DNA from: Zarea fungicola
Taxonomy: Eukaryota; Ascomycota; Sordariomycetes; Hypocreales; Cordycipitaceae
Length of the DNA stretch: 64,000 nt
NCBI GenBank assembly: GCA_900169235.1
Contig: FWCC01000269.1
Location: forward strand, 1-64,000
Direction of reading: 5' to 3'
This document shows, one piece after another, positions 1-64,000 of the stretch. The stretch's first letter is position 1. Every line of letters starts with the position of its first letter. The notes below the pieces were generated by a model. It worked only from the letters and a program-made list of their open reading frames with translations, had not been told where the DNA came from and searched no databases. The position numbers and the translations under genes are program-made.

Positions 1-420
1 TTTGTTCGCCCCAACACACTAGCAATTAAAACGCCTTCTTAATAACTATATTGCACTAGAAACCAACCCTCATAATGCCCAGCTAGCACATAGGAAAATC
101 TAAAAGCAATTTAACTCCTAAAATAGTATTATAGCCCTTAAGGAGGCTTAAATACTATAACTTAAGGCGCAAATTAATATTATAAGGCCTTAAAAACGCG
201 CAAAAGTTTATAATAATCTAAATATATAATTTATTAAAGTTATATAGGTCGAAAATGTCTGTAGTAGACTCAATGAGCAACTATAGGGAATAGAATACCA
301 GCCAATAATTAATATAGATAAATTAGAGCTCTCTAAAGGCTTGGCTATTAATATATAGTATTTTTATATTATTATTAATTTATTTAAATTTATTATGAGG
401 CTTTTTTATTTATAGGTTAA
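1..420. repeat. AT-rich RIP-like relic of a coding repeat
   Basis: This stretch is far richer in A, T and TpA than its neighbours. From 275 one plus-strand frame reads as protein-like sequence to about 416, interrupted by TAG at 284-286 and again at 356-358. Both stops are one C-to-T change away from a glutamine CAG codon, the usual outcome of repeat-induced point mutation in ascomycetes. The parent is probably a transposase or other repeat-borne protein, but I do not recognise the family. The left edge lies outside the window. Confidence 0.45.
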
Positions 421-1736
421 GATGCATTTAGGTGGGCGATATGTGGGGGTGGGCGAGAAGTAGGTGGTCGACGTTAGTTAGTTGAATAAAATCGCTGTTC
501 CAGTTCGCTGGTTGGCGCAAATAAATGATTAATTTTTAAACCAATCGGAAACTTGAGAGTGCTTGACGGCTGAAAAGCAAAGACTGATGCGTTGTCACTG
601 ACTATGTGCCGATATGCGGCGTTATCGTTGAATTGTCTTAAAATTCATAAAAACAATGCTGTTTTATTGACTCATTCTGAAATTGTTACCTGTACCGATG
701 AGAGAATTGTGCGAGAACCCACCTAATAAAGAGCACCCAGTTCAACCTGACGCCCGGCCATGGTGGAGGACCGAGGTCTGACAGGTGTATTAATGGGTTT
801 TAATTTTATTTGAAAACAATACGATATTAAAATTACATGGAAATGACATATTATTTTGTAATCAATAAGATGGCGAATGTATAGTCTACATTTTCTTCCA
901 TGAACTTCTTTTATTTGAGCGGTTGTATGTATTTTGGTCTGCCTGTACGGAAAATCTGGTGGGTGTTTCGGTATACCTAGGTTAAGTGCTGACCAACACG
1001 TCCAATCGATTTGGTCGGCGGTTAGCAAATAATTAAAAGGTCCTATGCTGTGCCGGGTCTTGAGATGTCTTTGTTTCATCGGGAATCGGCCACAAAGATG
1101 AGAGCGGCTCCTTTCGGACGTGTCTTTGATCATAAATCATAACCTCTATGGTGCTGTATACATCGCGTGGTCTTAATCATAACACGGTGTCCCTCGCATG
1201 CGTACCGAGATTGAGCAGGAAAAAAAATCTGCACCCGAGTAGATAAGTAGGCGGCGCTGTTGTGTATGTGCCGTGTACGGAGTACGACGCTATAAGCAGC
1301 CACTTGAACCAGAAGAGGCATAATTAAAGTTACAGGTAGCCCACCATTAAATAGTAACAGTCAACGGCGCAGACTAACAAACAAGACTGTAGGGCAAAAG
1401 AATGAAATGATAGAGATGTGATGAATAGTCGTATTCTGTCCTGTCTAGACTGAAGACATCCGCGTCGACCACGGGGAATACCTGCCTACTTGGGTTACGT
1501 GGGTAGCATGCATCGCCCTGATCGAAGGGCCTGGAAGCTCGTACCCAAGATTTGTCCTAGGGAGAGGGAGGGGTGGAGTCAAAATTTATTTTGTGTGAGA
1601 GCCCCTTGACATTGCGTGCGTGTTCTCTATTTTTGTCGGCACATTTTTGCCTACTCACCAGCTACAAGGCCGAATACGCTAGCTCAGAAATATTTATTCA
1701 CAGCCATCTATTTCCTAGTACGTGCTTGGGAAAAGG
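421..1736. other. gene-free stretch
   Basis: I see no convincing gene here. A 136-codon open frame on the minus strand (723-1133) has no recognisable domain or intron-linked extension and is treated as chance. The stretch contains the distal upstream region of IRE1. Confidence 0.5.
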
Positions 1737-1773
1737 AAAAAAAAAAAAAAAANNAAAAAAAAAAAAAAAAAAA
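1737..1773. other. poly-A run with two unresolved bases
   Basis: A run of A spans 37 bases, with N at 1753 and 1754. The two Ns mark a homopolymer the assembly could not resolve, so the true length is unknown. It lies about 400 bp upstream of the IRE1 start. Open frames crossing it are not trustworthy. Confidence 0.9.
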
Positions 1774-2053
1774 GCTTCCAATAGGGGGGGCTGGATCGTC
1801 GCACAGCCCACAGCTGCTTGTCCCGCCCACACAAATCGAGTCTGGCCAGCCGTTGACTCCGCTTCCTTCGTCCATCCTCCACGAATTCAACGGACAGACC
1901 GACAGCTCTTTCAACCGTCTTCATCAACCATCCGCATCCAGCTGCATCGACTCATTTTGCATTTCGACATTTCGACATTGCTGCACATTGCTGTTGCTAC
2001 AGTGTACCCGCCGCTGCATCCACGCCACCGACTAGTGTTTGAGCGGACCTGGA

Positions 2054-2230
2054 ATGGCTGATGTTCTCTCGCATCTGCATCCGCTGGATTGGCCCTGGTA
2101 TTAAAGTTTGATCGCTCTTCATGTGGCATTGATGCCATCGACAGCCTCGCCCAACTCAGCTTCTCTACACGCCACCCGACATGATGCGGCGTCGTCCCGG
2201 CGACGGGCGGCGTTCCGCCCAGCAGAATAG
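2054..2230 (+). promoter_or_regulatory. three upstream ORFs in the IRE1 leader
   Basis: Three ATG-initiated frames precede or overlap the IRE1 start: a 16-residue frame at 2054-2104, a three-residue frame at 2121-2132, and a 32-residue frame at 2132-2230 that starts 49 bp before the IRE1 ATG and runs past it in another frame. If the transcript begins upstream of 2054, ribosomes would meet all three first, and the overlapping one would compete directly with IRE1 initiation. The transcription start is not visible, so a regulatory role is inference. Confidence 0.4.
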
Positions 2231-5200
2231 GCTGCTCCTCGCCTTTGCCATTATTCTTCTGCCCTGGCTTCAGCTCGCCGATGCCCAGCAGCAGCAGCAG
2301 CAGCAACGCAACCAAGCACCCCACGCCATCCACTCTGGCTCGCCGCACGCGAACCACGATGCACACAACGACAGGGTGTCCCTTGATGACGCCGCCCGAT
2401 GGGCAGCCTCATCCATCGACGCCGTAACCAGTCAGCCCCCCGAAGCGACCGCCGGTGCCCCCAAGTCCCGGTACACGGCGCGCGCCTCGAGCCGACAAAA
2501 CCAAAAACGCAAAATCATCAACCCCGACGATGAGAGCGCCCTCGCAACTTTAGCTCCGGCCGAGTCCGTCCGAGCACCAAGACCTCCCAGCGATCTTCGA
2601 CCCCGCAGCATTCCTGCTTCGGGGCTGACATCGACGCAGAATGCGCGGAACCTGGAGGATTGGGAAGTTGAAGACTTTGTTCTTCTGGCGACCGTCGATG
2701 GAGACTTGTATGCCAACGACCGAAACACCGGCAAGGAGCGTTGGCATCTCGAAGTCGACCTACCCATGGTCGAGACCAAGCACTACCGTAACAACAACTC
2801 GGCCGACCAAGACTACAATCCCGTGGACCACTACCTCTGGGTTGTCGAGCCAAATTCCAACGGTGGCATCTTCATCTGGCGTCCAGACCTCGAGGCCGGC
2901 CTCATCCGAACCGGCTTTACCATGAAGAGCCTCGTCGAGCAGCTCTCTCCGTACTCTGACGAGGAGGCCCAAATCGTATACACTGGTGATAAAAAGACAA
3001 CCATGGTCACCATTGATGCCGCGACGGGCCAGGTTCTTAAGTGGTTCGGATCTAGTGGTGCTCATGTCAACAGGGATGACTTTTGTCGTCAGGCGAATAC
3101 CTTTGAAGACGCCGACAATGAAGAGTGTCTGACGCGCGGAACCATCACCCTGGGCCGGACCGAGTACACTGTCGGCATTCAGGGCTCCGACAGCCGCCCC
3201 ATTGCCACTCTGAAATATTCCGAATGGGGTCCCAATACCTACGACAGTGATCTCTACCTCCAGTATCATACGTCGCTCGACAAGCGATATATTACGAGCA
3301 GACATGACGGAAAAATCTACGCATTTGATCAGTCCCGCGCGGACAAGACGACCACGCTATTTTCCAATAAATTTGCGGCCCCCGTCGCCAGTGTCTTTGA
3401 TGTTTGTCGCTCCTGGGAGACTTCTGGGTCTGGCAACAACCCACAGCTTGTAGTCCTTCCCCAGCCACCCATGCCCGCTCGCGACAAGAGCGAGAAGCTC
3501 ATGCGGTCAAACAGCATCTTTTTGAACCAGACCGAGACGGGTAGCTGGTACGCCATGTCTGGTCAGGCCTATCCCCTGATTATCGATGCTCCCTTGGCCC
3601 AAATTGCCAGCCCGGAGTGGTGGAGTATTCTGCCTTCGGTGGATACCATCAGTCAAGCCAAACTGGAGCGGGCCCTTGTGGGCAATCACTTTCTCGAATC
3701 CATCCGGGGAGACAACCACCAGTTCCCCAGTCTCCCTGGCCGGTCGGGCGAAGAAGTGGTCCAGAGACCAGCGCCCAACATGGCAACCGGAGGTGCTGAG
3801 CCGCCCGACTCCACCGACGAGCCTACCATTATTACAAAGGTCAAATCTCTTCCGCAAAGCGCTGCAAATAGTGTTGTGGATTTTGTGAGCAATCCGATTT
3901 TGATAATCCTCTTCTTCGTTGCTATTGTGTACAATCAGAAGAAGCTTCGCCGCTCATATCACAGACTTCGATCCAACGGGTTTCAAAAAGGGCTGGTGCA
4001 GGAAGTTCAAACGCTCTTCTTTTCTGAAACTTTGCCGGAAGAGAAGTCGAGCATTGTCACTGGCGAGAAACAGGATGAGGCTGTCAAGGAAGACGACGTT
4101 GTCAAGAACGAGAACGATGCTCAAGTCAAATCAGGTGATGAGCTGGCCAAGGCTGCAGAGCCGCCCACTTTGAAGGAGGAAAGTTCAGACTTGGCAGATC
4201 AACAAAAGACACCCGGCTCGGAGACCAAGGCTGGTGAGGAGCAAGCCAACGACCTGGAACCCCCCGAGACGCCTGCCAAGAGCAAGAAAAAGGCGCACCG
4301 TGGGCGACGTGGAGGCGTAAAGCACCGACCCAAGAAGCAGAGCGAGCACTCGCAGTCTCGTGGCGACGAGCCTGATGTTTCCACGGTGGAAGAGGCTGTG
4401 AAGAATGCCAAGCGGCTGGGAGACAGACCAAGCCTGCAACCCGATGTAATGACAGTGCACAACGACATGAGCGCGGTGACGAACCCAATTATGCGTATGG
4501 GCAATATTGAGGTCAATACCGAGGAGCAGCTTGGCACTGGCAGCAACGGCACTCTTGTTTTTGCAGGTCGCTTCGATGGGCGCGATGTGGCGGTGAAGCG
4601 TATGCTAATCCAGTTTTACGACATTGCCTCGCAGGAAACTAGACTGCTGCGTGAAAGCGATGACCATCCCAATGGTAAGAAAACAATACAGGTTTAAACA
4701 GCCACCAAATACTAATCACTGCCTTTTTCTTATGTTTAGTCATTCGATACTACTCTCAGCAGATTCAGGAAGGCTTTCTGTACATTGCACTGGAACGATG
4801 TGCGGCGTCTCTGGCGGATGTTGTAGAGAGACCACATCATTACCGCGAACTGGCAAACGCTGGCAGAATGGATCTTCCCGCCGTGCTGTACCAAATTACG
4901 AATGGTATTAGTCATTTGCATAATCTTCGAATTGTGCATCGTGATCTGAAGCCACAAAATATTCTGGTCAACATGGACAAGGATGGCAAGGCCAGACTTT
5001 TGGTGTCTGATTTTGGTCTATGCAAGAAGCTTGAAGGAGGCCAGTCGTCGTTTGGTGCTACTACCGGACGGGCGGCTGGTACCTCTGGCTGGCGTGCTCC
5101 AGAGTTGTTGCTGGACGACGACTCTCGTGACATTTCCATGGTGGACGCAAGCACGCATAGTGGCTCGGGCTCTGTGCTTGTTACTGATGGGTTGATGCCG

Positions 5201-5881
5201 GGCAGCCGCAGGGCAACGCGGGCCATTGATATATTCTCACTGGGACTTGTCTTTTTCTACGTCTTGACGAATGGGTCGCATCCTTTCGATTGCGGTGACA
5301 GGTACATGAGAGAGGTCAACATTCGAAAGGGCAGCTACAACCTGAACCTGCTGGACGCGCTGGGTGATTTTGCCGAGGAGGCCAAAGACTTGATTGCGTC
5401 CATGTTGGATGCGGATCCCAAGAGGCGACCGCCAGCACGGGAAGTCATGGCACATCCATTTTTCTGGTCAGCCAAGAAGAGACTGGCGTTTTTGTGTGAC
5501 GTGTCGGATCATTTTGAAAAGGAACCAAGAGATCCTCCGTCGCCGGCGCTGGCTGAGCTCGAACGACACGCTGCTCAAGTCACTAGGGGTGATTTTCTCA
5601 AGGTCCTGCCGCGCGAGTTTGTCGACTCGCTGGGCAAGCAGCGCAAGTACACGGGCTCTCGGCTGCTGGATCTTTTGCGCGCGCTGCGCAACAAGCGTAA
5701 CCACTACGAAGACATGTCGGAGAGCTTGCAGCGTTCCGTGGGACCGCTACCGGATGGATACTTGAGTTTCTGGACGACTCGATTTCCTGCCTTGCTACTT
5801 TCGTGCTGGAATGTCGTGTACAATGTTCGATGGGAGGAGACTGATCGATTCAGGGATTATTATGAGCCGGCTGGTCTGTAG
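2181..5881 (+). CDS. IRE1: IRE1 unfolded-protein sensor kinase/endoribonuclease
   Basis: Type I ER membrane protein of 1,211 residues that senses unfolded proteins and splices HAC1-type mRNA. Exons are 2181-4674 and 4740-5881; the 65-bp intron falls inside the kinase domain. A signal peptide is followed by a polyglutamine tract (CAG repeats near 2286). A beta-propeller-like luminal domain covers roughly residues 160-480 and a membrane span roughly 567-586. A Lys/Glu-rich linker then leads to a kinase with AVKRM lysine near 806, HRDLKPQN near 898 and DFG near 922. As in other fungal members, a long insert follows the APE-like motif. The C-terminal KEN nuclease region holds an RNKRNHY segment, retaining the catalytic Arg, Asn and His positions of the family. 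No key residue is missing. The ATG at 2181 is followed by a second Met codon. Confidence 0.96.
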
Positions 5882-6195
5882 GGACAGAATGACGTGATTG
5901 GTTTATGAGTTATGGCGGGATTCGCATGGAGTATTGCATTTAAACAGATTGACTAGTACATGAATAAAGACTGAATTTGCATATGAATACATCTTTTGCA
6001 GATGAATTGATTGGTGGAATATATTTCTATTCATCATAATGAGTGATGCTATGACAAGCGAGGTCGCTTCGTAGATGCAAGGGTACGGCGTAGCAGTCCT
6101 GGCTCGTGCAGGCCAGTGTGGATGCCAGTCTCATTGCAAACTCCAAAAGAGGAAGTAGTCTTGAGTTTTGGTGTATCTCGGCATGACGGCTGGCA

Positions 6196-6246
6196 CGTTG
6201 GATGGGCGTTGGATGGGCGTTGAATGGGCGTTGAATGGGCGTTGGC
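6196..6246. repeat. 11-bp tandem repeat in the LYS1 promoter
   Basis: About four and a half copies of an 11-bp unit (GTTGGATGGGC and the variant GTTGAATGGGC) lie about 220-270 bp upstream of the LYS1 ATG and 315-365 bp after the IRE1 stop. The copies differ only by G/A. They could be a binding-site array or a neutral minisatellite. Confidence 0.75.
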
Positions 6247-6464
6247 CAACGGCGTGCGGAGTAGACGAGATAAAAATATCGCGCCACTAAGCGGCCAATC
6301 AAGGGATGAATGCCCCGCACCCCGAGATCGGAAGATGTGAATCACTCACTAGAATACCACTTGAAACTTTCTCAAGCTTCCATCTTAAAAAGGCCACACC
6401 CATTTTCTTTTCTTCCACATCCATTGCTTGATCAATTCGATCCAACACACACATACTCGCAATC

Positions 6465-7735
6465 ATGGCTACGGTTATTCATCTGCGGTCAGAGACCAAG
6501 CCTCTGGAGCGTCGCTCACCGCGTAAGTTTTTACCCCGCCAAAAATGAAGAAATAGTAGCTCTGCGCATTTCGATGCCTCCAGACCGCCTCTCTATCAGA
6601 AGCTATCAGAAGCCGCCAGAAGCCATCACCAGCTTTGAAAACAAAAGAAAATGTCTAATCACAATCATTGAATGCTCCAGTCTCGCCCAGCACCGCCAAG
6701 GCCCTCATCGACGCCGGCTACACCGTCAAGGTCGAAGAGTACCCCGAGCGCATCTACAAGATTGACGAGTTCCGTGCCGTCGGCGCCGAGATTGTCCCCG
6801 CCGGCAGCTGGGAAAAGGCCCCCAAGGACCACGTCGTCCTCGGCCTCAAGGAGCTCCCCGAAGACGAGGCCCTCGACTTCCCCGGCACCTACATCCACTT
6901 CCAGCACTGCTACAAGAAGCAGGACGGCTGGGCCGCGTGCCTGCGCCGCTTCCACCGCGCCGGCGGCCTCCTCTACGACCTCGAGTTCCTCACCCACGCG
7001 AACGGCATGCGCGTCGCCGCCTTTGGCTACTTTGCGGGCTACGCGGGCGCCGCCGTCGGGCTGCTCACCTGGGCGCACCAGACGCTGCACCCAGACGTGC
7101 CCATGCCCGCCCTGCGGCCCTTTGACTCGGCGCCGGAGCTGATTGCGCACACCAAGGCGGTCCTGGCGCCCGCCGTCGCCGCCAACGGGGGCAAGCAGCC
7201 GCGCGTGATTGTCATTGGCGCCCTGGGCCGCTGCGGCCGCGGCGCGGTGGACTTTGCCACGGCGGCGGGCATCGCCGAGGACTCTCTGCTCAAGTGGGAT
7301 CTGCCCGAGACCAAAAGGGGGGGACCCTTCCAGGAGGTGGCCGAGTCGGACATCTTTGTGAATGCCGTGTATCTGGGCCCGCACAAGATCCCGCCCTTTG
7401 TGACGTTTGAGTCGCTGGCGATTCCGACGCGCAGGCTCAAGACCATTGTGGACGTGAGCTGCGACCCCAACTCGGCCAACAACCCCATCCCCGTGTACGA
7501 CACGCACACGACCTTTGAGCAGCCCACGACGACGACCAAGGAGAAGCTGGCGCAGGGGCCGGAGCTGCGCATCGTGGCGATTGACCACCTGCCCACGCTG
7601 GTGGCGAGGGAGTCGAGCGACGAGTACTCGGCGGCGCTGCTGCCGAGCCTGTTGACGCTGAATAAGAGGGATAGCGAGGGGGTGTGGACGCGGGCTGAGG
7701 AGATTTACAAGGCGCGCTGTGCTGAGCTTCCTTAG
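6465..7735 (+). CDS. LYS1: saccharopine dehydrogenase (NAD+, L-lysine-forming)
   Basis: Catalyses the last step of the fungal alpha-aminoadipate lysine pathway: saccharopine plus NAD+ gives lysine and 2-oxoglutarate. Exons are 6465-6522 and 6681-7735, giving 370 residues, the normal family length. The 158-bp intron after codon 19 restores the typical N-terminus (RSETKPLERRSP). Lys76 and His95, in the GLKELP and HFQHCYK segments, match the catalytic Lys/His pair known from yeast Lys1. The NAD fold appears as VIGALGRCGRGA. The yeast enzyme ends in a peroxisomal PTS1 tripeptide, but this one ends CAELP, so no PTS1 is visible. The coding part is strikingly GC-rich with C/G third positions, suggesting high expression. 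Confidence 0.95.
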
Positions 7736-8351
7736 ACGAAGAGTGTGCACTTTGATTGAAGAAATGGAGTAGACTTTGGTTTAGTCTCACAAAAAGAGAT
7801 ATAATTGCGTTTTAGAACGATTAAAATAAAGACAAAGATGCACCTCTGCGGAATTTTATCCACAGGTAATCGCCTGCAAATTGATGGGAAAGCCTCATTG
7901 TGAACTGGAATGTGCTCTGAATATTTGTTTGGTGTTAGCCATTATAGTATTCATGTCCTCATCTGCAGCATCGGTAGAGCTTGGTCTCTAATCATGTTAG
8001 TTTGCAAAGATTGCCTCCTTGTACGACTTTTCTTGGCGAAACCGTAGCCTGTGGAACCAGTATCTAAATTGTGAGCAATGGTTGGCGCGGATCAGGACCA
8101 AGACAAAAGCATTCAACGCCGACAATTCCACAACCAAGTTCAGTGCTTATAAACAACGTAAAAGGTGACACGAAAGACGAGAACGGCTTTGGTAATCGGC
8201 AATTTAGCACCAGTTGCAATGGCAAAGACCAAGCAAATGGTCTTTATAAGCCACCTCTACAGCCTCTCCCCTCGCCATCTTCTCCCTTGTAGCAATCAGT
8301 TTGTGTCTTGCATAATCCAAATTACTATAGCTTCTTCCATATCTAACAAAC

Positions 8352-8828
8352 ATGTCCGAAAATAGCCAAGCAGCGGTTGCCGTCAATAAGACCTTGACCT
8401 CCACCACGGTCAAGGTATCTTCCAGTGGCGAGCGCGCGAGGGTCATTGCTAGTTTCCGCGGCCAGCATCTCGTCTCTGATGGCCCAATCTACGCGGGCGG
8501 CCCCGCGGAGGCTGCCGCTCCGACCGAGCTCATGCTCTCCTCCCTCGGCAGCTGTGCCCTGTGCATGATGGACCTAGCATGCGCCAGAGATGGCATCCCG
8601 CTCAAGAGGAGCGCTGTGGACATTGAGTCCAAGTTTGGCTCCTCTTCGCGGAGCGTTGACGGGGAGAGTGTCAAGACGTTTGATGAGGTCACTCTCAAGT
8701 TTACGTTTGAGGGCATCTCGGGCGAGCAGGCGGCGAAGCTTGTGGGAATGTTTCATGCCAACTGCCCGATTTATGGCTCGCTGAAAGTAGCCACTACCCG
8801 TATGACAACTGAAGTCGAAATTCGATAG
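8352..8828 (+). CDS. OsmC/Ohr-family protein
   Basis: Intronless gene for 158 residues. The OsmC fold family contains thiol-dependent peroxidases acting on organic hydroperoxides. The two cysteine positions expected for the family are present: Cys68 in LGSCALC and Cys138 in HANCPIYG, with the helix between them. The N-terminal 20 residues are polar and give no clear targeting signal. It follows LYS1 in the same direction after about 615 bp. Peroxidase activity is inferred from the paired cysteines; some members of the fold have other roles. Confidence 0.85.
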   Translation: MSENSQAAVAVNKTLTSTTVKVSSSGERARVIASFRGQHLVSDGPIYAGGPAEAAAPTELMLSSLGSCALCMMDLACARDGIPLKRSAVDIESKFGSSSRSVDGESVKTFDEVTLKFTFEGISGEQAAKLVGMFHANCPIYGSLKVATTRMTTEVEIR

Positions 8829-9266
8829 TTGATGTTTAAGAAGAGCATTGTTGCGAAGCATGGGTCATTCAAGTTTTCTAGCGACGAGGACATATCCGCA
8901 TGGCAGGATTGATAGGTGTAACGTCCCGAGAACCAGTATCTGGCACTCATACAGAGATTCTGTAATGGATTTTTTATCTCTTTATTTATTTATACTTTTT
9001 TCTTCTTTTTCGTGCGCGGTGTTGCAAAGCCTGCTAAACTAGAAGAGCGCATGCCATCTATTCAACGTATAGATAAAAATAATGGACTTGATGGTAAAGA
9101 GAAAATTCAGGTTCATGCTGTAAGAAAACGTGTATGATGTTTTGTTGCATCCTCCCGAGAATTTCGTTTCTTTTCATTTAATAAGAATCCTTTGTCTGTT
9201 GCATTGCTCGTTAGCGTCCCGAAACCAAACCAGGGATGCACCGATGGAACGCTCCAGTTTGACAAC

Positions 9267-9795
9267 TCAAAATACTTGAGCATGATATCTATGTGGCAGA
9301 GGAGCTAATCTAAGGACGACAATTTTATTTGCTGTGGTAGTGTCGCTTCCCAAAATGGGTTGAGGAAATTCGCTGTCAATTGTATGGACGGATAAATTGG
9401 CAATGTTGCTGCGTTTACGGCACAGTATTGCCGTCAATTTAATTAAAAGCGCCAACAGGTTAATAAATCCCACAAACCCTCCAATGAAATAATCTTCTTC
9501 AAACGACGGTATGCCGGCCGCGCGCTGGAGGGCGGGAAATAATAGGCTGCTAGTAATTAAATCAATCAGAATCGTAATAATTCAAGGTTGCAGTAACATG
9601 GCATGGATGAAGGAGAACTGGTTTTGAGACGACTCGCCAAAGCAACAGTCGATTAAGAAGAATACATACGGGTATTTTTGACAAGTAATAAAGGTCTAAA
9701 CATATCTCTGGCGACATTAGACTGCCAAACTGCCCAGGAATCCTGCCCGGCGCAAGGCTGTGCTTGCCCGCTTTAATAAAGTCTGCCAGCTCCAT
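9267..9795 (-). CDS. small spliced membrane protein candidate
   Basis: Not a family I recognise. Two minus-strand segments join in frame: exon 1 at 9795-9670 and exon 2 at 9524-9267, with an intron that starts GTATGT and ends CCTCCAG after a pyrimidine-rich stretch. The product would have 127 residues. Exon 1 encodes MELADFIKAGK and a SLMSPEICLDLYYLSK segment. Exon 2 has an acidic FEEDY patch, then a hydrophobic span (GGFVGFINLLALLIKLTAIL) followed by CRKR, as for a single-pass membrane protein. The frame stays open upstream of the chosen ATG, so the N-terminus may be longer through a missed first exon. It converges on the OsmC gene and diverges from the next gene by 83 bp. Confidence 0.35.
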
Positions 9796-9878
9796 ACAAA
9801 CAAAAACGGCCGTGGCCAACGCATCATCCACATCAACTAGGAGAGCGTCGCGCTCAACATTATACGACACCCGCCGCT

Positions 9879-10371
9879 ATGCGCAAGTCTGAGGACGCAG
9901 GCGAGCCTCTGCTCTTTCGCAGCAGCCACGACGGAGCGGAATGTTGGAGTAGCGCAGCGCCCGCAGCCCATGCCAGCGCTGAAGAGGTCCGAAAGCACAT
10001 CATCCATTTACTCCATCACGGGTGTCATCTGCCAATCGCTGCAGCTGCGGATATAGCGGCGCGGTGGACGATCGGTACAGGCCAGGACTTGGCGTCTTTT
10101 GACGCGGACGCCCTTCGCGCCATTTTGGGGGCTGAAGCGGGATCAGTCATTTATCACCGCAATCGGCAGTACAACAGACCACATCCCGGGCGGCGCGAAC
10201 TACGGCTGCGCAGCGTTGAAGGTATGCCAAATAGAGTCCCACTGCGGCTTTGCAATCCGACATGCACTGACTGTCTTTAATGTGCTAGGTATGATAATGG
10301 CGCTGTTTGGGCTGATGGTTGTATTTACAGGCCTGTACCTTATCATTTCAGCCGCCAATTGTTCTGGGTAA
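9879..10371 (+). CDS. small tail-anchored-like protein candidate
   Basis: No recognised family. Exons 9879-10221 and 10289-10371 join in phase across a 67-bp intron (GTATGC start, CTGAC branch site, GCTAG end), giving 141 residues. The soluble part holds an Ala-rich, His-rich segment (KHIIHLLHHG) and a basic stretch. Exon 2 encodes almost only a membrane span (MIMALFGLMVVFTGLYLIIS) followed by AANCSG and the stop, so the protein would be tail-anchored. Its start is 83 bp from the divergent gene at 9795, so the two may share a promoter. Good intron phase and a clean C-terminal span are the main support; codon use is unremarkable. Confidence 0.45.
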
Positions 10372-10472
10372 TGAGCAAGCCGGTATGGCATTAACATCGT
10401 TCGGGAAGGACACGCTTTCAGACGGGGTCTCTGTATATAGGAACAATTGTCTCGAGTATATAAAAACCAGCT

Positions 10473-12385
10473 TTACCACCATGCCGCCGAAGCATCTCGA
10501 TATACGTTTGTCCCGCAATGCACCTCACCCTGCAGCACATGATGATCAAACCAATCATCCATAGACATGACGTTGAAACCGAATTTTGCGTACGCGTCAG
10601 AAACTGCTGTTGCAAACATATCCTTGCCGCTAATGACTGGCCCCCATTGCGCAGGTGCTAGAATCTGAGAGTCGCTCAGCACGACACCATTGATAGCCCC
10701 AGGGTACAGGGCAGCCAGACGGGGGCCTTTGAACGGCGTCCCGGCCTGTCTTTTCTCTGGGGGACCAATTGGGTTGATGGCTTCTATTATCGAGAGCGGT
10801 TTCGAGAAGTGCGGCCGATCGAAATCGCTGCTTGCCATCTTCGCCCCTGTGTCATTGGCGGTGCAGGGGAAATCCTTGTCATAGTAGATTGCAGGAACGC
10901 GGAAAATATCCTCGTCTGTGAGGCCTACAGCTGCTTTAACAATGTCGATATTTTTCTGCACCCCCTTTGCCGCGTAGTCGTTAAGCTCCGTCAGGTTTGC
11001 CAGGCTCAGGACCTCGTCAATGGTAAGACTGGGCAGGCACGCCGACCCGTCGCTCGGATCCGAGGCATCTCTGCTTCGAGACACGGCCTTGACACCTCCA
11101 TGTCCAGCCCGTTGAGCATCTCTCAGCAGCTGAATACCGGCCAGCGGGTCCGCCAGCATGACGACCCAGCCGCGGCGCGTGTTGTTGGCCGGCAGGAACT
11201 GCATGTACTCGTCTGTATGTCCCACCGCAAGCCAGTCGTGGTCGAGAATGATGGGTTCCTGCGCCTCCTGCGCCCGCAGAAGCGCCATGATCCACGGATC
11301 CTGCCCGTCGTGCTGGCCCATGACGATGCGGCCGGCCGCATACGACTTGTTGCCAAGCGTGTGCGGCGGGACCGTCTCCAAGTTGCCCATTGAGTCCGTG
11401 GTTCCGCCGCGCCACATATACTGCACTGCGCCGACGGAGTCGGATCGCAGGTCTGAAAAGATTTGGCGGCCGGCGCCGCGGAACATTTGTCCTGATCGGA
11501 TATTGATGCGCAGCACGACGGGCCCGTCCAGTCCGGGAATGCTGGAGTACCCGGGCTCGAAGAAATCTTGGGCCCAAATGTCGTCGCTTTTGAAAAACTC
11601 GAAAATGGGCTTCTCAATGCCGGCCTTGCTTACGGGACCTTTTAACGACTGAGCAAATCTTTGCTGCGCAGGAGACGCGCCAGGGCTGTTGACGGTAAAG
11701 ACTTGCAGAGCACGCTGGAGGTGATGATGGGTCAGCACTGGAGCGACCCGCATGGCCACGGAGTCGCTGCCCGTCTCAGATCCGTCGGTGACGTTGAAAT
11801 GAATTTGCGCTCGACCATCCCAGACACCGGGGTACCGGACGGTGCGGCCATCGATGCCTAGCTCCAGTCCTTCTCTGAGCTGCTGCGCGGTAAAAGAAGC
11901 GTTCGCAGCAACATAGGCCCAATTCGCACCAGACTTGTGGAAAATGCGCACATTGTCTGCAGCACCGTCGCCAGAGACGGTGATGCTGCCCGTGGCCGAG
12001 TCGCTCAGCGTTTCAATGGCCAATGTGCGAAGAGGCGCGGCGTACTTGGGGTTGCGCAGGACATTGTCAGAGGCATCATTGCACATGGACAGTTCCCCAT
12101 CCAAAGTCTGATTTGTGATCTGGGCCGAGCAGCGACCGTTTGTGTCTCCAATGTTGGCGAGGAAGAGGGCGCCGGATGCTTCGGTCCATGTCGTCTTGCC
12201 AACGTCTGTTTGGTCGCTCAAGTCTATCTTGCCGTCACGATTGCTATCGGCGAGAACCGTAACATGAATCGCACTGGTTGCTCTCGCCAGGCCTTGTCAG
12301 GCATTAGAATCAGGTTCTCATGACGTTCTGGGGGCAATTGATAGATACCTAGAGCAGTAATCACAGCACTCTTCCAAGAATGCAT
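10473..12385 (-). CDS. secreted protein-arginine deiminase
   Basis: Converts peptidyl-arginine to citrulline. Exon 1 is 12385-12349 and exon 2 12292-10473; the 56-bp intron restores a signal peptide (MHSWKSAVITALGLARATSA) and gives 618 residues. The N-terminal part carries an Asp/Asn-rich LADSNRDGKIDLSD segment, likely Ca-binding. The catalytic domain keeps every key position known from animal PADs: the Asp in WAQDFFEPGY, His371 and Asp373 in GHTDEY, and Cys605 in GEVHCGTN. It should therefore be active, presumably outside the cell or in the secretory route. PADs are sparsely distributed, and fungal and actinobacterial forms are considered related, so gene transfer is possible. Without the intron the frame has no upstream ATG. 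Confidence 0.9.
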
Positions 12386-13858
12386 TACAAAAACGGCGAC
12401 AATTTCAATGAACACAGCATGCTGCCGAGTTGAGAGCACAAGCAAAGTGCAACAAGTCCTTTCAATATAGTGCTGACAAACATGCTTGTTGCATAACTCT
12501 ACTTCGTATTGCTTTGAAGTGGGCGGCGATTTGAGCCCGTAACATTACAATTAGCGCATCGTCGATCGGCTCAGCCACAGAGCATGACAAACTTGCGGGC
12601 CTATTCCCCTGCTCGTGCTAGTCTCTAATACTACTCTACAATGTGCTGGCATAGCGGTCAGTATATTAGACGATGTTTGAAATCACTATTATAGCTCATA
12701 CTAGACTTACTTATGCGTTATAGTTGTAGGATGGCATAGCCACTTAATCGTTACACCAAGAACCTCATTCGGTAGAAGCTCCAAGACTAAGTAAGTATTT
12801 AAGGGAGTAATAGGTTATATAACGCTTACTTAATACTACTACTTAAAACTATACATTTACTTGTTACTAGTTTGTCATTCTGACCTGGCCGTTCCTTGCC
12901 CGTCTCGCTTTAATGCATTTATAACAGCAGCTTAGGTTCTCGGCCCCCATTCCTGACACGGATCTACTCAGGATTCCTCGCTACGACTACCCGAAAAACC
13001 CTAGTAACTCCTCTGCCGAATATGACTTACATTTTTGAGTTCTCATCCACTATAGGCCTTCGTAATGTGATTGCTTACATTCCTTATGGGGAGAGTAAAT
13101 GTGTTAGACCCTTCCCTGAGTGTCCCGACACTTGAGACACCTTGACTAGCAGGGACAGGGTCTCTCTCCACAATCATCGGAGGATCTGGGTGAAGTGAGA
13201 CCAAGACTTGTGCATGTCCCGAGCGAAAATAGGTAAATTTCATGCGTAATATTTTCAGCCTACCATTTTCTTATAATCTTTATAAACTATTCGTCTTTTG
13301 TCTCTGCATCTTCCAACTTTTCTCTGCTGTCCGACGCTCATAAGAAACTGAGCTACCATTTCAAGACACCGTGGCCGCTAAAGACTGGGCAAAGCTAGTT
13401 TTGAAACTGCGACACTGCAAAACAAGGGAGGCCGGCCGTCCTACATTGATGCATCAGAAGATGAACACATGTCTGTTGAGTTGGGCGCATCTACACGGCT
13501 GAGCAGGAGTGTACAGCGCATTTTGGAATGTCTATGCAGTCTCTCGGCCGTTATTAGATACCATGCAATACAAACAGTTTCCATGGAGCCTCAACCAACA
13601 AGAACTGATGTCTTATTGTTTATCTGAAAGATAATACCTGCCACTCCTAGGAATGATTGCATACACAAGTCACATCCCTACATGCCGATAATAACCATGT
13701 CCGACATGACACCTGTACAGCATGACACTACGGAAAATGTATAAAAACGGCTCATCCTATCGCAAACAGGAAACCACAGGGATCACTATCAACTACAGCC
13801 AGTTACATTCTGTTCGCACACTTTCTTCTTCTCTCAAACCCCTTTGCTTGAATAGACC
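12386..13858. other. gene-free stretch with AT-rich relic
   Basis: About 12,600-12,870 is rich in TA dinucleotides and stop codons on both strands, as in RIP-decayed repeats. I could not identify the parent. The remainder is the divergent promoter space between the arginine deiminase and the secreted protein at 13859; a TATAAAA-like box sits near 13740. Confidence 0.5.
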
Positions 13859-14644
13859 ATGCAGCTCCCGATTGCCATAATTGCAGTAATTGCCCCTCTG
13901 GCCCATGCCAACGGCGGGGTAACTTGGAGCTTTCCCGATGCTCCTGAGGGTGCGAGCCTCGACGACATCAGTTTCGGCATGAACATGAACGGTTCTCCTC
14001 ATCAAGAAGGGTTCTTCTATGCCCAGCAGTACGACTTTTTCAGCGTCACTAATGGGCCCTACACCGGCCTCCAGCCGCGCAACGATACCAACGGCCAAGC
14101 CATTGTCCGCGCCGTCTTCTCCAGCTTTGAGGAGGGCACCCAAACCACCTACTCCCTTTGCCCCTCCGAAATCCAAGGTTTGGAGGGCAAGGGCTGCTGT
14201 CATGATGGTGCTGACGGTGGAGGTGGCGTGAGCTGCTTTATCGAGTTTCCAGGCGACTACACGCACACGTACAACCTCCGCATTGATCGCCCTGACGCTG
14301 CTGACAAACGCACCTGGCGCGGGCAAGTCATTGACGCCACTACGGGCGTGTCCCACGAAATAGGCATTTGGAAACTGCCCAATGAGACACGGGGCATCGT
14401 GGCCGCCGGACAGAATGGGTTTGTAGAGTACTACGAGTTCAACGTCTTGCACGCACAGAATATACCTCTCGACTGCACAAAGCTGCCCAAGGGCGCAGTT
14501 TCATTCTTCAATCCAACTACCCTCACGCCCGGTGTTGGGCCTGGAACTGTGGGAAATGCGAATGATTACGGGGACTGTGCAGGTCAATCCAATTTTGCCA
14601 GTTCTACGCTGCCCGACGGCGTGCATATCGAGGTTCATGGATAG
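13859..14644 (+). CDS. secreted protein of unknown function (DUF3472-like)
   Basis: Intronless gene for 261 residues with a clear signal peptide (MQLPIAIIAVIAPLAHA). The mature part has an FGMNMNG and FFYAQQYDFFS region near the start, a Cys-rich GKGCCHDGADGGGG loop in the middle, and a TWRGQVID segment, followed by YYEFNVLH and further cysteines. The pattern of beta-rich segments around a central CC motif recalls DUF3472-type extracellular proteins, but I hold this only loosely. Two potential N-glycosylation sites (NDT, NET) fit secretion. It points away from the arginine deiminase. Confidence 0.75.
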   Translation: MQLPIAIIAVIAPLAHANGGVTWSFPDAPEGASLDDISFGMNMNGSPHQEGFFYAQQYDFFSVTNGPYTGLQPRNDTNGQAIVRAVFSSFEEGTQTTYSLCPSEIQGLEGKGCCHDGADGGGGVSCFIEFPGDYTHTYNLRIDRPDAADKRTWRGQVIDATTGVSHEIGIWKLPNETRGIVAAGQNGFVEYYEFNVLHAQNIPLDCTKLPKGAVSFFNPTTLTPGVGPGTVGNANDYGDCAGQSNFASSTLPDGVHIEVHG

Positions 14645-14901
14645 ATAAGTTGGCAGTTTGTGCCGTTACATTAAGCAACAGTACGTAAAGAGATGTCTGG
14701 ACACATTTTTTCCATTGGAAAATTCAATTTCAAAGCTGTTAGGCCCGAATAAAGTTATTTTGTATTGTGCTTCCAACAGTGAGTAATGAACCGTTGAATT
14801 CCAGCAGACTCTGAAAACAAAGTCCAATTATGCGATTCTATCGGTTCCCTCTCCAGCCTTTGTTGTGATTTTCAGCCACGCATTTCTTGTTGTCGTTTGG
14901 C

Positions 14902-16585
14902 CTAGTCTTGCACTATGACTACCTGATAGCTAGTTACTTTATCAAAAGAACGCGGCCAATAGACGCCTTCAATTCTCTCCTCTCCTCGTTGAACAGTATA
15001 CCAAAAGTTATGTCTGAAGTCTGACTTACAGTCTCCCGCAGAGCAATGATCTAGCAACCTGTCGCCATTGCGTAGGCCGGCGCCCTCAGCTCTGGAACCT
15101 GGCACCAGCCCCTCAATAGTACGTGTGACAAGGGACCGTTGGTTAAACCCAAGGTCTAGACGTTCTTGGTCAACTGCCTTTATTTATATGGGCCTGCTTC
15201 CCGGCTATTGTAATGATTGCATTTGAGTCGTCAGGAATGAGAAGGCTGCCTTCCATCATGGCAGCATAGTGAGAATCCACGAGCTCCTGCCCGAGCAGTG
15301 GGTACAGAGTTTGCCGCCACACAGTTGCATTGATCTGCTCGCCGGCACGGTACTTTTCGATTATAGATATAACAGAAGAGTCCAAGAGGCTGCCGTCACG
15401 ATTTGATCCGTCTGTCGACCTAGTACCACAAGCGTTACGGAGTTGTGCCTCTAGGAGGAGGAAGTATACAAATCCTCACTCATACGGTAGGCGTCTGCCA
15501 TCAGCGTCGTTCGGCCTCTGTCGCAGGTGGGTGCAGACAAAGGGGCTAGTATAATAAGAAGAGAGAAACTCGTTGAGAATTTGGCAAAAGTACTCAATGC
15601 CCATAACGCCTGCTCGTACAGGCAGTATAACCTTATTAGCAGATATCAACGGCGAATAAACGACACATGTTGTATACCTTCAATAAACCATAGGTTTTGA
15701 TACCCATCAGGCTCATTTCCTAGATATGCCCAGGCATGCACCATTTCATGTGTGATGTAGCGAACAAGCTCCGCTGCGTGCCATGGCTTATCTTGATCGC
15801 TGTACTGAATAATAGAGCAGGAGGCAAAGTTCATCCCCGCAAACCCGGCCGGCACTTTTCGAATGTAAACTTTGATCATAGCATCTGGATCCTGGAATAG
15901 AGCCTTTGCGTAAAGGAAGATGTCTGCATTATAGTCCTTCAACGGCTCAAGGCTCGCCGGGAGCTCGCCGAACCAGTGCATGCTCGGTATCTCTGCAGCA
16001 TCTCCGCTGGCACGGTCCCGTATAGTTGCAGTACCATGCGTCGGAAAAGTCACGATTGGGCCAACCATGAAGACGCCACTGAGAAGCATGTCATTCGGCC
16101 CTGGTCTTGTGCTCTGTGCCTCCCCATCGGCGTAGCTCCATGATGCGCGTGTGCCAGCCGGTGTCAAGGAGAGCTCCCAGTCGACGACGAATGTGCTCCG
16201 CTCACGGTACGGAAGCCGCGGAAGAAACCACTCACCCACGCCAATGAGGCCCCCCTGGTCGCAGTGAAGGGTTTCTTTCGATGGCGAGCGTCACATCCAG
16301 CACGAGGACGACGTCGCCCACCGTATCTCGACCAAGTGTGCAGTTTAATACACCGATTTCAGAGGTATTGAATGATATGTTCAAAAACCCGTTGTCATCT
16401 GTTGCTTGAGCGTCTGATGTTGTGTACGGGTGTGGAAAGTGGTTGCCGACTGGCTCCAGATAGAAGAGCAGCTCCTTCTCTTTTCGTTCCGGAGCCTCGA
16501 GGGTTATAGTGACTTATAAGTGACTGAGATCAGTGCCCCCATTACAGCTAGGTTGGAGCAGAATATGATATCTTGGAGCCGTCAT
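14902..16585 (-). pseudogene. decayed M61-type (glycyl aminopeptidase-like) metallopeptidase
   Basis: Minus-strand remains cover most of an M61 peptidase: an N-terminal beta domain, a zinc site (THEMVHAW at about 15740-15760), and a C-terminal PDZ-like domain (LVPGSRAEGAGLRNGD near 15080). One intron still splices in phase (GTATAC start near 15682, GAGCAG end near 15630). At least four lesions break it: TAA at 16514-16516 inside a short duplicated AGTCAC motif; a frame break at a six-C run (16250-16255), where five would restore frame; TGA at 15476-15478, one transition away from Arg CGA; and a second frame break near 15170-15190. The many separate lesions make sequencing error an unlikely full explanation. 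The original start was probably ATG at 16585. Confidence 0.8.
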
Positions 16586-17496
16586 TATGGATGGTATTTG
16601 ATAGTGTCTAATTTATGCGGCTTTTCTTGAGCGGGAACACCCTTTGGTTAGGAGCAGTTTGGGTATTCTGGGCGCTTTGAATGATGTATTTCGGAGGGAG
16701 CCACTTCTCTTATACTGCGAACGCTGGAGATCGGTCGGCCACAATTTCTCACGACACACAGTTGATTTTCGGGGAGTTGTTAATGTCACGTCTTTCATGT
16801 AGAGTTGGCATGTGAGGGCTCCCTTTGGGCATTCAACTTTACCCAGAAAATCCTCCAAGCCACGAAATTGAGAGTGGCTACGAACATGACGCCCAAGTCA
16901 CATTTGATGCAGCACAAGTCTGCCACGACTTGCAGGCAACCCCGCACCACACAGCCTCTGTGTCATCCTTTTTCTCCTGGGTCATGCAGAAAACATTCCA
17001 CAGCATATGGCTCGTCAGAAAAGATTTAGTACAAAGAATGTCTTGATGGGAACCAATTACAGCCAGGAGAATACAGACAGTTCAGTAACATAGTAAAGAG
17101 GGCCCGCGGGCTGCAACATTGGCTTCTACCATTAGCCCAAACATATAAAATCTCCCTTCTTACGCACCCCTGGATAGCCGCCTTCTCCATCAGTGACAAT
17201 TCGGGGCATGCTACCGCAGTACTAATACCGTTATTTTGAAGCTGTAGGGGTGGTATAGCAATGCCACAGAAGCTTACACGAAATCACCTGCATAACAGGC
17301 AACTCGGTAAGCTAGGGTTACTTTCCCAGTCGAAAAGAGATGTAATATGGATTACTGCCAGTGGAGATGGATACTGCAACATTGTTCTGAAACATAATAG
17401 ATGCTTTTTTCATTTGATTGAATCGATCTACTGCATCCCACGTTGGGACTGCAGTATATTCATAGTCATAACTGTCATTAAAAATGTACACGTCCC
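16586..17496. other. gene-free stretch
   Basis: This is the space between the start of the M61 pseudogene and the 3' end of the MFS gene, which both lie on the minus strand. Two overlapping plus-strand frames of about 73 codons near 16.8-17.05 kb have no domain and no spliced continuation. Confidence 0.5.
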
Positions 17497-19180
17497 TCAC
17501 AGATACCATCTGTATGAAGGACTCTCCGGCCCCAAGGCGAGCATTTCCGTTGAAATGTCCCTGGCTTTGACTTTCTCCCCGGCCACCTTGTCTCTCTTCT
17601 TGTTGTCATACATCATCCACGCTCCGAGCAACAGTGTAAAGACGGTGCCAGCAGCGCCAAATGCGGCCGTCGTTATCAGAGCGGGGAAATACTTTGGCGC
17701 ATCCTTGTCGAGGAAGATGTTGGACCTATTTCCAGTACAGTTAGCACATTTTATACCTCGTGGGAATATTTGCTCGCAACTTACGCCACCAGACCCATGA
17801 CATTGGCAACCGGTACAGCGACCGTGGTCAGCATGATGCGCCTATTCTCGCTGGCAATATTGTTGTTGTACCATGTATCCAGGATGACAGAGGGCGCCGA
17901 TGTGCCCCACGTCATCATGAAACAAGCAAAGTAGGCAACTTGCAATTGATGCGTGACGTCAATGCAGGCGTAGATGATGAACCCAACCAGCGTAAAGATG
18001 AATCCGAGAGCGACAAATGGGAATCGAAGCTTTGTCAAGTCGGATGCGAAACCGAGAACAAGAAGCATGACGGCGCCAGTAATGTTGGGCGCGACCGTGT
18101 ACAGGTTGGTCTTGATGGTGCTGTAGCCGAGGCGCTTCACAATGACGGGCAGATACAGCTGCACGCCCTGCAGCGGAACACCGAGGCATACCTGGATGGC
18201 GAGGATCGCCCACGAGGTGGGGTGCTTGAAGATCTTGGCCGCCTCGCGGAGGTTGAACTCTTCGTCAATCACAGAGGATGAATCAACCTGAAGTCGGTAG
18301 TGGGCAATCTCCTTTTCCTCCAGAGTGAGGAAGCTCGCGGAGGAACCGTTGTAAGGCAGCAACCAAAAGGCAATGGCCGCAACGATTAGGGTACCGGCAC
18401 CTGCAAGAAAACCAAATCATGTCAGTAAGAGAAACAGGAATGCATGCGCATTACGCTGAAAACATACCCTCGACAACAAAGAGATACCTCCAGGCCGCAA
18501 GTGAGCCACCCTTGATCTGGAATGTACCAAAAGCAAGGAGACCAGAAAATGCGCCCGCAATGCCAGATCCTGCGTAGAAAATTGCAAGGCGTCTGGCCAA
18601 TTCTCCACGGCGGTAGAATGTGGTCTGTCAATTACTCATGTCAGTACAACTTTGGCCGCGACTTGAGGTTGAAAAAAAAATCACTACATACCTGGTAGTA
18701 AATAACAAGTGGAAAAAATGCACTCTCCGACATGCCCAAGAACCAGCGCACAGCGAATAGGCCAGAAAAGTTCTTGACCGTTGACACGAGCAGTGTCATG
18801 GATCCAAACACAACCATCATGGCGGGCAGCACGCGCGACGGGCCAACCTTCTTTCCAATCAGACCGAGAACGGGAGCAAACAGGACATAAGGGATAAAGA
18901 AGACGGAGAGCAGAATATTGTACTGGTTGCCCACGAGGCCGAGATCCTTTGTGAGGCCGGCCGTCTTGGCGTTGCCCAAGTTGGACTTGTCAAGACTGTT
19001 AAAGAGGTACATCACGGCCAGGATGGGCAGGATTCGAAAGTCGAACTTGCGCACGATTCGTCGCTCGGTTTCGGGGTCTATGCTCTGCGAGGCCGAGATG
19101 ATGAAGTCTCCGGCCTTTTCAGCACCAGGATCGCCATCCTCCGAGTCACGGACTGTAGTGTCCTGGATTTTGGCCTCCAT
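17497..19180 (-). CDS. MFS permease, allantoate/nicotinate (ACS/Dal5-like) family
   Basis: Plasma-membrane anion symporter of the anion:cation symporter branch of the major facilitator superfamily, which includes fungal carriers of allantoate, nicotinate, pantothenate and biotin precursors. Four exons (19180-18692, 18624-18468, 18400-17785, 17725-17497) close in frame at 496 residues, the usual size. The soluble N-terminus is followed by RKFDFRILPILAVMYLFNSLDKSNLGNAK, broken here only by convention, the family's first-helix signature with Asp-Lys-Ser-Asn. Twelve hydrophobic segments and a central loop near residues 230-265 are visible. The substrate cannot be told. It diverges from the glycosyltransferase at 20200 across about 1 kb. 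Confidence 0.9.
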
Positions 19181-20199
19181 CGCGTTATTTTTTCAGGTTT
19201 CTCAGCCGATTAAGCGGAAATAAAACTCAAAGAACCGGATGAGTACATGGGGCACACTGAGGGTTGCGGGAGAGGATTGTAAAGGAGTCTTATTTCAATA
19301 CAACCAACCCATCCAATATCTGCTATCTACTACTGATAATATCATCGCCGAAAAACCCGGAATACGCGAATCCGGTGTCGGCTATAATCAGCAGCTTATC
19401 AGAGCGCCACAGAGGAATCTAAAACATGTCACCGAGCTGCTCCGCAGCAGCTCGGGAGAAATCGCCCAATTCGCGATAGGGTACCGATTCTCGGATGCGG
19501 TCACTGGCTACTCCGTGAAGGAGAGATAGTTGCGGGGTCAGAAGAGTTCCCCAGCACATGCAACATGCGGCAGTTATCAACGTGGGATGGAGTGGCAGCA
19601 CAAAAGATAGATAAGCTAACCGCATGTTTGATGGATCACCGTCGGAGCATGTGGGGGAATAAGAGCTAGTCTCTTAATGTGGCGTTTTAATTGCTGATAA
19701 TGGCCGAATTTGGAGTCCGGTATTGTTGGAGAGATAAGTGTTTAAATGGGGCTTGACTCTGGACTTCTCTGGCTCATTGCCAAATAATAGAGTGCCAAGC
19801 AGAATATGAAGGATAATGATCATGCCCTAGTGTTCCTGGTCACTTTTGGCGCATTATATAGCCATTCCCTCTCCCACTACACCATTCGAAAAGCGTCAGC
19901 ATTAGCAGCGTCGCGAGCGCTCATACGCGAGCAGCCACTGCTTATAAATGTGGCGCGAGTACTACACTCATTCCAACTTGAGACAAACTGCCATTTAGAG
20001 ATTCACAAGCCACACGCTAATAATCTCAATGTAGCTATTTAAAGGGGGATATACGCGTGATGGGGCGTTGGCTTGGGCGTCAGCATCCGCGAGGAGCTGC
20101 GTTCATTCAAACTTGCGCATTGTCCTTCAGATTTAAAGCAGTGTAAACGTGAACTGCAACAAAATAAACACGCGCAAAACTGCTAGTGAGTGAGTCGCC
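19181..20199. other. divergent intergenic region, permease/glycosyltransferase
   Basis: About 1 kb between two divergent start codons. No gene is visible. Open frames here are short and lack recognisable motifs. It presumably carries both promoters. Confidence 0.5.
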
Positions 20200-21837
20200 A
20201 TGTCTGGTCGCAAAATCTTGATACTGGCAAACTGCGAGCTCGGCCTGTCCAATGTCTTCCTGGCCACCACATGCGCGCTTCGGTCGCGCGACCCTCGATT
20301 ACAAGTACATGTAGCGTCGTTTGCACCTTTGCAAAGACGCATCCGCAAACTGGATGACCTCGCGCATGTTAAAGATGCTCAACCTGTCGTCTTTCATGAA
20401 GTGCCGGGAACCCCAATGATGGAGGTTATGAATAGCAATCCCGACGTGGCCAGTAGCTGGGTCACCGCTTGTAGAGAGCCGCCCGGATTTTGGACTACGC
20501 CGCATGCCAACTCGGTTGTCGTATCAAAAGGGATACTGTCATGGGAGCCAGAGGAGTTTGCCGAGGCATTTACGAAAATTTGCGGCATCATTCAGGCTGT
20601 GCGGCCAGATGCCGTGCTCGTGGACCCTACCTTTGGAATCGGACTCACGGCTGTGCAGTATGAGCGAAAAACCAATACTGCCGTCAAGTTTCCAATTATT
20701 CTACTGGCCCCCAACTCATTAAAAGAGTACGTGCAAGTTTCCCAGCCCGGCGCCACCCTCTGGACCTGGCCGGCTTTGGGCTCGGGGCTGCCGGTGCCAC
20801 TGAAAAAGAGGCATATTCCGCTAAATATCTATCTTGTCCTCCGCATGTTTGGATCCGTCGTTATGGATAAGGAGATTAAAAGAAAGATTACGCGTATACA
20901 AGAGCTAGTCCAGGTGCCAGATCTTGCCATTGAGACAAACATGACCATTCACATGAGCCAGATGAAGGGCTACGACAAAGTCATTGTTGGAAACAGACCC
21001 GAGGTGGACTTTCCAAATCTGAATCTCACCGGTATGCCCAAAGCATATATGGACAAACTCTTTGCGCCAGGGCCAATTGTGGTTCCAGCGCCGCCGTTGT
21101 CTGAAGTAGATGCCACTCTTTTAGACTGGTTAGAACCGGGACAAGTCGTCTATATCAACTTGGGTAACCTATGCGGAGCGACCGAGCCAGAGGCCGTGCA
21201 AATGGCAACAGCAATAGTTTATCTTCTCCGAGCCAGAGGCCCGGAGGCTGGCAAGCTGCGAGTCTTGTGGAAACTAAAGCAGGATCTCAATATAGGAAAA
21301 GCCTATGGGATTGGTCCTGGTTCGCAGCTGTACGACGTTCTTGGTCCTTGGATCCAAAAGGGTAATGTAAAAATTGTAGATTGGCTTGAAGTAGAGCCAG
21401 TGTCAATCCTCGCTACGGGCAAGATAATTTGCTCCGTGAACCATGGTGGCGCTGGAACTTTTAGCGAGGCAGTATGGTATGTTCCTACAATTCATTCTTC
21501 TCCCTTTGTCGCATCTAGCATTCGCAGACTAATTTAAACTAACCTGATGTCTAGCTTTGGTATCCCGCAAGTTGTTCTCCCTGTCTGGACAGATTGTTTT
21601 GACTACGCCAACAGGGTGGAGATGTTAGGTATTGGGCGATGGGGCAGCAAGGATGCAAAGCCGAGATGGGAAGCTAAAGAGCTTGCCCTTGCTCTGGTTG
21701 ATGTCGCCTTGGATCGTAACAACGAGCTATCCGCCAAGGCAAAATCTCTGGCTGAGATATGTGGCGGCAACAGCGGGGGTAGAGATGAGGCTGCTAGGAT
21801 AATCTTGGAGACTATGACGAACTGGAAGGAGTCTTAA
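20200..21837 (+). CDS. UDP-glycosyltransferase (GT1 family)
   Basis: Transfers a sugar from a UDP-sugar to a small lipophilic acceptor. Exons 20200-21476 and 21555-21837 give 519 residues; the 78-bp intron splits the C-terminal donor-binding domain. The N-terminal Rossmann half starts KILILANCELGLSNV. The donor side has the family signature VNHGGAGTFSEAV followed by FGIPQVVLPVWTDCFDYANRV, with the Asp and His positions for UDP-sugar binding. No transmembrane tail is seen, as usual for fungal soluble UGTs. The acceptor is unknown. The neighbouring MFS permease could export or import a related compound, but no biosynthetic backbone gene is near. Confidence 0.88.
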
Positions 21838-22024
21838 CGCTAGAGTCTGGATAGCCAAAAGTTGAATTAGGAATAGTTCTTGGGCTTCTAGTGAAATTAT
21901 TCTTGGAGTTTCAAACTCAATCTCAATGTTGCGCTCCTCAAAAAATGCAGCTTATAGAGGTTGCTCAGCAGGCTAAAGTCCAAATGTATGCAAGCAATAA
22001 GGATGAGATCAGTGATATTCACAA

Positions 22025-23548
22025 TTATACTAGACTGGGGGTCAAAGACGGCCACAAGATTCTAATATCCTCGATACCACGCTCAAACTCTTCCCCGTGA
22101 CTCTCATGGTTACCAAACAGCCCAGGAGCACATTCAGATTGTTGTGTATATGTTCGTATCAGCTTCGCAATTTTCGTCCTGCGCAATCGAACTGCAATTT
22201 GTAAACAGCTCTCGCCGGCGTCTATAGTTGCTGTTACATCAGCCCCCCATCGCAGTAGAATACGCACCATATTGACATATCCACCTGATATGGCCTCGTG
22301 GAGAGCTGTACTACCACTATCACTCTTAATCTCTGTCTTTGCGCCACGCTGCAGTAACTTTTTCGCGATGGGGACATTGTTATTCATTGCTGTGGCAATC
22401 AGGGCAGTCTTTCCCGTTTGCTCCTGCAAATTAATGTCCGCGCCATGGGCTAGTAGCAAGTCAAAAATTTCGACTCGATCATGGGCAGCGGCAAATAGCA
22501 TCGCTGTGCAGCCATCTGTAGCCGCCATGTCTACCATTGCACCACTGCTCAGCAGAGCTCTAACTGTATTTATGCTCCCTTTAGCTGTAGCGAACATTAG
22601 AGGTGTACAGTCTCCTTGGGCTCGAAAATTGATGTCAGAGCCATGCTGTATCAGAATTTCTGCTGTAGCAGGCTTGTCCTTGCATGCCGCCCATGTCAGA
22701 GCTGTGAAGCCGCTGTGTGACGCCTTATCAATGGCAGCGCCGAGGTCCAAAAGCCTAGAAACGGCCTTTGTATCACCAGCAGTGGCAGCGAGCATCAGCC
22801 CGGTCATGCCTTCATCATTGCTAGCATCAATACTTGCACCATTCATAATGAGAAGCTCCTGCGCGGCCACATTCTTGCGCATGCTTGCGATATGAAGCGG
22901 CGTGAGCCCGCTCTCAGTAGCAGCATTGCAGTCAGCGCCGGATTTAATGAGCAGTTCCATCATCTCTATGATGGAGTAAGCCGTGGCAATCATCAACGGT
23001 GTGCCGGAATCACCGTGTCTTGCATCCACCTCGGCTCCGCGCTCGAGCAGGAGCTCAACCACGTCTGTTCCAGGTGACTGCGCCCCGATATGCAGGGCCG
23101 TCCATCCACCTGCCAGTGGTAATTCGATATTGGCATTGGCGTCCAGAAGCATTTGGATAGTCGTAAGAGACCGTAAATGCACCGCCAAGTGCAGAGCGGT
23201 CTGGCCGTCGCCGTCACGCTGGTCGACATCCACGCCATCCATATTGAGAAGAGCGCCGACAGAAGTAAGCCGATGTAATCTGACGGCCAAATGAAGCAGA
23301 TTGTAGCGGCCGCAGGCCGCTACAACATTGACTCCCGCATCTAAAGCTCGGTGGAATGTCCCGATAACTTCTAGTTTCGTGGCCCATTGCAATGAATACG
23401 CCGAGCTGTCATTTCGGTATAGAATGGGGCATACGATTTCACAAAGGCGAAGGCATGTCCTACTCAGACTATTGAGATCATGTGGCCGTACGAGCTGCAG
23501 CGCGATTGCACGCAGAAGCTCGGTTGGCAGCGCCAGCATGCCCGCCAT
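22025..23548 (-). CDS. F-box/ankyrin repeat protein
   Basis: Intronless gene for 507 residues. An F-box (ALPTELLRAIALQLVRPHDL, residues about 5-45) is followed by around eleven ankyrin repeats filling residues 80-470, each with a recognisable TALH or TPLM core. Such proteins can act as substrate adaptors of SCF ubiquitin ligases, with the ankyrins choosing the target. Unlike the ankyrin protein at 37762, these repeats have diverged from each other. It converges on the glycosyltransferase, with 187 bp between the stops. The target is unknown. Confidence 0.85.
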   Translation of the reverse strand: MAGMLALPTELLRAIALQLVRPHDLNSLSRTCLRLCEIVCPILYRNDSSAYSLQWATKLEVIGTFHRALDAGVNVVAACGRYNLLHLAVRLHRLTSVGALLNMDGVDVDQRDGDGQTALHLAVHLRSLTTIQMLLDANANIELPLAGGWTALHIGAQSPGTDVVELLLERGAEVDARHGDSGTPLMIATAYSIIEMMELLIKSGADCNAATESGLTPLHIASMRKNVAAQELLIMNGASIDASNDEGMTGLMLAATAGDTKAVSRLLDLGAAIDKASHSGFTALTWAACKDKPATAEILIQHGSDINFRAQGDCTPLMFATAKGSINTVRALLSSGAMVDMAATDGCTAMLFAAAHDRVEIFDLLLAHGADINLQEQTGKTALIATAMNNNVPIAKKLLQRGAKTEIKSDSGSTALHEAISGGYVNMVRILLRWGADVTATIDAGESCLQIAVRLRRTKIAKLIRTYTQQSECAPGLFGNHESHGEEFERGIEDIRILWPSLTPSLV

Positions 23549-24393
23549 TGCGCCGGCAGGTGAACAGCGGTACCTGGGGCTGGCGTTAATGGCGGTTGGG
23601 AGGTATAATGGATGAAATCGAGAGCATTACTAACGTCAAAGTGTAAAAGACTTGTACGCTGATAGCGCTTGTAGGTGTGATGACTTGGCGATACTGTTTC
23701 CTAGTTTGCTGGAGGGAGACCATGAGATGGCTTGAAGCAATACACCACTAGTTAGCACTATGATGACCCCACCACTGTAAAGCCGACACACTTCAGCGAA
23801 GTACACGCCAACAGAACAGCCAGACCGTCTGTCGGTTAACTTCAGGAAGATTCATGAGATGTGCAGTTGTGTTGAATCACGTGAAGCCTGAAGAGATCAC
23901 AGCAGGGAAAAGACAAAAGCAGGCTCGTCCTTGCAGGTGTTCAATTTAAACAGGGTCAGGATGGAAGGCAAATAATGTTCCCTCTGGTACCACCACGGCG
24001 CCCCGAATATAGGAATCGGCAGACCCACATACCCAGTCGAAGTCATACCGGGAGGTTGCAAGATTTAATATATTATACGGTGGAGGTGTATAATTATTTG
24101 CTCCAGTATTTGCCATTTAAGATCTCGAATGATGGGGATGAATGGTGAATCTCGATTGGCGCTTAGGAGGAGCGGTCCCACAGACTCGAGTGGTGGGTAA
24201 TAAGTTACCATTATCCAAATATGGTCAGGTTCGAGACGGCCTAACTCCAGGTAACGGGCATTTCCGTTATTGCGGATAAATACGGCTGATGCGCTCTAAA
24301 TTAGGTTCAATGCTCTCAAATTACTGAAGCCAACATCGAAACTCACTCTTTACATATGGCGGTGCAAATAGATTCAAATTCATCGGACATGTA
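23549..24393. other. gene-free divergent promoter region
   Basis: Space between the F-box/ankyrin gene (minus) and the conserved unknown gene at 24394 (plus). No gene seen. Confidence 0.5.
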
Positions 24394-26097
24394 ATGGGAG
24401 TGATGGTTAACAACGTGCTGAGAATAGTAAGGGGAGCAGGCCTGCTCACTGGGCTCGCATCATTGCTCTGTGTCAAAGCCGTCACCCTGAGCCCAGACGA
24501 TGCTAGCACCGCAAAGAATGCTCATCGCATTTTCAATCAACTCAATGATGCTGGAAGGCAATGGGGCTCATCGTTGAATCACAACCGCCTTGGCTTTTTT
24601 CCAGCAATAGTTCCTGCCGGAACGGTGCTTTACCATGGCGACCACACTGATCAGCAACCAACGGGCTTGGAATGGTTAGCTTTCAAGGTTGAGCATGCAG
24701 AGCTTTTTGCGCCGTCGCATCTTATTCCCCCTGGCGGAACGACACAAAGGGCGGACAAGAAAAACGGAAAACCCCGACGCCAGCAACAGCTCCCGTTGCT
24801 TAACACCGAGCCACCCGGGCACCGCATTGAACTTACCAATCCGAGCTCTCACGATGACTGCCCCGGTGAATGTGATGGTGCCCAAACTGGCTCTCCAGTC
24901 ATAAAACCGCACACGCGCGGATATCTTCATACATACCAGGTGTCTCGTGATCTTCAGATTCTCTACATCGATGGCATGTCTGCTGCCAAGACTACATTCG
25001 GGACCTTGGACTCGCAGGACCTTGTTCTGTGCGATGATAAAATTGGAAATATTTCAGAAATACCAGCATTCGGTGACCCAATCAGGGCGCCAATGATATG
25101 CGACATGCTTGCGGAATGGGGTTATGATGGCTTCATAAGGATGGAAACTGGGTTTGAGCTTATTCACTGCGATTTCAGTAAGGGCCTTGAGTTCCTTTCT
25201 GCACGCCGCACTTTTTATCCTCGAGACAAGATTGGCAATGAAAAGAACCGGCTTTTTCAGCTGGCAAGAGCTGTTGTGGATCGCTATGATGGCCTAGGCG
25301 CTGATCGCCTCAAGATTGACTTTTCATCCATGGTCTCGGGGTGGTACTTTCCAATCAATCTTACATATACGGATCCTACTAGACCTGATTTGATTCGATT
25401 TGGCTCGGTCGGGCCGCAGGAGCTGCAGATGATCAAGCATCACTTGTCGCAGGTCTGCAAACTACCGCGCCGATTTACTGTCGATTGGCAGGCTGCAACA
25501 GACATGATTGTCAAACGCTACTCTGGAAAATTTGCCTTCATGATGTCGCCCAACATCTCAGCAGTCGATTTCATCGAAGAAATTGAACTATTGACGCTCA
25601 TGTATGTGGATGCGCCGAGCCTACCCGGGGACACGTCCTCACTTATGGTGGGTGACAAGCCAGACTCTGACATGTCGGAGGGGATTACACGCTGTGCGGA
25701 AAACTACCTGCTACCGTCCAAAAGGCTTAGGGGTGTATGGGAACTCGAGGACAAATTGATATTCACGGCTATAGAAACAGTCACTCGCAGCATCTGTACA
25801 ACAATCTTCACCATCTGGGCAGCTCTATTGACGGCATCAGACGGAGAGCGCAGTGGCTTAGGCATAAATGCTGAAAGCCCAAGCATAGAACTCAAGAAGG
25901 CTGTGGTTAAAGGCCGACGGAAAATTCGAGAGTTAACGGAGAATCTGGACTGGAGTGAATTTAAAAAGGCCAGCCCATGCCTTCCAAATGAGCTCATGTT
26001 TGTTGCAATGTGGCCTATGGGAAACGATGAGGACCATTTTAATCCTCGATGTGTAGGGGTTGAAGAATTTGACTTTGATCGACGTCATTATTGGTGA
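24394..26097 (+). CDS. conserved fungal protein of unknown function, secretory signal
   Basis: Intronless gene for 567 residues, of a type common in filamentous fungi and not functionally described as far as I know. A hydrophobic N-terminal segment (GAGLLTGLASLLCVKA, residues 13-28) suggests a signal peptide or anchor. Recognisable blocks are PAGTVLYHG near residue 76, then LEWLAFKVEHAELF, a block YLHTYQVSRDLQILYIDGMSA near 180, and a YGDGFIR-like segment (WGYDGFIRMETGFELIHCDF) near 245. The C-terminal third is helical and charged. Its stop lies 105 bp from the convergent stop of the Zn2Cys6 regulator. I cannot assign an activity; the start could also be Met4. Confidence 0.8.
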   Translation: MGVMVNNVLRIVRGAGLLTGLASLLCVKAVTLSPDDASTAKNAHRIFNQLNDAGRQWGSSLNHNRLGFFPAIVPAGTVLYHGDHTDQQPTGLEWLAFKVEHAELFAPSHLIPPGGTTQRADKKNGKPRRQQQLPLLNTEPPGHRIELTNPSSHDDCPGECDGAQTGSPVIKPHTRGYLHTYQVSRDLQILYIDGMSAAKTTFGTLDSQDLVLCDDKIGNISEIPAFGDPIRAPMICDMLAEWGYDGFIRMETGFELIHCDFSKGLEFLSARRTFYPRDKIGNEKNRLFQLARAVVDRYDGLGADRLKIDFSSMVSGWYFPINLTYTDPTRPDLIRFGSVGPQELQMIKHHLSQVCKLPRRFTVDWQAATDMIVKRYSGKFAFMMSPNISAVDFIEEIELLTLMYVDAPSLPGDTSSLMVGDKPDSDMSEGITRCAENYLLPSKRLRGVWELEDKLIFTAIETVTRSICTTIFTIWAALLTASDGERSGLGINAESPSIELKKAVVKGRRKIRELTENLDWSEFKKASPCLPNELMFVAMWPMGNDEDHFNPRCVGVEEFDFDRRHYW

Positions 26098-26202
26098 ATG
26101 AATATATTATTCAAAGTGTAAAAGCCCAGTTGAATGACTGATGGCAATGCGTACTCTGTGCCTTGAACCAAGGATTCACCCTCTCCCAATTGCCGAATAT
26201 CG

Positions 26203-28653
26203 CTACCTAAAAATGGATTCGTCCAATATTTTGTTATGAAAGTTGAATTGCTGCCAGGAAAGTAAATCCATCCCATAAAAGTCATCCAGAAGACTTGTGA
26301 GCGATAGTTCCGGGGACGGCTCTCCGTTCACAACGTCGCCATTCGTCAGCTCATCCGCAGCCATAGATTCCACGTCCTCGCTGGCTTGCGACTGCTGCTC
26401 CGCTACTGGATGAACAAAGGAGGTGGCTATCTCGAGTGTCACATTGGACTCACTTCCCTGCCCGCGCAAGGACTCGTCGGAATCCCAGCCTGCTGTTGCG
26501 AGATGGGCAATATTGGGACTCAAGAGCGTCCACATGACCCGCGATTGAAAAGTTACTCTAGCACCGCCAATAGTCGGCTCATTTCTCGCTTGTCTTGCAA
26601 TGTCTTGAAGAACCTGAAAGTTTTCCAACTATTCCATTTTCATCATCCTGTCAGCTTTGACAAGTCCAGGAGCAACCGTTACTCTTTCCGAAACATACCT
26701 GATGCCCAAAGTGAGGCCAAAGCCGTGAAAGCTTTTCAAGGAACGACTCACACTTTGCTATGTTCTTGATCGCTTGCGCCGATACGGCCGCATCTGGGGC
26801 AAATTGAAAGACCCAAAGAATAGTCATGGTGGCGGCAACGAGATGGCCGATGAGCGGGTTGTCGACGTGAAATCCAACAGCGTCGCACAGATCAAGCAAC
26901 CGAGCCACCCATGCAGAGTGGAATAGCGCCTGGTCAATCGTCCGCTGGATGAAGAACGACGGTGCTCTCGGCGCGTGGCCGTTTCCTCGAGCCGCGAGTA
27001 AGTGCACAAACGGATGGTGGAGAACAGACTGGCATCCATGAAAGAGAAATTGCGTGACAAGCCACGGCTGCCAGTATTCTGAGTCTCGTTGCAGCTCCTC
27101 GGAAGTTCTCTGGTGGAAACGCACCAGTCGCAGGGCGTGATTGTCGGTTACACCACTGTCCAGGTCATAGAGCTTGACGGTCAACTGATTAAATAACGAG
27201 GTCGGTGCCCAGGCATTTTCAATCTCGCCCGACTGGACGGCCTGTAAAAAGGATAGAATATCACCCCAGATTGATGCTGCTTGTATGGCGTAGGCATTGA
27301 CCCCATCATCTTTGCGGCGATCGCTGTCTCGATCTCGGAAGCTCGAAAAGCTTTGTAGGTTATTGACCCTGGTGCGATTACTGGTCGGAGGTGGCGCATA
27401 CGGACTCTCGGGTGGCTCTGGCGGGCTCACATCTTGCATCAGAGTTGAGAACTGTGGTGAAAATGTCTCTTCTAGGAGAAAAACGCTCCAGTAGCATCGG
27501 ACCCTAGCGTCGTCATCGTTTTTTAGACCGGGGCGCTTTGGGTATGCGAGTCTTCGGAGTACTGCCAATCGGGCAGCAGTCCCAATGTTAATCCATGCCC
27601 GTGCTCGTTTTTCTGTCTTGAGTCAATGCTGAAACCGAAACCAGAGGATAGCGAATAGGGAGGTCAAGGCCATTCATACCCAGGATGTCTACCAATGACA
27701 GAAAACAAAGCGAATGAATAATCTGAATGCTCGCAATGCCTTGGGATGCAAGGTCGTCGACGGATTTCTGAGCACTCTCTGTGTAGAAAGCGATGGCCAC
27801 TTGCTTTCTGTTGGAGTAGTAGAAGGGGTCCGTATAGTGCAGTAGCAAAGCGTAGAAACTAAATCGGAGAAAATTGGGCCACAAATCAATGCTGGCTCTC
27901 AGATCTTTCGGTTTAAACTGAGGTAGAGGCTGAAAATATATTCGAGAAGCATAAACTGCAACAAAGTCGTCGAGGACTTCAGACGGTGGTTCGGGACTAC
28001 TAGAGCTCCTGTTCGCATTATTAGCACAAATTAGCTATTGAGTGAAGCCATTGGCCCAGATATGTCCATACCAGATCTTTTCGGTCTCGTTTACAGGCCT
28101 TCTACTATTCTGTGATCTTTGGGACTCTTGACGTGGCGATGAACTGTCACCCACTTCGGTGCTTAAGTCGACGCCTCTTGGCAATGTGTGGGTACTGCTG
28201 CTAGAAACGAAGGACCTGCAGACTGTGAGCCCCAGTTACCTTGGCTCTTCCATTGCTTACTCACTCTAAGACGTTACGCATCTGATTCACCTGGGCTTCC
28301 AAGTCCTTCACCCTACTGGCGGACGTCTTGCTGGTTCAACATTAGCAGCGTTTGGTCAAACAGTTTTAGTTCAATACACACGTCTTTGCGACTCGCTTCA
28401 CATGGTCATTTATCGGTGGGGAGCTTTGAGCCGGATAAATGCATGGCTGTTTCAGCCGCGTGCAGTATGAGCAAACTGGCCGTTCGCCTGGGCATTTCGT
28501 CTTCTTCCGCCTATCATGAGTGTAAGCCAGCAAGTCGATGGGTCAATCAATACACGGTGTAGGTAGCACGGCATGGCCGAAATAGTGGGCATCTCACCGG
28601 CAAGGCTCACATGCCTGCCGAACACGGGTTCTATCTGCAGGAGACGTTTTCAT
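26203..28653 (-). CDS. Zn2Cys6 transcription factor with fungal-specific domain
   Basis: Seven exons (28653-28598, 28510-28382, 28312-28265, 28215-28072, 28008-27680, 27612-26699, 26628-26203) join in phase to 681 residues. The zinc cluster is split by the first intron: CEPC from exon 1 and RRKKTKC, then PVCSYCTRLKQPC, from exon 2, giving the six cysteines in the normal spacing. A short coiled coil (KDLEAQVNQMRNVLE) follows for dimerisation. The middle homology region includes a FLSLVDILEKRARAWINIGTAARLA segment typical of the fungal_trans domain. The C-terminus is acidic and Ser/Glu rich, a likely activation region. It is divergent from the FAD oxidase at 29129 across 475 bp, so it may be its regulator. 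Confidence 0.88.
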
Positions 28654-29128
28654 ACCGAAATATGATTTAATTGCCATGCGTGTTTGAGTGAAAGAAACAC
28701 GGAAGACGGCTACAGATGTAACTGTGGATGCTTGATCCGTGCCGGTAACGTGACCGGATACGGAAACAATTGTGGCTGTTGGACCGGTTAATCAACCAAT
28801 AGAGGAACCAATAGTAAAGAGGAACCAAGGATCTGGCTGTTTCTAGTGGTGGGTCATTCCAGCCCAACATGGATTTAAACTACTTCTGGAATCCAGCCTT
28901 GTACTTAGTATATTTGGAGCAGTTAGACTGGAGACGGCACGGAACACACCCTGGTCAGTAACACAACCTGTCTCAAGGTTTGCAGTTTTTTGACCGACAT
29001 GATATAAAACATTTCAAGTATATTAGTTGTTCTCCATGCTTAGTAAAAACTCTCAAACAAGCAGCGAGCTGTCTTGTATGAGCCTTGACTACTAGCCGAT
29101 ATTACTGTTTGACAGCAACTCAGAAACG
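28654..29128. promoter_or_regulatory. bidirectional promoter with CCGG palindromes
   Basis: Shared upstream region of the Zn2Cys6 factor and the FAD oxidase. It contains CCGGT, six bases, ACCGG at 28742-28757 and an ACCGGT palindrome at 28783-28788. Inverted CGG/CCG half-sites are what binuclear zinc-cluster dimers recognise, so these are candidate operator sites for the adjacent factor. Nothing here proves binding. Confidence 0.4.
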
Positions 29129-30537
29129 ATGAGACGGCAACCACTTTCCAAAAATGAGCCAATCATTATTGTTGGCGCCGGCGTTTTTGGATTATCTATA
29201 GCATTGGAGCTTAGCAAGAGAGGATACAGCTCCGTGACAGTTCTGGACCGGTATCTACCGCCAGTCCCTGACGGCAGCAGCGTGGATATCTCTCGTGTCA
29301 TTCGAGTTGAGTACGCCGATCCTGTTTATTCGAAAATGGCTATTGAGTCTCGCGACGGCTGGAGAGGCAAGTACCAAGAGCACTACCACGAGTCGGGCTT
29401 CGTCCTGCTCTTCCAAGACAAGCACGAGTACGCGCAAAAGAGTCTCGAGACAGGCGAGTCTCTGGGTGAAAAGCTCACGGAGCACGACTCGGTGGCGACA
29501 TTGGTTGATGAGTTCCCGGGGGGCTTTCAATCCAATGCTCCTGGAATGAAGGGCCTCACAAACCGCAGCGGAGGTTGGGCCAATGCCGCGGGCGCGATTA
29601 GGCAACTGGCGAGCGAGTGCACAGCAGCCGGCGTGTCATTCATCACTGGCTCCCGGGGCCGAGTTGTGTCGTTGCGTCGCAATGGCAACAAGATTGTAGG
29701 CGTCAATGTTGCCGCGGGAGATGCAATTCCGGCGTCTCAAGTCATCCTCTCGGCCGGGGCATGGTCCAACACGCTGATTCATATGACGCACGCGAGCACG
29801 GCGTCGGGACAACCTGTTGGCTTCGTCCAGCTGACGCCATCAGAGGCAAAACGGCTGGAGAAGATGCCCGTGATCCTCAACTTGGTCACCGGCGTCTTTG
29901 TGTTTCCGCCAACACCGAACAGTCACATTCTGAAGATTGCGCGGCATGGCCACGGCTTTGCCACCGAGCGGGAGGCACGAAACGCAATTATTTCTGCACC
30001 CAAGTCTGACGGCAATAATGCAAAGACTGGCTTCATCCCAGATGATGCCGACACCGCTCTGCGCAATGGGTTGCGGCAGCTAGTGCCCGAGTTTGGCGAG
30101 CGTCCGTGGATCAACCGACGGCTTTGCTGGTACTCGGATACGCCCGAGGGTGATTTTATCATTGATCACCATCCGAAACTTGATGGGCTATTTCTTGCCA
30201 CTGGAGGTGCTGGGCAGTAAGTTTGCACACTTCCCGCGATTGCCTTTTCCCGCGCATCTGACTCTCCACACCTTTTTATTTTGTTTAGCATTTGTGGTTC
30301 ATAATTATTGATTGCTAACGATATCTGGTGCTCGCATGAAATAGTGCCTTTAAATTCCTTCCTGTTCTTGGTCGTTATATATCGGACTGCTTCGAAGATG
30401 TAGCGTCGGAAGCTCTACGTTGTAAATGGAGATTTCGATTACCATCGACTTCGGGGGACGGTGCAAAACCAGGCGATGGCAGTCGCGGCGGCCCTCCATT
30501 AAGGGTTTTGTCAAAAGCAGAGCAGGCAAAGCTGTAG
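29129..30537 (+). CDS. peroxisomal FAD amine oxidase (sarcosine/fructosyl-amino-acid oxidase family)
   Basis: Flavin oxidase of secondary amines, in the family of sarcosine oxidase, fructosyl amino acid oxidase and saccharopine/pipecolate oxidase. Exons 29129-30216 and 30345-30537 give 426 residues. The FAD fold begins IIIVGAGVFGLSIALEL, with Gly16, Gly18 and Gly21. The Cys in RRLCWYSDTPEGDF is at the position that carries the covalent flavin in monomeric sarcosine oxidase. The second exon supplies GGAGQHAFKFLPVLG and ends in AKL, a peroxisomal PTS1, which fits an H2O2-producing enzyme. Which amine is oxidised cannot be read from the sequence. LYS1, whose product handles saccharopine, is 22 kb away, so no link is claimed. 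Confidence 0.87.
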
Positions 30538-31127
30538 ATGATGATACTTGTAACAGTCATGTTCGGGAATCATTTTCTTACATAGCGGCGTACTCAAATA
30601 GTTAGTATTGAGTCTAATAATGACTTGAATACGATATCTAGGCTATCTATTTTCTAGTCTCGACTGACCTAAAAATAGAAATATTTATTTAGTCAAGTTA
30701 TAGAGGTTTAAAGCATAGAGGTTTAAAGCTGCCGCGACATTAAACACATTCAGGCCGCGAAGAAAAGACCGTGACTTTTGCTTCCCACCGTAGTACAGTC
30801 TAATTCAACCCTAGATTTAAGCTTAATATGACAAGGGTTCAGATGCTTGTCAATCATTCTTCGATCAGGCTGGTAGTACATCTTCAGCATAAAGAAAGCA
30901 TTTCAAGTCAAGGCCCACAGCGGGAATCGATTGATCAGAACACAGATATTAAGAATTAAATAAATTAAATGTAATAAAGCAAAAGAATTGAGGATGACGC
31001 CCTATAGCAAAACGTGGGCTGTCTAACTATTTATACGCGCGTGGTCGAGTTACCCTGTGCGGCACGGCCCGCCACACTCCCTGGTTGGCCGGAACATGTT
31101 TTCTACCTGCTCCTTTGTATCTGTTTG
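30538..31127. other. gene-free AT-rich stretch
   Basis: Contains a short direct repeat (AGAGGTTTAAAGC twice near 30700-30730) and AT-rich sequence from about 30,600 to 30,980. No gene is visible. It separates the convergent oxidase and GT34 genes. Confidence 0.5.
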
Positions 31128-32502
31128 CTAGGCCTGCCTGGATTTCTCAAAATTGTTTGTGTTTCTTTGCATTACCAAAGATTCCAAATTGCTTTTAAAC
31201 AGCTGCATTACCCGATGCATGAGAACGTTCATAACTCCGAGGTTAATCTGGTTGACGGTACTCTCCTTTTGAAGCCAGAAGTGTCGTATAAAAGTCCCTC
31301 TACATTCTGAATTACTTCCAGGATACCCGTTCGCCTCATCACAAGGAATTTCATTCAAGTCGCCTGATTCGGCAAACTTGTAGCGAATATAGTTACCAAA
31401 GGCTGCTTGCTCTGCTGGCCACACGCTTTTCCAGTTACTACAATTGACAAACTCGTCATTGTCGGGACATGATGCCCAAGACTGTAGTATCTCATGTGTC
31501 CGAGGGAGATTTTGAGCAATTACGAAACCACAGTTGTTTAGTGGCCGTTTGTGTAAGTCGAAATTATGGGGTGCATTTGGGTCAACAGCCATGCTCAATG
31601 CTGTGTTTTTTGTGATGTTCCACCTGTTCAGTAACCATTCAAATGGTAGTTCAGGATATCTAATAACCGCGTCCGCATCAATAGATACGACAAAGTCGTA
31701 ATCATGCAGAATATCAGCTAGCGCGGGTATTTTTGTCCAAAAGGACGAGCGATCTGGATAATTTTTTGTCCGAATAAAATGATAATCATACCCATGAATT
31801 AGAGCTGTGAATGGAAGTGGGCACATTAGCTTGGACGACTTTGAGGAACAAACAAGCTAGTAGAGACAGCTTTAAGTAAATACTTACTGTATAGATAGTG
31901 CCCCATCATTCCTGCAGAGGTGAAAGTGAGGTTTTCCCAAATCAGCGGCCCTGGAGACATGATTTCCGCGGGGCCATCAAGGCCGCGGGTATCAATGTCG
32001 ACCAAAGCAATACGATTTCCCATTGCACTCGTCCAAATAGGATCGCCAGGTAGTTTGTATTCAACCCCTTCCGAATTGGTCCACGACGGAGCATTTATTG
32101 ACGGTTTCATTGGTCCATAAAGACCCTTGATGACATCTAGCAAGCCTATTTGCACACCTTGGGCTTCTGCGGAGCCCGTCGATTGCAAGTAGGACTCTTG
32201 GACCTCACTTAAACGAAAGGTCAAAACACAAATCAGCATGTTCAATCCTTTACAGCGGATCATATATCCTCAAATTGGGGAGTTGTATAAACGTACATTG
32301 CAGTGCTACCACATATTTGAGATTTCAGATTCGTAAGAGAGGCTTTCGTAACATGTCTTGGTATTCCGAAAACCATAGACCAAAGGGTTGATACAACAGC
32401 CACCACTAAGAGGACAAGCACTGTGCGATAGCAATTACGATTGCATTGCCTTTGGCGGATCAGGCTAGAAGTTCGGCTTACATGCCCATACAACGATGGC
32501 AT
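31128..32502 (-). CDS. GT34 galactosyl/mannosyltransferase (GMA12/MNN10 type)
   Basis: Golgi type II glycosyltransferase. Exons 32502-32297, 32207-31888 and 31804-31128 join in phase to 400 residues. A short cytosolic tail is followed by one membrane span (TVLVLLVVAVVSTLWSMVFG, about residues 27-46), a stem, and the catalytic domain with HGYDYH near residue 180 and the metal-binding DxD as Asp218-Ala-Asp220 in SIDADAVI. The later blocks NNCGFVIAQN and WPAEQAAFGNYI fit the family. The C-terminal 40 residues after the HFW motif look less conserved. Members add alpha-galactose or alpha-mannose to N-glycans; the exact sugar cannot be told here. Confidence 0.87.
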
Positions 32503-33175
32503 AGTTGAACGAAAGTTGTCGCTTCGTAGAAGCGGTAGAAAAGGCCGGGGTGAAGTCGAATCATGGGTTGCAGCATCAATCTATTAAAGAGGCGAAGGGC
32601 GAAAAACAGAACAGGCAGTTTTGTAGAGCAGCAGGGGGAGTGATTTTTACCAGCACGATTCATAATCACAATCTGACAGGTTACGTATAGCGTGCACAAC
32701 GTTTTCCACGTGCGTGGTAGAATCCTCATAGCGCAGAGTATAATGGAGAAAGATCAACGGTAAACGGAGTTAACCCATAAGCTGTCATGGACTAATTGTG
32801 GGCACGCCATTCAACATGACCTCGTATTCCTACAGTAAGTGACTCGTGCGGCAATGGTGACGTGGCCTTTGATAAATTCTTGCCATTTCAGGGGTTGAAA
32901 GGATTAAATGTGACGTCAAACTAGGAATGATGGGAGAGCTTGTTGAGTAATGTTCCTGAATGGGTAGATATATGATGTGGAAGTGGAAGTGCTACTTAGT
33001 TTGCGCCACGGCCCCTGTTACTAGTGTCTCGGGGGTTACTTGCCGGATTAATAAATTCTGTCTTCAAAGGATCTAGGCCTATTGGTCGCGGAACAGCTCC
33101 GCCGCCGCCGCAAGGTCCTCGCAGCAGTATAGCTTCCTATCTTCGTAGTTCAGGATCAGGATTCTCAAGCCGGGA
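32503..33175. other. gene-free stretch
   Basis: Upstream region of the GT34 gene and downstream region of the B3/B4 gene. No gene or repeat seen. Confidence 0.45.
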
Positions 33176-33892
33176 TCACGCCCTCAGTATTCTGTATGCA
33201 GTATGCACCGTTGGAGAGAGGAGCTTCAGTATTGAGGCAAGTTCATCGGCGGCTCGTACTAGAGAATCATCTGAAAGTGGCTGCAGTGCATCCAGGATAA
33301 AGAGAACACGCGTGGTTTCATCGGTCAATGCTGTTCGGGGTCCTTGGCGCCAATTCCAGCGGCGGCAGGTAATGCCACTATTATCACACCATACAGGCTC
33401 CCCAGGCTCAGAACACTCAGCTTGAGCTTCGCCACTGGAGAAAGTCTGAAACTGTTCCTGTCCGCTAGCCCGGATCAAAAATGGCGATCCGTCGTATTTA
33501 TCGAGGTCTTCACCACCCAACGGGATCTGGTGCTTGACAGAAATGGCATTGTAAATATCCGTCAACCGATTCACACGAGGCAAGCCCCCTTCCACGCGAC
33601 GGGTTAATGCTTCCAGGCTATTGCGTGCTTTCTGCGGCTTCGCTCCAAAGGCTTTGTAGGCAGCTCTCCATGCGGCAATATGCGGGAGTTGGGTAACGGG
33701 ATCTTTTGATAGTAGCTCCTTGGCTGAGCTCTCGGCCTCCTGTAGAAGACTTTCACTGTTGTTATCGCTTGGACCAGGTGGGATGCCTTCAACAACCATC
33801 AGAAGCGCACGATAATCTGGACGCAATTGAAAGATTTCTGGAGCGACGTATGCTGCTTGAAGTAGCTTCTGCGCGACAGTCATCTCGCTCAT
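33176..33892 (-). CDS. B3/B4 tRNA-binding-domain protein
   Basis: Intronless gene for 238 residues. The B3/B4 fold is best known as the editing-type domain of the phenylalanyl-tRNA synthetase beta subunit, and free-standing versions occur in bacteria and fungi. The recognisable core runs from AAWRAAYKAFGAKPQKARNS (near residue 85) through PRVNRLTDIYNAISVKHQIP to the beta-rich half with EPGEPVWCDNSGITCRRWNWRQ, and ends in a TRVLFILDAL segment. Free-standing forms are suspected to act on amino acids or mischarged tRNA, but this is not established. The start at 33892 is followed by an alternative Met at codon 4. Confidence 0.82.
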   Translation of the reverse strand: MSEMTVAQKLLQAAYVAPEIFQLRPDYRALLMVVEGIPPGPSDNNSESLLQEAESSAKELLSKDPVTQLPHIAAWRAAYKAFGAKPQKARNSLEALTRRVEGGLPRVNRLTDIYNAISVKHQIPLGGEDLDKYDGSPFLIRASGQEQFQTFSSGEAQAECSEPGEPVWCDNSGITCRRWNWRQGPRTALTDETTRVLFILDALQPLSDDSLVRAADELASILKLLSPTVHTAYRILRA

Positions 33893-34473
33893 AGTGAAGT
33901 ATGATAGGATTTTGCGTAGAGTATTTTTTTTTGGTGAAGTAAGGATGAATAAAAACTAAGTGGTGAAAGCCAGTATATAACAAGCGAAGCTACCCTTTTA
34001 AGATTCATGCGTTGAACGATGAGACCCTCACGGTCCACTTCTTCCTTAGTCGAACGCCACTGACGCCTTTCGATTGACATGCGCGCCTTGTAGTCGAGCA
34101 CTCATCATGAATCACACTTAGGCATATCGTAACAAAAGAAAAACACATCGCGGGAAGCGGGTGCCTAACGTGCCAGCGGTATAACAGGACGAATATTGAG
34201 CGCACCAGCAGCCAACGCAAACGGAGAGATTAAGATCGCGCCCATGTCACGGGCGGACCTCCACTATTAACCAAGATCGCAGTAAGATTACTCTAAATAG
34301 AGTAGATTAATTGTTTTTACTTGTAATATAAAACCTTCACATAGCATCCTCCTAAACATACTTCCACTACTCCATGTTCAAAGCATCCCTCTCGGCTGCT
34401 CCTTAGTAATGACGGCTTTGGAGGGTAATATGGTTCACTTACTACCCGATATTGGCCAGCCGACAGTCTTCGA
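33893..34473. other. gene-free stretch
   Basis: Short frames only. About 34,280-34,420 is AT-rich. No recognisable feature. Confidence 0.45.
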
Positions 34474-35030
34474 CTAGGCCCGGATGCCAGTATTGTATGT
34501 GTAACTGTCCGCAGAGGACCAGTCCATCAAGACATGTCGGATGGAGCTGAAGACCCAATTCTGTGTGTTGATCAGTGTTCTCAAGACGCTCCTTGGCCAA
34601 TGATGTCCACGTCTCAGGATAGAGGCCTCACGTTCACAATAATCAAGGCGTATATCAGAGGAGAGTTGATGCTCATCGTGGCGTACATTGCCTAGTCCTG
34701 GCTGCGACAAGACAATGCTCAGAGTTTTTGCCGCCTTCCATGCCTCTCGTGAAGTGCCGCTTGACTGCAGCCCAATACCATAAGCCTGGTTCAGTGCTGT
34801 GTGAATGTCTTGCACAGTTGGGGAGGACTCTATCTGCGCATTGGCGTTGCCCGCCGTCTGCCTTGATGGAGAGACAGAACGGTAGTCGCTAGCAGAATAT
34901 CGTGATTAGCTAGTGACGATACCTTCCATCGCTCGTTGTGCAACTGGCCGAACGGCTGCGTCTCCTCCTCAAGCATTTCTGGTGCGCGAGTAGCTTCAGC
35001 GCTGCGTTGAGGCATGCCGTCTAGGATGTA
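34474..35030 (-). pseudogene. C-terminal relic of a fungal_trans transcription factor
   Basis: Minus-strand fragments match the tail of a fungal_trans regulator in order: [16 protein letters not shown] (about 35018-34970), then, in another frame, [34 protein letters not shown], which is given only by its blocks [18 protein letters not shown] and LLATTVLSL. Finally ALNQAYGIGLQSSGTSREAW and a tail ending near 34477 follow. A frame break lies between the first two blocks, and a TAG sits just before the first block. No zinc cluster or middle homology region remains upstream. It is a broken piece, not a working gene, and is distinct from the intact regulator at 26-28 kb. Confidence 0.6.
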
Positions 35031-35630
35031 AGGTAGTCAGCCTCCCCCATTGGGTTGCTTCATGTACAGTTGTAGCGCCTGCTATCAGACGCGCCGGATT
35101 GTACCCATTCTCGGAACAGCAGTCATAGGCCTTGGTTCTCTATTTGTCGTCATACCGGTCAGATCTATCTAGTGGATTCGTTTGGTGCTGTAGCTGCAAC
35201 ATCGGCCATGGCAGCCAACTTGCTCGTTCGTTCGCCTTTTGGTGCTTTTCTGGACCTAACAGCCGCGCCCCTTTATAATGCGCTTGATTTGGAATAGGGA
35301 AATAGCTTTATTGGCGTCATCACTCCAGCATTTACACATGTTCCGTGACTGTCTTACCGCCATGGAGAACATTTCCGAATCAAATTTGCGGTTGATTCTA
35401 GCTGAGCGAAGACAGTCGCTGAATATTTTCTATATCCGAGCTTCTTATGGAGCTTAGAATACCGTTTTAGATCCTCAATAAAGTTTGATAGAGGAACCAA
35501 AAGCTTAAGCGCAACTTTTCCCCCTGCACTTTTTACAAAAACAACATTTGATGTCAAAACACCAAGGCTATTTATGCTTCGGTGACAAGTAGGGAGTCGC
35601 CACCAATAATGAATAATTAATATTGCCAGT

Positions 35631-35714
35631 ATCAGCTACAGGCCTCTCATGAGTCATGCAATTCATATTCAGATCAGCGACAAGCCTCTCACGAGTCATG
35701 GAATGCATATCCAG
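35631..35714. repeat. two-copy 42-bp tandem duplication
   Basis: Units 35631-35672 and 35673-35714 both start ATCAGC and differ at about six positions by eye. Each contains a GAGTCATG core. A partial third copy may begin near 35717. Confidence 0.7.
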
Positions 35715-35945
35715 GTATCCAGCCACAAAACCCAGCCTGGTGATGCCAATCTCTCCCGGGACGCCCAACGATACAGGTACCCGTCTAGATCGACAATACA
35801 AACGGAATATTCCGGAAAATTGTACCCAGTTGACGGAGGATCTATTAATCTCTCAGATATGTACACATAGTTGGTTTAGCTAGACCGTACCCGTTTAAGA
35901 CATGAAGCTGCGGGAGCTACACAAGATACACGCATCATCAACTAC

Positions 35946-35980
35946 TCAGTTTTGGCGCCATTACTTGACGCCAAAACTGA
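35946..35980. repeat. 12-bp perfect inverted repeat (hairpin)
   Basis: TCAGTTTTGGCG at 35946-35957 and its exact reverse complement at 35969-35980, with an 11-base loop. Each arm carries a TTTTGGCG core like E2F-type sites. It is too small for an obvious transposon; the role is unknown. Confidence 0.7.
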
Positions 35981-36605
35981 TCACTCTCAGAGTCATAGAG
36001 GCATCAGAATTTGATACCAAAACAACCATAGGCCTAGTAAATTATGTTTGGCATCTTTATTTATGCGTCCGGATCGTGCATTTTGTGTTGCTCGCTTTCC
36101 TTTTATTCCTAGCGCGATCGTTCCCTGTTCCTCGACTCATCCCAGGCAAGCATAGACGTCTGGCAAGCATAAGCGCCAGGCAAGCAAAGCCGCCAGCCAC
36201 ATAAACGAAGGCGGGAGCCAGCTTATGAGACAAGGCAGAGACGGTGCCAACAGCCAACAGAGCAAGCCACCAACACCTCCTTTATCACTCCACTACTCTA
36301 AAAATATCCCGGTTTGCACGTCTTGAGGCCTGTGGCTCTGTAACTAGCGCAAGATCGAAATGGCGTTTAGCCACGCTGGTGCATATGTTGTATACCAATT
36401 GGCAGTTTTTTCTTTCCACCTTGTGTGGCTGTGGTCGCCAAATGCAGGAAATGCGAGCGCCAGGGCCCATTGGGTGTTAATAAAAGCCCGAGGCAAACGT
36501 GTATATAAGTGACCTTGTTTGACCGTGAAATTTGTTCAACCAAATTGAACCTACACAGCCGTCGACTCTCAATCTCACTCTCAATCTCTCCAAACGTACT
36601 TCAAC

Positions 36606-36980
36606 ATGTATGCGACCAAAATTGCAAAGCTTGCAGTGGCAGCATTCGCTCTTGCCACTGGAGCTCATGCCGACACGTCCTGCAATGAAGCCGGCGATGA
36701 TATCGGATCGTTCGCCCTTGTTGACGGACAGGCTCTCCATCACAGCATTGCCACCAACAACATTCATCCCTCCCCTGGAACAAAGTTTCTTCTAACAGCT
36801 GGGGACCAGAAAAACTTCTATGAGGGTGGCGCAAAAGTTTGCGTTATGAACCCTTGGCTGTTTGAGAATACTCATGTTTCCTTGGGCGATGTCGCATTTG
36901 CCACAAACTATATGATTAACGCATGTGGTGGCTTCGGGTTCGTTACCCTTATCCCGACTCAACTTATGCCAGTAGATTAA
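36606..36980 (+). CDS. small secreted protein, possibly truncated by an in-frame stop
   Basis: 124 residues with a signal peptide (KIAKLAVAAFALATGAHA) and a short mature protein with four cysteines; no family recognised. Small secreted proteins of this form are typical of fungal effector-like repertoires, but no function is implied. The TAA at 36978-36980 is followed in the same frame by 30 sense codons (36981-37070), including DSGHFMIQGDSGLNID, that look like a natural continuation with two more features of a mature tail (an amphipathic strand and a final Cys), up to TAA at 37071. Either the gene is truncated by a nonsense change or a 42-bp intron (36939-36980) removes the stop; that intron would be unusually short. 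Confidence 0.6.
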   Translation: MYATKIAKLAVAAFALATGAHADTSCNEAGDDIGSFALVDGQALHHSIATNNIHPSPGTKFLLTAGDQKNFYEGGAKVCVMNPWLFENTHVSLGDVAFATNYMINACGGFGFVTLIPTQLMPVD

Positions 36981-37073
36981 CAGTTATTCGACAGTGGACA
37001 TTTCATGATCCAGGGAGATTCCGGCCTTAACATCGATGTTTACCTGCAGCCTCATGATGGAAACTGTTCGTAA

Positions 37074-37761
37074 TGCCATTCGAAAGCTGTATTGAAGGAT
37101 AGTGTAACAGCGGGTTATGTATCAAGATATAGGTGCCCTGTTTCCCAGATTTTTAATGCGGTTATCAAATTATAGCCAGATTACGTTGAGTAGCCATAGC
37201 ATCGACGAGTATTACTATCAGCTGTGTAAGGCTGCTCCAGAGAAGTTTTTACAATTTTGCCCAGGTACGAAAATTCTCCTTCAATACATTTACATCTTTC
37301 CTATTGCTCTTGGCTAGATGGTCATTTGGGGTCCTATACTAGATCGACGACTGAACAAATCTGCTAGATGGCTAGCAAGGTAAATGCAGTGAGACAGTCA
37401 CCTGGCGAGGATGGAATAAACAGTAGGTTGCTAGCTAGGCCACTGACGAAACTTCATTGCGGTGGGCCTCATGCAAGTCGCATACACACCTCAGCACAGC
37501 CTGGCAACCTTAGATTCAGCTTCGCCCAGCTGAAACCGGGTGGTCAGTAAGCCATTCGACTTTTCAGGATTCCTTGCAAAAATAAGAACAGCCCAACCCC
37601 GCACTGGTATGTAGTTCTACAATTTAGCATCACTCTTTTCTTCGCGATTAGCACAAGCTTCAAGTCGTTCTGTTGTATAGCACACGAATCTCACTGCCGG
37701 TATAGCGCAAATTAGCAGTGCCTGTGAAGTCAAATATTTTTACTCAGCTGGCTCTGGTATT
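37074..37761. other. gene-free upstream region of the RelA/SpoT-ankyrin gene
   Basis: No gene supported; frames at 37117-37317 and 37368-37550 have no recognised domain. It contains the leader and promoter of the gene at 37762. Confidence 0.45.
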
Positions 37762-39945
37762 ATGACAACGAACGACTATAACAATCCCGACATGAACAAG
37801 CATGCTGTGTTAGAAGGCTCCGACGCAGATTCAGCCCCAAAACCAGCTGTCGAGTTTGGTGCTTCGTATGATGAACAGGCCCAGAAACTCCTTGAGGAGT
37901 ACAGCAAAGAGGAGGCAAAACAAATGTTTAGGTTCATTGCAGACGATGCAGAAGAGAGATGCAAGATCCTTCTGCGGGGGAACAAAGAAAAAAATAAAAG
38001 GGCAATAAAGGGAATAGTGACGAGCAGATTAAAGGGGGGTGATTCGCTAAAGACAAAGCTCCAAAGCGAAAATGGGAAGAAATGGCTCCTCGAATGGTTT
38101 GGAGAGCCTGACAAGGATGGCAAGAAGCAGGAGTGCTTGCTAGAACATCCAGACATGGGGGACTTCGTGGGCCTTCGCATCGGGCTATACCTCCCCGGCG
38201 ATGTAAAGGAAGTCGCGCAGAGAATCAAGGACAATTGCACAGTGCTGCATCCCTTTGGTACAGTCAGGGACCCAACACGAAAGGCTGCCGCTCTTGGAAA
38301 TAAGGAACTCATGAGACATGATCGTGGAGCGTGGGAAGAAGGTAGTGGGCCAGATGACTTCACCTGGGAGCACTATGGATACAAGTCTTGGCAGGTGGTT
38401 GTTGCATGGGACGGCAAAGGTGCAAAAGCTGTCAAAATTCCTAGCCTCTTCTTTGGAAGGCTCAGGGTGGAAATTCAGGTCGGGACGGTGGTAACGCAAG
38501 CCTGGGCGGAGGTGCAGCACAACATCATCTACAAACAACCAGAGGATATCCAAATCACGCAGACCATGAGGCACATGGTCGATGCCACCAATGGGATGGC
38601 AATCACAACCGACATTCTGCTCAGGGAATTAGAACGAAGCCAGAAAGAGGCAGAAGAGGAAGCCAAAGAGCGGCGCCAAAGGGAAATGAATCGACCAATA
38701 CTGGCACTTCTGACGTATTGTTTAAAGGGGAGCCATCGAGCGGTGGCGCGCCATTTGCAAGGAGTCGGATCTGAGATAGCTCTAGATGCCCTGCATGGCC
38801 GCGGTCACACATTTCTATGTATTGCTTCTATGGATGGCCATACTGGGGTAGTGCGTAAACTTCTCCATGCTGGAGCTAATGTGAACGTGCGCTGTTTGGA
38901 TGGAGAGACAGCACTTCATATGGCCTGTCGCTATGGTCATAGTGATGTAGTAGAACAACTTCTCCCTACAGCTAATGTGGACCTTTTAAACGATAACGAC
39001 GACACGGCGCTTTACCAGGCTGTATTTAGGGGTCATTATAATGTGGTGCAGAAGTTTCGAGTTGCAGGAGTCGACTTGAACGCTCCAATGAAGAACAGGA
39101 ACACGGCACTTCACGTGGCTTCATCGTGGGGCCATCTGAATGTGGTGAAAGAGCTTCTTCTCGCCAAGGTTGATCTAGCAATTCAAAATGATAATGAGGA
39201 GACGCCACTCCATGTAGCGTTACAAGAGAACCACCTTGAGGTGATAAAGGAACTTCTGCCTAAAGCCGATGTGATGTTCCAGGACATGTCCGGGGATACG
39301 TTGCTTCACTTAGCAACACGAAGAAACTACCTGGATGTGGTAAAGGAGCTTCTTGCTAAAGCTGATGTGACGACCAAGAACAGGGCGGGGGACACAGCGC
39401 TTCATATAGCGGCACGAGAAAACTACCCGGAAGTTGTAAAGGTACTTCTCACTAAAGCTGATGTGACGACCAAGAGCAGGGCGGGGGAGACAGCGCTTCA
39501 TATAGCGGCAAAAAGAAACTGCCTGGAAGTGGTGAAGGAACTTCTCACCAAAGCTGATGTGACGACCAAGAGCAGGGCGGGGGAGACAGCGCTTCATATA
39601 GCGGCACGACGAAACTACCCAGAAGTGGTAAAGGAACTTCTCACCAAAGGTGATTTGACGACCAGGAACGCGCTAGGGGATACAGCACTTCATATAGCGG
39701 TACGACGAAACTGCCTGGATGTAGTAAAGCTGCTGGTTTTTGACCAAGATACCGTGGCGGCTCGGGATGCTATTGGGAATACAGCACTTCATTTAGCATC
39801 AGAATTTGGCCACCGAGACGTGGTGAAAGAGCTACGTCTTGCTAAAGCCAAGATAACGGCAAGAAATTATGTTGGACAGACTGCACATGACGTCGCTGTT
39901 AAACACCATCAGAACGATGTCGCGGCGCTACTGAGGGAGGCTTAA
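37762..39945 (+). CDS. RelA/SpoT-type alarmone synthetase domain fused to ankyrin repeats
   Basis: Intronless gene for 727 residues. Residues about 45-285 match the RelA/SpoT nucleotidyltransferase fold that makes (p)ppGpp-type alarmones: Arg89-Lys91 in SRLKGGDSLKTK, Asp134 in DFVGLR, Tyr207 in GYKSW, Glu237 and Gln239 in VEIQVGT, then AWAEVQHNIIYK. No HD hydrolase domain is present, as in small alarmone synthetases. Two usually conserved positions differ: the His of the GYxSxH motif is Gln211, and the Arg after EIQ-hydrophobic is Gly241. A charged helix (about 295-320) links to roughly 12 ankyrin repeats (340-727). There is no signal peptide or membrane span. Known fungal NLR-type proteins join varied effector domains to repeat sensors; this one has the repeat sensor without an NTPase. 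The effector role and any trigger are inference. Confidence 0.88.
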   Translation: MTTNDYNNPDMNKHAVLEGSDADSAPKPAVEFGASYDEQAQKLLEEYSKEEAKQMFRFIADDAEERCKILLRGNKEKNKRAIKGIVTSRLKGGDSLKTKLQSENGKKWLLEWFGEPDKDGKKQECLLEHPDMGDFVGLRIGLYLPGDVKEVAQRIKDNCTVLHPFGTVRDPTRKAAALGNKELMRHDRGAWEEGSGPDDFTWEHYGYKSWQVVVAWDGKGAKAVKIPSLFFGRLRVEIQVGTVVTQAWAEVQHNIIYKQPEDIQITQTMRHMVDATNGMAITTDILLRELERSQKEAEEEAKERRQREMNRPILALLTYCLKGSHRAVARHLQGVGSEIALDALHGRGHTFLCIASMDGHTGVVRKLLHAGANVNVRCLDGETALHMACRYGHSDVVEQLLPTANVDLLNDNDDTALYQAVFRGHYNVVQKFRVAGVDLNAPMKNRNTALHVASSWGHLNVVKELLLAKVDLAIQNDNEETPLHVALQENHLEVIKELLPKADVMFQDMSGDTLLHLATRRNYLDVVKELLAKADVTTKNRAGDTALHIAARENYPEVVKVLLTKADVTTKSRAGETALHIAAKRNCLEVVKELLTKADVTTKSRAGETALHIAARRNYPEVVKELLTKGDLTTRNALGDTALHIAVRRNCLDVVKLLVFDQDTVAARDAIGNTALHLASEFGHRDVVKELRLAKAKITARNYVGQTAHDVAVKHHQNDVAALLREA
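39361..39648 (+). repeat. near-identical 96-bp ankyrin-coding repeats
   Basis: Three head-to-tail 96-bp units (starting 39361, 39457 and 39553, each at GCTGATGTGACG) encode 32-residue ankyrin repeats. Units two and three differ at about seven of 96 positions by eye. A fourth, more divergent unit starts at 39649. Synonymous sites are as conserved as the rest, which points to recent duplication or gene conversion and not to protein-level selection alone. Confidence 0.85.
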
Positions 39946-41229
39946 GCAGCATCCGGTGAAGAAGGTTAGATTGCTAGAAATGCTAGTGGAAGTGGGTTTA
40001 TCAATACTGATTTTATTTCAATAACTCTGTAATTTCGTCATTGGTGTCTCTGTCTCTTCGAGAGACCAAAAGAGGCTGGAGAGGATTTTATATGGTGGAT
40101 AGAAAATCATTATTTAAGTCTACCTCGCATGTTATATTGACTATTAACTCCAGCAAGTTCTAAACCAACAATTGGGCTTGTAACCAGTGAAAGCAGTTGG
40201 TCGTTCCAGCTGTCCCAACACCTGCAATGGTATGAGAAGCAAATCCCGCGCCTGTACCACTCCAAACACCGTAAAATAGTGTTGAAACGGCAAAAATAAC
40301 ACTGCTGAAATAGAAGAGAGAAAAAAAAGGTTAGAAGTTAGGGTTCTGGCAATGGCAAAACCTGCCACCAGCTAGGCATAGGGTAGCCCGCCTGTGGCGC
40401 ATGTACCAGCCACATTGTCGCACTTGCACCGCCGCAGGTCTCGTCTTGGCCAACTGAATGCAACTTGATCCCTCCACAACTTTCCCTTGACACCCAGCGT
40501 CCCGCGACGTGCCACTCTTCTTCTCTCGTTTCTCTTCTTTTTCAATTCCAATACCCTCTCGGCATTGCGCCTTGTGCTAGGGGTCATTTTTGTTCTTCTT
40601 GTTCCTTTTTTGGTCCCGTTTCAAAGATACCCTGGCTGCTGCGTCGTCGCGGACCGTGCCGTCGATCCCCTGCCACCCTCTTTTCTGATTTGCGCGCGTG
40701 TGCCTGTGCCCACCAAACCGAACCAAACCGAAAAGAGGACCAGTTATCGTTGGCGCGCCATTTGGCTGGTGTGACGTTGTCGCTCGCTGGCTCATCAGGT
40801 GACGGCACTCTGGGTTGCCCAACTACGCCCGCAACCGCCGCAACAAACGGACGACATTGGAGTTTCTAGTCTTTGTCGGCGACAAATACAATTTTTTTTT
40901 TTTCGTTTTATATTTCATCTTGTTACAATCCGACAATCCAGGGCATCGGGCGATACGCTGCCACTAGCGCCTTTGATCGGTTCAAGCCTGCTTGGGGGCA
41001 TGTACTGACTCGTTCTACCCGCCGCCATCTTCCGACGCACGTTTCTCTTCCGGCCCAGAAACCTTGATTCTCCTGCGCTCGCCAGCTTGGATTGCCTAAT
41101 TGACGCTTTTGCGACTGAATAACGTGCGTGACTGCCGTCCAGCCGCTTGTTGTACTTTTTAGGTTCCTGTTCGACGTGCCATCCGGACGAACCCCGTTCT
41201 CGACTGCACCGGCTAGTAAAGCTACAGCC
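39946..41229. other. gene-free stretch, pyrimidine-rich leader of the SWIB gene
   Basis: No gene supported. From about 40,450 to 41,229 the plus strand is C/T-rich with long T runs, as in fungal promoters and 5' leaders. An AT-rich portion lies near 40,000-40,150. Confidence 0.5.
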
Positions 41230-42241
41230 ATGAGCGCCCCTTGTACGACTCACCTGCGGGCGAACTCCCCGGTGTACTCCCTGGTTTTTGTGTAGAATTG
41301 AAACTGACATTTGCATACCCAGTGAGCTCCGAGGAGCGCTCCCAATACACGGCCATCATCGACGGCATCCTGGCAACGGCCAATCTCGAAACCATCTCGC
41401 GCAAGAAGATTCGGCAGGGTCTCGAGACCTCGCTCGGCGGCAAGGATCTCAGCGAGCAAAAGGTAAACTCCTTGGCTTTGGAAGACGATCTGCGTTTAGA
41501 ATGCTAACCCAATGCAAAAGACTGCAATCAAAAAGTTGATAGAAGCACGTTTTGACGCAGTCTCTCTTGGCGACGCTGGTGACACGGACACGCCGGCCGC
41601 ATCGGCCCCCGAACCATTGCCACACAAGCGATCCGCCGCCAATGGCTCGTACGAACACTCCGACTCGGACGCATCGGCCGGTTCTGAGCCGGCCAAGAAG
41701 AAGGCGAAGCGGTCGTCATCGGCGGAAGATGCCGACGCCAAGCTAGCGGCCCAGCTGCAGGCCCAGGAGAACCGGCTAGCCCGAGGCCGCACGACGCGGG
41801 GTGGTGACAAGCCCCGGACGACGAAGAAGAAGAAGGCGCCCAAGAAGAAGAGCGCCAAGCGCGTCGGCGAGAATGATGATAGCGACGTCGACGGCGAGGC
41901 GGTCACCAAGCGCAAGCCTGGTGGAGGCTTCCAAAAGCCGTTTAATCTGAGCGAGAGCCTCTCGGTTCTCTGCGGCGAAACACAGGTAACTTGACAAGCC
42001 CAAGATTTACACCCCAACACTCGACTTGATTCTAATTGGCCGATAGCTATCACGCCCCCAAGTTGTCAAGAAACTTTGGGAGCACATTAAAGGAAACGAC
42101 TTGCAAGACCCGAGCGACCGGCGCCAGATTCGCTGTGACGAGCTCATGTTTGCGGTCTTTAAGCAGACCAAAGTGGACATGTTTAAGATGAACAAGGAGA
42201 TTGGCCACCACCTCTATCCCGTTGGAGAGGAAGAGGCGTAG
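41230..42241 (+). CDS. DEK_C/SWIB-domain chromatin protein (UAF30-like)
   Basis: Nuclear protein of 270 residues. Four exons (41230-41242, 41323-41462, 41521-41985, 42047-42241) join in phase; the first codes for only four residues plus a base, and the second junction restores MSAPLSSEERSQYTA. Residues 5-60 form a DEK C-terminal-type helical domain (TAIIDGILATANLETISRKKIRQ). A Lys/Ser/Asp-rich, nuclear-signal-bearing middle follows. Residues about 190-268 are the SWIB/MDM2 domain (KPFNLSESLSVLCG, LSRPQVVKKLWEHIKGNDL, RCDELMFAVF). The layout is that of fungal UAF30/Tri1 proteins, which act in RNA polymerase I activation or chromatin. The exact ortholog is not settled. Confidence 0.88.
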
Positions 42242-43214
42242 TGCCTGGTTGAGAGACCATTTTGGCTTTGAGGTGTGTGTGGCGGGCTACGGCAACGGCG
42301 TTTGGCTTTACTAGTTTTGTTTTGGCGCAGATGGGTTTTCTCGTTTTCTTTTTTTGAAATCCTTTTTTATTCTTGCATCTTGAATGGTTTCTCTGGGGTC
42401 AAGGATGGCGTAGTGGAGGGATCGCATACATGCTTCTGCTTGATGTTGATGCTTCTTTGGCTTGAACGACTTTCTTCCATTGAGAATATAGGCAGTCTCT
42501 AGGCAGGCAGATGGGCTACAATAACGATTCAAAGGTACAAGTTTGGCAAAAGCCACACGTATGCAAATCAAAATGGCTATGCCAGGTGCTGTGCTGTGTG
42601 TCACGGTGGGTAGACGAGGTTGAAGTTGATAAGGACTAGATGCGAGTCACAAGTATCGCGGCAATGGGGTCGCATTAGACTATGAATTCCGGAGCTGCCG
42701 TATACTAGCTAATATTAGCCAGATTTCTCATCTCATACTAGGTTAGTATTTATCTCGTCATGACCTGCAACCAAGGTTACATGGTACCTTGAGCAAGGGT
42801 CTGCGGTGTGACTCTTACAGGGCAGATTTGTCGCCACATTCCCGCTGTGTCTACGCTCCTTACAGGGCACCACAGTCAAGTCAGGGCCGCTTGAGCCTTG
42901 AGAGGCAGCTGAGTCATCGCAGCAGCCCCAATGCTGATTTGCCCGGCTGATTTGCCCCTCGTTTTCAATTTTGGGGCCCCGAATTTGGCGAGCCTTGCCC
43001 CTCTAAAAATAAGTGGAAGCCCTGCAGGATTTGGGATCTGATTTTTGAGCTATTAGCCATCACATACAAAAAACAGCTGCAGCATATCAATTTAATCCTC
43101 AAAGCTGCTCCTCAGATACCATATACTCTTTATTTTTGCACATTTAATCTTTACAAAATACATCTACGCAGCGGACAGCCAACGACACAGCTACAGCTTG
43201 CAAACACATCCAAA
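42242..43214. other. gene-free stretch, promoter of the RING/C2H2 gene
   Basis: No gene supported. A near-direct repeat of TTGCCC(C/G) motifs occurs at about 42,935-43,010. Confidence 0.45.
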
Positions 43215-45695
43215 ATGCCGGAAGACGCCGGATCCTCACCAGGAGGAGGTGGCAGCAGCCAGGCTACTCGCGGCCAAGGCAATCGCAACAGAGGAAGAGG
43301 AGATCGCAGTGGTCAGAGCCGTGGTGGTGCCAGTGGTGCCAGTGGTGCCACCGGCGGTGGTGGCAGACGGGGCCGTGGTGGACGCAATCGTGGAGGCAGA
43401 CAGGACGGTTTGCCCGCAGAGCCTGCTGCGCAACATGTCGCTGCTGCTGCTCGGGCCGCCAAGGAGGAAGCTGCAGTCAATGCCATTGCAGCTCCAGCTC
43501 ACAAGGCCACGCAAAAGGCCGATGATGGTGACGACGACGATGACGCCGAAGTCTGCTTCATCTGTGCCAATCCTGTAGCCCACCACTCCATTGCACCCTG
43601 CAACCACACAACCTGCCACATCTGCGGTCTACGCATGCGAGCCCTCTACAAGACCAAGGACTGTGCCCATTGCAGAGTAAGTAGAAGAGTGTCCCCACAG
43701 TCGATGTAGACGAGTTGCTAACTTCACTACCAGACCGAAGCCCCGTACGTCATCTTCACAGACGACCCAGAGAAGCGATTCGAAGACTACAAGAACACCG
43801 ACATTACCACTGTCGACACCAACATTGGCATCAAGTACACCAATGAAGACATTGTCGGCGACACGGTGCTTCTCCTGCGCTACAACTGCCCCGACGCCTC
43901 GTGCGACTTTGCTGGCCTCGGCTGGCCCGACCTACACCGTCACGTCAAGTCGGCCCACAAGAAACGCATGTGCGACTTGTGCACGCGCAACAAAAAAGTC
44001 TTTACACACGAGCATGAGCTCTTTTTAGACCGCGACCTCGAGAAGCACATGCGTCGTGGCGACGACAAGCCTGGTGCCGCCGACCAGACCGGGTTCAAGG
44101 GCCACCCACTCTGTGGCTTCTGCGGCGAGCGCTTCTATGATGATGACAAGCTCTATGAGCACTGTCGCATGAAGCATGAGCGATGCTTCCTTTGCGATCG
44201 CCGCGACTCGCGGAAACCACACTACTTTGTCGACTACAACGCCTTGGAGCAGCACTTTAAGAAGGACCACTACCTGTGCAACGACAGAGAGTGCACCGAG
44301 AAGAAGTTCGTCGTCTTCGAGTCAGAAATGGATTTACAGGCCCACAACTTGGCTGAGCATGCCGGAGGCAAGACGGTCGGCCGCGATGCCAGAGTCGTCG
44401 ACATGTCGGGCTTTGACCTGAGGCAATCATATCAAAACGAGAGACGCGGAGGCGGTGGCGGTGGCGGAAGAGACGGCGAGGGACGGGGACGAGGGGGACG
44501 AGGTCGCGGACGGGGTAGGGACCCCAACGAAGAACCAGTGCCTCCTGCCTATGCGCAACCGCTGCGACGAGACGAGATTGCCTTTCAGCGACAAATGGCC
44601 ATTCACTCTGCCCAATCCGTATCCCAGCGTACCTTTGGCGGCCAGTTATCCGCTCCCACACCGGCAGCCGCTTCTGCAGGCCGTGGCGGCGCCTCCCCTC
44701 GCAACGGGAGCTCTGCCAACACGCCCAAAGTCGGCCCCTCGGCCAACAACAGCATCACCGATCCAATGGAGACGCTGTCCCTCAGCGACACGGCCAACAT
44801 GACGCCCGAGGACCGCGCACGTCTGGTCCGCCACAGCTCCGTCATTGAGCGCGCTGCCAACCTCCTCGGCAACGACGCCAGCAAGATTGCCAGTTTCCGC
44901 CAAAACATTTCCGCCTACCAGCGTGGCTCCCTGGCTGCGCCACAGCTGATTGACGCCTTTTTCACGCTCTTTGCCGACGTTTCTTCAAATGCGCTTGGTA
45001 CCATGACGCGCGAGGTGGCCGATCTGTTTGAGAACAAGACCAAGGCGGACAACCTTCGCCAGGCGTGGCAGGACTGGCGCGCCATCAATGAGGACTACCC
45101 GAGCCTGCCTGGCCTGAGCGGCATGCAGGGGGAGACGTCGAGCTCGAGCGGATGGGCCAACGCCGCCGCCGCCAACCCGGCCGCCCCGTACGGCGCCCCT
45201 GCGCAGAAGCACTCGAACCGCGTGCTCAAGCTCAAGAACAGCACGCGTCTAGCGGGGCCGGCGCCAGTGGTGGCAACGAAGCCGCCAGGCTGGGCACCCG
45301 CCGCCGTGGCACCGCCCTCGAGTCGTCCACCTGCATCATCGTCCTTTCCAGCGCTTGCAAAGGCGGGCCCTTCATCCAAGTCTGGCGGCGCCTCTTCTTC
45401 TTCCTCACGCCCAGGATGGGTAGCAGCCTCGTCCCAGGCCGCGGCTTCTAGAGCGGCCGCGCGCAGTGGTGGCGAAGATGCGTTCCCCGCGCTGCCGGCG
45501 GCACCCAAACCGACGACGACGATTTTTGGTTATGGCGGCGGTCGCGGCGTGCGTCGCGACTATGGCCACGCCGAGTCCAACTTTCAATGGGGCGGCGGTG
45601 CGCCGGAGGCTACACCGACCGATTTAAGCGATGCGGATGACGCCAAGGGCAAGAAGGGCAAGAAGGGTAAAAAGGTTCTTGTGCAGTGGGGATAA
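43215..45695 (+). CDS. HEL2: Hel2/ZNF598-type RING E3 ubiquitin ligase
   Basis: Ribosome-quality-control ligase that ubiquitinates 40S proteins on collided ribosomes. Exons 43215-43676 and 43734-45695 give 807 residues. An RGG-rich, Gly-rich N-terminus is followed by a RING finger at residues 114-153 (CFICANPVAHHSIAPCNH, then CHICGLRMRAL, then CAHC); the 57-bp intron lies just after the last RING cysteine. Several C2H2-like fingers follow (CDFAGLGWPDLHRHVKSAH, CGFCGERFYDDDKLYEHCRMKH, CNDRECTEKKF). A second RGG-like stretch, a helical block near residue 500-560 and a low-complexity Ala/Ser/Pro tail ending KKGKKVLVQWG complete the family layout. Named from this domain order, not from alignment. 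Confidence 0.92.
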
Positions 45696-46006
45696 GCATC
45701 CCGGTGATTTGACTTTTGTTCATAAAAGCATGTAATTTTTTGTTGAAAACATGAGCAGCATTTGGATTTGAAAGCATTGGTGCATTTTGAGAAGAAATGA
45801 AGCGACAAAAAAGAAAGAAAGAAAGAAATGGAAATAGGCTTAGACATGTGTGAGGGTGGAGATTTGACTTGGCGCATACATCATGTAGACAGAACCAGTA
45901 TATGGCAATCATGTAGCAGAATGCAACTTGTCATGACATTTCATTGAAAGGCAAAAAGTTGAAAGAAAAACCTGAATAAATGACAAAAATTGCACAAGGT
46001 GAGATG

Positions 46007-47355
46007 CTAAGAACGCAGATACTCGCAGACAGCCTTGCCCCAACGCACACTGCCCTTGTAAATGCGCATGCCCGGCGCGTTGCCAGACCCCAGACCCTCG
46101 ACGGCGTCGGCGAACGCGGGACCGCTGCCTTCGCGCTTGATTTGCTCGACGGGATACATGTACGTGTTGAAGGAGAAGAGGATGGCGCGCGTCTGCGGGA
46201 GGCGGGTGAGCCTCTGGAGTTCGACGCGGACAAATGTCTTAAAAGTCAGCATCTTACATCCTCTATAATAATACACAAAATTGTAAAAAGACTCAGTGGA
46301 AAGAGTACATACCTTGGAAATATCTACGTCTTCATCGGGAGTGTAAGAGTCGGCTTGGGCATAAATATGGTCTCCTGTAATGGTAAAGAGCCGATTATGC
46401 GTCTGGACAGACCACTGGGCACGTTCATCAGCGCCGATCGGACAGAAAACTTGGAAATAAAGATTTAAGGAAAGAAAAAAGTACGCACATTCACCCGCTT
46501 CACACTCTTGCCAACCTCCAACTTGCCAAAGAAGCGCTCCATGCTCTTGGCAATCTTGTCGTACGACGGCACCGGCGCGTGAATCTCGCTCAGCAGCCGG
46601 CCCAGCTTGGCGCTCGGATCGAAACCAGAAGGAAAACAGCACGCAAACGCAATAGACTCGTGGCCCCTCTCCGTCTCGCGCAGCAGGAATAAATCCTCCT
46701 CCACCGTCTCGGCGAGGATGCGCAGCGCCGCCTCCGGGTCCGCGGGGGGAATCGTCGGGTGCACGCTCCCCGTGGCCGCGTTTCGGAGCTTGGTGCCGTC
46801 TTCTTCGAGAGTAAAGATGGACGGGTAGCGCTGGGGCAGGTAGGAGCCGAGGAGATATGTGTAGAGCTCGCGAACCGCGGGGGCTCCATGCTGGGTGCAG
46901 CCATGGACGGTGTGGTGGTGCTGGGCGAGAAGGGAGCGGCGGAGGGCGATGCGGTCGAGGTAGTCGCCGTCTATGGTGATGAGGTCCTCTGGTGTATCGG
47001 CCTGAAGGGCTGTTCTTTTCATTACTTTTTTAATCGTTTTATGTGACGTTATGTAAAGCTTACCCATGGTAATATGATATATCGACTTGAATGGCCGAAG
47101 CTGTCTGCGCTTTTCATCTTGCCAGACAAAGCCGTCGAGCGGTGTAATAGACAAAATATCTGGATTTCTTGTCTTCTCATGGATAGTATTTATAATACAT
47201 CTCTCAGACTGTCTTCTTCGAGTCTATAGCATAGAGTACTTGTCAGATCTTCAACTGCAGCACGCTGTTTCGTTTCAACACCACGAGACACTCACGACTG
47301 TGTAAGTCAACCAAAGTACCACCGCTACTGCGGCGACAATAGCAAATTCCAACAT
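46007..47355 (-). CDS. DUF3445, heme-dependent N-demethylase-like protein
   Basis: Five exons (47355-47296, 47223-47064, 47009-46489, 46414-46313, 46237-46007) close in phase at 357 residues. Exon 1 encodes almost only an N-terminal hydrophobic segment (LEFAIVAAVAVVLWLTYTV), so the protein is probably membrane-anchored. The DUF3445 core shows LRPFKSIYHITM, a DRIALRRSLLAQH block, LYTYLLGSYLPQRYP, then CCFPSGFDP and HAPVPSYDKIAKSMERFF, GKSVKRVN followed by WSVQTHNRLF, and VRVELQRLTRLPQTRAILFS. The family is related to the alpha subunit of heme-dependent oxidative N-demethylase, which acts on alkylamines. The substrate in fungi is unknown. The third intron-free reading across intron 2 (54 bp, no stop) would add 18 residues, so that intron rests on splice signals and family length. 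Confidence 0.85.
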
Positions 47356-48675
47356 GGTGAGATGCTGCTGTTTAATTGTATAAATTTTGATCAATTTCCA
47401 AAGTCTACATTTTAACTGGATAGCTTATCGCGGGACTGACAGCCCACGCCCTAAGGCGCGGCTTGTCACCGGCTCCCCGCGCGCCACCGCCGGCCAGTGC
47501 TCCGATGACGGGCCGCCGACAATGACCGGATCTTAAAAACAGTTTCGTTAGCACTCATCCAAATCCTCATCGGCTCCGGAAATGCCACACGTGACACTAC
47601 TAATATACTTGGCCTAGAAACGTCATGTAGGTGGCGCTTATGTAGATTTAAATACGCATGACCTTGCTGTCTGCATGAGATGCAGTAACTCCAACCTACT
47701 ATTTAAGACGGGGAGTAGCAAATGGTAAGAGGCCACTTTTCAGGTTACTCTATGCAGGAATCGGTGAGATTTCAAGTGAAAACTTGGCTACCCTCTTAAA
47801 TCCGTGGTCTGAGCTAGTATACCATGAAGTAGACGCGCTTTCCACATGGCACGACAAATAGTCCATCTCTTCCCTCTTGTTCCTCAACAGAGGAATGTCG
47901 GATTCAGCTCGACTACGAAAACTACGACAGCATCATTTCCGTTGAATTTTATCTCGGTAGCTTATGAACTGATCCCAACTTGCTGCCATACTTGTCTATT
48001 AACATCGATCCTTACCTAACACTGTAAAAATGGCGGATTTTGGTGCAAAAAGGACCATGGTGGGTGGTCAGCGCCACCAACCGCACATAAAAAATCGGAA
48101 CCAAGCTCAAGTATTGTTGCAGGACACTCGCGACTCTCCAGTTTTGATAAAGCTTGAGCCCCAACTCCAGGGAAGCAATACACCTACGCATATTGGCCAC
48201 TCTCCAATTTTTTCTGCTTCTGGTGACTGCCACAGCCATTGACAATGTCGTTTCCCATCACAAAGATGTCTGCCCTGCTTCCTCCTACTACTTTTGTCAG
48301 GCCTGCTGCATTACTCTGTGGCCCAGCATTTTCCTGACTGGGATAGTGGACCGGCTCGGCGCCATCCCTTTTCGGGGCAGTAGAGCAACTTTGGTAATGC
48401 CAACAACTATACCATGACTCGGCGCCAACCGCAGCGGAGCCCGATCGAGATATGTATAGCTTGACGGAAATAATGACCTCAAATTGCCTAGGTTCTATCT
48501 ATTAGGTGAGAAAGCTGTGTTGGAATAGCTTAGAAATCAGCTAGGATCAACGGTGACGTTGAAATTTATAAAGAGCTCGAAGTGCCCAGGTGAAGAATCA
48601 ATAATATAAACTCAAAGACTTATTGAAACCTACCCTACCTGCAATTCCTATACCTAGGATTAAAATATTGATACA
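47356..48675. other. gene-free stretch with GC-rich insert
   Basis: Between the DUF3445 gene and the reductase gene, which diverge. About 47,421-47,530 is GC-rich and begins with a repeat that recurs at 53.8 kb. Frames near 48.0-48.5 kb have no recognisable product. Confidence 0.45.
47421..47467 (+). repeat. copy 1 of an inverted dispersed repeat
   Basis: The first 35 bases (47421-47455, starting TAGCTTATCGCG) are the exact reverse complement of 53776-53810, and the next 12 match with two G/A differences. See the partner at 53764-53810. Confidence 0.9.
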
Positions 48676-49859
48676 ATGGCTGCCCAAAATCTCGTTCTAG
48701 TAAGGATCTAACCAATGTTGAGTTGCACAACCTCAACCCGTTATCGGCTTACATGCAGAATACAGTCATTAGAGTGCTAACATTTGTCTAAAGCTCACCG
48801 GGGCTACTGGGTTTATTGGATTCCGTATTCTAGCATTGCTGCTTGAGCAGGGCTGGAGTGTCCACTGTGCCGTCCGAAACGTGGCAGGCTTCGAGAAAAT
48901 CAAGCGCCTCAAGTCTGCGGCCCCTTACGCCTCTCAGCTAGAGTACATCCTAGTACCTGACATTACTGTCCCGGGTGCCTATGATGAAGCTGTAAAGGGA
49001 GTCACTCATGTCATTCATGCGGCGTCCCCGTTTGCAGCCCCTGCTGTTATGAGCAGTGAAGAGTACGAGACCAGCTACATCCAGCCAGCTATCGCTGGAA
49101 CCGTCGGCATGCTCGAATCGGCGTCAAAGGAGCCCAAAGTACAACGGGTCATTATTACTGCGTCATGCCTATCCATCATCTCACTAATGGATGGTGCAAA
49201 GCAAATTTCTATTAATGGTACGCAATCTAGCGTCAGCTTACCTTTTAAACAGTGGCCTGCAAGAATACTAATGAGTTAATGCATTGCTAGAAACTAATCG
49301 TACTGGTATCTCCAAGGGCCCGTGGAACTTTTGGCTGGAAGCATATGCGTCCTCCAAAGTCGCGGCTCTTGAAGCTACGGAAGAGTGGCAGGCAAAGACT
49401 GCGCACTCGTTTGATGTCATCAACATTGAGCCTGTTTTTGTGATTGGCAGGGACGAAACCGCTACGGACGTGTCGACTCTTCTCAAGGGGTCCAACGACT
49501 TTGTCCTGGCTCCCGTTCTTGGCCGAAACTCGTCGCCGGCACCAGGCACTCCGGTGCACATTGATTACGTCGCGGCCATGCACGTACAAGCCCTCGATCC
49601 GTCGATTCCTGGAAACGAAGATTATCTAGCGTCTGGAGAGTCGGCGCAATGGTCTGAGACGACCGACATTGTCAAGAAATTCTTCCCCGAGGAGTGTGCG
49701 GCTGGCCTTTTCAATTTTGAAGGTACAGCATTTACGGCACCGCTGACTGTTGACAACTCCAAGGCCAAGAGAGTTTTTGGAATTCAATTCAAGACATTCG
49801 AGGAGCAGGTTCGCAGTGCTGCGGGGCAGTATGTCGAGCTGGTCAAGCAGGCGGCCTAG
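48676..49859 (+). CDS. NAD(P)-dependent reductase, dihydroflavonol-reductase/GRE2-like
   Basis: Extended short-chain dehydrogenase reducing aldehydes or ketones. Exons 48676-48699, 48794-49217 and 49291-49859 give 338 residues, a normal size. Exon 1 holds eight codons (MAAQNLVL) and the first intron lies in the nucleotide-binding loop, so LTGATGFIG is completed only after splicing. The catalytic pair is Tyr-x3-Lys in YASSKVAALE, with the Ser in TASCLSI. The GATGFIGFR signature and VRN that follows favour NADPH. The substrate is unknown; relatives reduce methylglyoxal, isovaleraldehyde or cinnamoyl-type compounds. It lies inside the interval bounded by the inverted repeat pair. Confidence 0.88.
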
Positions 49860-51296
49860 ACATGAATGCTGCGGTTGATATCACCCAACAGCTCCATCAT
49901 TTTAGTGAATTAGATGCATCGTGGCGATGAGATTGCCGTTTCAAGTCGGAAGCTGGGATCGACGCGACGTCTGGGATTTGCAAAACCGCGTTTTGGTGAA
50001 TGCAAAATGCAAATTACCTATCAAGGCCGACCCTGGAGATTCAGCCTCTCCAGAGTCTCCTATTCCTTAAATTAGACTTAGTTTTCCTTTCAAAGTCTAT
50101 TTACCATATTTTAGTAAAATTCCATTACGCTGCTGTTCTACAAGCCATGGCCAATAAAGGGAGCTTCTCTCATGTGCTAGTCGGTGTACTGGTTGGTGTA
50201 ATGGCACACATTAATTTACTGGTTGACGTACTCGCTACCTATTAACCTCTAGTAATGTTGTTGTGCCAAAAAGTGGCCAGCCACGGCCAAGACTGGATTA
50301 TTATCCCATAACTGCTTGACAAATGTAGTACCGGCAAAGATGCTTGGGTGAGGTGAGCAAGTAACCTACCTACCTTGTGGAATGGAGTTGTGTCTTGGCG
50401 GGTAAAAAAGAAACCTGCGCTTTGTACTTCCTGAAATGTGGTCCGACGTCAATCGAAGCTGAGTGCTTGCAAGAGTTTTTGAGGCTTTGGTTGCATTCAT
50501 GGCTTGCTCCAAAGTCAGGGAGATGTGGGAAGTGGTGGGTGGCTGACTACGGCCATGCGGAAACCAAGACGGATTATTGTGCGCCATGCAGTCACAGAAC
50601 TAGGGATGGTCGGCCGCGTGGCACATCACATGGATACGAGATTCCTATTGTTCTTTGGCTCATCAATAGCTGCTTCTAGTCATTCCTTACACAACAAGCG
50701 GGCGCATTCCTCAGGGAGGGCGCTGCAGCACGATTTGCTCTTGTGTGCGACATTTTGCCAGTGGTTTGAGTCTATTGCAGAAACTCATCTCGATCTCACT
50801 TTTGAAACCTACATACGCCACTTTTAGCCACCTTCAGCCATGGTTGACCACTTTAACCATGCTAAGCCAGTTTGAAGAACTCAAAAATAGTAATTAGAAA
50901 AAAAGCAGAATATCAATTTCAAGCGGAAATATAGATTTGGGGATGAATTCATGTCAAGACGGGTACTTACTAACGCATCAACCTCTCCGTTGTAACACGG
51001 CCATAACCCACGGACAACCCAAGGCAGGCTGCGTGACCTCCAACAACTACCATCAATAGTATTGCAAGCTTCATATTCCCGTCAATAGAGTATTCATGAA
51101 CCGTCTGGCTCGCGCTAGTCGAGTTACACCGACTTCACGGAGCCCACCCACACTCAGCCTGCGTGAGCAACGGGCTGGATTCTCAGCGTTTGCCATTCCT
51201 TGCTTTTGTTTCTCTCTTTAAAAGCCCTTCGCTTCTTCCTTTTCTCTTCACTTCACTCTCCATTCATCATCTTCTTGTCTGCGGCTGACTTACACA
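49860..51296. other. gene-free stretch
   Basis: No gene supported. A short imperfect palindrome (CATGGTT..AACCATG) lies near 50,840-50,865. The last 100 bp are C/T-rich and belong to the promoter and leader of the gene at 51297. Confidence 0.45.
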
Positions 51297-53324
51297 ATGT
51301 CGAACCAACCTGCGAAGCAAGTACCCCTTCGCCCACGCCCAGGTCCAGTCCCCGGCCCAGGACACCTTCGTGCTTCATCTTCCAGTACAATGGGACTAGA
51401 TCGCCCTGTCAAGATCAAGAGCCTCCCGCAACGTACTGGCGCCCCTCTACTTCGCCCATTGCCTTTGAAGAACAGCTGCAACGACCCCACCGTGCTGAAT
51501 CTCAACAACAACTACGGCCAAACTATCAACAACGCAGTCCATGCCATTCTTATGAAGCACGGCTTTCCTGAAACGCAGTACATTGATGACCCTGTCGGAA
51601 CCACTTTTCGAATTTGTCACCGCTATGTCCCAGGTGACGAAGATGACACAAAACGACTCACGATTTTTGTCACCGCACCTTGGGCCAGCAATACTGGCAC
51701 GTCGTGGTATAAAGCCACGAAAGAAATCAAGAATTGGGCCGACAACTTTGCACACGGTATCTGCATGCCAGCTGACATTCTCAACAGCGATCCCGATGCC
51801 GTTGGTGCTGGAACTGGTGTCGGAATTGACGTCGAAATTGCAGCCCTCGAGCTCCTCCAGGAGAAATTCATGAGTCTCCCTCCCAAGAATGACGACTGGC
51901 TTCAAGGATGGCCTGGTGTCAGAGATAAGGTTGCAAGCATTTTGCAAAGCTTTGTCGAGTCCAAAAGCAACTGGGGTTGCATATCGCTGATCAACTTTGG
52001 GCCAAACACCTCGCTTGACAAGAATCCGACCACTGTCTATATCGCCATGGACCGAGCATGTGATGAACACGTCATGTGGACCACAATTCGACCTGCAATC
52101 CAGGAGTATATTGACCACCATACGCCCTACGGCTGGTCCCTCCACATGGAACACGCCATCTCAGCCAGTCAGGCCTTTGACCTCCATGCCCTGAGCAAAG
52201 ATCTCTCGGATCTTTTCCCGTTCATCATCACCGACCCATACGAAGAGAAAGTTAACCTCGGCGCCAACATAAGCGCGGGTAATTATGTTTTCTCGGTCGA
52301 CGGCAAGAAGTACAACCCAATTGTCGGCACAATGGGTTGTTACGTCGAGGTTCAATTCAACGGCGTGTGGCACTTATTTGGACTAACAAATTACCACGTT
52401 ATCCGATCGGCAATCCCCGGGTTTAAACGGACGGTCGATGCATTTGAGCCCGAAAAGGACACGCCGTTGTACAAGGCGGATCATCACGGATTCGTTCCCG
52501 GGACGTTTGACTCGCAAGCAATTGACTCGCCTTCACGGACGTATCATAATGCAACCATTAGCAGACTACAAGACGATATCCCGCTCCCCAAGGATGAGAT
52601 TCAGCAGAGGCTCGCCTTTTTTGACAATGGGAAGAACATCTTGGGACACTTGTGGGCAGGCTCTGGATTTGGGCGCCGCACCAGCGAGGCTGGACTCTGC
52701 GACTGGGCCTTAATCTCCGTCAATCCGAACAGGGTGGGCCGAAACATCTTGCCTGATGCCACGAAATGGGAGAGGCGTGTCCTACGCAAGCACCTGCCTC
52801 CCCCAGCGATTCAAGGTCGGGAGATGAGCAGCAAAGTTTCCCCGGTCCACAACGTCAGGAACGAGCCGGCCTTGTACAAGTTTGGTGTCGCAACACAGGG
52901 AACAAGTGGCAAGTTCAACGCCTACAACAGCAAGATCATGCTCAAGGACTGGAAGTACATGCTTGAAGAAGACCCCGTGACGTACCCGCTTTGCAACGAT
53001 GCAATGCTGGCCCCGTTGCCCTTCATACAGATGTTCGGATCCCACGGTGACTCGGGTTCCGTTGTGTACGACTCCAAAGGTCGCGGCGCAGGTCTGCTCT
53101 TTAGTGGCACGCAGCTCCAAGCCGGTCACGTGCATTTCACGTATGTCTCACCTCTCGAGCTCATCTTCGAGGATATCCGACAGTTCTTGAGCCCAAAGGT
53201 AACGGGCATTCGAATCGCGCGGCTCGAGGCGGAGGTGCCAAGTCCCACGAAGAGGGGAGGAAAGCAGGGGGGTGGATCAGGCAGGGGCAAAAGTCCCCAG
53301 AAGAGGCTGAGAACTACTAGTTAA
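51297..53324 (+). CDS. trypsin-fold protein with unknown N-terminal region
   Basis: Intronless gene for 675 residues. The C-terminal half carries a PA-clan serine peptidase fold with a full apparent triad: His367 in LTNYHVIR, Asp469 in GLCDWALI and Ser586 in GSHGDSGSVV. The N-terminal 330 residues match no domain I recognise: a Pro/Arg-rich start (PLRPRPGPVPGPG), then an alpha/beta stretch with TIFVTAPWASNTGTSW and TTVYIAMDRACDEHVMW. There is no signal peptide, so it acts inside the cell, and the tail is basic (TKRGGKQGGG, then SPQKRL). Intracellular trypsin-like domains also occur as effector parts of fungal immune-type receptors; whether that holds here is inference. It lies inside the interval bounded by the inverted repeats. 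Confidence 0.8.
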   Translation: MSNQPAKQVPLRPRPGPVPGPGHLRASSSSTMGLDRPVKIKSLPQRTGAPLLRPLPLKNSCNDPTVLNLNNNYGQTINNAVHAILMKHGFPETQYIDDPVGTTFRICHRYVPGDEDDTKRLTIFVTAPWASNTGTSWYKATKEIKNWADNFAHGICMPADILNSDPDAVGAGTGVGIDVEIAALELLQEKFMSLPPKNDDWLQGWPGVRDKVASILQSFVESKSNWGCISLINFGPNTSLDKNPTTVYIAMDRACDEHVMWTTIRPAIQEYIDHHTPYGWSLHMEHAISASQAFDLHALSKDLSDLFPFIITDPYEEKVNLGANISAGNYVFSVDGKKYNPIVGTMGCYVEVQFNGVWHLFGLTNYHVIRSAIPGFKRTVDAFEPEKDTPLYKADHHGFVPGTFDSQAIDSPSRTYHNATISRLQDDIPLPKDEIQQRLAFFDNGKNILGHLWAGSGFGRRTSEAGLCDWALISVNPNRVGRNILPDATKWERRVLRKHLPPPAIQGREMSSKVSPVHNVRNEPALYKFGVATQGTSGKFNAYNSKIMLKDWKYMLEEDPVTYPLCNDAMLAPLPFIQMFGSHGDSGSVVYDSKGRGAGLLFSGTQLQAGHVHFTYVSPLELIFEDIRQFLSPKVTGIRIARLEAEVPSPTKRGGKQGGGSGRGKSPQKRLRTTS

Positions 53325-53502
53325 GCAGAAGCCTGTCTAGAACTTGGGCAAAGGATCCTCCTGGGAAGAGTGAAGTGGCTGGATGCGGTGCAGCGTTAGC
53401 AGCGGCGATAGTAAAGACTTTTCGGGGATAGGGAGGCACGTAGGAAGAAGAATAAAATGCTCTGCTACTTGAACAGTTTTACGTTGTCATGGTAATCATT
53501 GT

Positions 53503-53727
53503 GATTCTGGTAATTCTGGTAATTCTGGTAATTCTGGTAATTCTGGTAATTCTACTAATTCTGGTAATTCTACTAATTCTGGTAATTCTACTAATTCTGG
53601 TAATTCTACTAATTCTAGTAATTCTACTAATTCTAGTAATTCTACTAATTCTGGTAATTCTACTTATTCTACTAATTCTACTTATTCTACTCATTCTACT
53701 CATTCTACTAATTCTACTAATTCTGCT
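53503..53727. repeat. 9-bp minisatellite
   Basis: About 25 copies of TAATTCTGG and its variant TAATTCTAC in tandem. The multiple of three leaves long artificial open frames on both strands (VILVIL-type and RISRIT-type), which are not genes. Degenerate units resume at 53811-53886, after an inserted segment. Confidence 0.95.
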
Positions 53728-53763
53728 ATTTCGTTACCCATAGAATTCAAAGCCTAGTTGACA

Positions 53764-53810
53764 GACAAGCCGTGTCTTAGGGCGTGGGCTGTCAGTCCCG
53801 CGATAAGCTA
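53764..53810 (-). repeat. copy 2 of the inverted dispersed repeat, inside the minisatellite
   Basis: 53776-53810 is identical, on the opposite strand, to 47421-47455; the match extends to 53764 with two differences. It sits at the right end of an approximately 83-bp segment (53728-53810) that interrupts the 9-bp array, as if it were the end of a small inserted element. Upstream of it (53728-53763) nothing matches copy 1. Confidence 0.88.
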
Positions 53811-53886
53811 CTGCCAATTCTGCCAATTCTGCCAAGTCTATTAATTCTGGTGACTTTGATGATTTTGGTCATTCTGTTGATTCTAG

Positions 53887-54406
53887 ATATTCGGCCCTGG
53901 AGAGGTTCTCCGGCCACGGCTAGCTACAACTCAGTTTGAGCTGGGAGCTCGCTTTAAATGACGAGCCCTGGCCTTACCTGTAACAATAGTTGGTAGGTTC
54001 GCTAGTACCACAATCCTCACTACACGTCCAGGCAGTGAGAGTGGTATGAAGGTTGGTGATTGTCCATCTTAGATACTATGGAGGGCCAGACCTTGCTTCA
54101 ATTCAGCTTCCAGCCTTGAAACGGCAATCTCATCGCCACGATCCATCTAATTCACTAAAATGGTGGAGATCTTTGGCGGCCTGCTTGCCCATGCATAATA
54201 AGCGGGCAGCAGAACCATTGCCTATTAAGGCAATTCATTCCACGCTGTAAGCTGACGGCACTTGAGTGACTGAACTCAATGCCGTTGGAGAATAAATACT
54301 CGTGCATGGGAGCAGTTTAAGCACTCATAGTCATGCCAACTTTGCGAAATTGATTTCATTTCTCTCATTTTCTGCAGATTTCCCTCCTTTGCGACATATT
54401 CACACA
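53887..54406. other. gene-free stretch, promoter of the AYR1-like gene
   Basis: No gene seen. The last 50 bp before the ATG at 54407 are C/T-rich with a CACACA-like start context. Confidence 0.45.
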
Positions 54407-55501
54407 ATGGCTTCCGGTGGTAAAAAGACGGTTCTCATTACTGGGTAAGAATTGCGCCGAGTAACAAGACGAAAAATAAATCCGCATCATCGCAAGCTAA
54501 CAAATTACAGCTGTACGCCGGGCGGAATTGGCCATGCGCTCGCCCTCAAGTTCCAAGCTGCCAGTACGAGCCACCATACATGTCAATTCACTGTCGCATT
54601 GACGCCCATGTATTAATTATTTCCAGATTACCATGTCATTGCCACAGCACGCCGAGCCGAAGTCCTCGAGGAGCTCGCCAAGTCCGGCATGAGCGCCGTC
54701 GCCCTCGACGTCACCGACAGCGCCAGCATTGAAAAGTGCAAGGCCCAAGTCACCGAAATCACCGGCGGCACCCTCGACATTCTCGTCAACAATGCGTACG
54801 ACCAAATTCTCTCCCTTAATCTGTTATTCTACCATGTGAAATTTCCCGCCAACTGACCCTGTCTTAGCGGCTTCATCTACATGCTCCCCGCCACCGACGT
54901 CGACATGGACGGCGTCCGCCGCGCCTTTGAGACCAACGTCTTTGGCATCATGGCCATGTGCAAGGCGTTTGTGCCGCTCCTCATCCCCGCCCGCGGCCTC
55001 ATCCTGCAAATCTCCTCCATCTCCGCCGTCGCCGCCGACCTCTACGCGAGCGTCTACTCGGCCACCAAGGGCGCCCTCAACTCGTACTCGCGCACCCTCC
55101 GCCTCGAGCTCCGCCCCTTCAACGTCCGCGTCATGGTCGCCGTCTCGGGCACCATCAAGTCGCAGATTGCCAACAACATTGCCGAGCAGCTCCCCGCCGG
55201 CTCGCTGTACCAGCCCGTCCGCGACATGTACATTGCCCGCCACCAGTTCAGCCAGGAGACGATACCCATGGACACGGACGTCTACGCGGCCAAGATTGTC
55301 GGGCAGGCCATCAAGGGCGAGGGCTGGCTGGGCGGGTGGTTTGGGCGCACGCCGGACTGGTACTGGACCGGCGGCCTGGCGAGGCGGACGTGGCTGGGCC
55401 AGTATTTCCCCGAGAGCTGGACTGAGGGTTTGGTCGCGGCGCTGTCGGAGGATGATGTGATTACGGCCAAGATTAATGCTGCCAAGGCCAAGTCTGCATA
55501 A
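54407..55501 (+). CDS. short-chain dehydrogenase, AYR1-like (acyl-dihydroxyacetone-phosphate reductase)
   Basis: NADPH reductase of the family that makes lysophosphatidate precursor from acyl-DHAP at the ER or lipid droplets. Four exons (54407-54444, 54511-54563, 54627-54795, 54868-55501) join in phase to 297 residues. The first intron cuts the cofactor loop, giving TGCTPGGIG after splicing. NNAG is likewise completed at the third junction. The catalytic motif is YSATKGALNSYSR, with the Ser in ISSISAVAA. The C-terminal part has a Trp-rich hydrophobic stretch (GWLGGWFGRTPDWYWTGG) that fits membrane association in this group. Exact substrate is inferred from family resemblance. It converges on the gene at 55755. 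Confidence 0.88.
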
Positions 55502-55754
55502 GGACGAGAGCAATCTTTTCTTAAGTACATAGATTTTTCTTGTATATTTCATCTACATTAGCGAGTGTTTTTCTCTGTTCTACCCAATATTCCTACAGTT
55601 TTGTCCTTCATGTGAGCAGTGAATGTGTTTACTCATCCATAAGCAGTGATGGTGTGAAATGGAAGCAGCCAAACAGAATGAGCAAAACAATACAAATACA
55701 TGAGAATAAACAATAAAAAAAAAAGGATACGGACGCGGAAAAGAAATTCGTCGT

Positions 55755-57461
55755 TCAACTGCCATCTTCTGCACCCCTCCCCTCAGACCCGTCGAGCAAT
55801 GCGCTCGAGGTACGCTGCAAAGTGTCCACGGCAGCAAACACATCCCGCAACGACGCCAACGACTTTTCATTCGCATCATACAAAAATCGGCCCATGGCGC
55901 GCGCCCACTTGGACTCCTCGTCCAGCCTCTTTTCCAAGTCCACCACTCGATTCTCCAACGCCTGCAGTATGGCCACGTACATTTCTCTCTCCTGTGCCGT
56001 CATGCCCTGCTGCTGCTGCTGATGATGGCCACCGGCGCTGGCAGATTGCTGCACAAGGCCGTTCATGTCCGGCAAGTAGTTGGTTGTCACGTCCGGCACA
56101 TAGCCAGTCGTCTCCATGCTGACCCGCGCGTCAATCTCCCTCCTCCGCATGTCCATCTGATCCGATACTCTGCGCAGCTGCGCCCTGAGATCCTGCTGCA
56201 CCTGGCCCATGGCACCGGGGCGAGCGGTGCTAAAACGGAGCAGGTTGGACTGGACGAGCGGCGGCGGCTGACCAGATACCAGCGGTTGTGAGGAGATGGC
56301 CGCCGTAGATGGTGTCGCGATTGCTGCCCTGTTTTGCTTAGCAGGCGATAAAGGTGGCAGCTTAAAATGGTTGCTGTTGGGCACAGCCGCAATAGGCAAA
56401 GGATCAATAGTGGCTGCGACACTGCTATTCTGCTTCGAGCCCGTCTTGTTTGTATACGGTACGGAGATTGGTCTGAAGAACGGCCACGATGCAGAGTCAT
56501 CGTGCCGGGTAACTTGGGCAACTTTTTGTTTCTTTGGGGACGTGTCAATATCCCAGACATCAGCACTCAAGGCAGACGATGGTCTTTTGACACCCGTTTG
56601 TGTCATCTTTTCAAACTTCCACTGCTGTGGCGATTTTTTTGGCATGTACGATTTATTCGATTTATTCGACTTGGGCGACCTCGGCGACGACTTGGTCAGC
56701 GATGCCTTGATCTTGGATGCCAATGATTGTTTGGCCGGTGTCTCATTCTCCTTCTTCGTCTTCTTCTTCTTTGGATTCAATTCCTGGAGAAGCGCACTAT
56801 AGACGCGTAAAAGAAATGTCAGCTTGTAATTTAGAGAGTGTAAAATGTAGGCAAGGAAGGAGTAAACGGACGTTAGTTCTGGGTCCTGTTCCCAAAGGGA
56901 CGTGACAATCTTGGATGGCAGCTCGACGTCATTTAAGCAGCCCGGATGCTTGGTGTCCATGAGCACGTCGACATGATAGTCTCGAATGCGCAACCAGCCG
57001 GTGCGAGTCATGGACATTGCGCTCTCGTCAATTTCTTCCGAGTACTGAATCTGCTCCCAAGGTCGAATCAGCAGCCACTCGTCCACGAGACGCACGAGAA
57101 GCGAGAACCTCTGCTCCGTTTCATTCTGCAGAGACCAATACCGTGCATCGCAGAATACCTTTTCAATCTTGCGAACAGTCTCCACGGACTCCTCGGCGCC
57201 GACGAGGCCCCAGTCCTTGGCAACCATCTGCCAGAACTCGGGATGGTTCTTGATGGCGCCGTAAAAGAGCAGCATCCGGAAGAGCACAGTTAGATTGACG
57301 TAGACCTTGGTGGACTGGGTACCCTTCTGGAACCTCTGGCTGCCTAAAATGATGACCATGTTGTGCTCATCGGCCGGCGACAGGCTTGGTTCCGTAAACG
57401 CCTGCTTTCCGAAGCCGGTGAAGTGAGGCAGCCTCATTTGCTTCGCGGCGCCTTTTGTCAT
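55755..57461 (-). CDS. conserved fungal protein of unknown function
   Basis: Not a family I recognise by name. The frame is open through 57461-55755, but a 75-bp stretch (56871-56797) has GTCCGT, a GCTGAC branch site and CTATAG end and is probably an in-frame intron, giving 543 residues (568 if retained). The N-terminal 230 residues look folded (RFQKGTQSTKVYVNLTVLF, then a helical LLVRLVDEWLLIRPW). A Lys/Ser-rich linker with SPKSNKSNKS repeats and probable nuclear signals follows, with a QQQQQ tract near the C-terminus and a final coiled coil (ILQALENRVVDLEKRLDEES). A nuclear or scaffold role is possible but not shown. Its start is 283 bp from the 3' end of the NAA25-type gene on the same strand. 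Confidence 0.75.
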   Translation of the reverse strand: MTKGAAKQMRLPHFTGFGKQAFTEPSLSPADEHNMVIILGSQRFQKGTQSTKVYVNLTVLFRMLLFYGAIKNHPEFWQMVAKDWGLVGAEESVETVRKIEKVFCDARYWSLQNETEQRFSLLVRLVDEWLLIRPWEQIQYSEEIDESAMSMTRTGWLRIRDYHVDVLMDTKHPGCLNDVELPSKIVTSLWEQDPELTSVYSFLAYILHSLNYKLTFLLRVYSALLQELNPKKKKTKKENETPAKQSLASKIKASLTKSSPRSPKSNKSNKSYMPKKSPQQWKFEKMTQTGVKRPSSALSADVWDIDTSPKKQKVAQVTRHDDSASWPFFRPISVPYTNKTGSKQNSSVAATIDPLPIAAVPNSNHFKLPPLSPAKQNRAAIATPSTAAISSQPLVSGQPPPLVQSNLLRFSTARPGAMGQVQQDLRAQLRRVSDQMDMRRREIDARVSMETTGYVPDVTTNYLPDMNGLVQQSASAGGHHQQQQQGMTAQEREMYVAILQALENRVVDLEKRLDEESKWARAMGRFLYDANEKSLASLRDVFAAVDTLQRTSSALLDGSEGRGAEDGS

Positions 57462-57743
57462 TTTGGTAGTGAATCAAGCGTCAACTTTAATCAGCTTCGC
57501 AGAATTTGATGGGAAAGGGAGAAGCAGAAAACTGCAGATGAGTGTTGGAAGCAAAGGAATGTTTACTTGGAAGATGAATTAAATACAGCAGAGAGCATGT
57601 AACCGCGATGGCAGCTGGCAGCCGGCAGGCGACGCGTCAAAAACACACAAGCAAAGCCAAATTGAATCGCGTTGCGCGTCGTCACCCATTTTTTCATGTT
57701 TTGTGCTTACAAGTATTTGTTTTGTTGCTTTTCTACAGTTCAT

Positions 57744-60700
57744 CTATTGCCACTGGACGCCCTGCCATCCCGCCATGCTCTTGCGCCAGCTACCCACAAG
57801 CTCAAACACTGTGCTGTCCGAGACGACACCCACAAGCAGCTTGCCCTCCTCGCCGCCGTATATATGCTTTTTAATATCCTTCTCTATGACACCTCCTGAT
57901 TTTGTATCTTGCGTCAGCCTCATGATCCAAGTCTTGCACTCCTTCAAGACCTCGTCAGCCAGAGCCGCCAGCGCTTTGTTCTGGGCAATCACGTCTTTTG
58001 GCAGATTGCTCTGACCCGAGCGATCCCGCTCCTTTTGCTTCTCGTTAAAGTTGAAAATCCACTGCGATGCTCCCTTTACCGCCACAGCGCTGTCGCGCAG
58101 CAGCACGATGCGATGCAGAGACTGAAGTAATGCTGTTGAGCTGTCAAGGGCAGATCCATCGGCCAGCGAGGCGAGGTGGTCACGCTGGCCCCCCAATGAC
58201 GCTGTGATGGCGCTGCCAAACTGGCTCATGAGCTCGTTGAGCCCGGTGGTGCGCTCAGCGCAAAGTGGTAACATGGAAGAGAGCAGGCTGATGACTTCAA
58301 AGTACTGCAGCTCCGTCTCGGTGAACTCAGATACGGATCCTGGAAGAAACTTGGAAAAGGAATTGGCGATTCGTGCAAAGCTTTCAACCACATATTTTTC
58401 ATCCGTGGCAGAGCCAGCCACGGGCACTTTGTAGAATGGCGGTGGCGTGTAGACCAATGTTTGTTGGAATGCCTCTGCCAAAAGAGAGAGGTGAGCTCTG
58501 CGATTCTACAAAATGTTAGCACACGAATATTATACAGCCTTCAGGACGACATACACTTGGCGCAGGCCCAAGTCTCAGCTGCTTGTAGATGGGCAGCGAG
58601 GCGCTATGATTCCACATTGGGAACGATCCGTAGTCGATAATTTCTTTCAATTTCGTATCATCACGGATCTCGGCTGCGAAATATTAGCAACAAATCGCAT
58701 TGATCGGATCGATGCCATGTTGTACTTACCGAAGCGGGGGTCACTGAACAAGTCTGTCTCTGAAATACCGAGCAGCCGTTCCGTCCGTACACTCTCGACT
58801 AAGCTCATAGCTCTGGTGCAGCTTGCACGCAGATTCTCAATATATTCCGGAACCGCCAATACACTGCTATAGCTTCCGTCTTGGAAGGCATCAATCAAGC
58901 GCCGGGGCATGCGCATCTTCAGCGATGTGGAGAAGTGATTCTTGATGGACGCTGTCAGCTTCCAGCCATCATCGTTCAATGGAGACAGCAGGTTTGGTGC
59001 GACTGTGGACAGGCGATCGTAGAAGAGAGGCGCGAGAGAGTCCATGATGGTTCGCTTCACCGCCAGCGTATCCCAGATATTCAATGCCTCAGTGGCAGAT
59101 CCCAGGCGGAGGTGAAGCTGGACCAGCAGCAGTGAGATTTGGCTGTGCTTTGGGGAAGAATTGAGCTGCTGCTGCAAAAGGAGCAGAGCCTGGACGAGGT
59201 ACTGCCCAGATTCAGCGGTTGGAATAGAGTTTGGAAGCTGGCCCACAAGGCCAACCAAGCAGGATGCCGCAATGAGGGCGACCTCGGATTGGACGTCCTT
59301 GGTAGGCTGAGACGAGAACGAGGAAATTGTACCAATGTGTTGATGCAGGGACATGCTGGCTTTGTAGGTAGCTTTGAATTTGGTTTCGCGGCATTGACGC
59401 TCGTCAGCCGCGTTCGTAGCAGTGTTGCAGGTCTGTGAACATGTCGCCGCAAAGTACTGCAGCTTCAGAGCCAGAATCTGATTTCTTACTGCGGGCAACT
59501 CCTCGCTTTGCTCTTGTGTCGCGAAATGCGTATGCGTGAGATATTCGATTCCGTCGGCATCCAGCTGTTCCACAAACGAGCGGACATCGGTAAAACAAGA
59601 GGGGCTATTGGCTTGGTCGTTGATATACTTGAGAAGCTCCCGTAGCCGCAATGATTGAGGGTTGGAGTCAACCGCATCTGGACCGTCCGACTCCATGAGC
59701 TGAAAACTGGCAAACACACGCGCAAGCATGACGTTGCGCTTGTAAAGGGGTCTCGAATTTGCTGTTTTGGACAGTTTTAGAAGTAGACTCTGAACTGTCG
59801 CAGTTACTCTACAGGGAGGTTAGCAGGTTGCGAGTTTCGAAAGCCAGGGAACATACTCTGTATCCGCATCTTGAATGCGACTCGCGGCCGTAATAAACAG
59901 ACGCCAGACGTCCCAGTCGCAAGCTTGCATGGTTGGCTCGCCTTGGTCACCCACTACGGATAGACAATCTTGGCAAACTTTGAATAAAGCCGGCCAGTTT
60001 TCGTTATTTTGTAGCTTCTTGGTGGCGTACAGCAACGGCTCTTTGCGGCCAAGCTTGAGTTGCTCAACGGGGCTGAATATCGGGCTATCAAGAAGCTTAT
60101 TGAATTCCGCTGCGGTTCCATGTGTACCAATAATCTCATAAAGCAGGAGAATCTCTTCTTCGGTCTGCACGCTTCGGGGTGGTAAATTCTTCTTGTCCTC
60201 GGCCTGCTCCGTTGCCTGCGCTGCGCGCTCAATTTGCTTTTGAGCCAGCATACCATACAGCTTTTTCTTATCAGGTGGCGATTGAGGAGATATCTAGTGC
60301 CGAATTAGTATTGAACTGGGCAGTGGATGACGGGGGATGGGGTGGCATACAGCCAGCAGGTGAGTAATTGCAATGTTCCAGAACAGAAAGGCTCTCTCTT
60401 GCGGGGACGACTTGTCAACAATGGCGGCAATCTGATCGGTCAGTCAAATTTCATCCTTTTTTTTTTTCAAATTGTTGCCGAGTTCCAAGAGCATACCTGC
60501 TGTGCGCTGACAAGATCCCAGTGAAGCAGGCAAGACTCGAGGCACCGCGTGGTTTGGTTTTGGTCCTTTGGCGAGGCCTTGGCCGCACGTACGCGCAGCT
60601 GACCCAGCGTGTCGGCAAAGTCGTCTTCCTCGAGCAAATCCTTGGTAGCCCACTCCAGCAAGTCAATTCCATCCGCATCTTTGATGACAGTGCCGTCCTT

Positions 60701-61029
60701 GACATAGGTAAGCAGAGCCGTCATGGCAGCGTACTTGGCGACTGGGTCATCAAGCTGGCTCTCTGCGCAAGCTTTGAGGACCTGCAGGAAAACGTTAGCA
60801 ATTCGGTCTTGGGTTAAAAAAAAATGGCATCAATAATAAAACGCAAGTTATGCAGGTAGCTGCAAGCGAAGCGATTCCAACGAATGTGCCTCACCTCATA
60901 GTATGAATCATTCGACATCTTGGCACGCTTCTCAGCGAGCCGCACGACTGTGCTCCAGTTCTGGTCGTAAAAGGCCGACTGGAGCTGGAGATCCACCCCA
61001 TTTTTAAGACGTGGCCCCGAGCTGTGCAT
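57744..61029 (-). CDS. MDM20: NatB N-terminal acetyltransferase auxiliary subunit (MDM20/NAA25)
   Basis: Non-catalytic, ribosome-associated subunit that partners the Nat3-type catalytic subunit to acetylate Met-Asp, Met-Glu, Met-Asn and Met-Gln N-termini. Seven exons (61029-60895, 60781-60497, 60431-60351, 60293-59857, 59808-58730, 58673-58555, 58505-57744) join in phase to 965 residues, the expected size. It is helical throughout, with TPR-like units at the N-terminus (LQSAFYDQNWSTVVRLAEKR; ALLTYVKDG; WDLVSAQQ). The typical FKVCQDCL and WDVWRLFI blocks lie in exon 4, and the middle has LLLVQLHLRLGSATEALNIWD. Introns are 48-113 bp. The partner catalytic gene is not in this window. Confidence 0.92.
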
Positions 61030-62452
61030 GGTTATGCGCGCAGGACGTTTTCGAGTTTGTATGCGGCGGTTTGTGAAGTCGAGGTTTCGACAAATCTTAG
61101 GCCAAGTGTGGATTTTGTGGAGTTTGGCTGCGCATCGGTCGTTGCTGTAATCGCTGCACCCCAGATTGTTTGTTCCTTTGTTTTACACGTAAATTCCGTC
61201 GTTAAATTCTTTGAAAATAGTTAGGAAAATCCACTGTATTCTCTGCATTTTCGTTCATTCAAAGGGCAGTCATTTACTGCCTTTCGCTGGAGGCATGTTC
61301 CTGTTTCTCACTTTGGCGACCCATCTCTGCGTGATCGGAAGGCTCCATCACCAAAATCAGCGCCCCTCACAGTGCAGTCTCAAAATCTGAGTTGGTTCAA
61401 TTGGTGGTTCAATCTCTCACTCTCGAGGTGTTCCGTTGCCGCGCCTTCCAGTTCGCCGGGTAAATACTAGCTCACGATGCGTCAGGGCGAAATGCCGTAC
61501 GCTAAAGTCCAATACTCGATCTGAAATCGTTCCTTGTCACTTTTGGGAATAATCAAGCCACGATTGGAAAAACCGGCTGGTGGCATGTGTGTTTTTAGGC
61601 GCAAGAAACTGTTCGCACCTACAACCGGCCTAGCGGATACGAGATTCTATGGACTTTGGGGTACTGAATTTGATTATTAGAAGGGCCAGCCTACCTTGTA
61701 TTTCTAGATTTTTGTTTACACCAGGACTATTCATCAGGAATTATAAAACTGATTTTAAAAGAGCCGTTCCACGAGGTAAGTGTATGCATTGAAATGGGAT
61801 GGATGGAGCCGAAGCATGCGCTACTGACACATTTTCCACCAGAAGTAAGGAAAGCTGCGTAGGCCATTTAACCGTCACTCTAGACAGGTAATTGCCAAGA
61901 ATTGATAGTAGATCCCTATTTTAAAACGAGATATTAAGGTCCGGTTCCGTATTCCCCGACACAAGCGCCTGCCGCCGCCTTTTGTGGTGACAGATCCGCC
62001 TCGGCAAAAACCCACGAGGGTCAGAGCTTTTGAAAACGAGACTCTCTGTATTAAAGAACCTTACAAATAATAAAGCACTGCTTATTAATTATCAGACGCG
62101 ATCTTTTTGATAACCCTGCGCCTTGGAAAGCTGATGATAATATCACACTGCTTGTATAGCCCCGCGAGGGTCAAAGCTTCAGTTTTAAACTCAGTATCCG
62201 TAATATATGAACTATGGCCCCAGAGAAAATGTCTGCTGTTATTTGAATTGGTAATGCTTTATAAATCAAATCGCGGGATCAAGCATCTTTGGCAAGCAGA
62301 GTGACCACAAAATTGGAGTGGGCAATAACAAACAACGACCCATATCTCTGGTTGCCATTTGCTCAATTCTGTATAAAATGCAAAGTCTCTTAAGCTCTCA
62401 AGGTCTTCTTAGAATCTATCGTATCAGAGTTGAATCGCATCAATAAATCAAA
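61030..62452. other. gene-free stretch
   Basis: No gene supported. Two diverged copies of a CGAGGGTCA(G/A)AGCTT-containing block (near 62010 and 62165) suggest a decayed duplicated repeat. The last 60 bp before 62453 are the leader of the beta-lactamase-fold gene. Confidence 0.45.
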
Positions 62453-63502
62453 ATGGTCTCGTTTCGCTCCCTCGCCACCTTGCTTGTATCAATGGGGGCC
62501 GTTGGCATAGCCAGCGGCAACTACGGGCCGAAGCAGCATCAGCTTGTTGTCAAGACGCATGTCAATGCTGGTCTGAGTTTCAACATGGTTTCATCCCTCA
62601 TTATTGGTTCCGAGGCCGCCGTTCTCATCGATATGCCTCTTGCCGTTCCCGAAGCAAAGGAACTGGCCGCCTGGGCCCGAAACACGACAGATAAGCCTCT
62701 CGTTGCGGTATTCACGACTCACTTTCATCCGGACCACTATCTTAGCGGCGGTGCATTCCTTGAAATGTTTCCTACCGCAAAGTACTATGCTAGCAGTCGG
62801 GCTATTGAGCACATGAAGAGCGAGGCTCCTGCACAGGTATGTATCACGCACACTCTTATTCCCTTGTCCTATGTTATAACACTTTAGCAGGTCGCAAGAT
62901 GGCAAAAGACTTTTGGCGCCGACAACATCGTATCCAACACTGCCATTCCTATCCCGTTCGACCACACATTCTTCACGTTACCCGGTGATGAGAGCACGCC
63001 AATCGAACTCGTGGGCCTTCTCAGCGGCGATACGGTTGACGAGACGCTCTTCTGGATTCCTTCTACCCGGACCCTGATTGCAGGAGACACCGTGTACAGC
63101 CACGAGCTGCATCTATGGATCGCAGATTTGCAGACCAAGGCTTTGACCTCGTCTTGGATTGCCAGCCTGGACTTGATTGAATCCATGAAGCCGGACACGA
63201 TTGTGTCTGGACATGCACTCTCGGCCAAGGGTTCCACCGCACCGCAGAATCTGGCGTACAGCCAGGCGTACCTCAAGTTCTGGCAAAAGACCATTGAGGC
63301 CAAGGGGACCGATTTCTACACACCGGAGCAAATCTTTGCCAAGTTCAACAGCTCGTTCCCTGGACTTCTTGGGAACGCCGTCTCCTCCACATTGCTCAAC
63401 ATTACCGCGGGGCAGTTTGGAAGGGGTGGCACGCGACAGTACCGTGGCGTTGATCTGACAACCTACGACAACACGACCTATCTGGAGGCATGGAAAATCT
63501 AG
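62453..63502 (+). CDS. secreted metallo-beta-lactamase-fold hydrolase
   Basis: Exons 62453-62836 and 62891-63502 give 331 residues; an acceptor three bases earlier (62888) would add one Gln. A signal peptide (LATLLVSMGAVGIASG) leads into the fold. The metal motif is THFHPDH (His90, His92, Asp94, His95), with Asp in AGDTVYSHE and His in VSGHALS as later ligands, so a binuclear zinc site is plausible. Several N-glycosylation sites near the end (NTT, NSS, NIT) fit export. Members act on lactones, glutathione thioesters or other esters; nothing here fixes the substrate. Confidence 0.85.
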
Positions 63503-64000
63503 TCTGAGTTTAGAGCTGTTGTGTCTGCGATAAGACCCAAACACTCAAAGCTCTCACTAGCACTGATGGATAGAAAAAAGACGTCCGCGGCAAACCCAAA
63601 AACTTCTTAGTTAAATATTATCTTTCGTTCTGTATTCTAGTTTCTAGGTTAGAAGGCAAAATGGCTTAGCCATAGGTTAATAACATCTATCATTATACTG
63701 TGCATGAGGGGCTATGTTCGCTCTGATCCTTACTGCACACAACCATGCGTCATGCCGACTATCCGTACAACTAGCCAACAATCAGCCGACTATTGCAGGT
63801 TTTTTTTGGGCTTCAGTTTGCCCGGGAGAGGGGTGGTAGATGCTGGAGGAAGCGTGGGGAGAAGGATTATTCGCCCAGAGTTGTTTAAAGCGGCCTTGCC
63901 GGTACTGCCACCCATCGAATGGTTGCATAGGGGTTCTCCTTTGCACTCTCCATGGCGTAAGCGACAATTAGATGAGGCACTCTTAACTTCATACATACTT
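63503..64000. other. gene-free right edge
   Basis: No gene supported. Short minus-strand frames near 63.8-64.0 kb have no motif and could belong to a gene outside the window. Confidence 0.4.

Follow-up and report, generated by a model that had tools for sequence, protein, structure and literature searches.

A fungal RelA/SpoT-type synthetase domain with an altered acceptor side, joined to ankyrin repeats without a NOD domain

Introduction

What could a RelA/SpoT-type synthetase domain be doing in a filamentous fungus when it is joined to an array of ankyrin repeats? The gene that raises this question lies at 37762..39945 on the plus strand of the window, by which we mean the whole 64-kb stretch of DNA analysed, and reads as a single open frame of 727 aa. 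A sequence-only reading had noted that (p)ppGpp signalling is not a recognised pathway in fungi; the domain itself had already been published there in 2011 (PMC3153485), 2012 (PMC3321046) and 2014 (PMC4986451); these and all other papers are cited here for the passages concerned. The first lists RelA/SpoT-type synthetases without hydrolase in Ascomycota and suggests a Nudix enzyme as a possible hydrolase, the second places such a synthetase at the N-terminus of NWD5, an NLR of Podospora, and the third (section 19) treats it as an NLR effector class, as do PMC12258605, PMC10197012 and PMC9815663. Other work concerns toxSAS (PMC11782079; PMC11559606) and exported synthetases (PMC12691689), and further related literature is found in PMC7983052 and PMC3482391.

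The 727-aa gene belongs to a real, conserved fungal family, members of which automatic annotation already calls 'ankyrin repeat protein/ppGpp synthetase'. What is new here is a variant architecture, namely a RelA-type domain with ankyrins, without a NOD and with an altered acceptor side; the RelA-type domain in fungi is itself known. A literature search, with most subscription journals outside its reach, returned no paper on a RelA-ankyrin fusion without a NOD, and the literature surveyed held no report of enzyme activity, ligand, expression or phenotype for any family member.

Domain architecture and known relatives

A family profile match, a Pfam PF04607 match at residues 89-260 and the predicted fold together place a RelA/SpoT-type synthetase domain at residues 28-315 (37843..38706, +), which bears out the identification first made from the sequence alone. 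The PF04607 score of the protein is 24.8 bits against a curated cut-off of 27; of 10 other members scanned, 8 exceed the cut-off, while P0003 (25.7) and P0111 (26.4) fall under it. In structure prediction and comparison, residues 25-323 matched RelQ/RelP and not an unrelated fold, and the predicted domain is of the nucleotidyltransferase-type synthetase fold. The full-length model (pLDDT 80.0, pTM 0.62) contains a predicted continuous helix, residues 267-322 (38560..38727, +), leading from the synthetase domain to the start of the ankyrin array. Pfam and repeat anchors resolve 12 repeats at about residues 347-727 (38800..39942, +), in agreement with the earlier estimate of about 12, and the lack of a hydrolase domain in the protein was confirmed.

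The closest architectural parallels are found among fungal NLRs. NWD5 and other RelA_SpoT-NACHT NLRs are likewise fungal and carry an N-terminal RelA/SpoT-type domain before superstructure-forming repeats (PMC3321046; PMC4986451; PMC12258605), but theirs are built with a NACHT NOD and WD40 or other repeats, whereas the 727-aa protein has no NOD. Neither NACHT nor NB-ARC gave a Pfam match in it at E <= 1, and among 2248 candidates of about 800-2544 residues none contained this exact domain at E <= 0.001. A direct NLR link is therefore disfavoured, and NLR proper is ruled out as the class of this protein, since both the NOD domain and NLR-length relatives are absent. One NLR feature is present, the C-terminal superstructure-forming repeats (here 12 ankyrin repeats), and the proposed likeness to sensor-effector proteins is upheld. 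The divRel small alarmone synthetases of Ascomycota share the synthetase domain without hydrolase and the occurrence in filamentous ascomycetes; the word ankyrin is absent from the main text of the paper describing them, and the passages concerned mention no acceptor-site change (PMC3153485). CapRel, a fused toxin-antitoxin tRNA pyrophosphokinase that senses phage, also combines an RSH-type enzyme domain and a sensor part in one chain (PMC11782079). Human RNase L is an unrelated enzyme and its likeness is one of analogy only, because ankyrin arrays match one another generally; in a profile search of the PDB with A1, ankyrins dominate among the matches listed.

A conserved ATP side

In RelP/RelQ, Arg78 and Arg112 stack the adenine and Lys80, Ser84, Lys88 and Arg91 touch the phosphates, Mg is held by Asp107 and Glu174, the ribose is contacted by His190, and Tyr151 is critical for guanosine binding (PMC5794853). 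By motif and spacing, their counterparts in the 727-aa protein are R89 and R139 for the adenine-stacking pair, K91, S95, K99 and position 102 for the phosphate contacts, D134 and E237 for the Mg ligands, H253 for His190 and Y207 for Tyr151. The stretch R89-x-K91-x3-S95-x3-K99 (38026..38058, +) would thus supply putative contacts to the phosphates and adenine of ATP, as Arg78, Lys80, Ser84 and Lys88 do in RelP, and D134-F-V-G-L-R139 (38161..38178, +) the putative counterparts of Asp107 and Arg112, an Asp for Mg binding and an Arg for adenine stacking.

These positions were followed in a 63-row alignment of the 727-aa protein and 62 relatives. R89 is found in 58 rows, K91 in 59, S95 in 57 and K99 in 58, while D134, R139 and Y207 are present in all 63 and H253 in 62. 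Glu237, previously singled out as a catalytic candidate, corresponds to the Mg-binding Glu by analogy and is E in 62/63 rows, the other being a gap; the remaining rows at the ATP-site and catalytic positions are mostly gaps. Position 102, the counterpart of RelP Arg91, varies, with D in 28, G in 13, S in 5 and V in 5 of the 63 rows. As judged from the alignment, the near-invariant residues match the ATP site and catalytic pair of RelP/RelQ, and we infer that the domain has probably retained ATP use.

A rebuilt acceptor side

The acceptor side departs from this pattern. Compared with RelQ/RelP, the protein has other residues in place of the YxSxH His and the EIQxRT Arg, a longer acceptor-side loop and an ankyrin tail, and helix alpha5 is extended in the model. 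In the alignment, Y207-K-S-W-Q211 (38380..38394, +) retains the stacking Tyr with Gln for the His of bacterial YxSxH, and E237-I-Q-V-G241-T (38470..38487, +) retains the Mg-binding Glu with Gly for the Arg of EIQxRT. Gln occupies the His site in 63/63 rows, as do the neighbouring Y and W theirs, and Gly the Arg site in 62/63, with one gap.

The same holds in a wider set of 117 proteins (the 727-aa protein and 116 relatives), drawn from the matches listed, which cover all but six of the 126 hits of one search, after removal of seven ankyrin-only matches (P0118-P0124). Here Gln stands at the His site in 114 of 115 covering proteins, with Leu in one, the motif GY[KR][SP]WQ occurs in 110 and GYESWQ in four, and E[ILV]Q[VILF]GT occurs in 113/117 with EIQxRT in 0/117, counts that may be inflated because relatives were gathered through shared 5-residue words, which favours sequences sharing conserved motifs. 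In six bacterial or phage relatives (five plasmid records and one phage record) the YxSxH His is present in 6/6 and the EIQxRT Arg in 4/6; since the Arg is missing in 2/6 of these as well, the His change is the more telling of the two.

The loop itself, residues 168-206 (38263..38379, +) by model and alignment, carries the conserved R173, H186, G189, W191, W202 and H204, which together with G166 are near-invariant (59 to 63 of 63 rows). In 108 fungal proteins the distance between the Mg-binding Asp and the stacking Tyr ranges over 69-79 residues with a median of 73; it is 44, 45, 48, 48 and 51 in five of the bacterial or phage relatives and 49, by eye, in the sixth (L017). Much of the loop before Tyr207 lies at pLDDT < 50 in the full-length model. 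These differences suggest that the acceptor may not be plain GDP/GTP, and an alarmone ((p)ppGpp) product is unproven because acceptor-side residues differ throughout the family.

Family history and origin

Among the 117 proteins, 104 have a domain match spanning about 235 residues or more. A survey for the same fusion, which the initial reading had called for, found ankyrins in 31 of these 104; 59 carry another tail and 14 little or none. Non-ankyrin members often have a tail of about 90-130 residues in the ankyrins' place (e.g., P0041, P0063), and this tail gave no Pfam match at E <= 0.01 in the four scanned (P0041, P0048, P0049, P0058).

Trait groups were fixed before any tree was built. In a tree of 107 rows (the 104 and three outgroup rows), a single group of 33 rows with SH-aLRT 100 takes in all but one of the 31 ankyrin rows, together with three bare ones; the 31st, P0047 of Sarcosagium campestre, is placed among tailed proteins. 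A more careful tree of 88 rows, made with the 107-row tree already known, leaves out 14 bare, 2 long-branch and 3 outgroup rows; in it P0047 groups with six tailed proteins in a group of seven (support 100/99), and the ankyrin trait needs two changes. Constraining all ankyrin proteins together was rejected on this tree (AU p 0.00162, with a bootstrap that was not fully settled). The placement of P0047 and the rejected constraint therefore imply two or more separate joinings of ankyrins to the domain, or a single one followed by loss and regain.

The searches for an origin can be told briefly. A scan of genome contigs for a bacterial donor produced 32 pattern matches, none of which was confirmed as a relative, and tblastn against phages gave marginal matches only (best E 0.02). 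Plasmid tblastn with the Fusarium member P0041 returned 14 records of distant matches, the best at E 2e-10 in Azospirillum; by eye, the core of this plasmid protein (L015) resembles another RelA-type protein of the genome, on contig C389, more than the 727-aa protein. PADLOC held no match for the domain of the 727-aa protein, and of two relatives one matched weakly (PDC-S33, E 0.0035); in PHROGs the match was phrog_9640, a family of unknown function (E 1.4e-7). Recent horizontal transfer left no clear sign, with GC at 0.498 against 0.504 for the window. GC3, at 0.504, is the lowest of nine ORFs compared, followed by an F-box ankyrin ORF at 0.508.

Duplication within the ankyrin array

Three near-identical tandem repeats occupy residues 541-637 (39382..39672, +; anchors 545, 577, 609), with 89% DNA identity, a sign of fairly recent duplication, and 76-82% protein identity. 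Among them dN/dS is about 0.7-0.9, a near-neutral value that fits relaxed selection as well as diversification. The published NLR mark of high internal conservation, 85% aa over 100 aa, applies only to a minority of NLRs (PMC4986451 section 13); the tandem repeats miss it, with protein pairs at 75.8-81.8% and thus 81.8% at best. For comparison within the genome, 18 other ankyrin frames with at least four anchored repeats were taken from 20 loci chosen as best matches. Against these the 727-aa protein ranks first in pairs at >=85%, with three; at >=75%, L028 and L035 exceed it (8 vs 6), and for the best single repeat pair L038 reaches 0.93 vs its 0.91.

Other RelA-type, Nudix and hydrolase genes in the genome

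A second relative lies on contig C308, where its frame changes and is cut by in-line stops, including one that falls in EIQVGT, a conserved motif. It is closest to a Zarea fungicola protein (59-63% in two main pieces, vs 43-52% to the 727-aa protein). RIP was rejected as the cause of its decay, its indices being close to those of the window. Within about 3 kb of this copy lie a HET gene and a Nudix gene. The HET-domain gene, which has one intron and seems to be intact, stands about 0.7-0.9 kb from the decayed RelA-ankyrin relative, the two features lying at L014:1294-3357 (-) and about 4025-5515 (+). Stops within the HET match fall in this ordinary-looking intron, which begins with GTAAGT and closes with CAG. 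C389 carries the third RelA-type gene, which is of a different type (L013:833-3265 (-), 810-aa frame, Pfam 38 bits); its protein has a long Asp-Tyr stretch (77), retains the His (YSALH), reads EIQICT and has no ankyrin match in Pfam. On C266, PF04607 matched weakly, and this match was discarded because it stayed below the cut-off at E 0.0857 and covered profile positions 11-87 only; by eye, the frame containing it reads as a NACHT-type NLR.

The Nudix hydrolase genes near RelA-type loci are at L013:4471-5073 (+) on C389, divergent from the RelA-type gene and about 1.2 kb from it, and at L014:596-1168 (+) on C308. Nudix genes thus lie within 5 kb of two of three RelA-type loci, with 16 Nudix matches genome-wide, a coincidence of chance 4e-5 in a test conceived post hoc; the contig of the 727-aa gene itself gave no Nudix match. 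Within the genome each of the two finds its best match on C263 and not in the other, and they encode candidate product-clearing enzymes. HD_4, the RelA/SpoT hydrolase domain, had no match in a six-frame search of the 43.1-Mb assembly, in which split genes or incomplete assembly could hide one; controls for this search were positive in 10/14 genomes.

A possible sensor-effector and competing explanations

We tentatively favour, at close to an even chance, a sensor-effector whose enzyme would be switched on by a ligand binding to the ankyrin repeats; once active, the enzyme would transfer pyrophosphate from ATP onto an acceptor, either a nucleotide or RNA, and growth would thereby stop. In RelQ, the last helix (alpha5) touches and orders the G-loop, the substrate loop, on activation (PMC5794853). 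The predicted helix 267-322 could be the corresponding switch, through which the ankyrin array would control loop order: D274, N277 and L290 are conserved in 63/63 rows and E289 in 62/63, and, since the loop is largely of low confidence in the model and the helix runs straight into the repeats, a ligand bound there could bring the loop into order. The trigger would be non-self or stress. A non-self response is suggested by the NLR literature: Podospora anserina has one Rel-Spo NLR, and vegetative incompatibility induces it (1/1) but bacteria do not (PMC4835503). An immune role of the 727-aa protein is unproven, and the repeats could serve localisation only. A more specific version, which we hold to be decidedly doubtful, is a CapRel-like eukaryotic immune switch in one chain, with repeats sensing non-self or stress, a continuous helix and a pyrophosphokinase whose rebuilt acceptor site would take a new acceptor (for example an adenine nucleotide or the CCA end of tRNA), stopping growth with no RelA/SpoT-type hydrolase at hand to reverse the effect.

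The small alarmone synthetase fold, the ATP site and the guanine-stacking Tyr207 in 63/63 rows would equally suit a fungal stringent-response enzyme that makes (p)ppGpp on starvation, its ankyrins serving only for placement or a metabolic partner. Gln for the YxSxH His in every row and the longer acceptor loop speak against this, as does the lack of an HD_4 match for an enzyme to reset the signal, though a Nudix enzyme could do so, and varied tails, repeat duplication and a decayed copy are unlike a core stress regulator; we consider it doubtful. The loss of the His and of the EIQxRT Arg, with the variable position of RelP Arg91, could instead point to a catalytically dead relative that serves as a binding scaffold. 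Residues that a dead enzyme would not require are nonetheless preserved in 58 to 63 of 63 rows, namely the Asp and Glu that bind Mg, the Args that stack the adenine, and the stacking Tyr. The EIQxRT Arg is missing from two of the six bacterial or phage relatives as well, and a scaffold appears unlikely.

Very unlikely, in our judgement, is a degenerating or selfish gene with no present role: the broken C308 copy and the near-neutral repeat dN/dS would fit it, but the 727-aa copy is open over 727 codons and its ATP-site residues are conserved. We give the least credence, and very little, to an enzyme aimed at bacteria, with a fungal alarmone disturbing bacterial rivals or symbionts; by eye the N-terminus has no hydrophobic export signal, and ankyrin repeats are mostly intracellular. 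This role was proposed for fungal RelA_SpoT NLRs (PMC4986451 section 19), but the Podospora Rel-Spo NLR answers incompatibility and not bacteria (PMC4835503).

If the enzyme is active, the protein stands for a large, little-studied class of RelA-type effectors in filamentous fungi, whose acceptor site is altered and whose C-terminal parts can be exchanged. Such a class would parallel, in eukaryotes, the toxSAS/CapRel defence of bacteria. Two old questions would then become directly testable, namely whether fungi make magic-spot nucleotides at all, and how triggered RelA-type effectors of NLR-like proteins act.

Neighbouring genes in the window

Other genes of the window encode an F-box-like domain, slightly below the Pfam cut-off, fused to ankyrin repeats (22025-23548, -), and a fungal protein-arginine deiminase (10473-12221, -; PAD, Pfam E 6e-103). 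A protein with kinase and Ribonuc_2-5A domains, which we take to be Ire1-like, is encoded at 4868-5881 (+), and a ZNF598-like protein with PAH_ZNF598 and C2H2 domains, presumably of the ribosome-quality-control type, at 43866-45695 (+).
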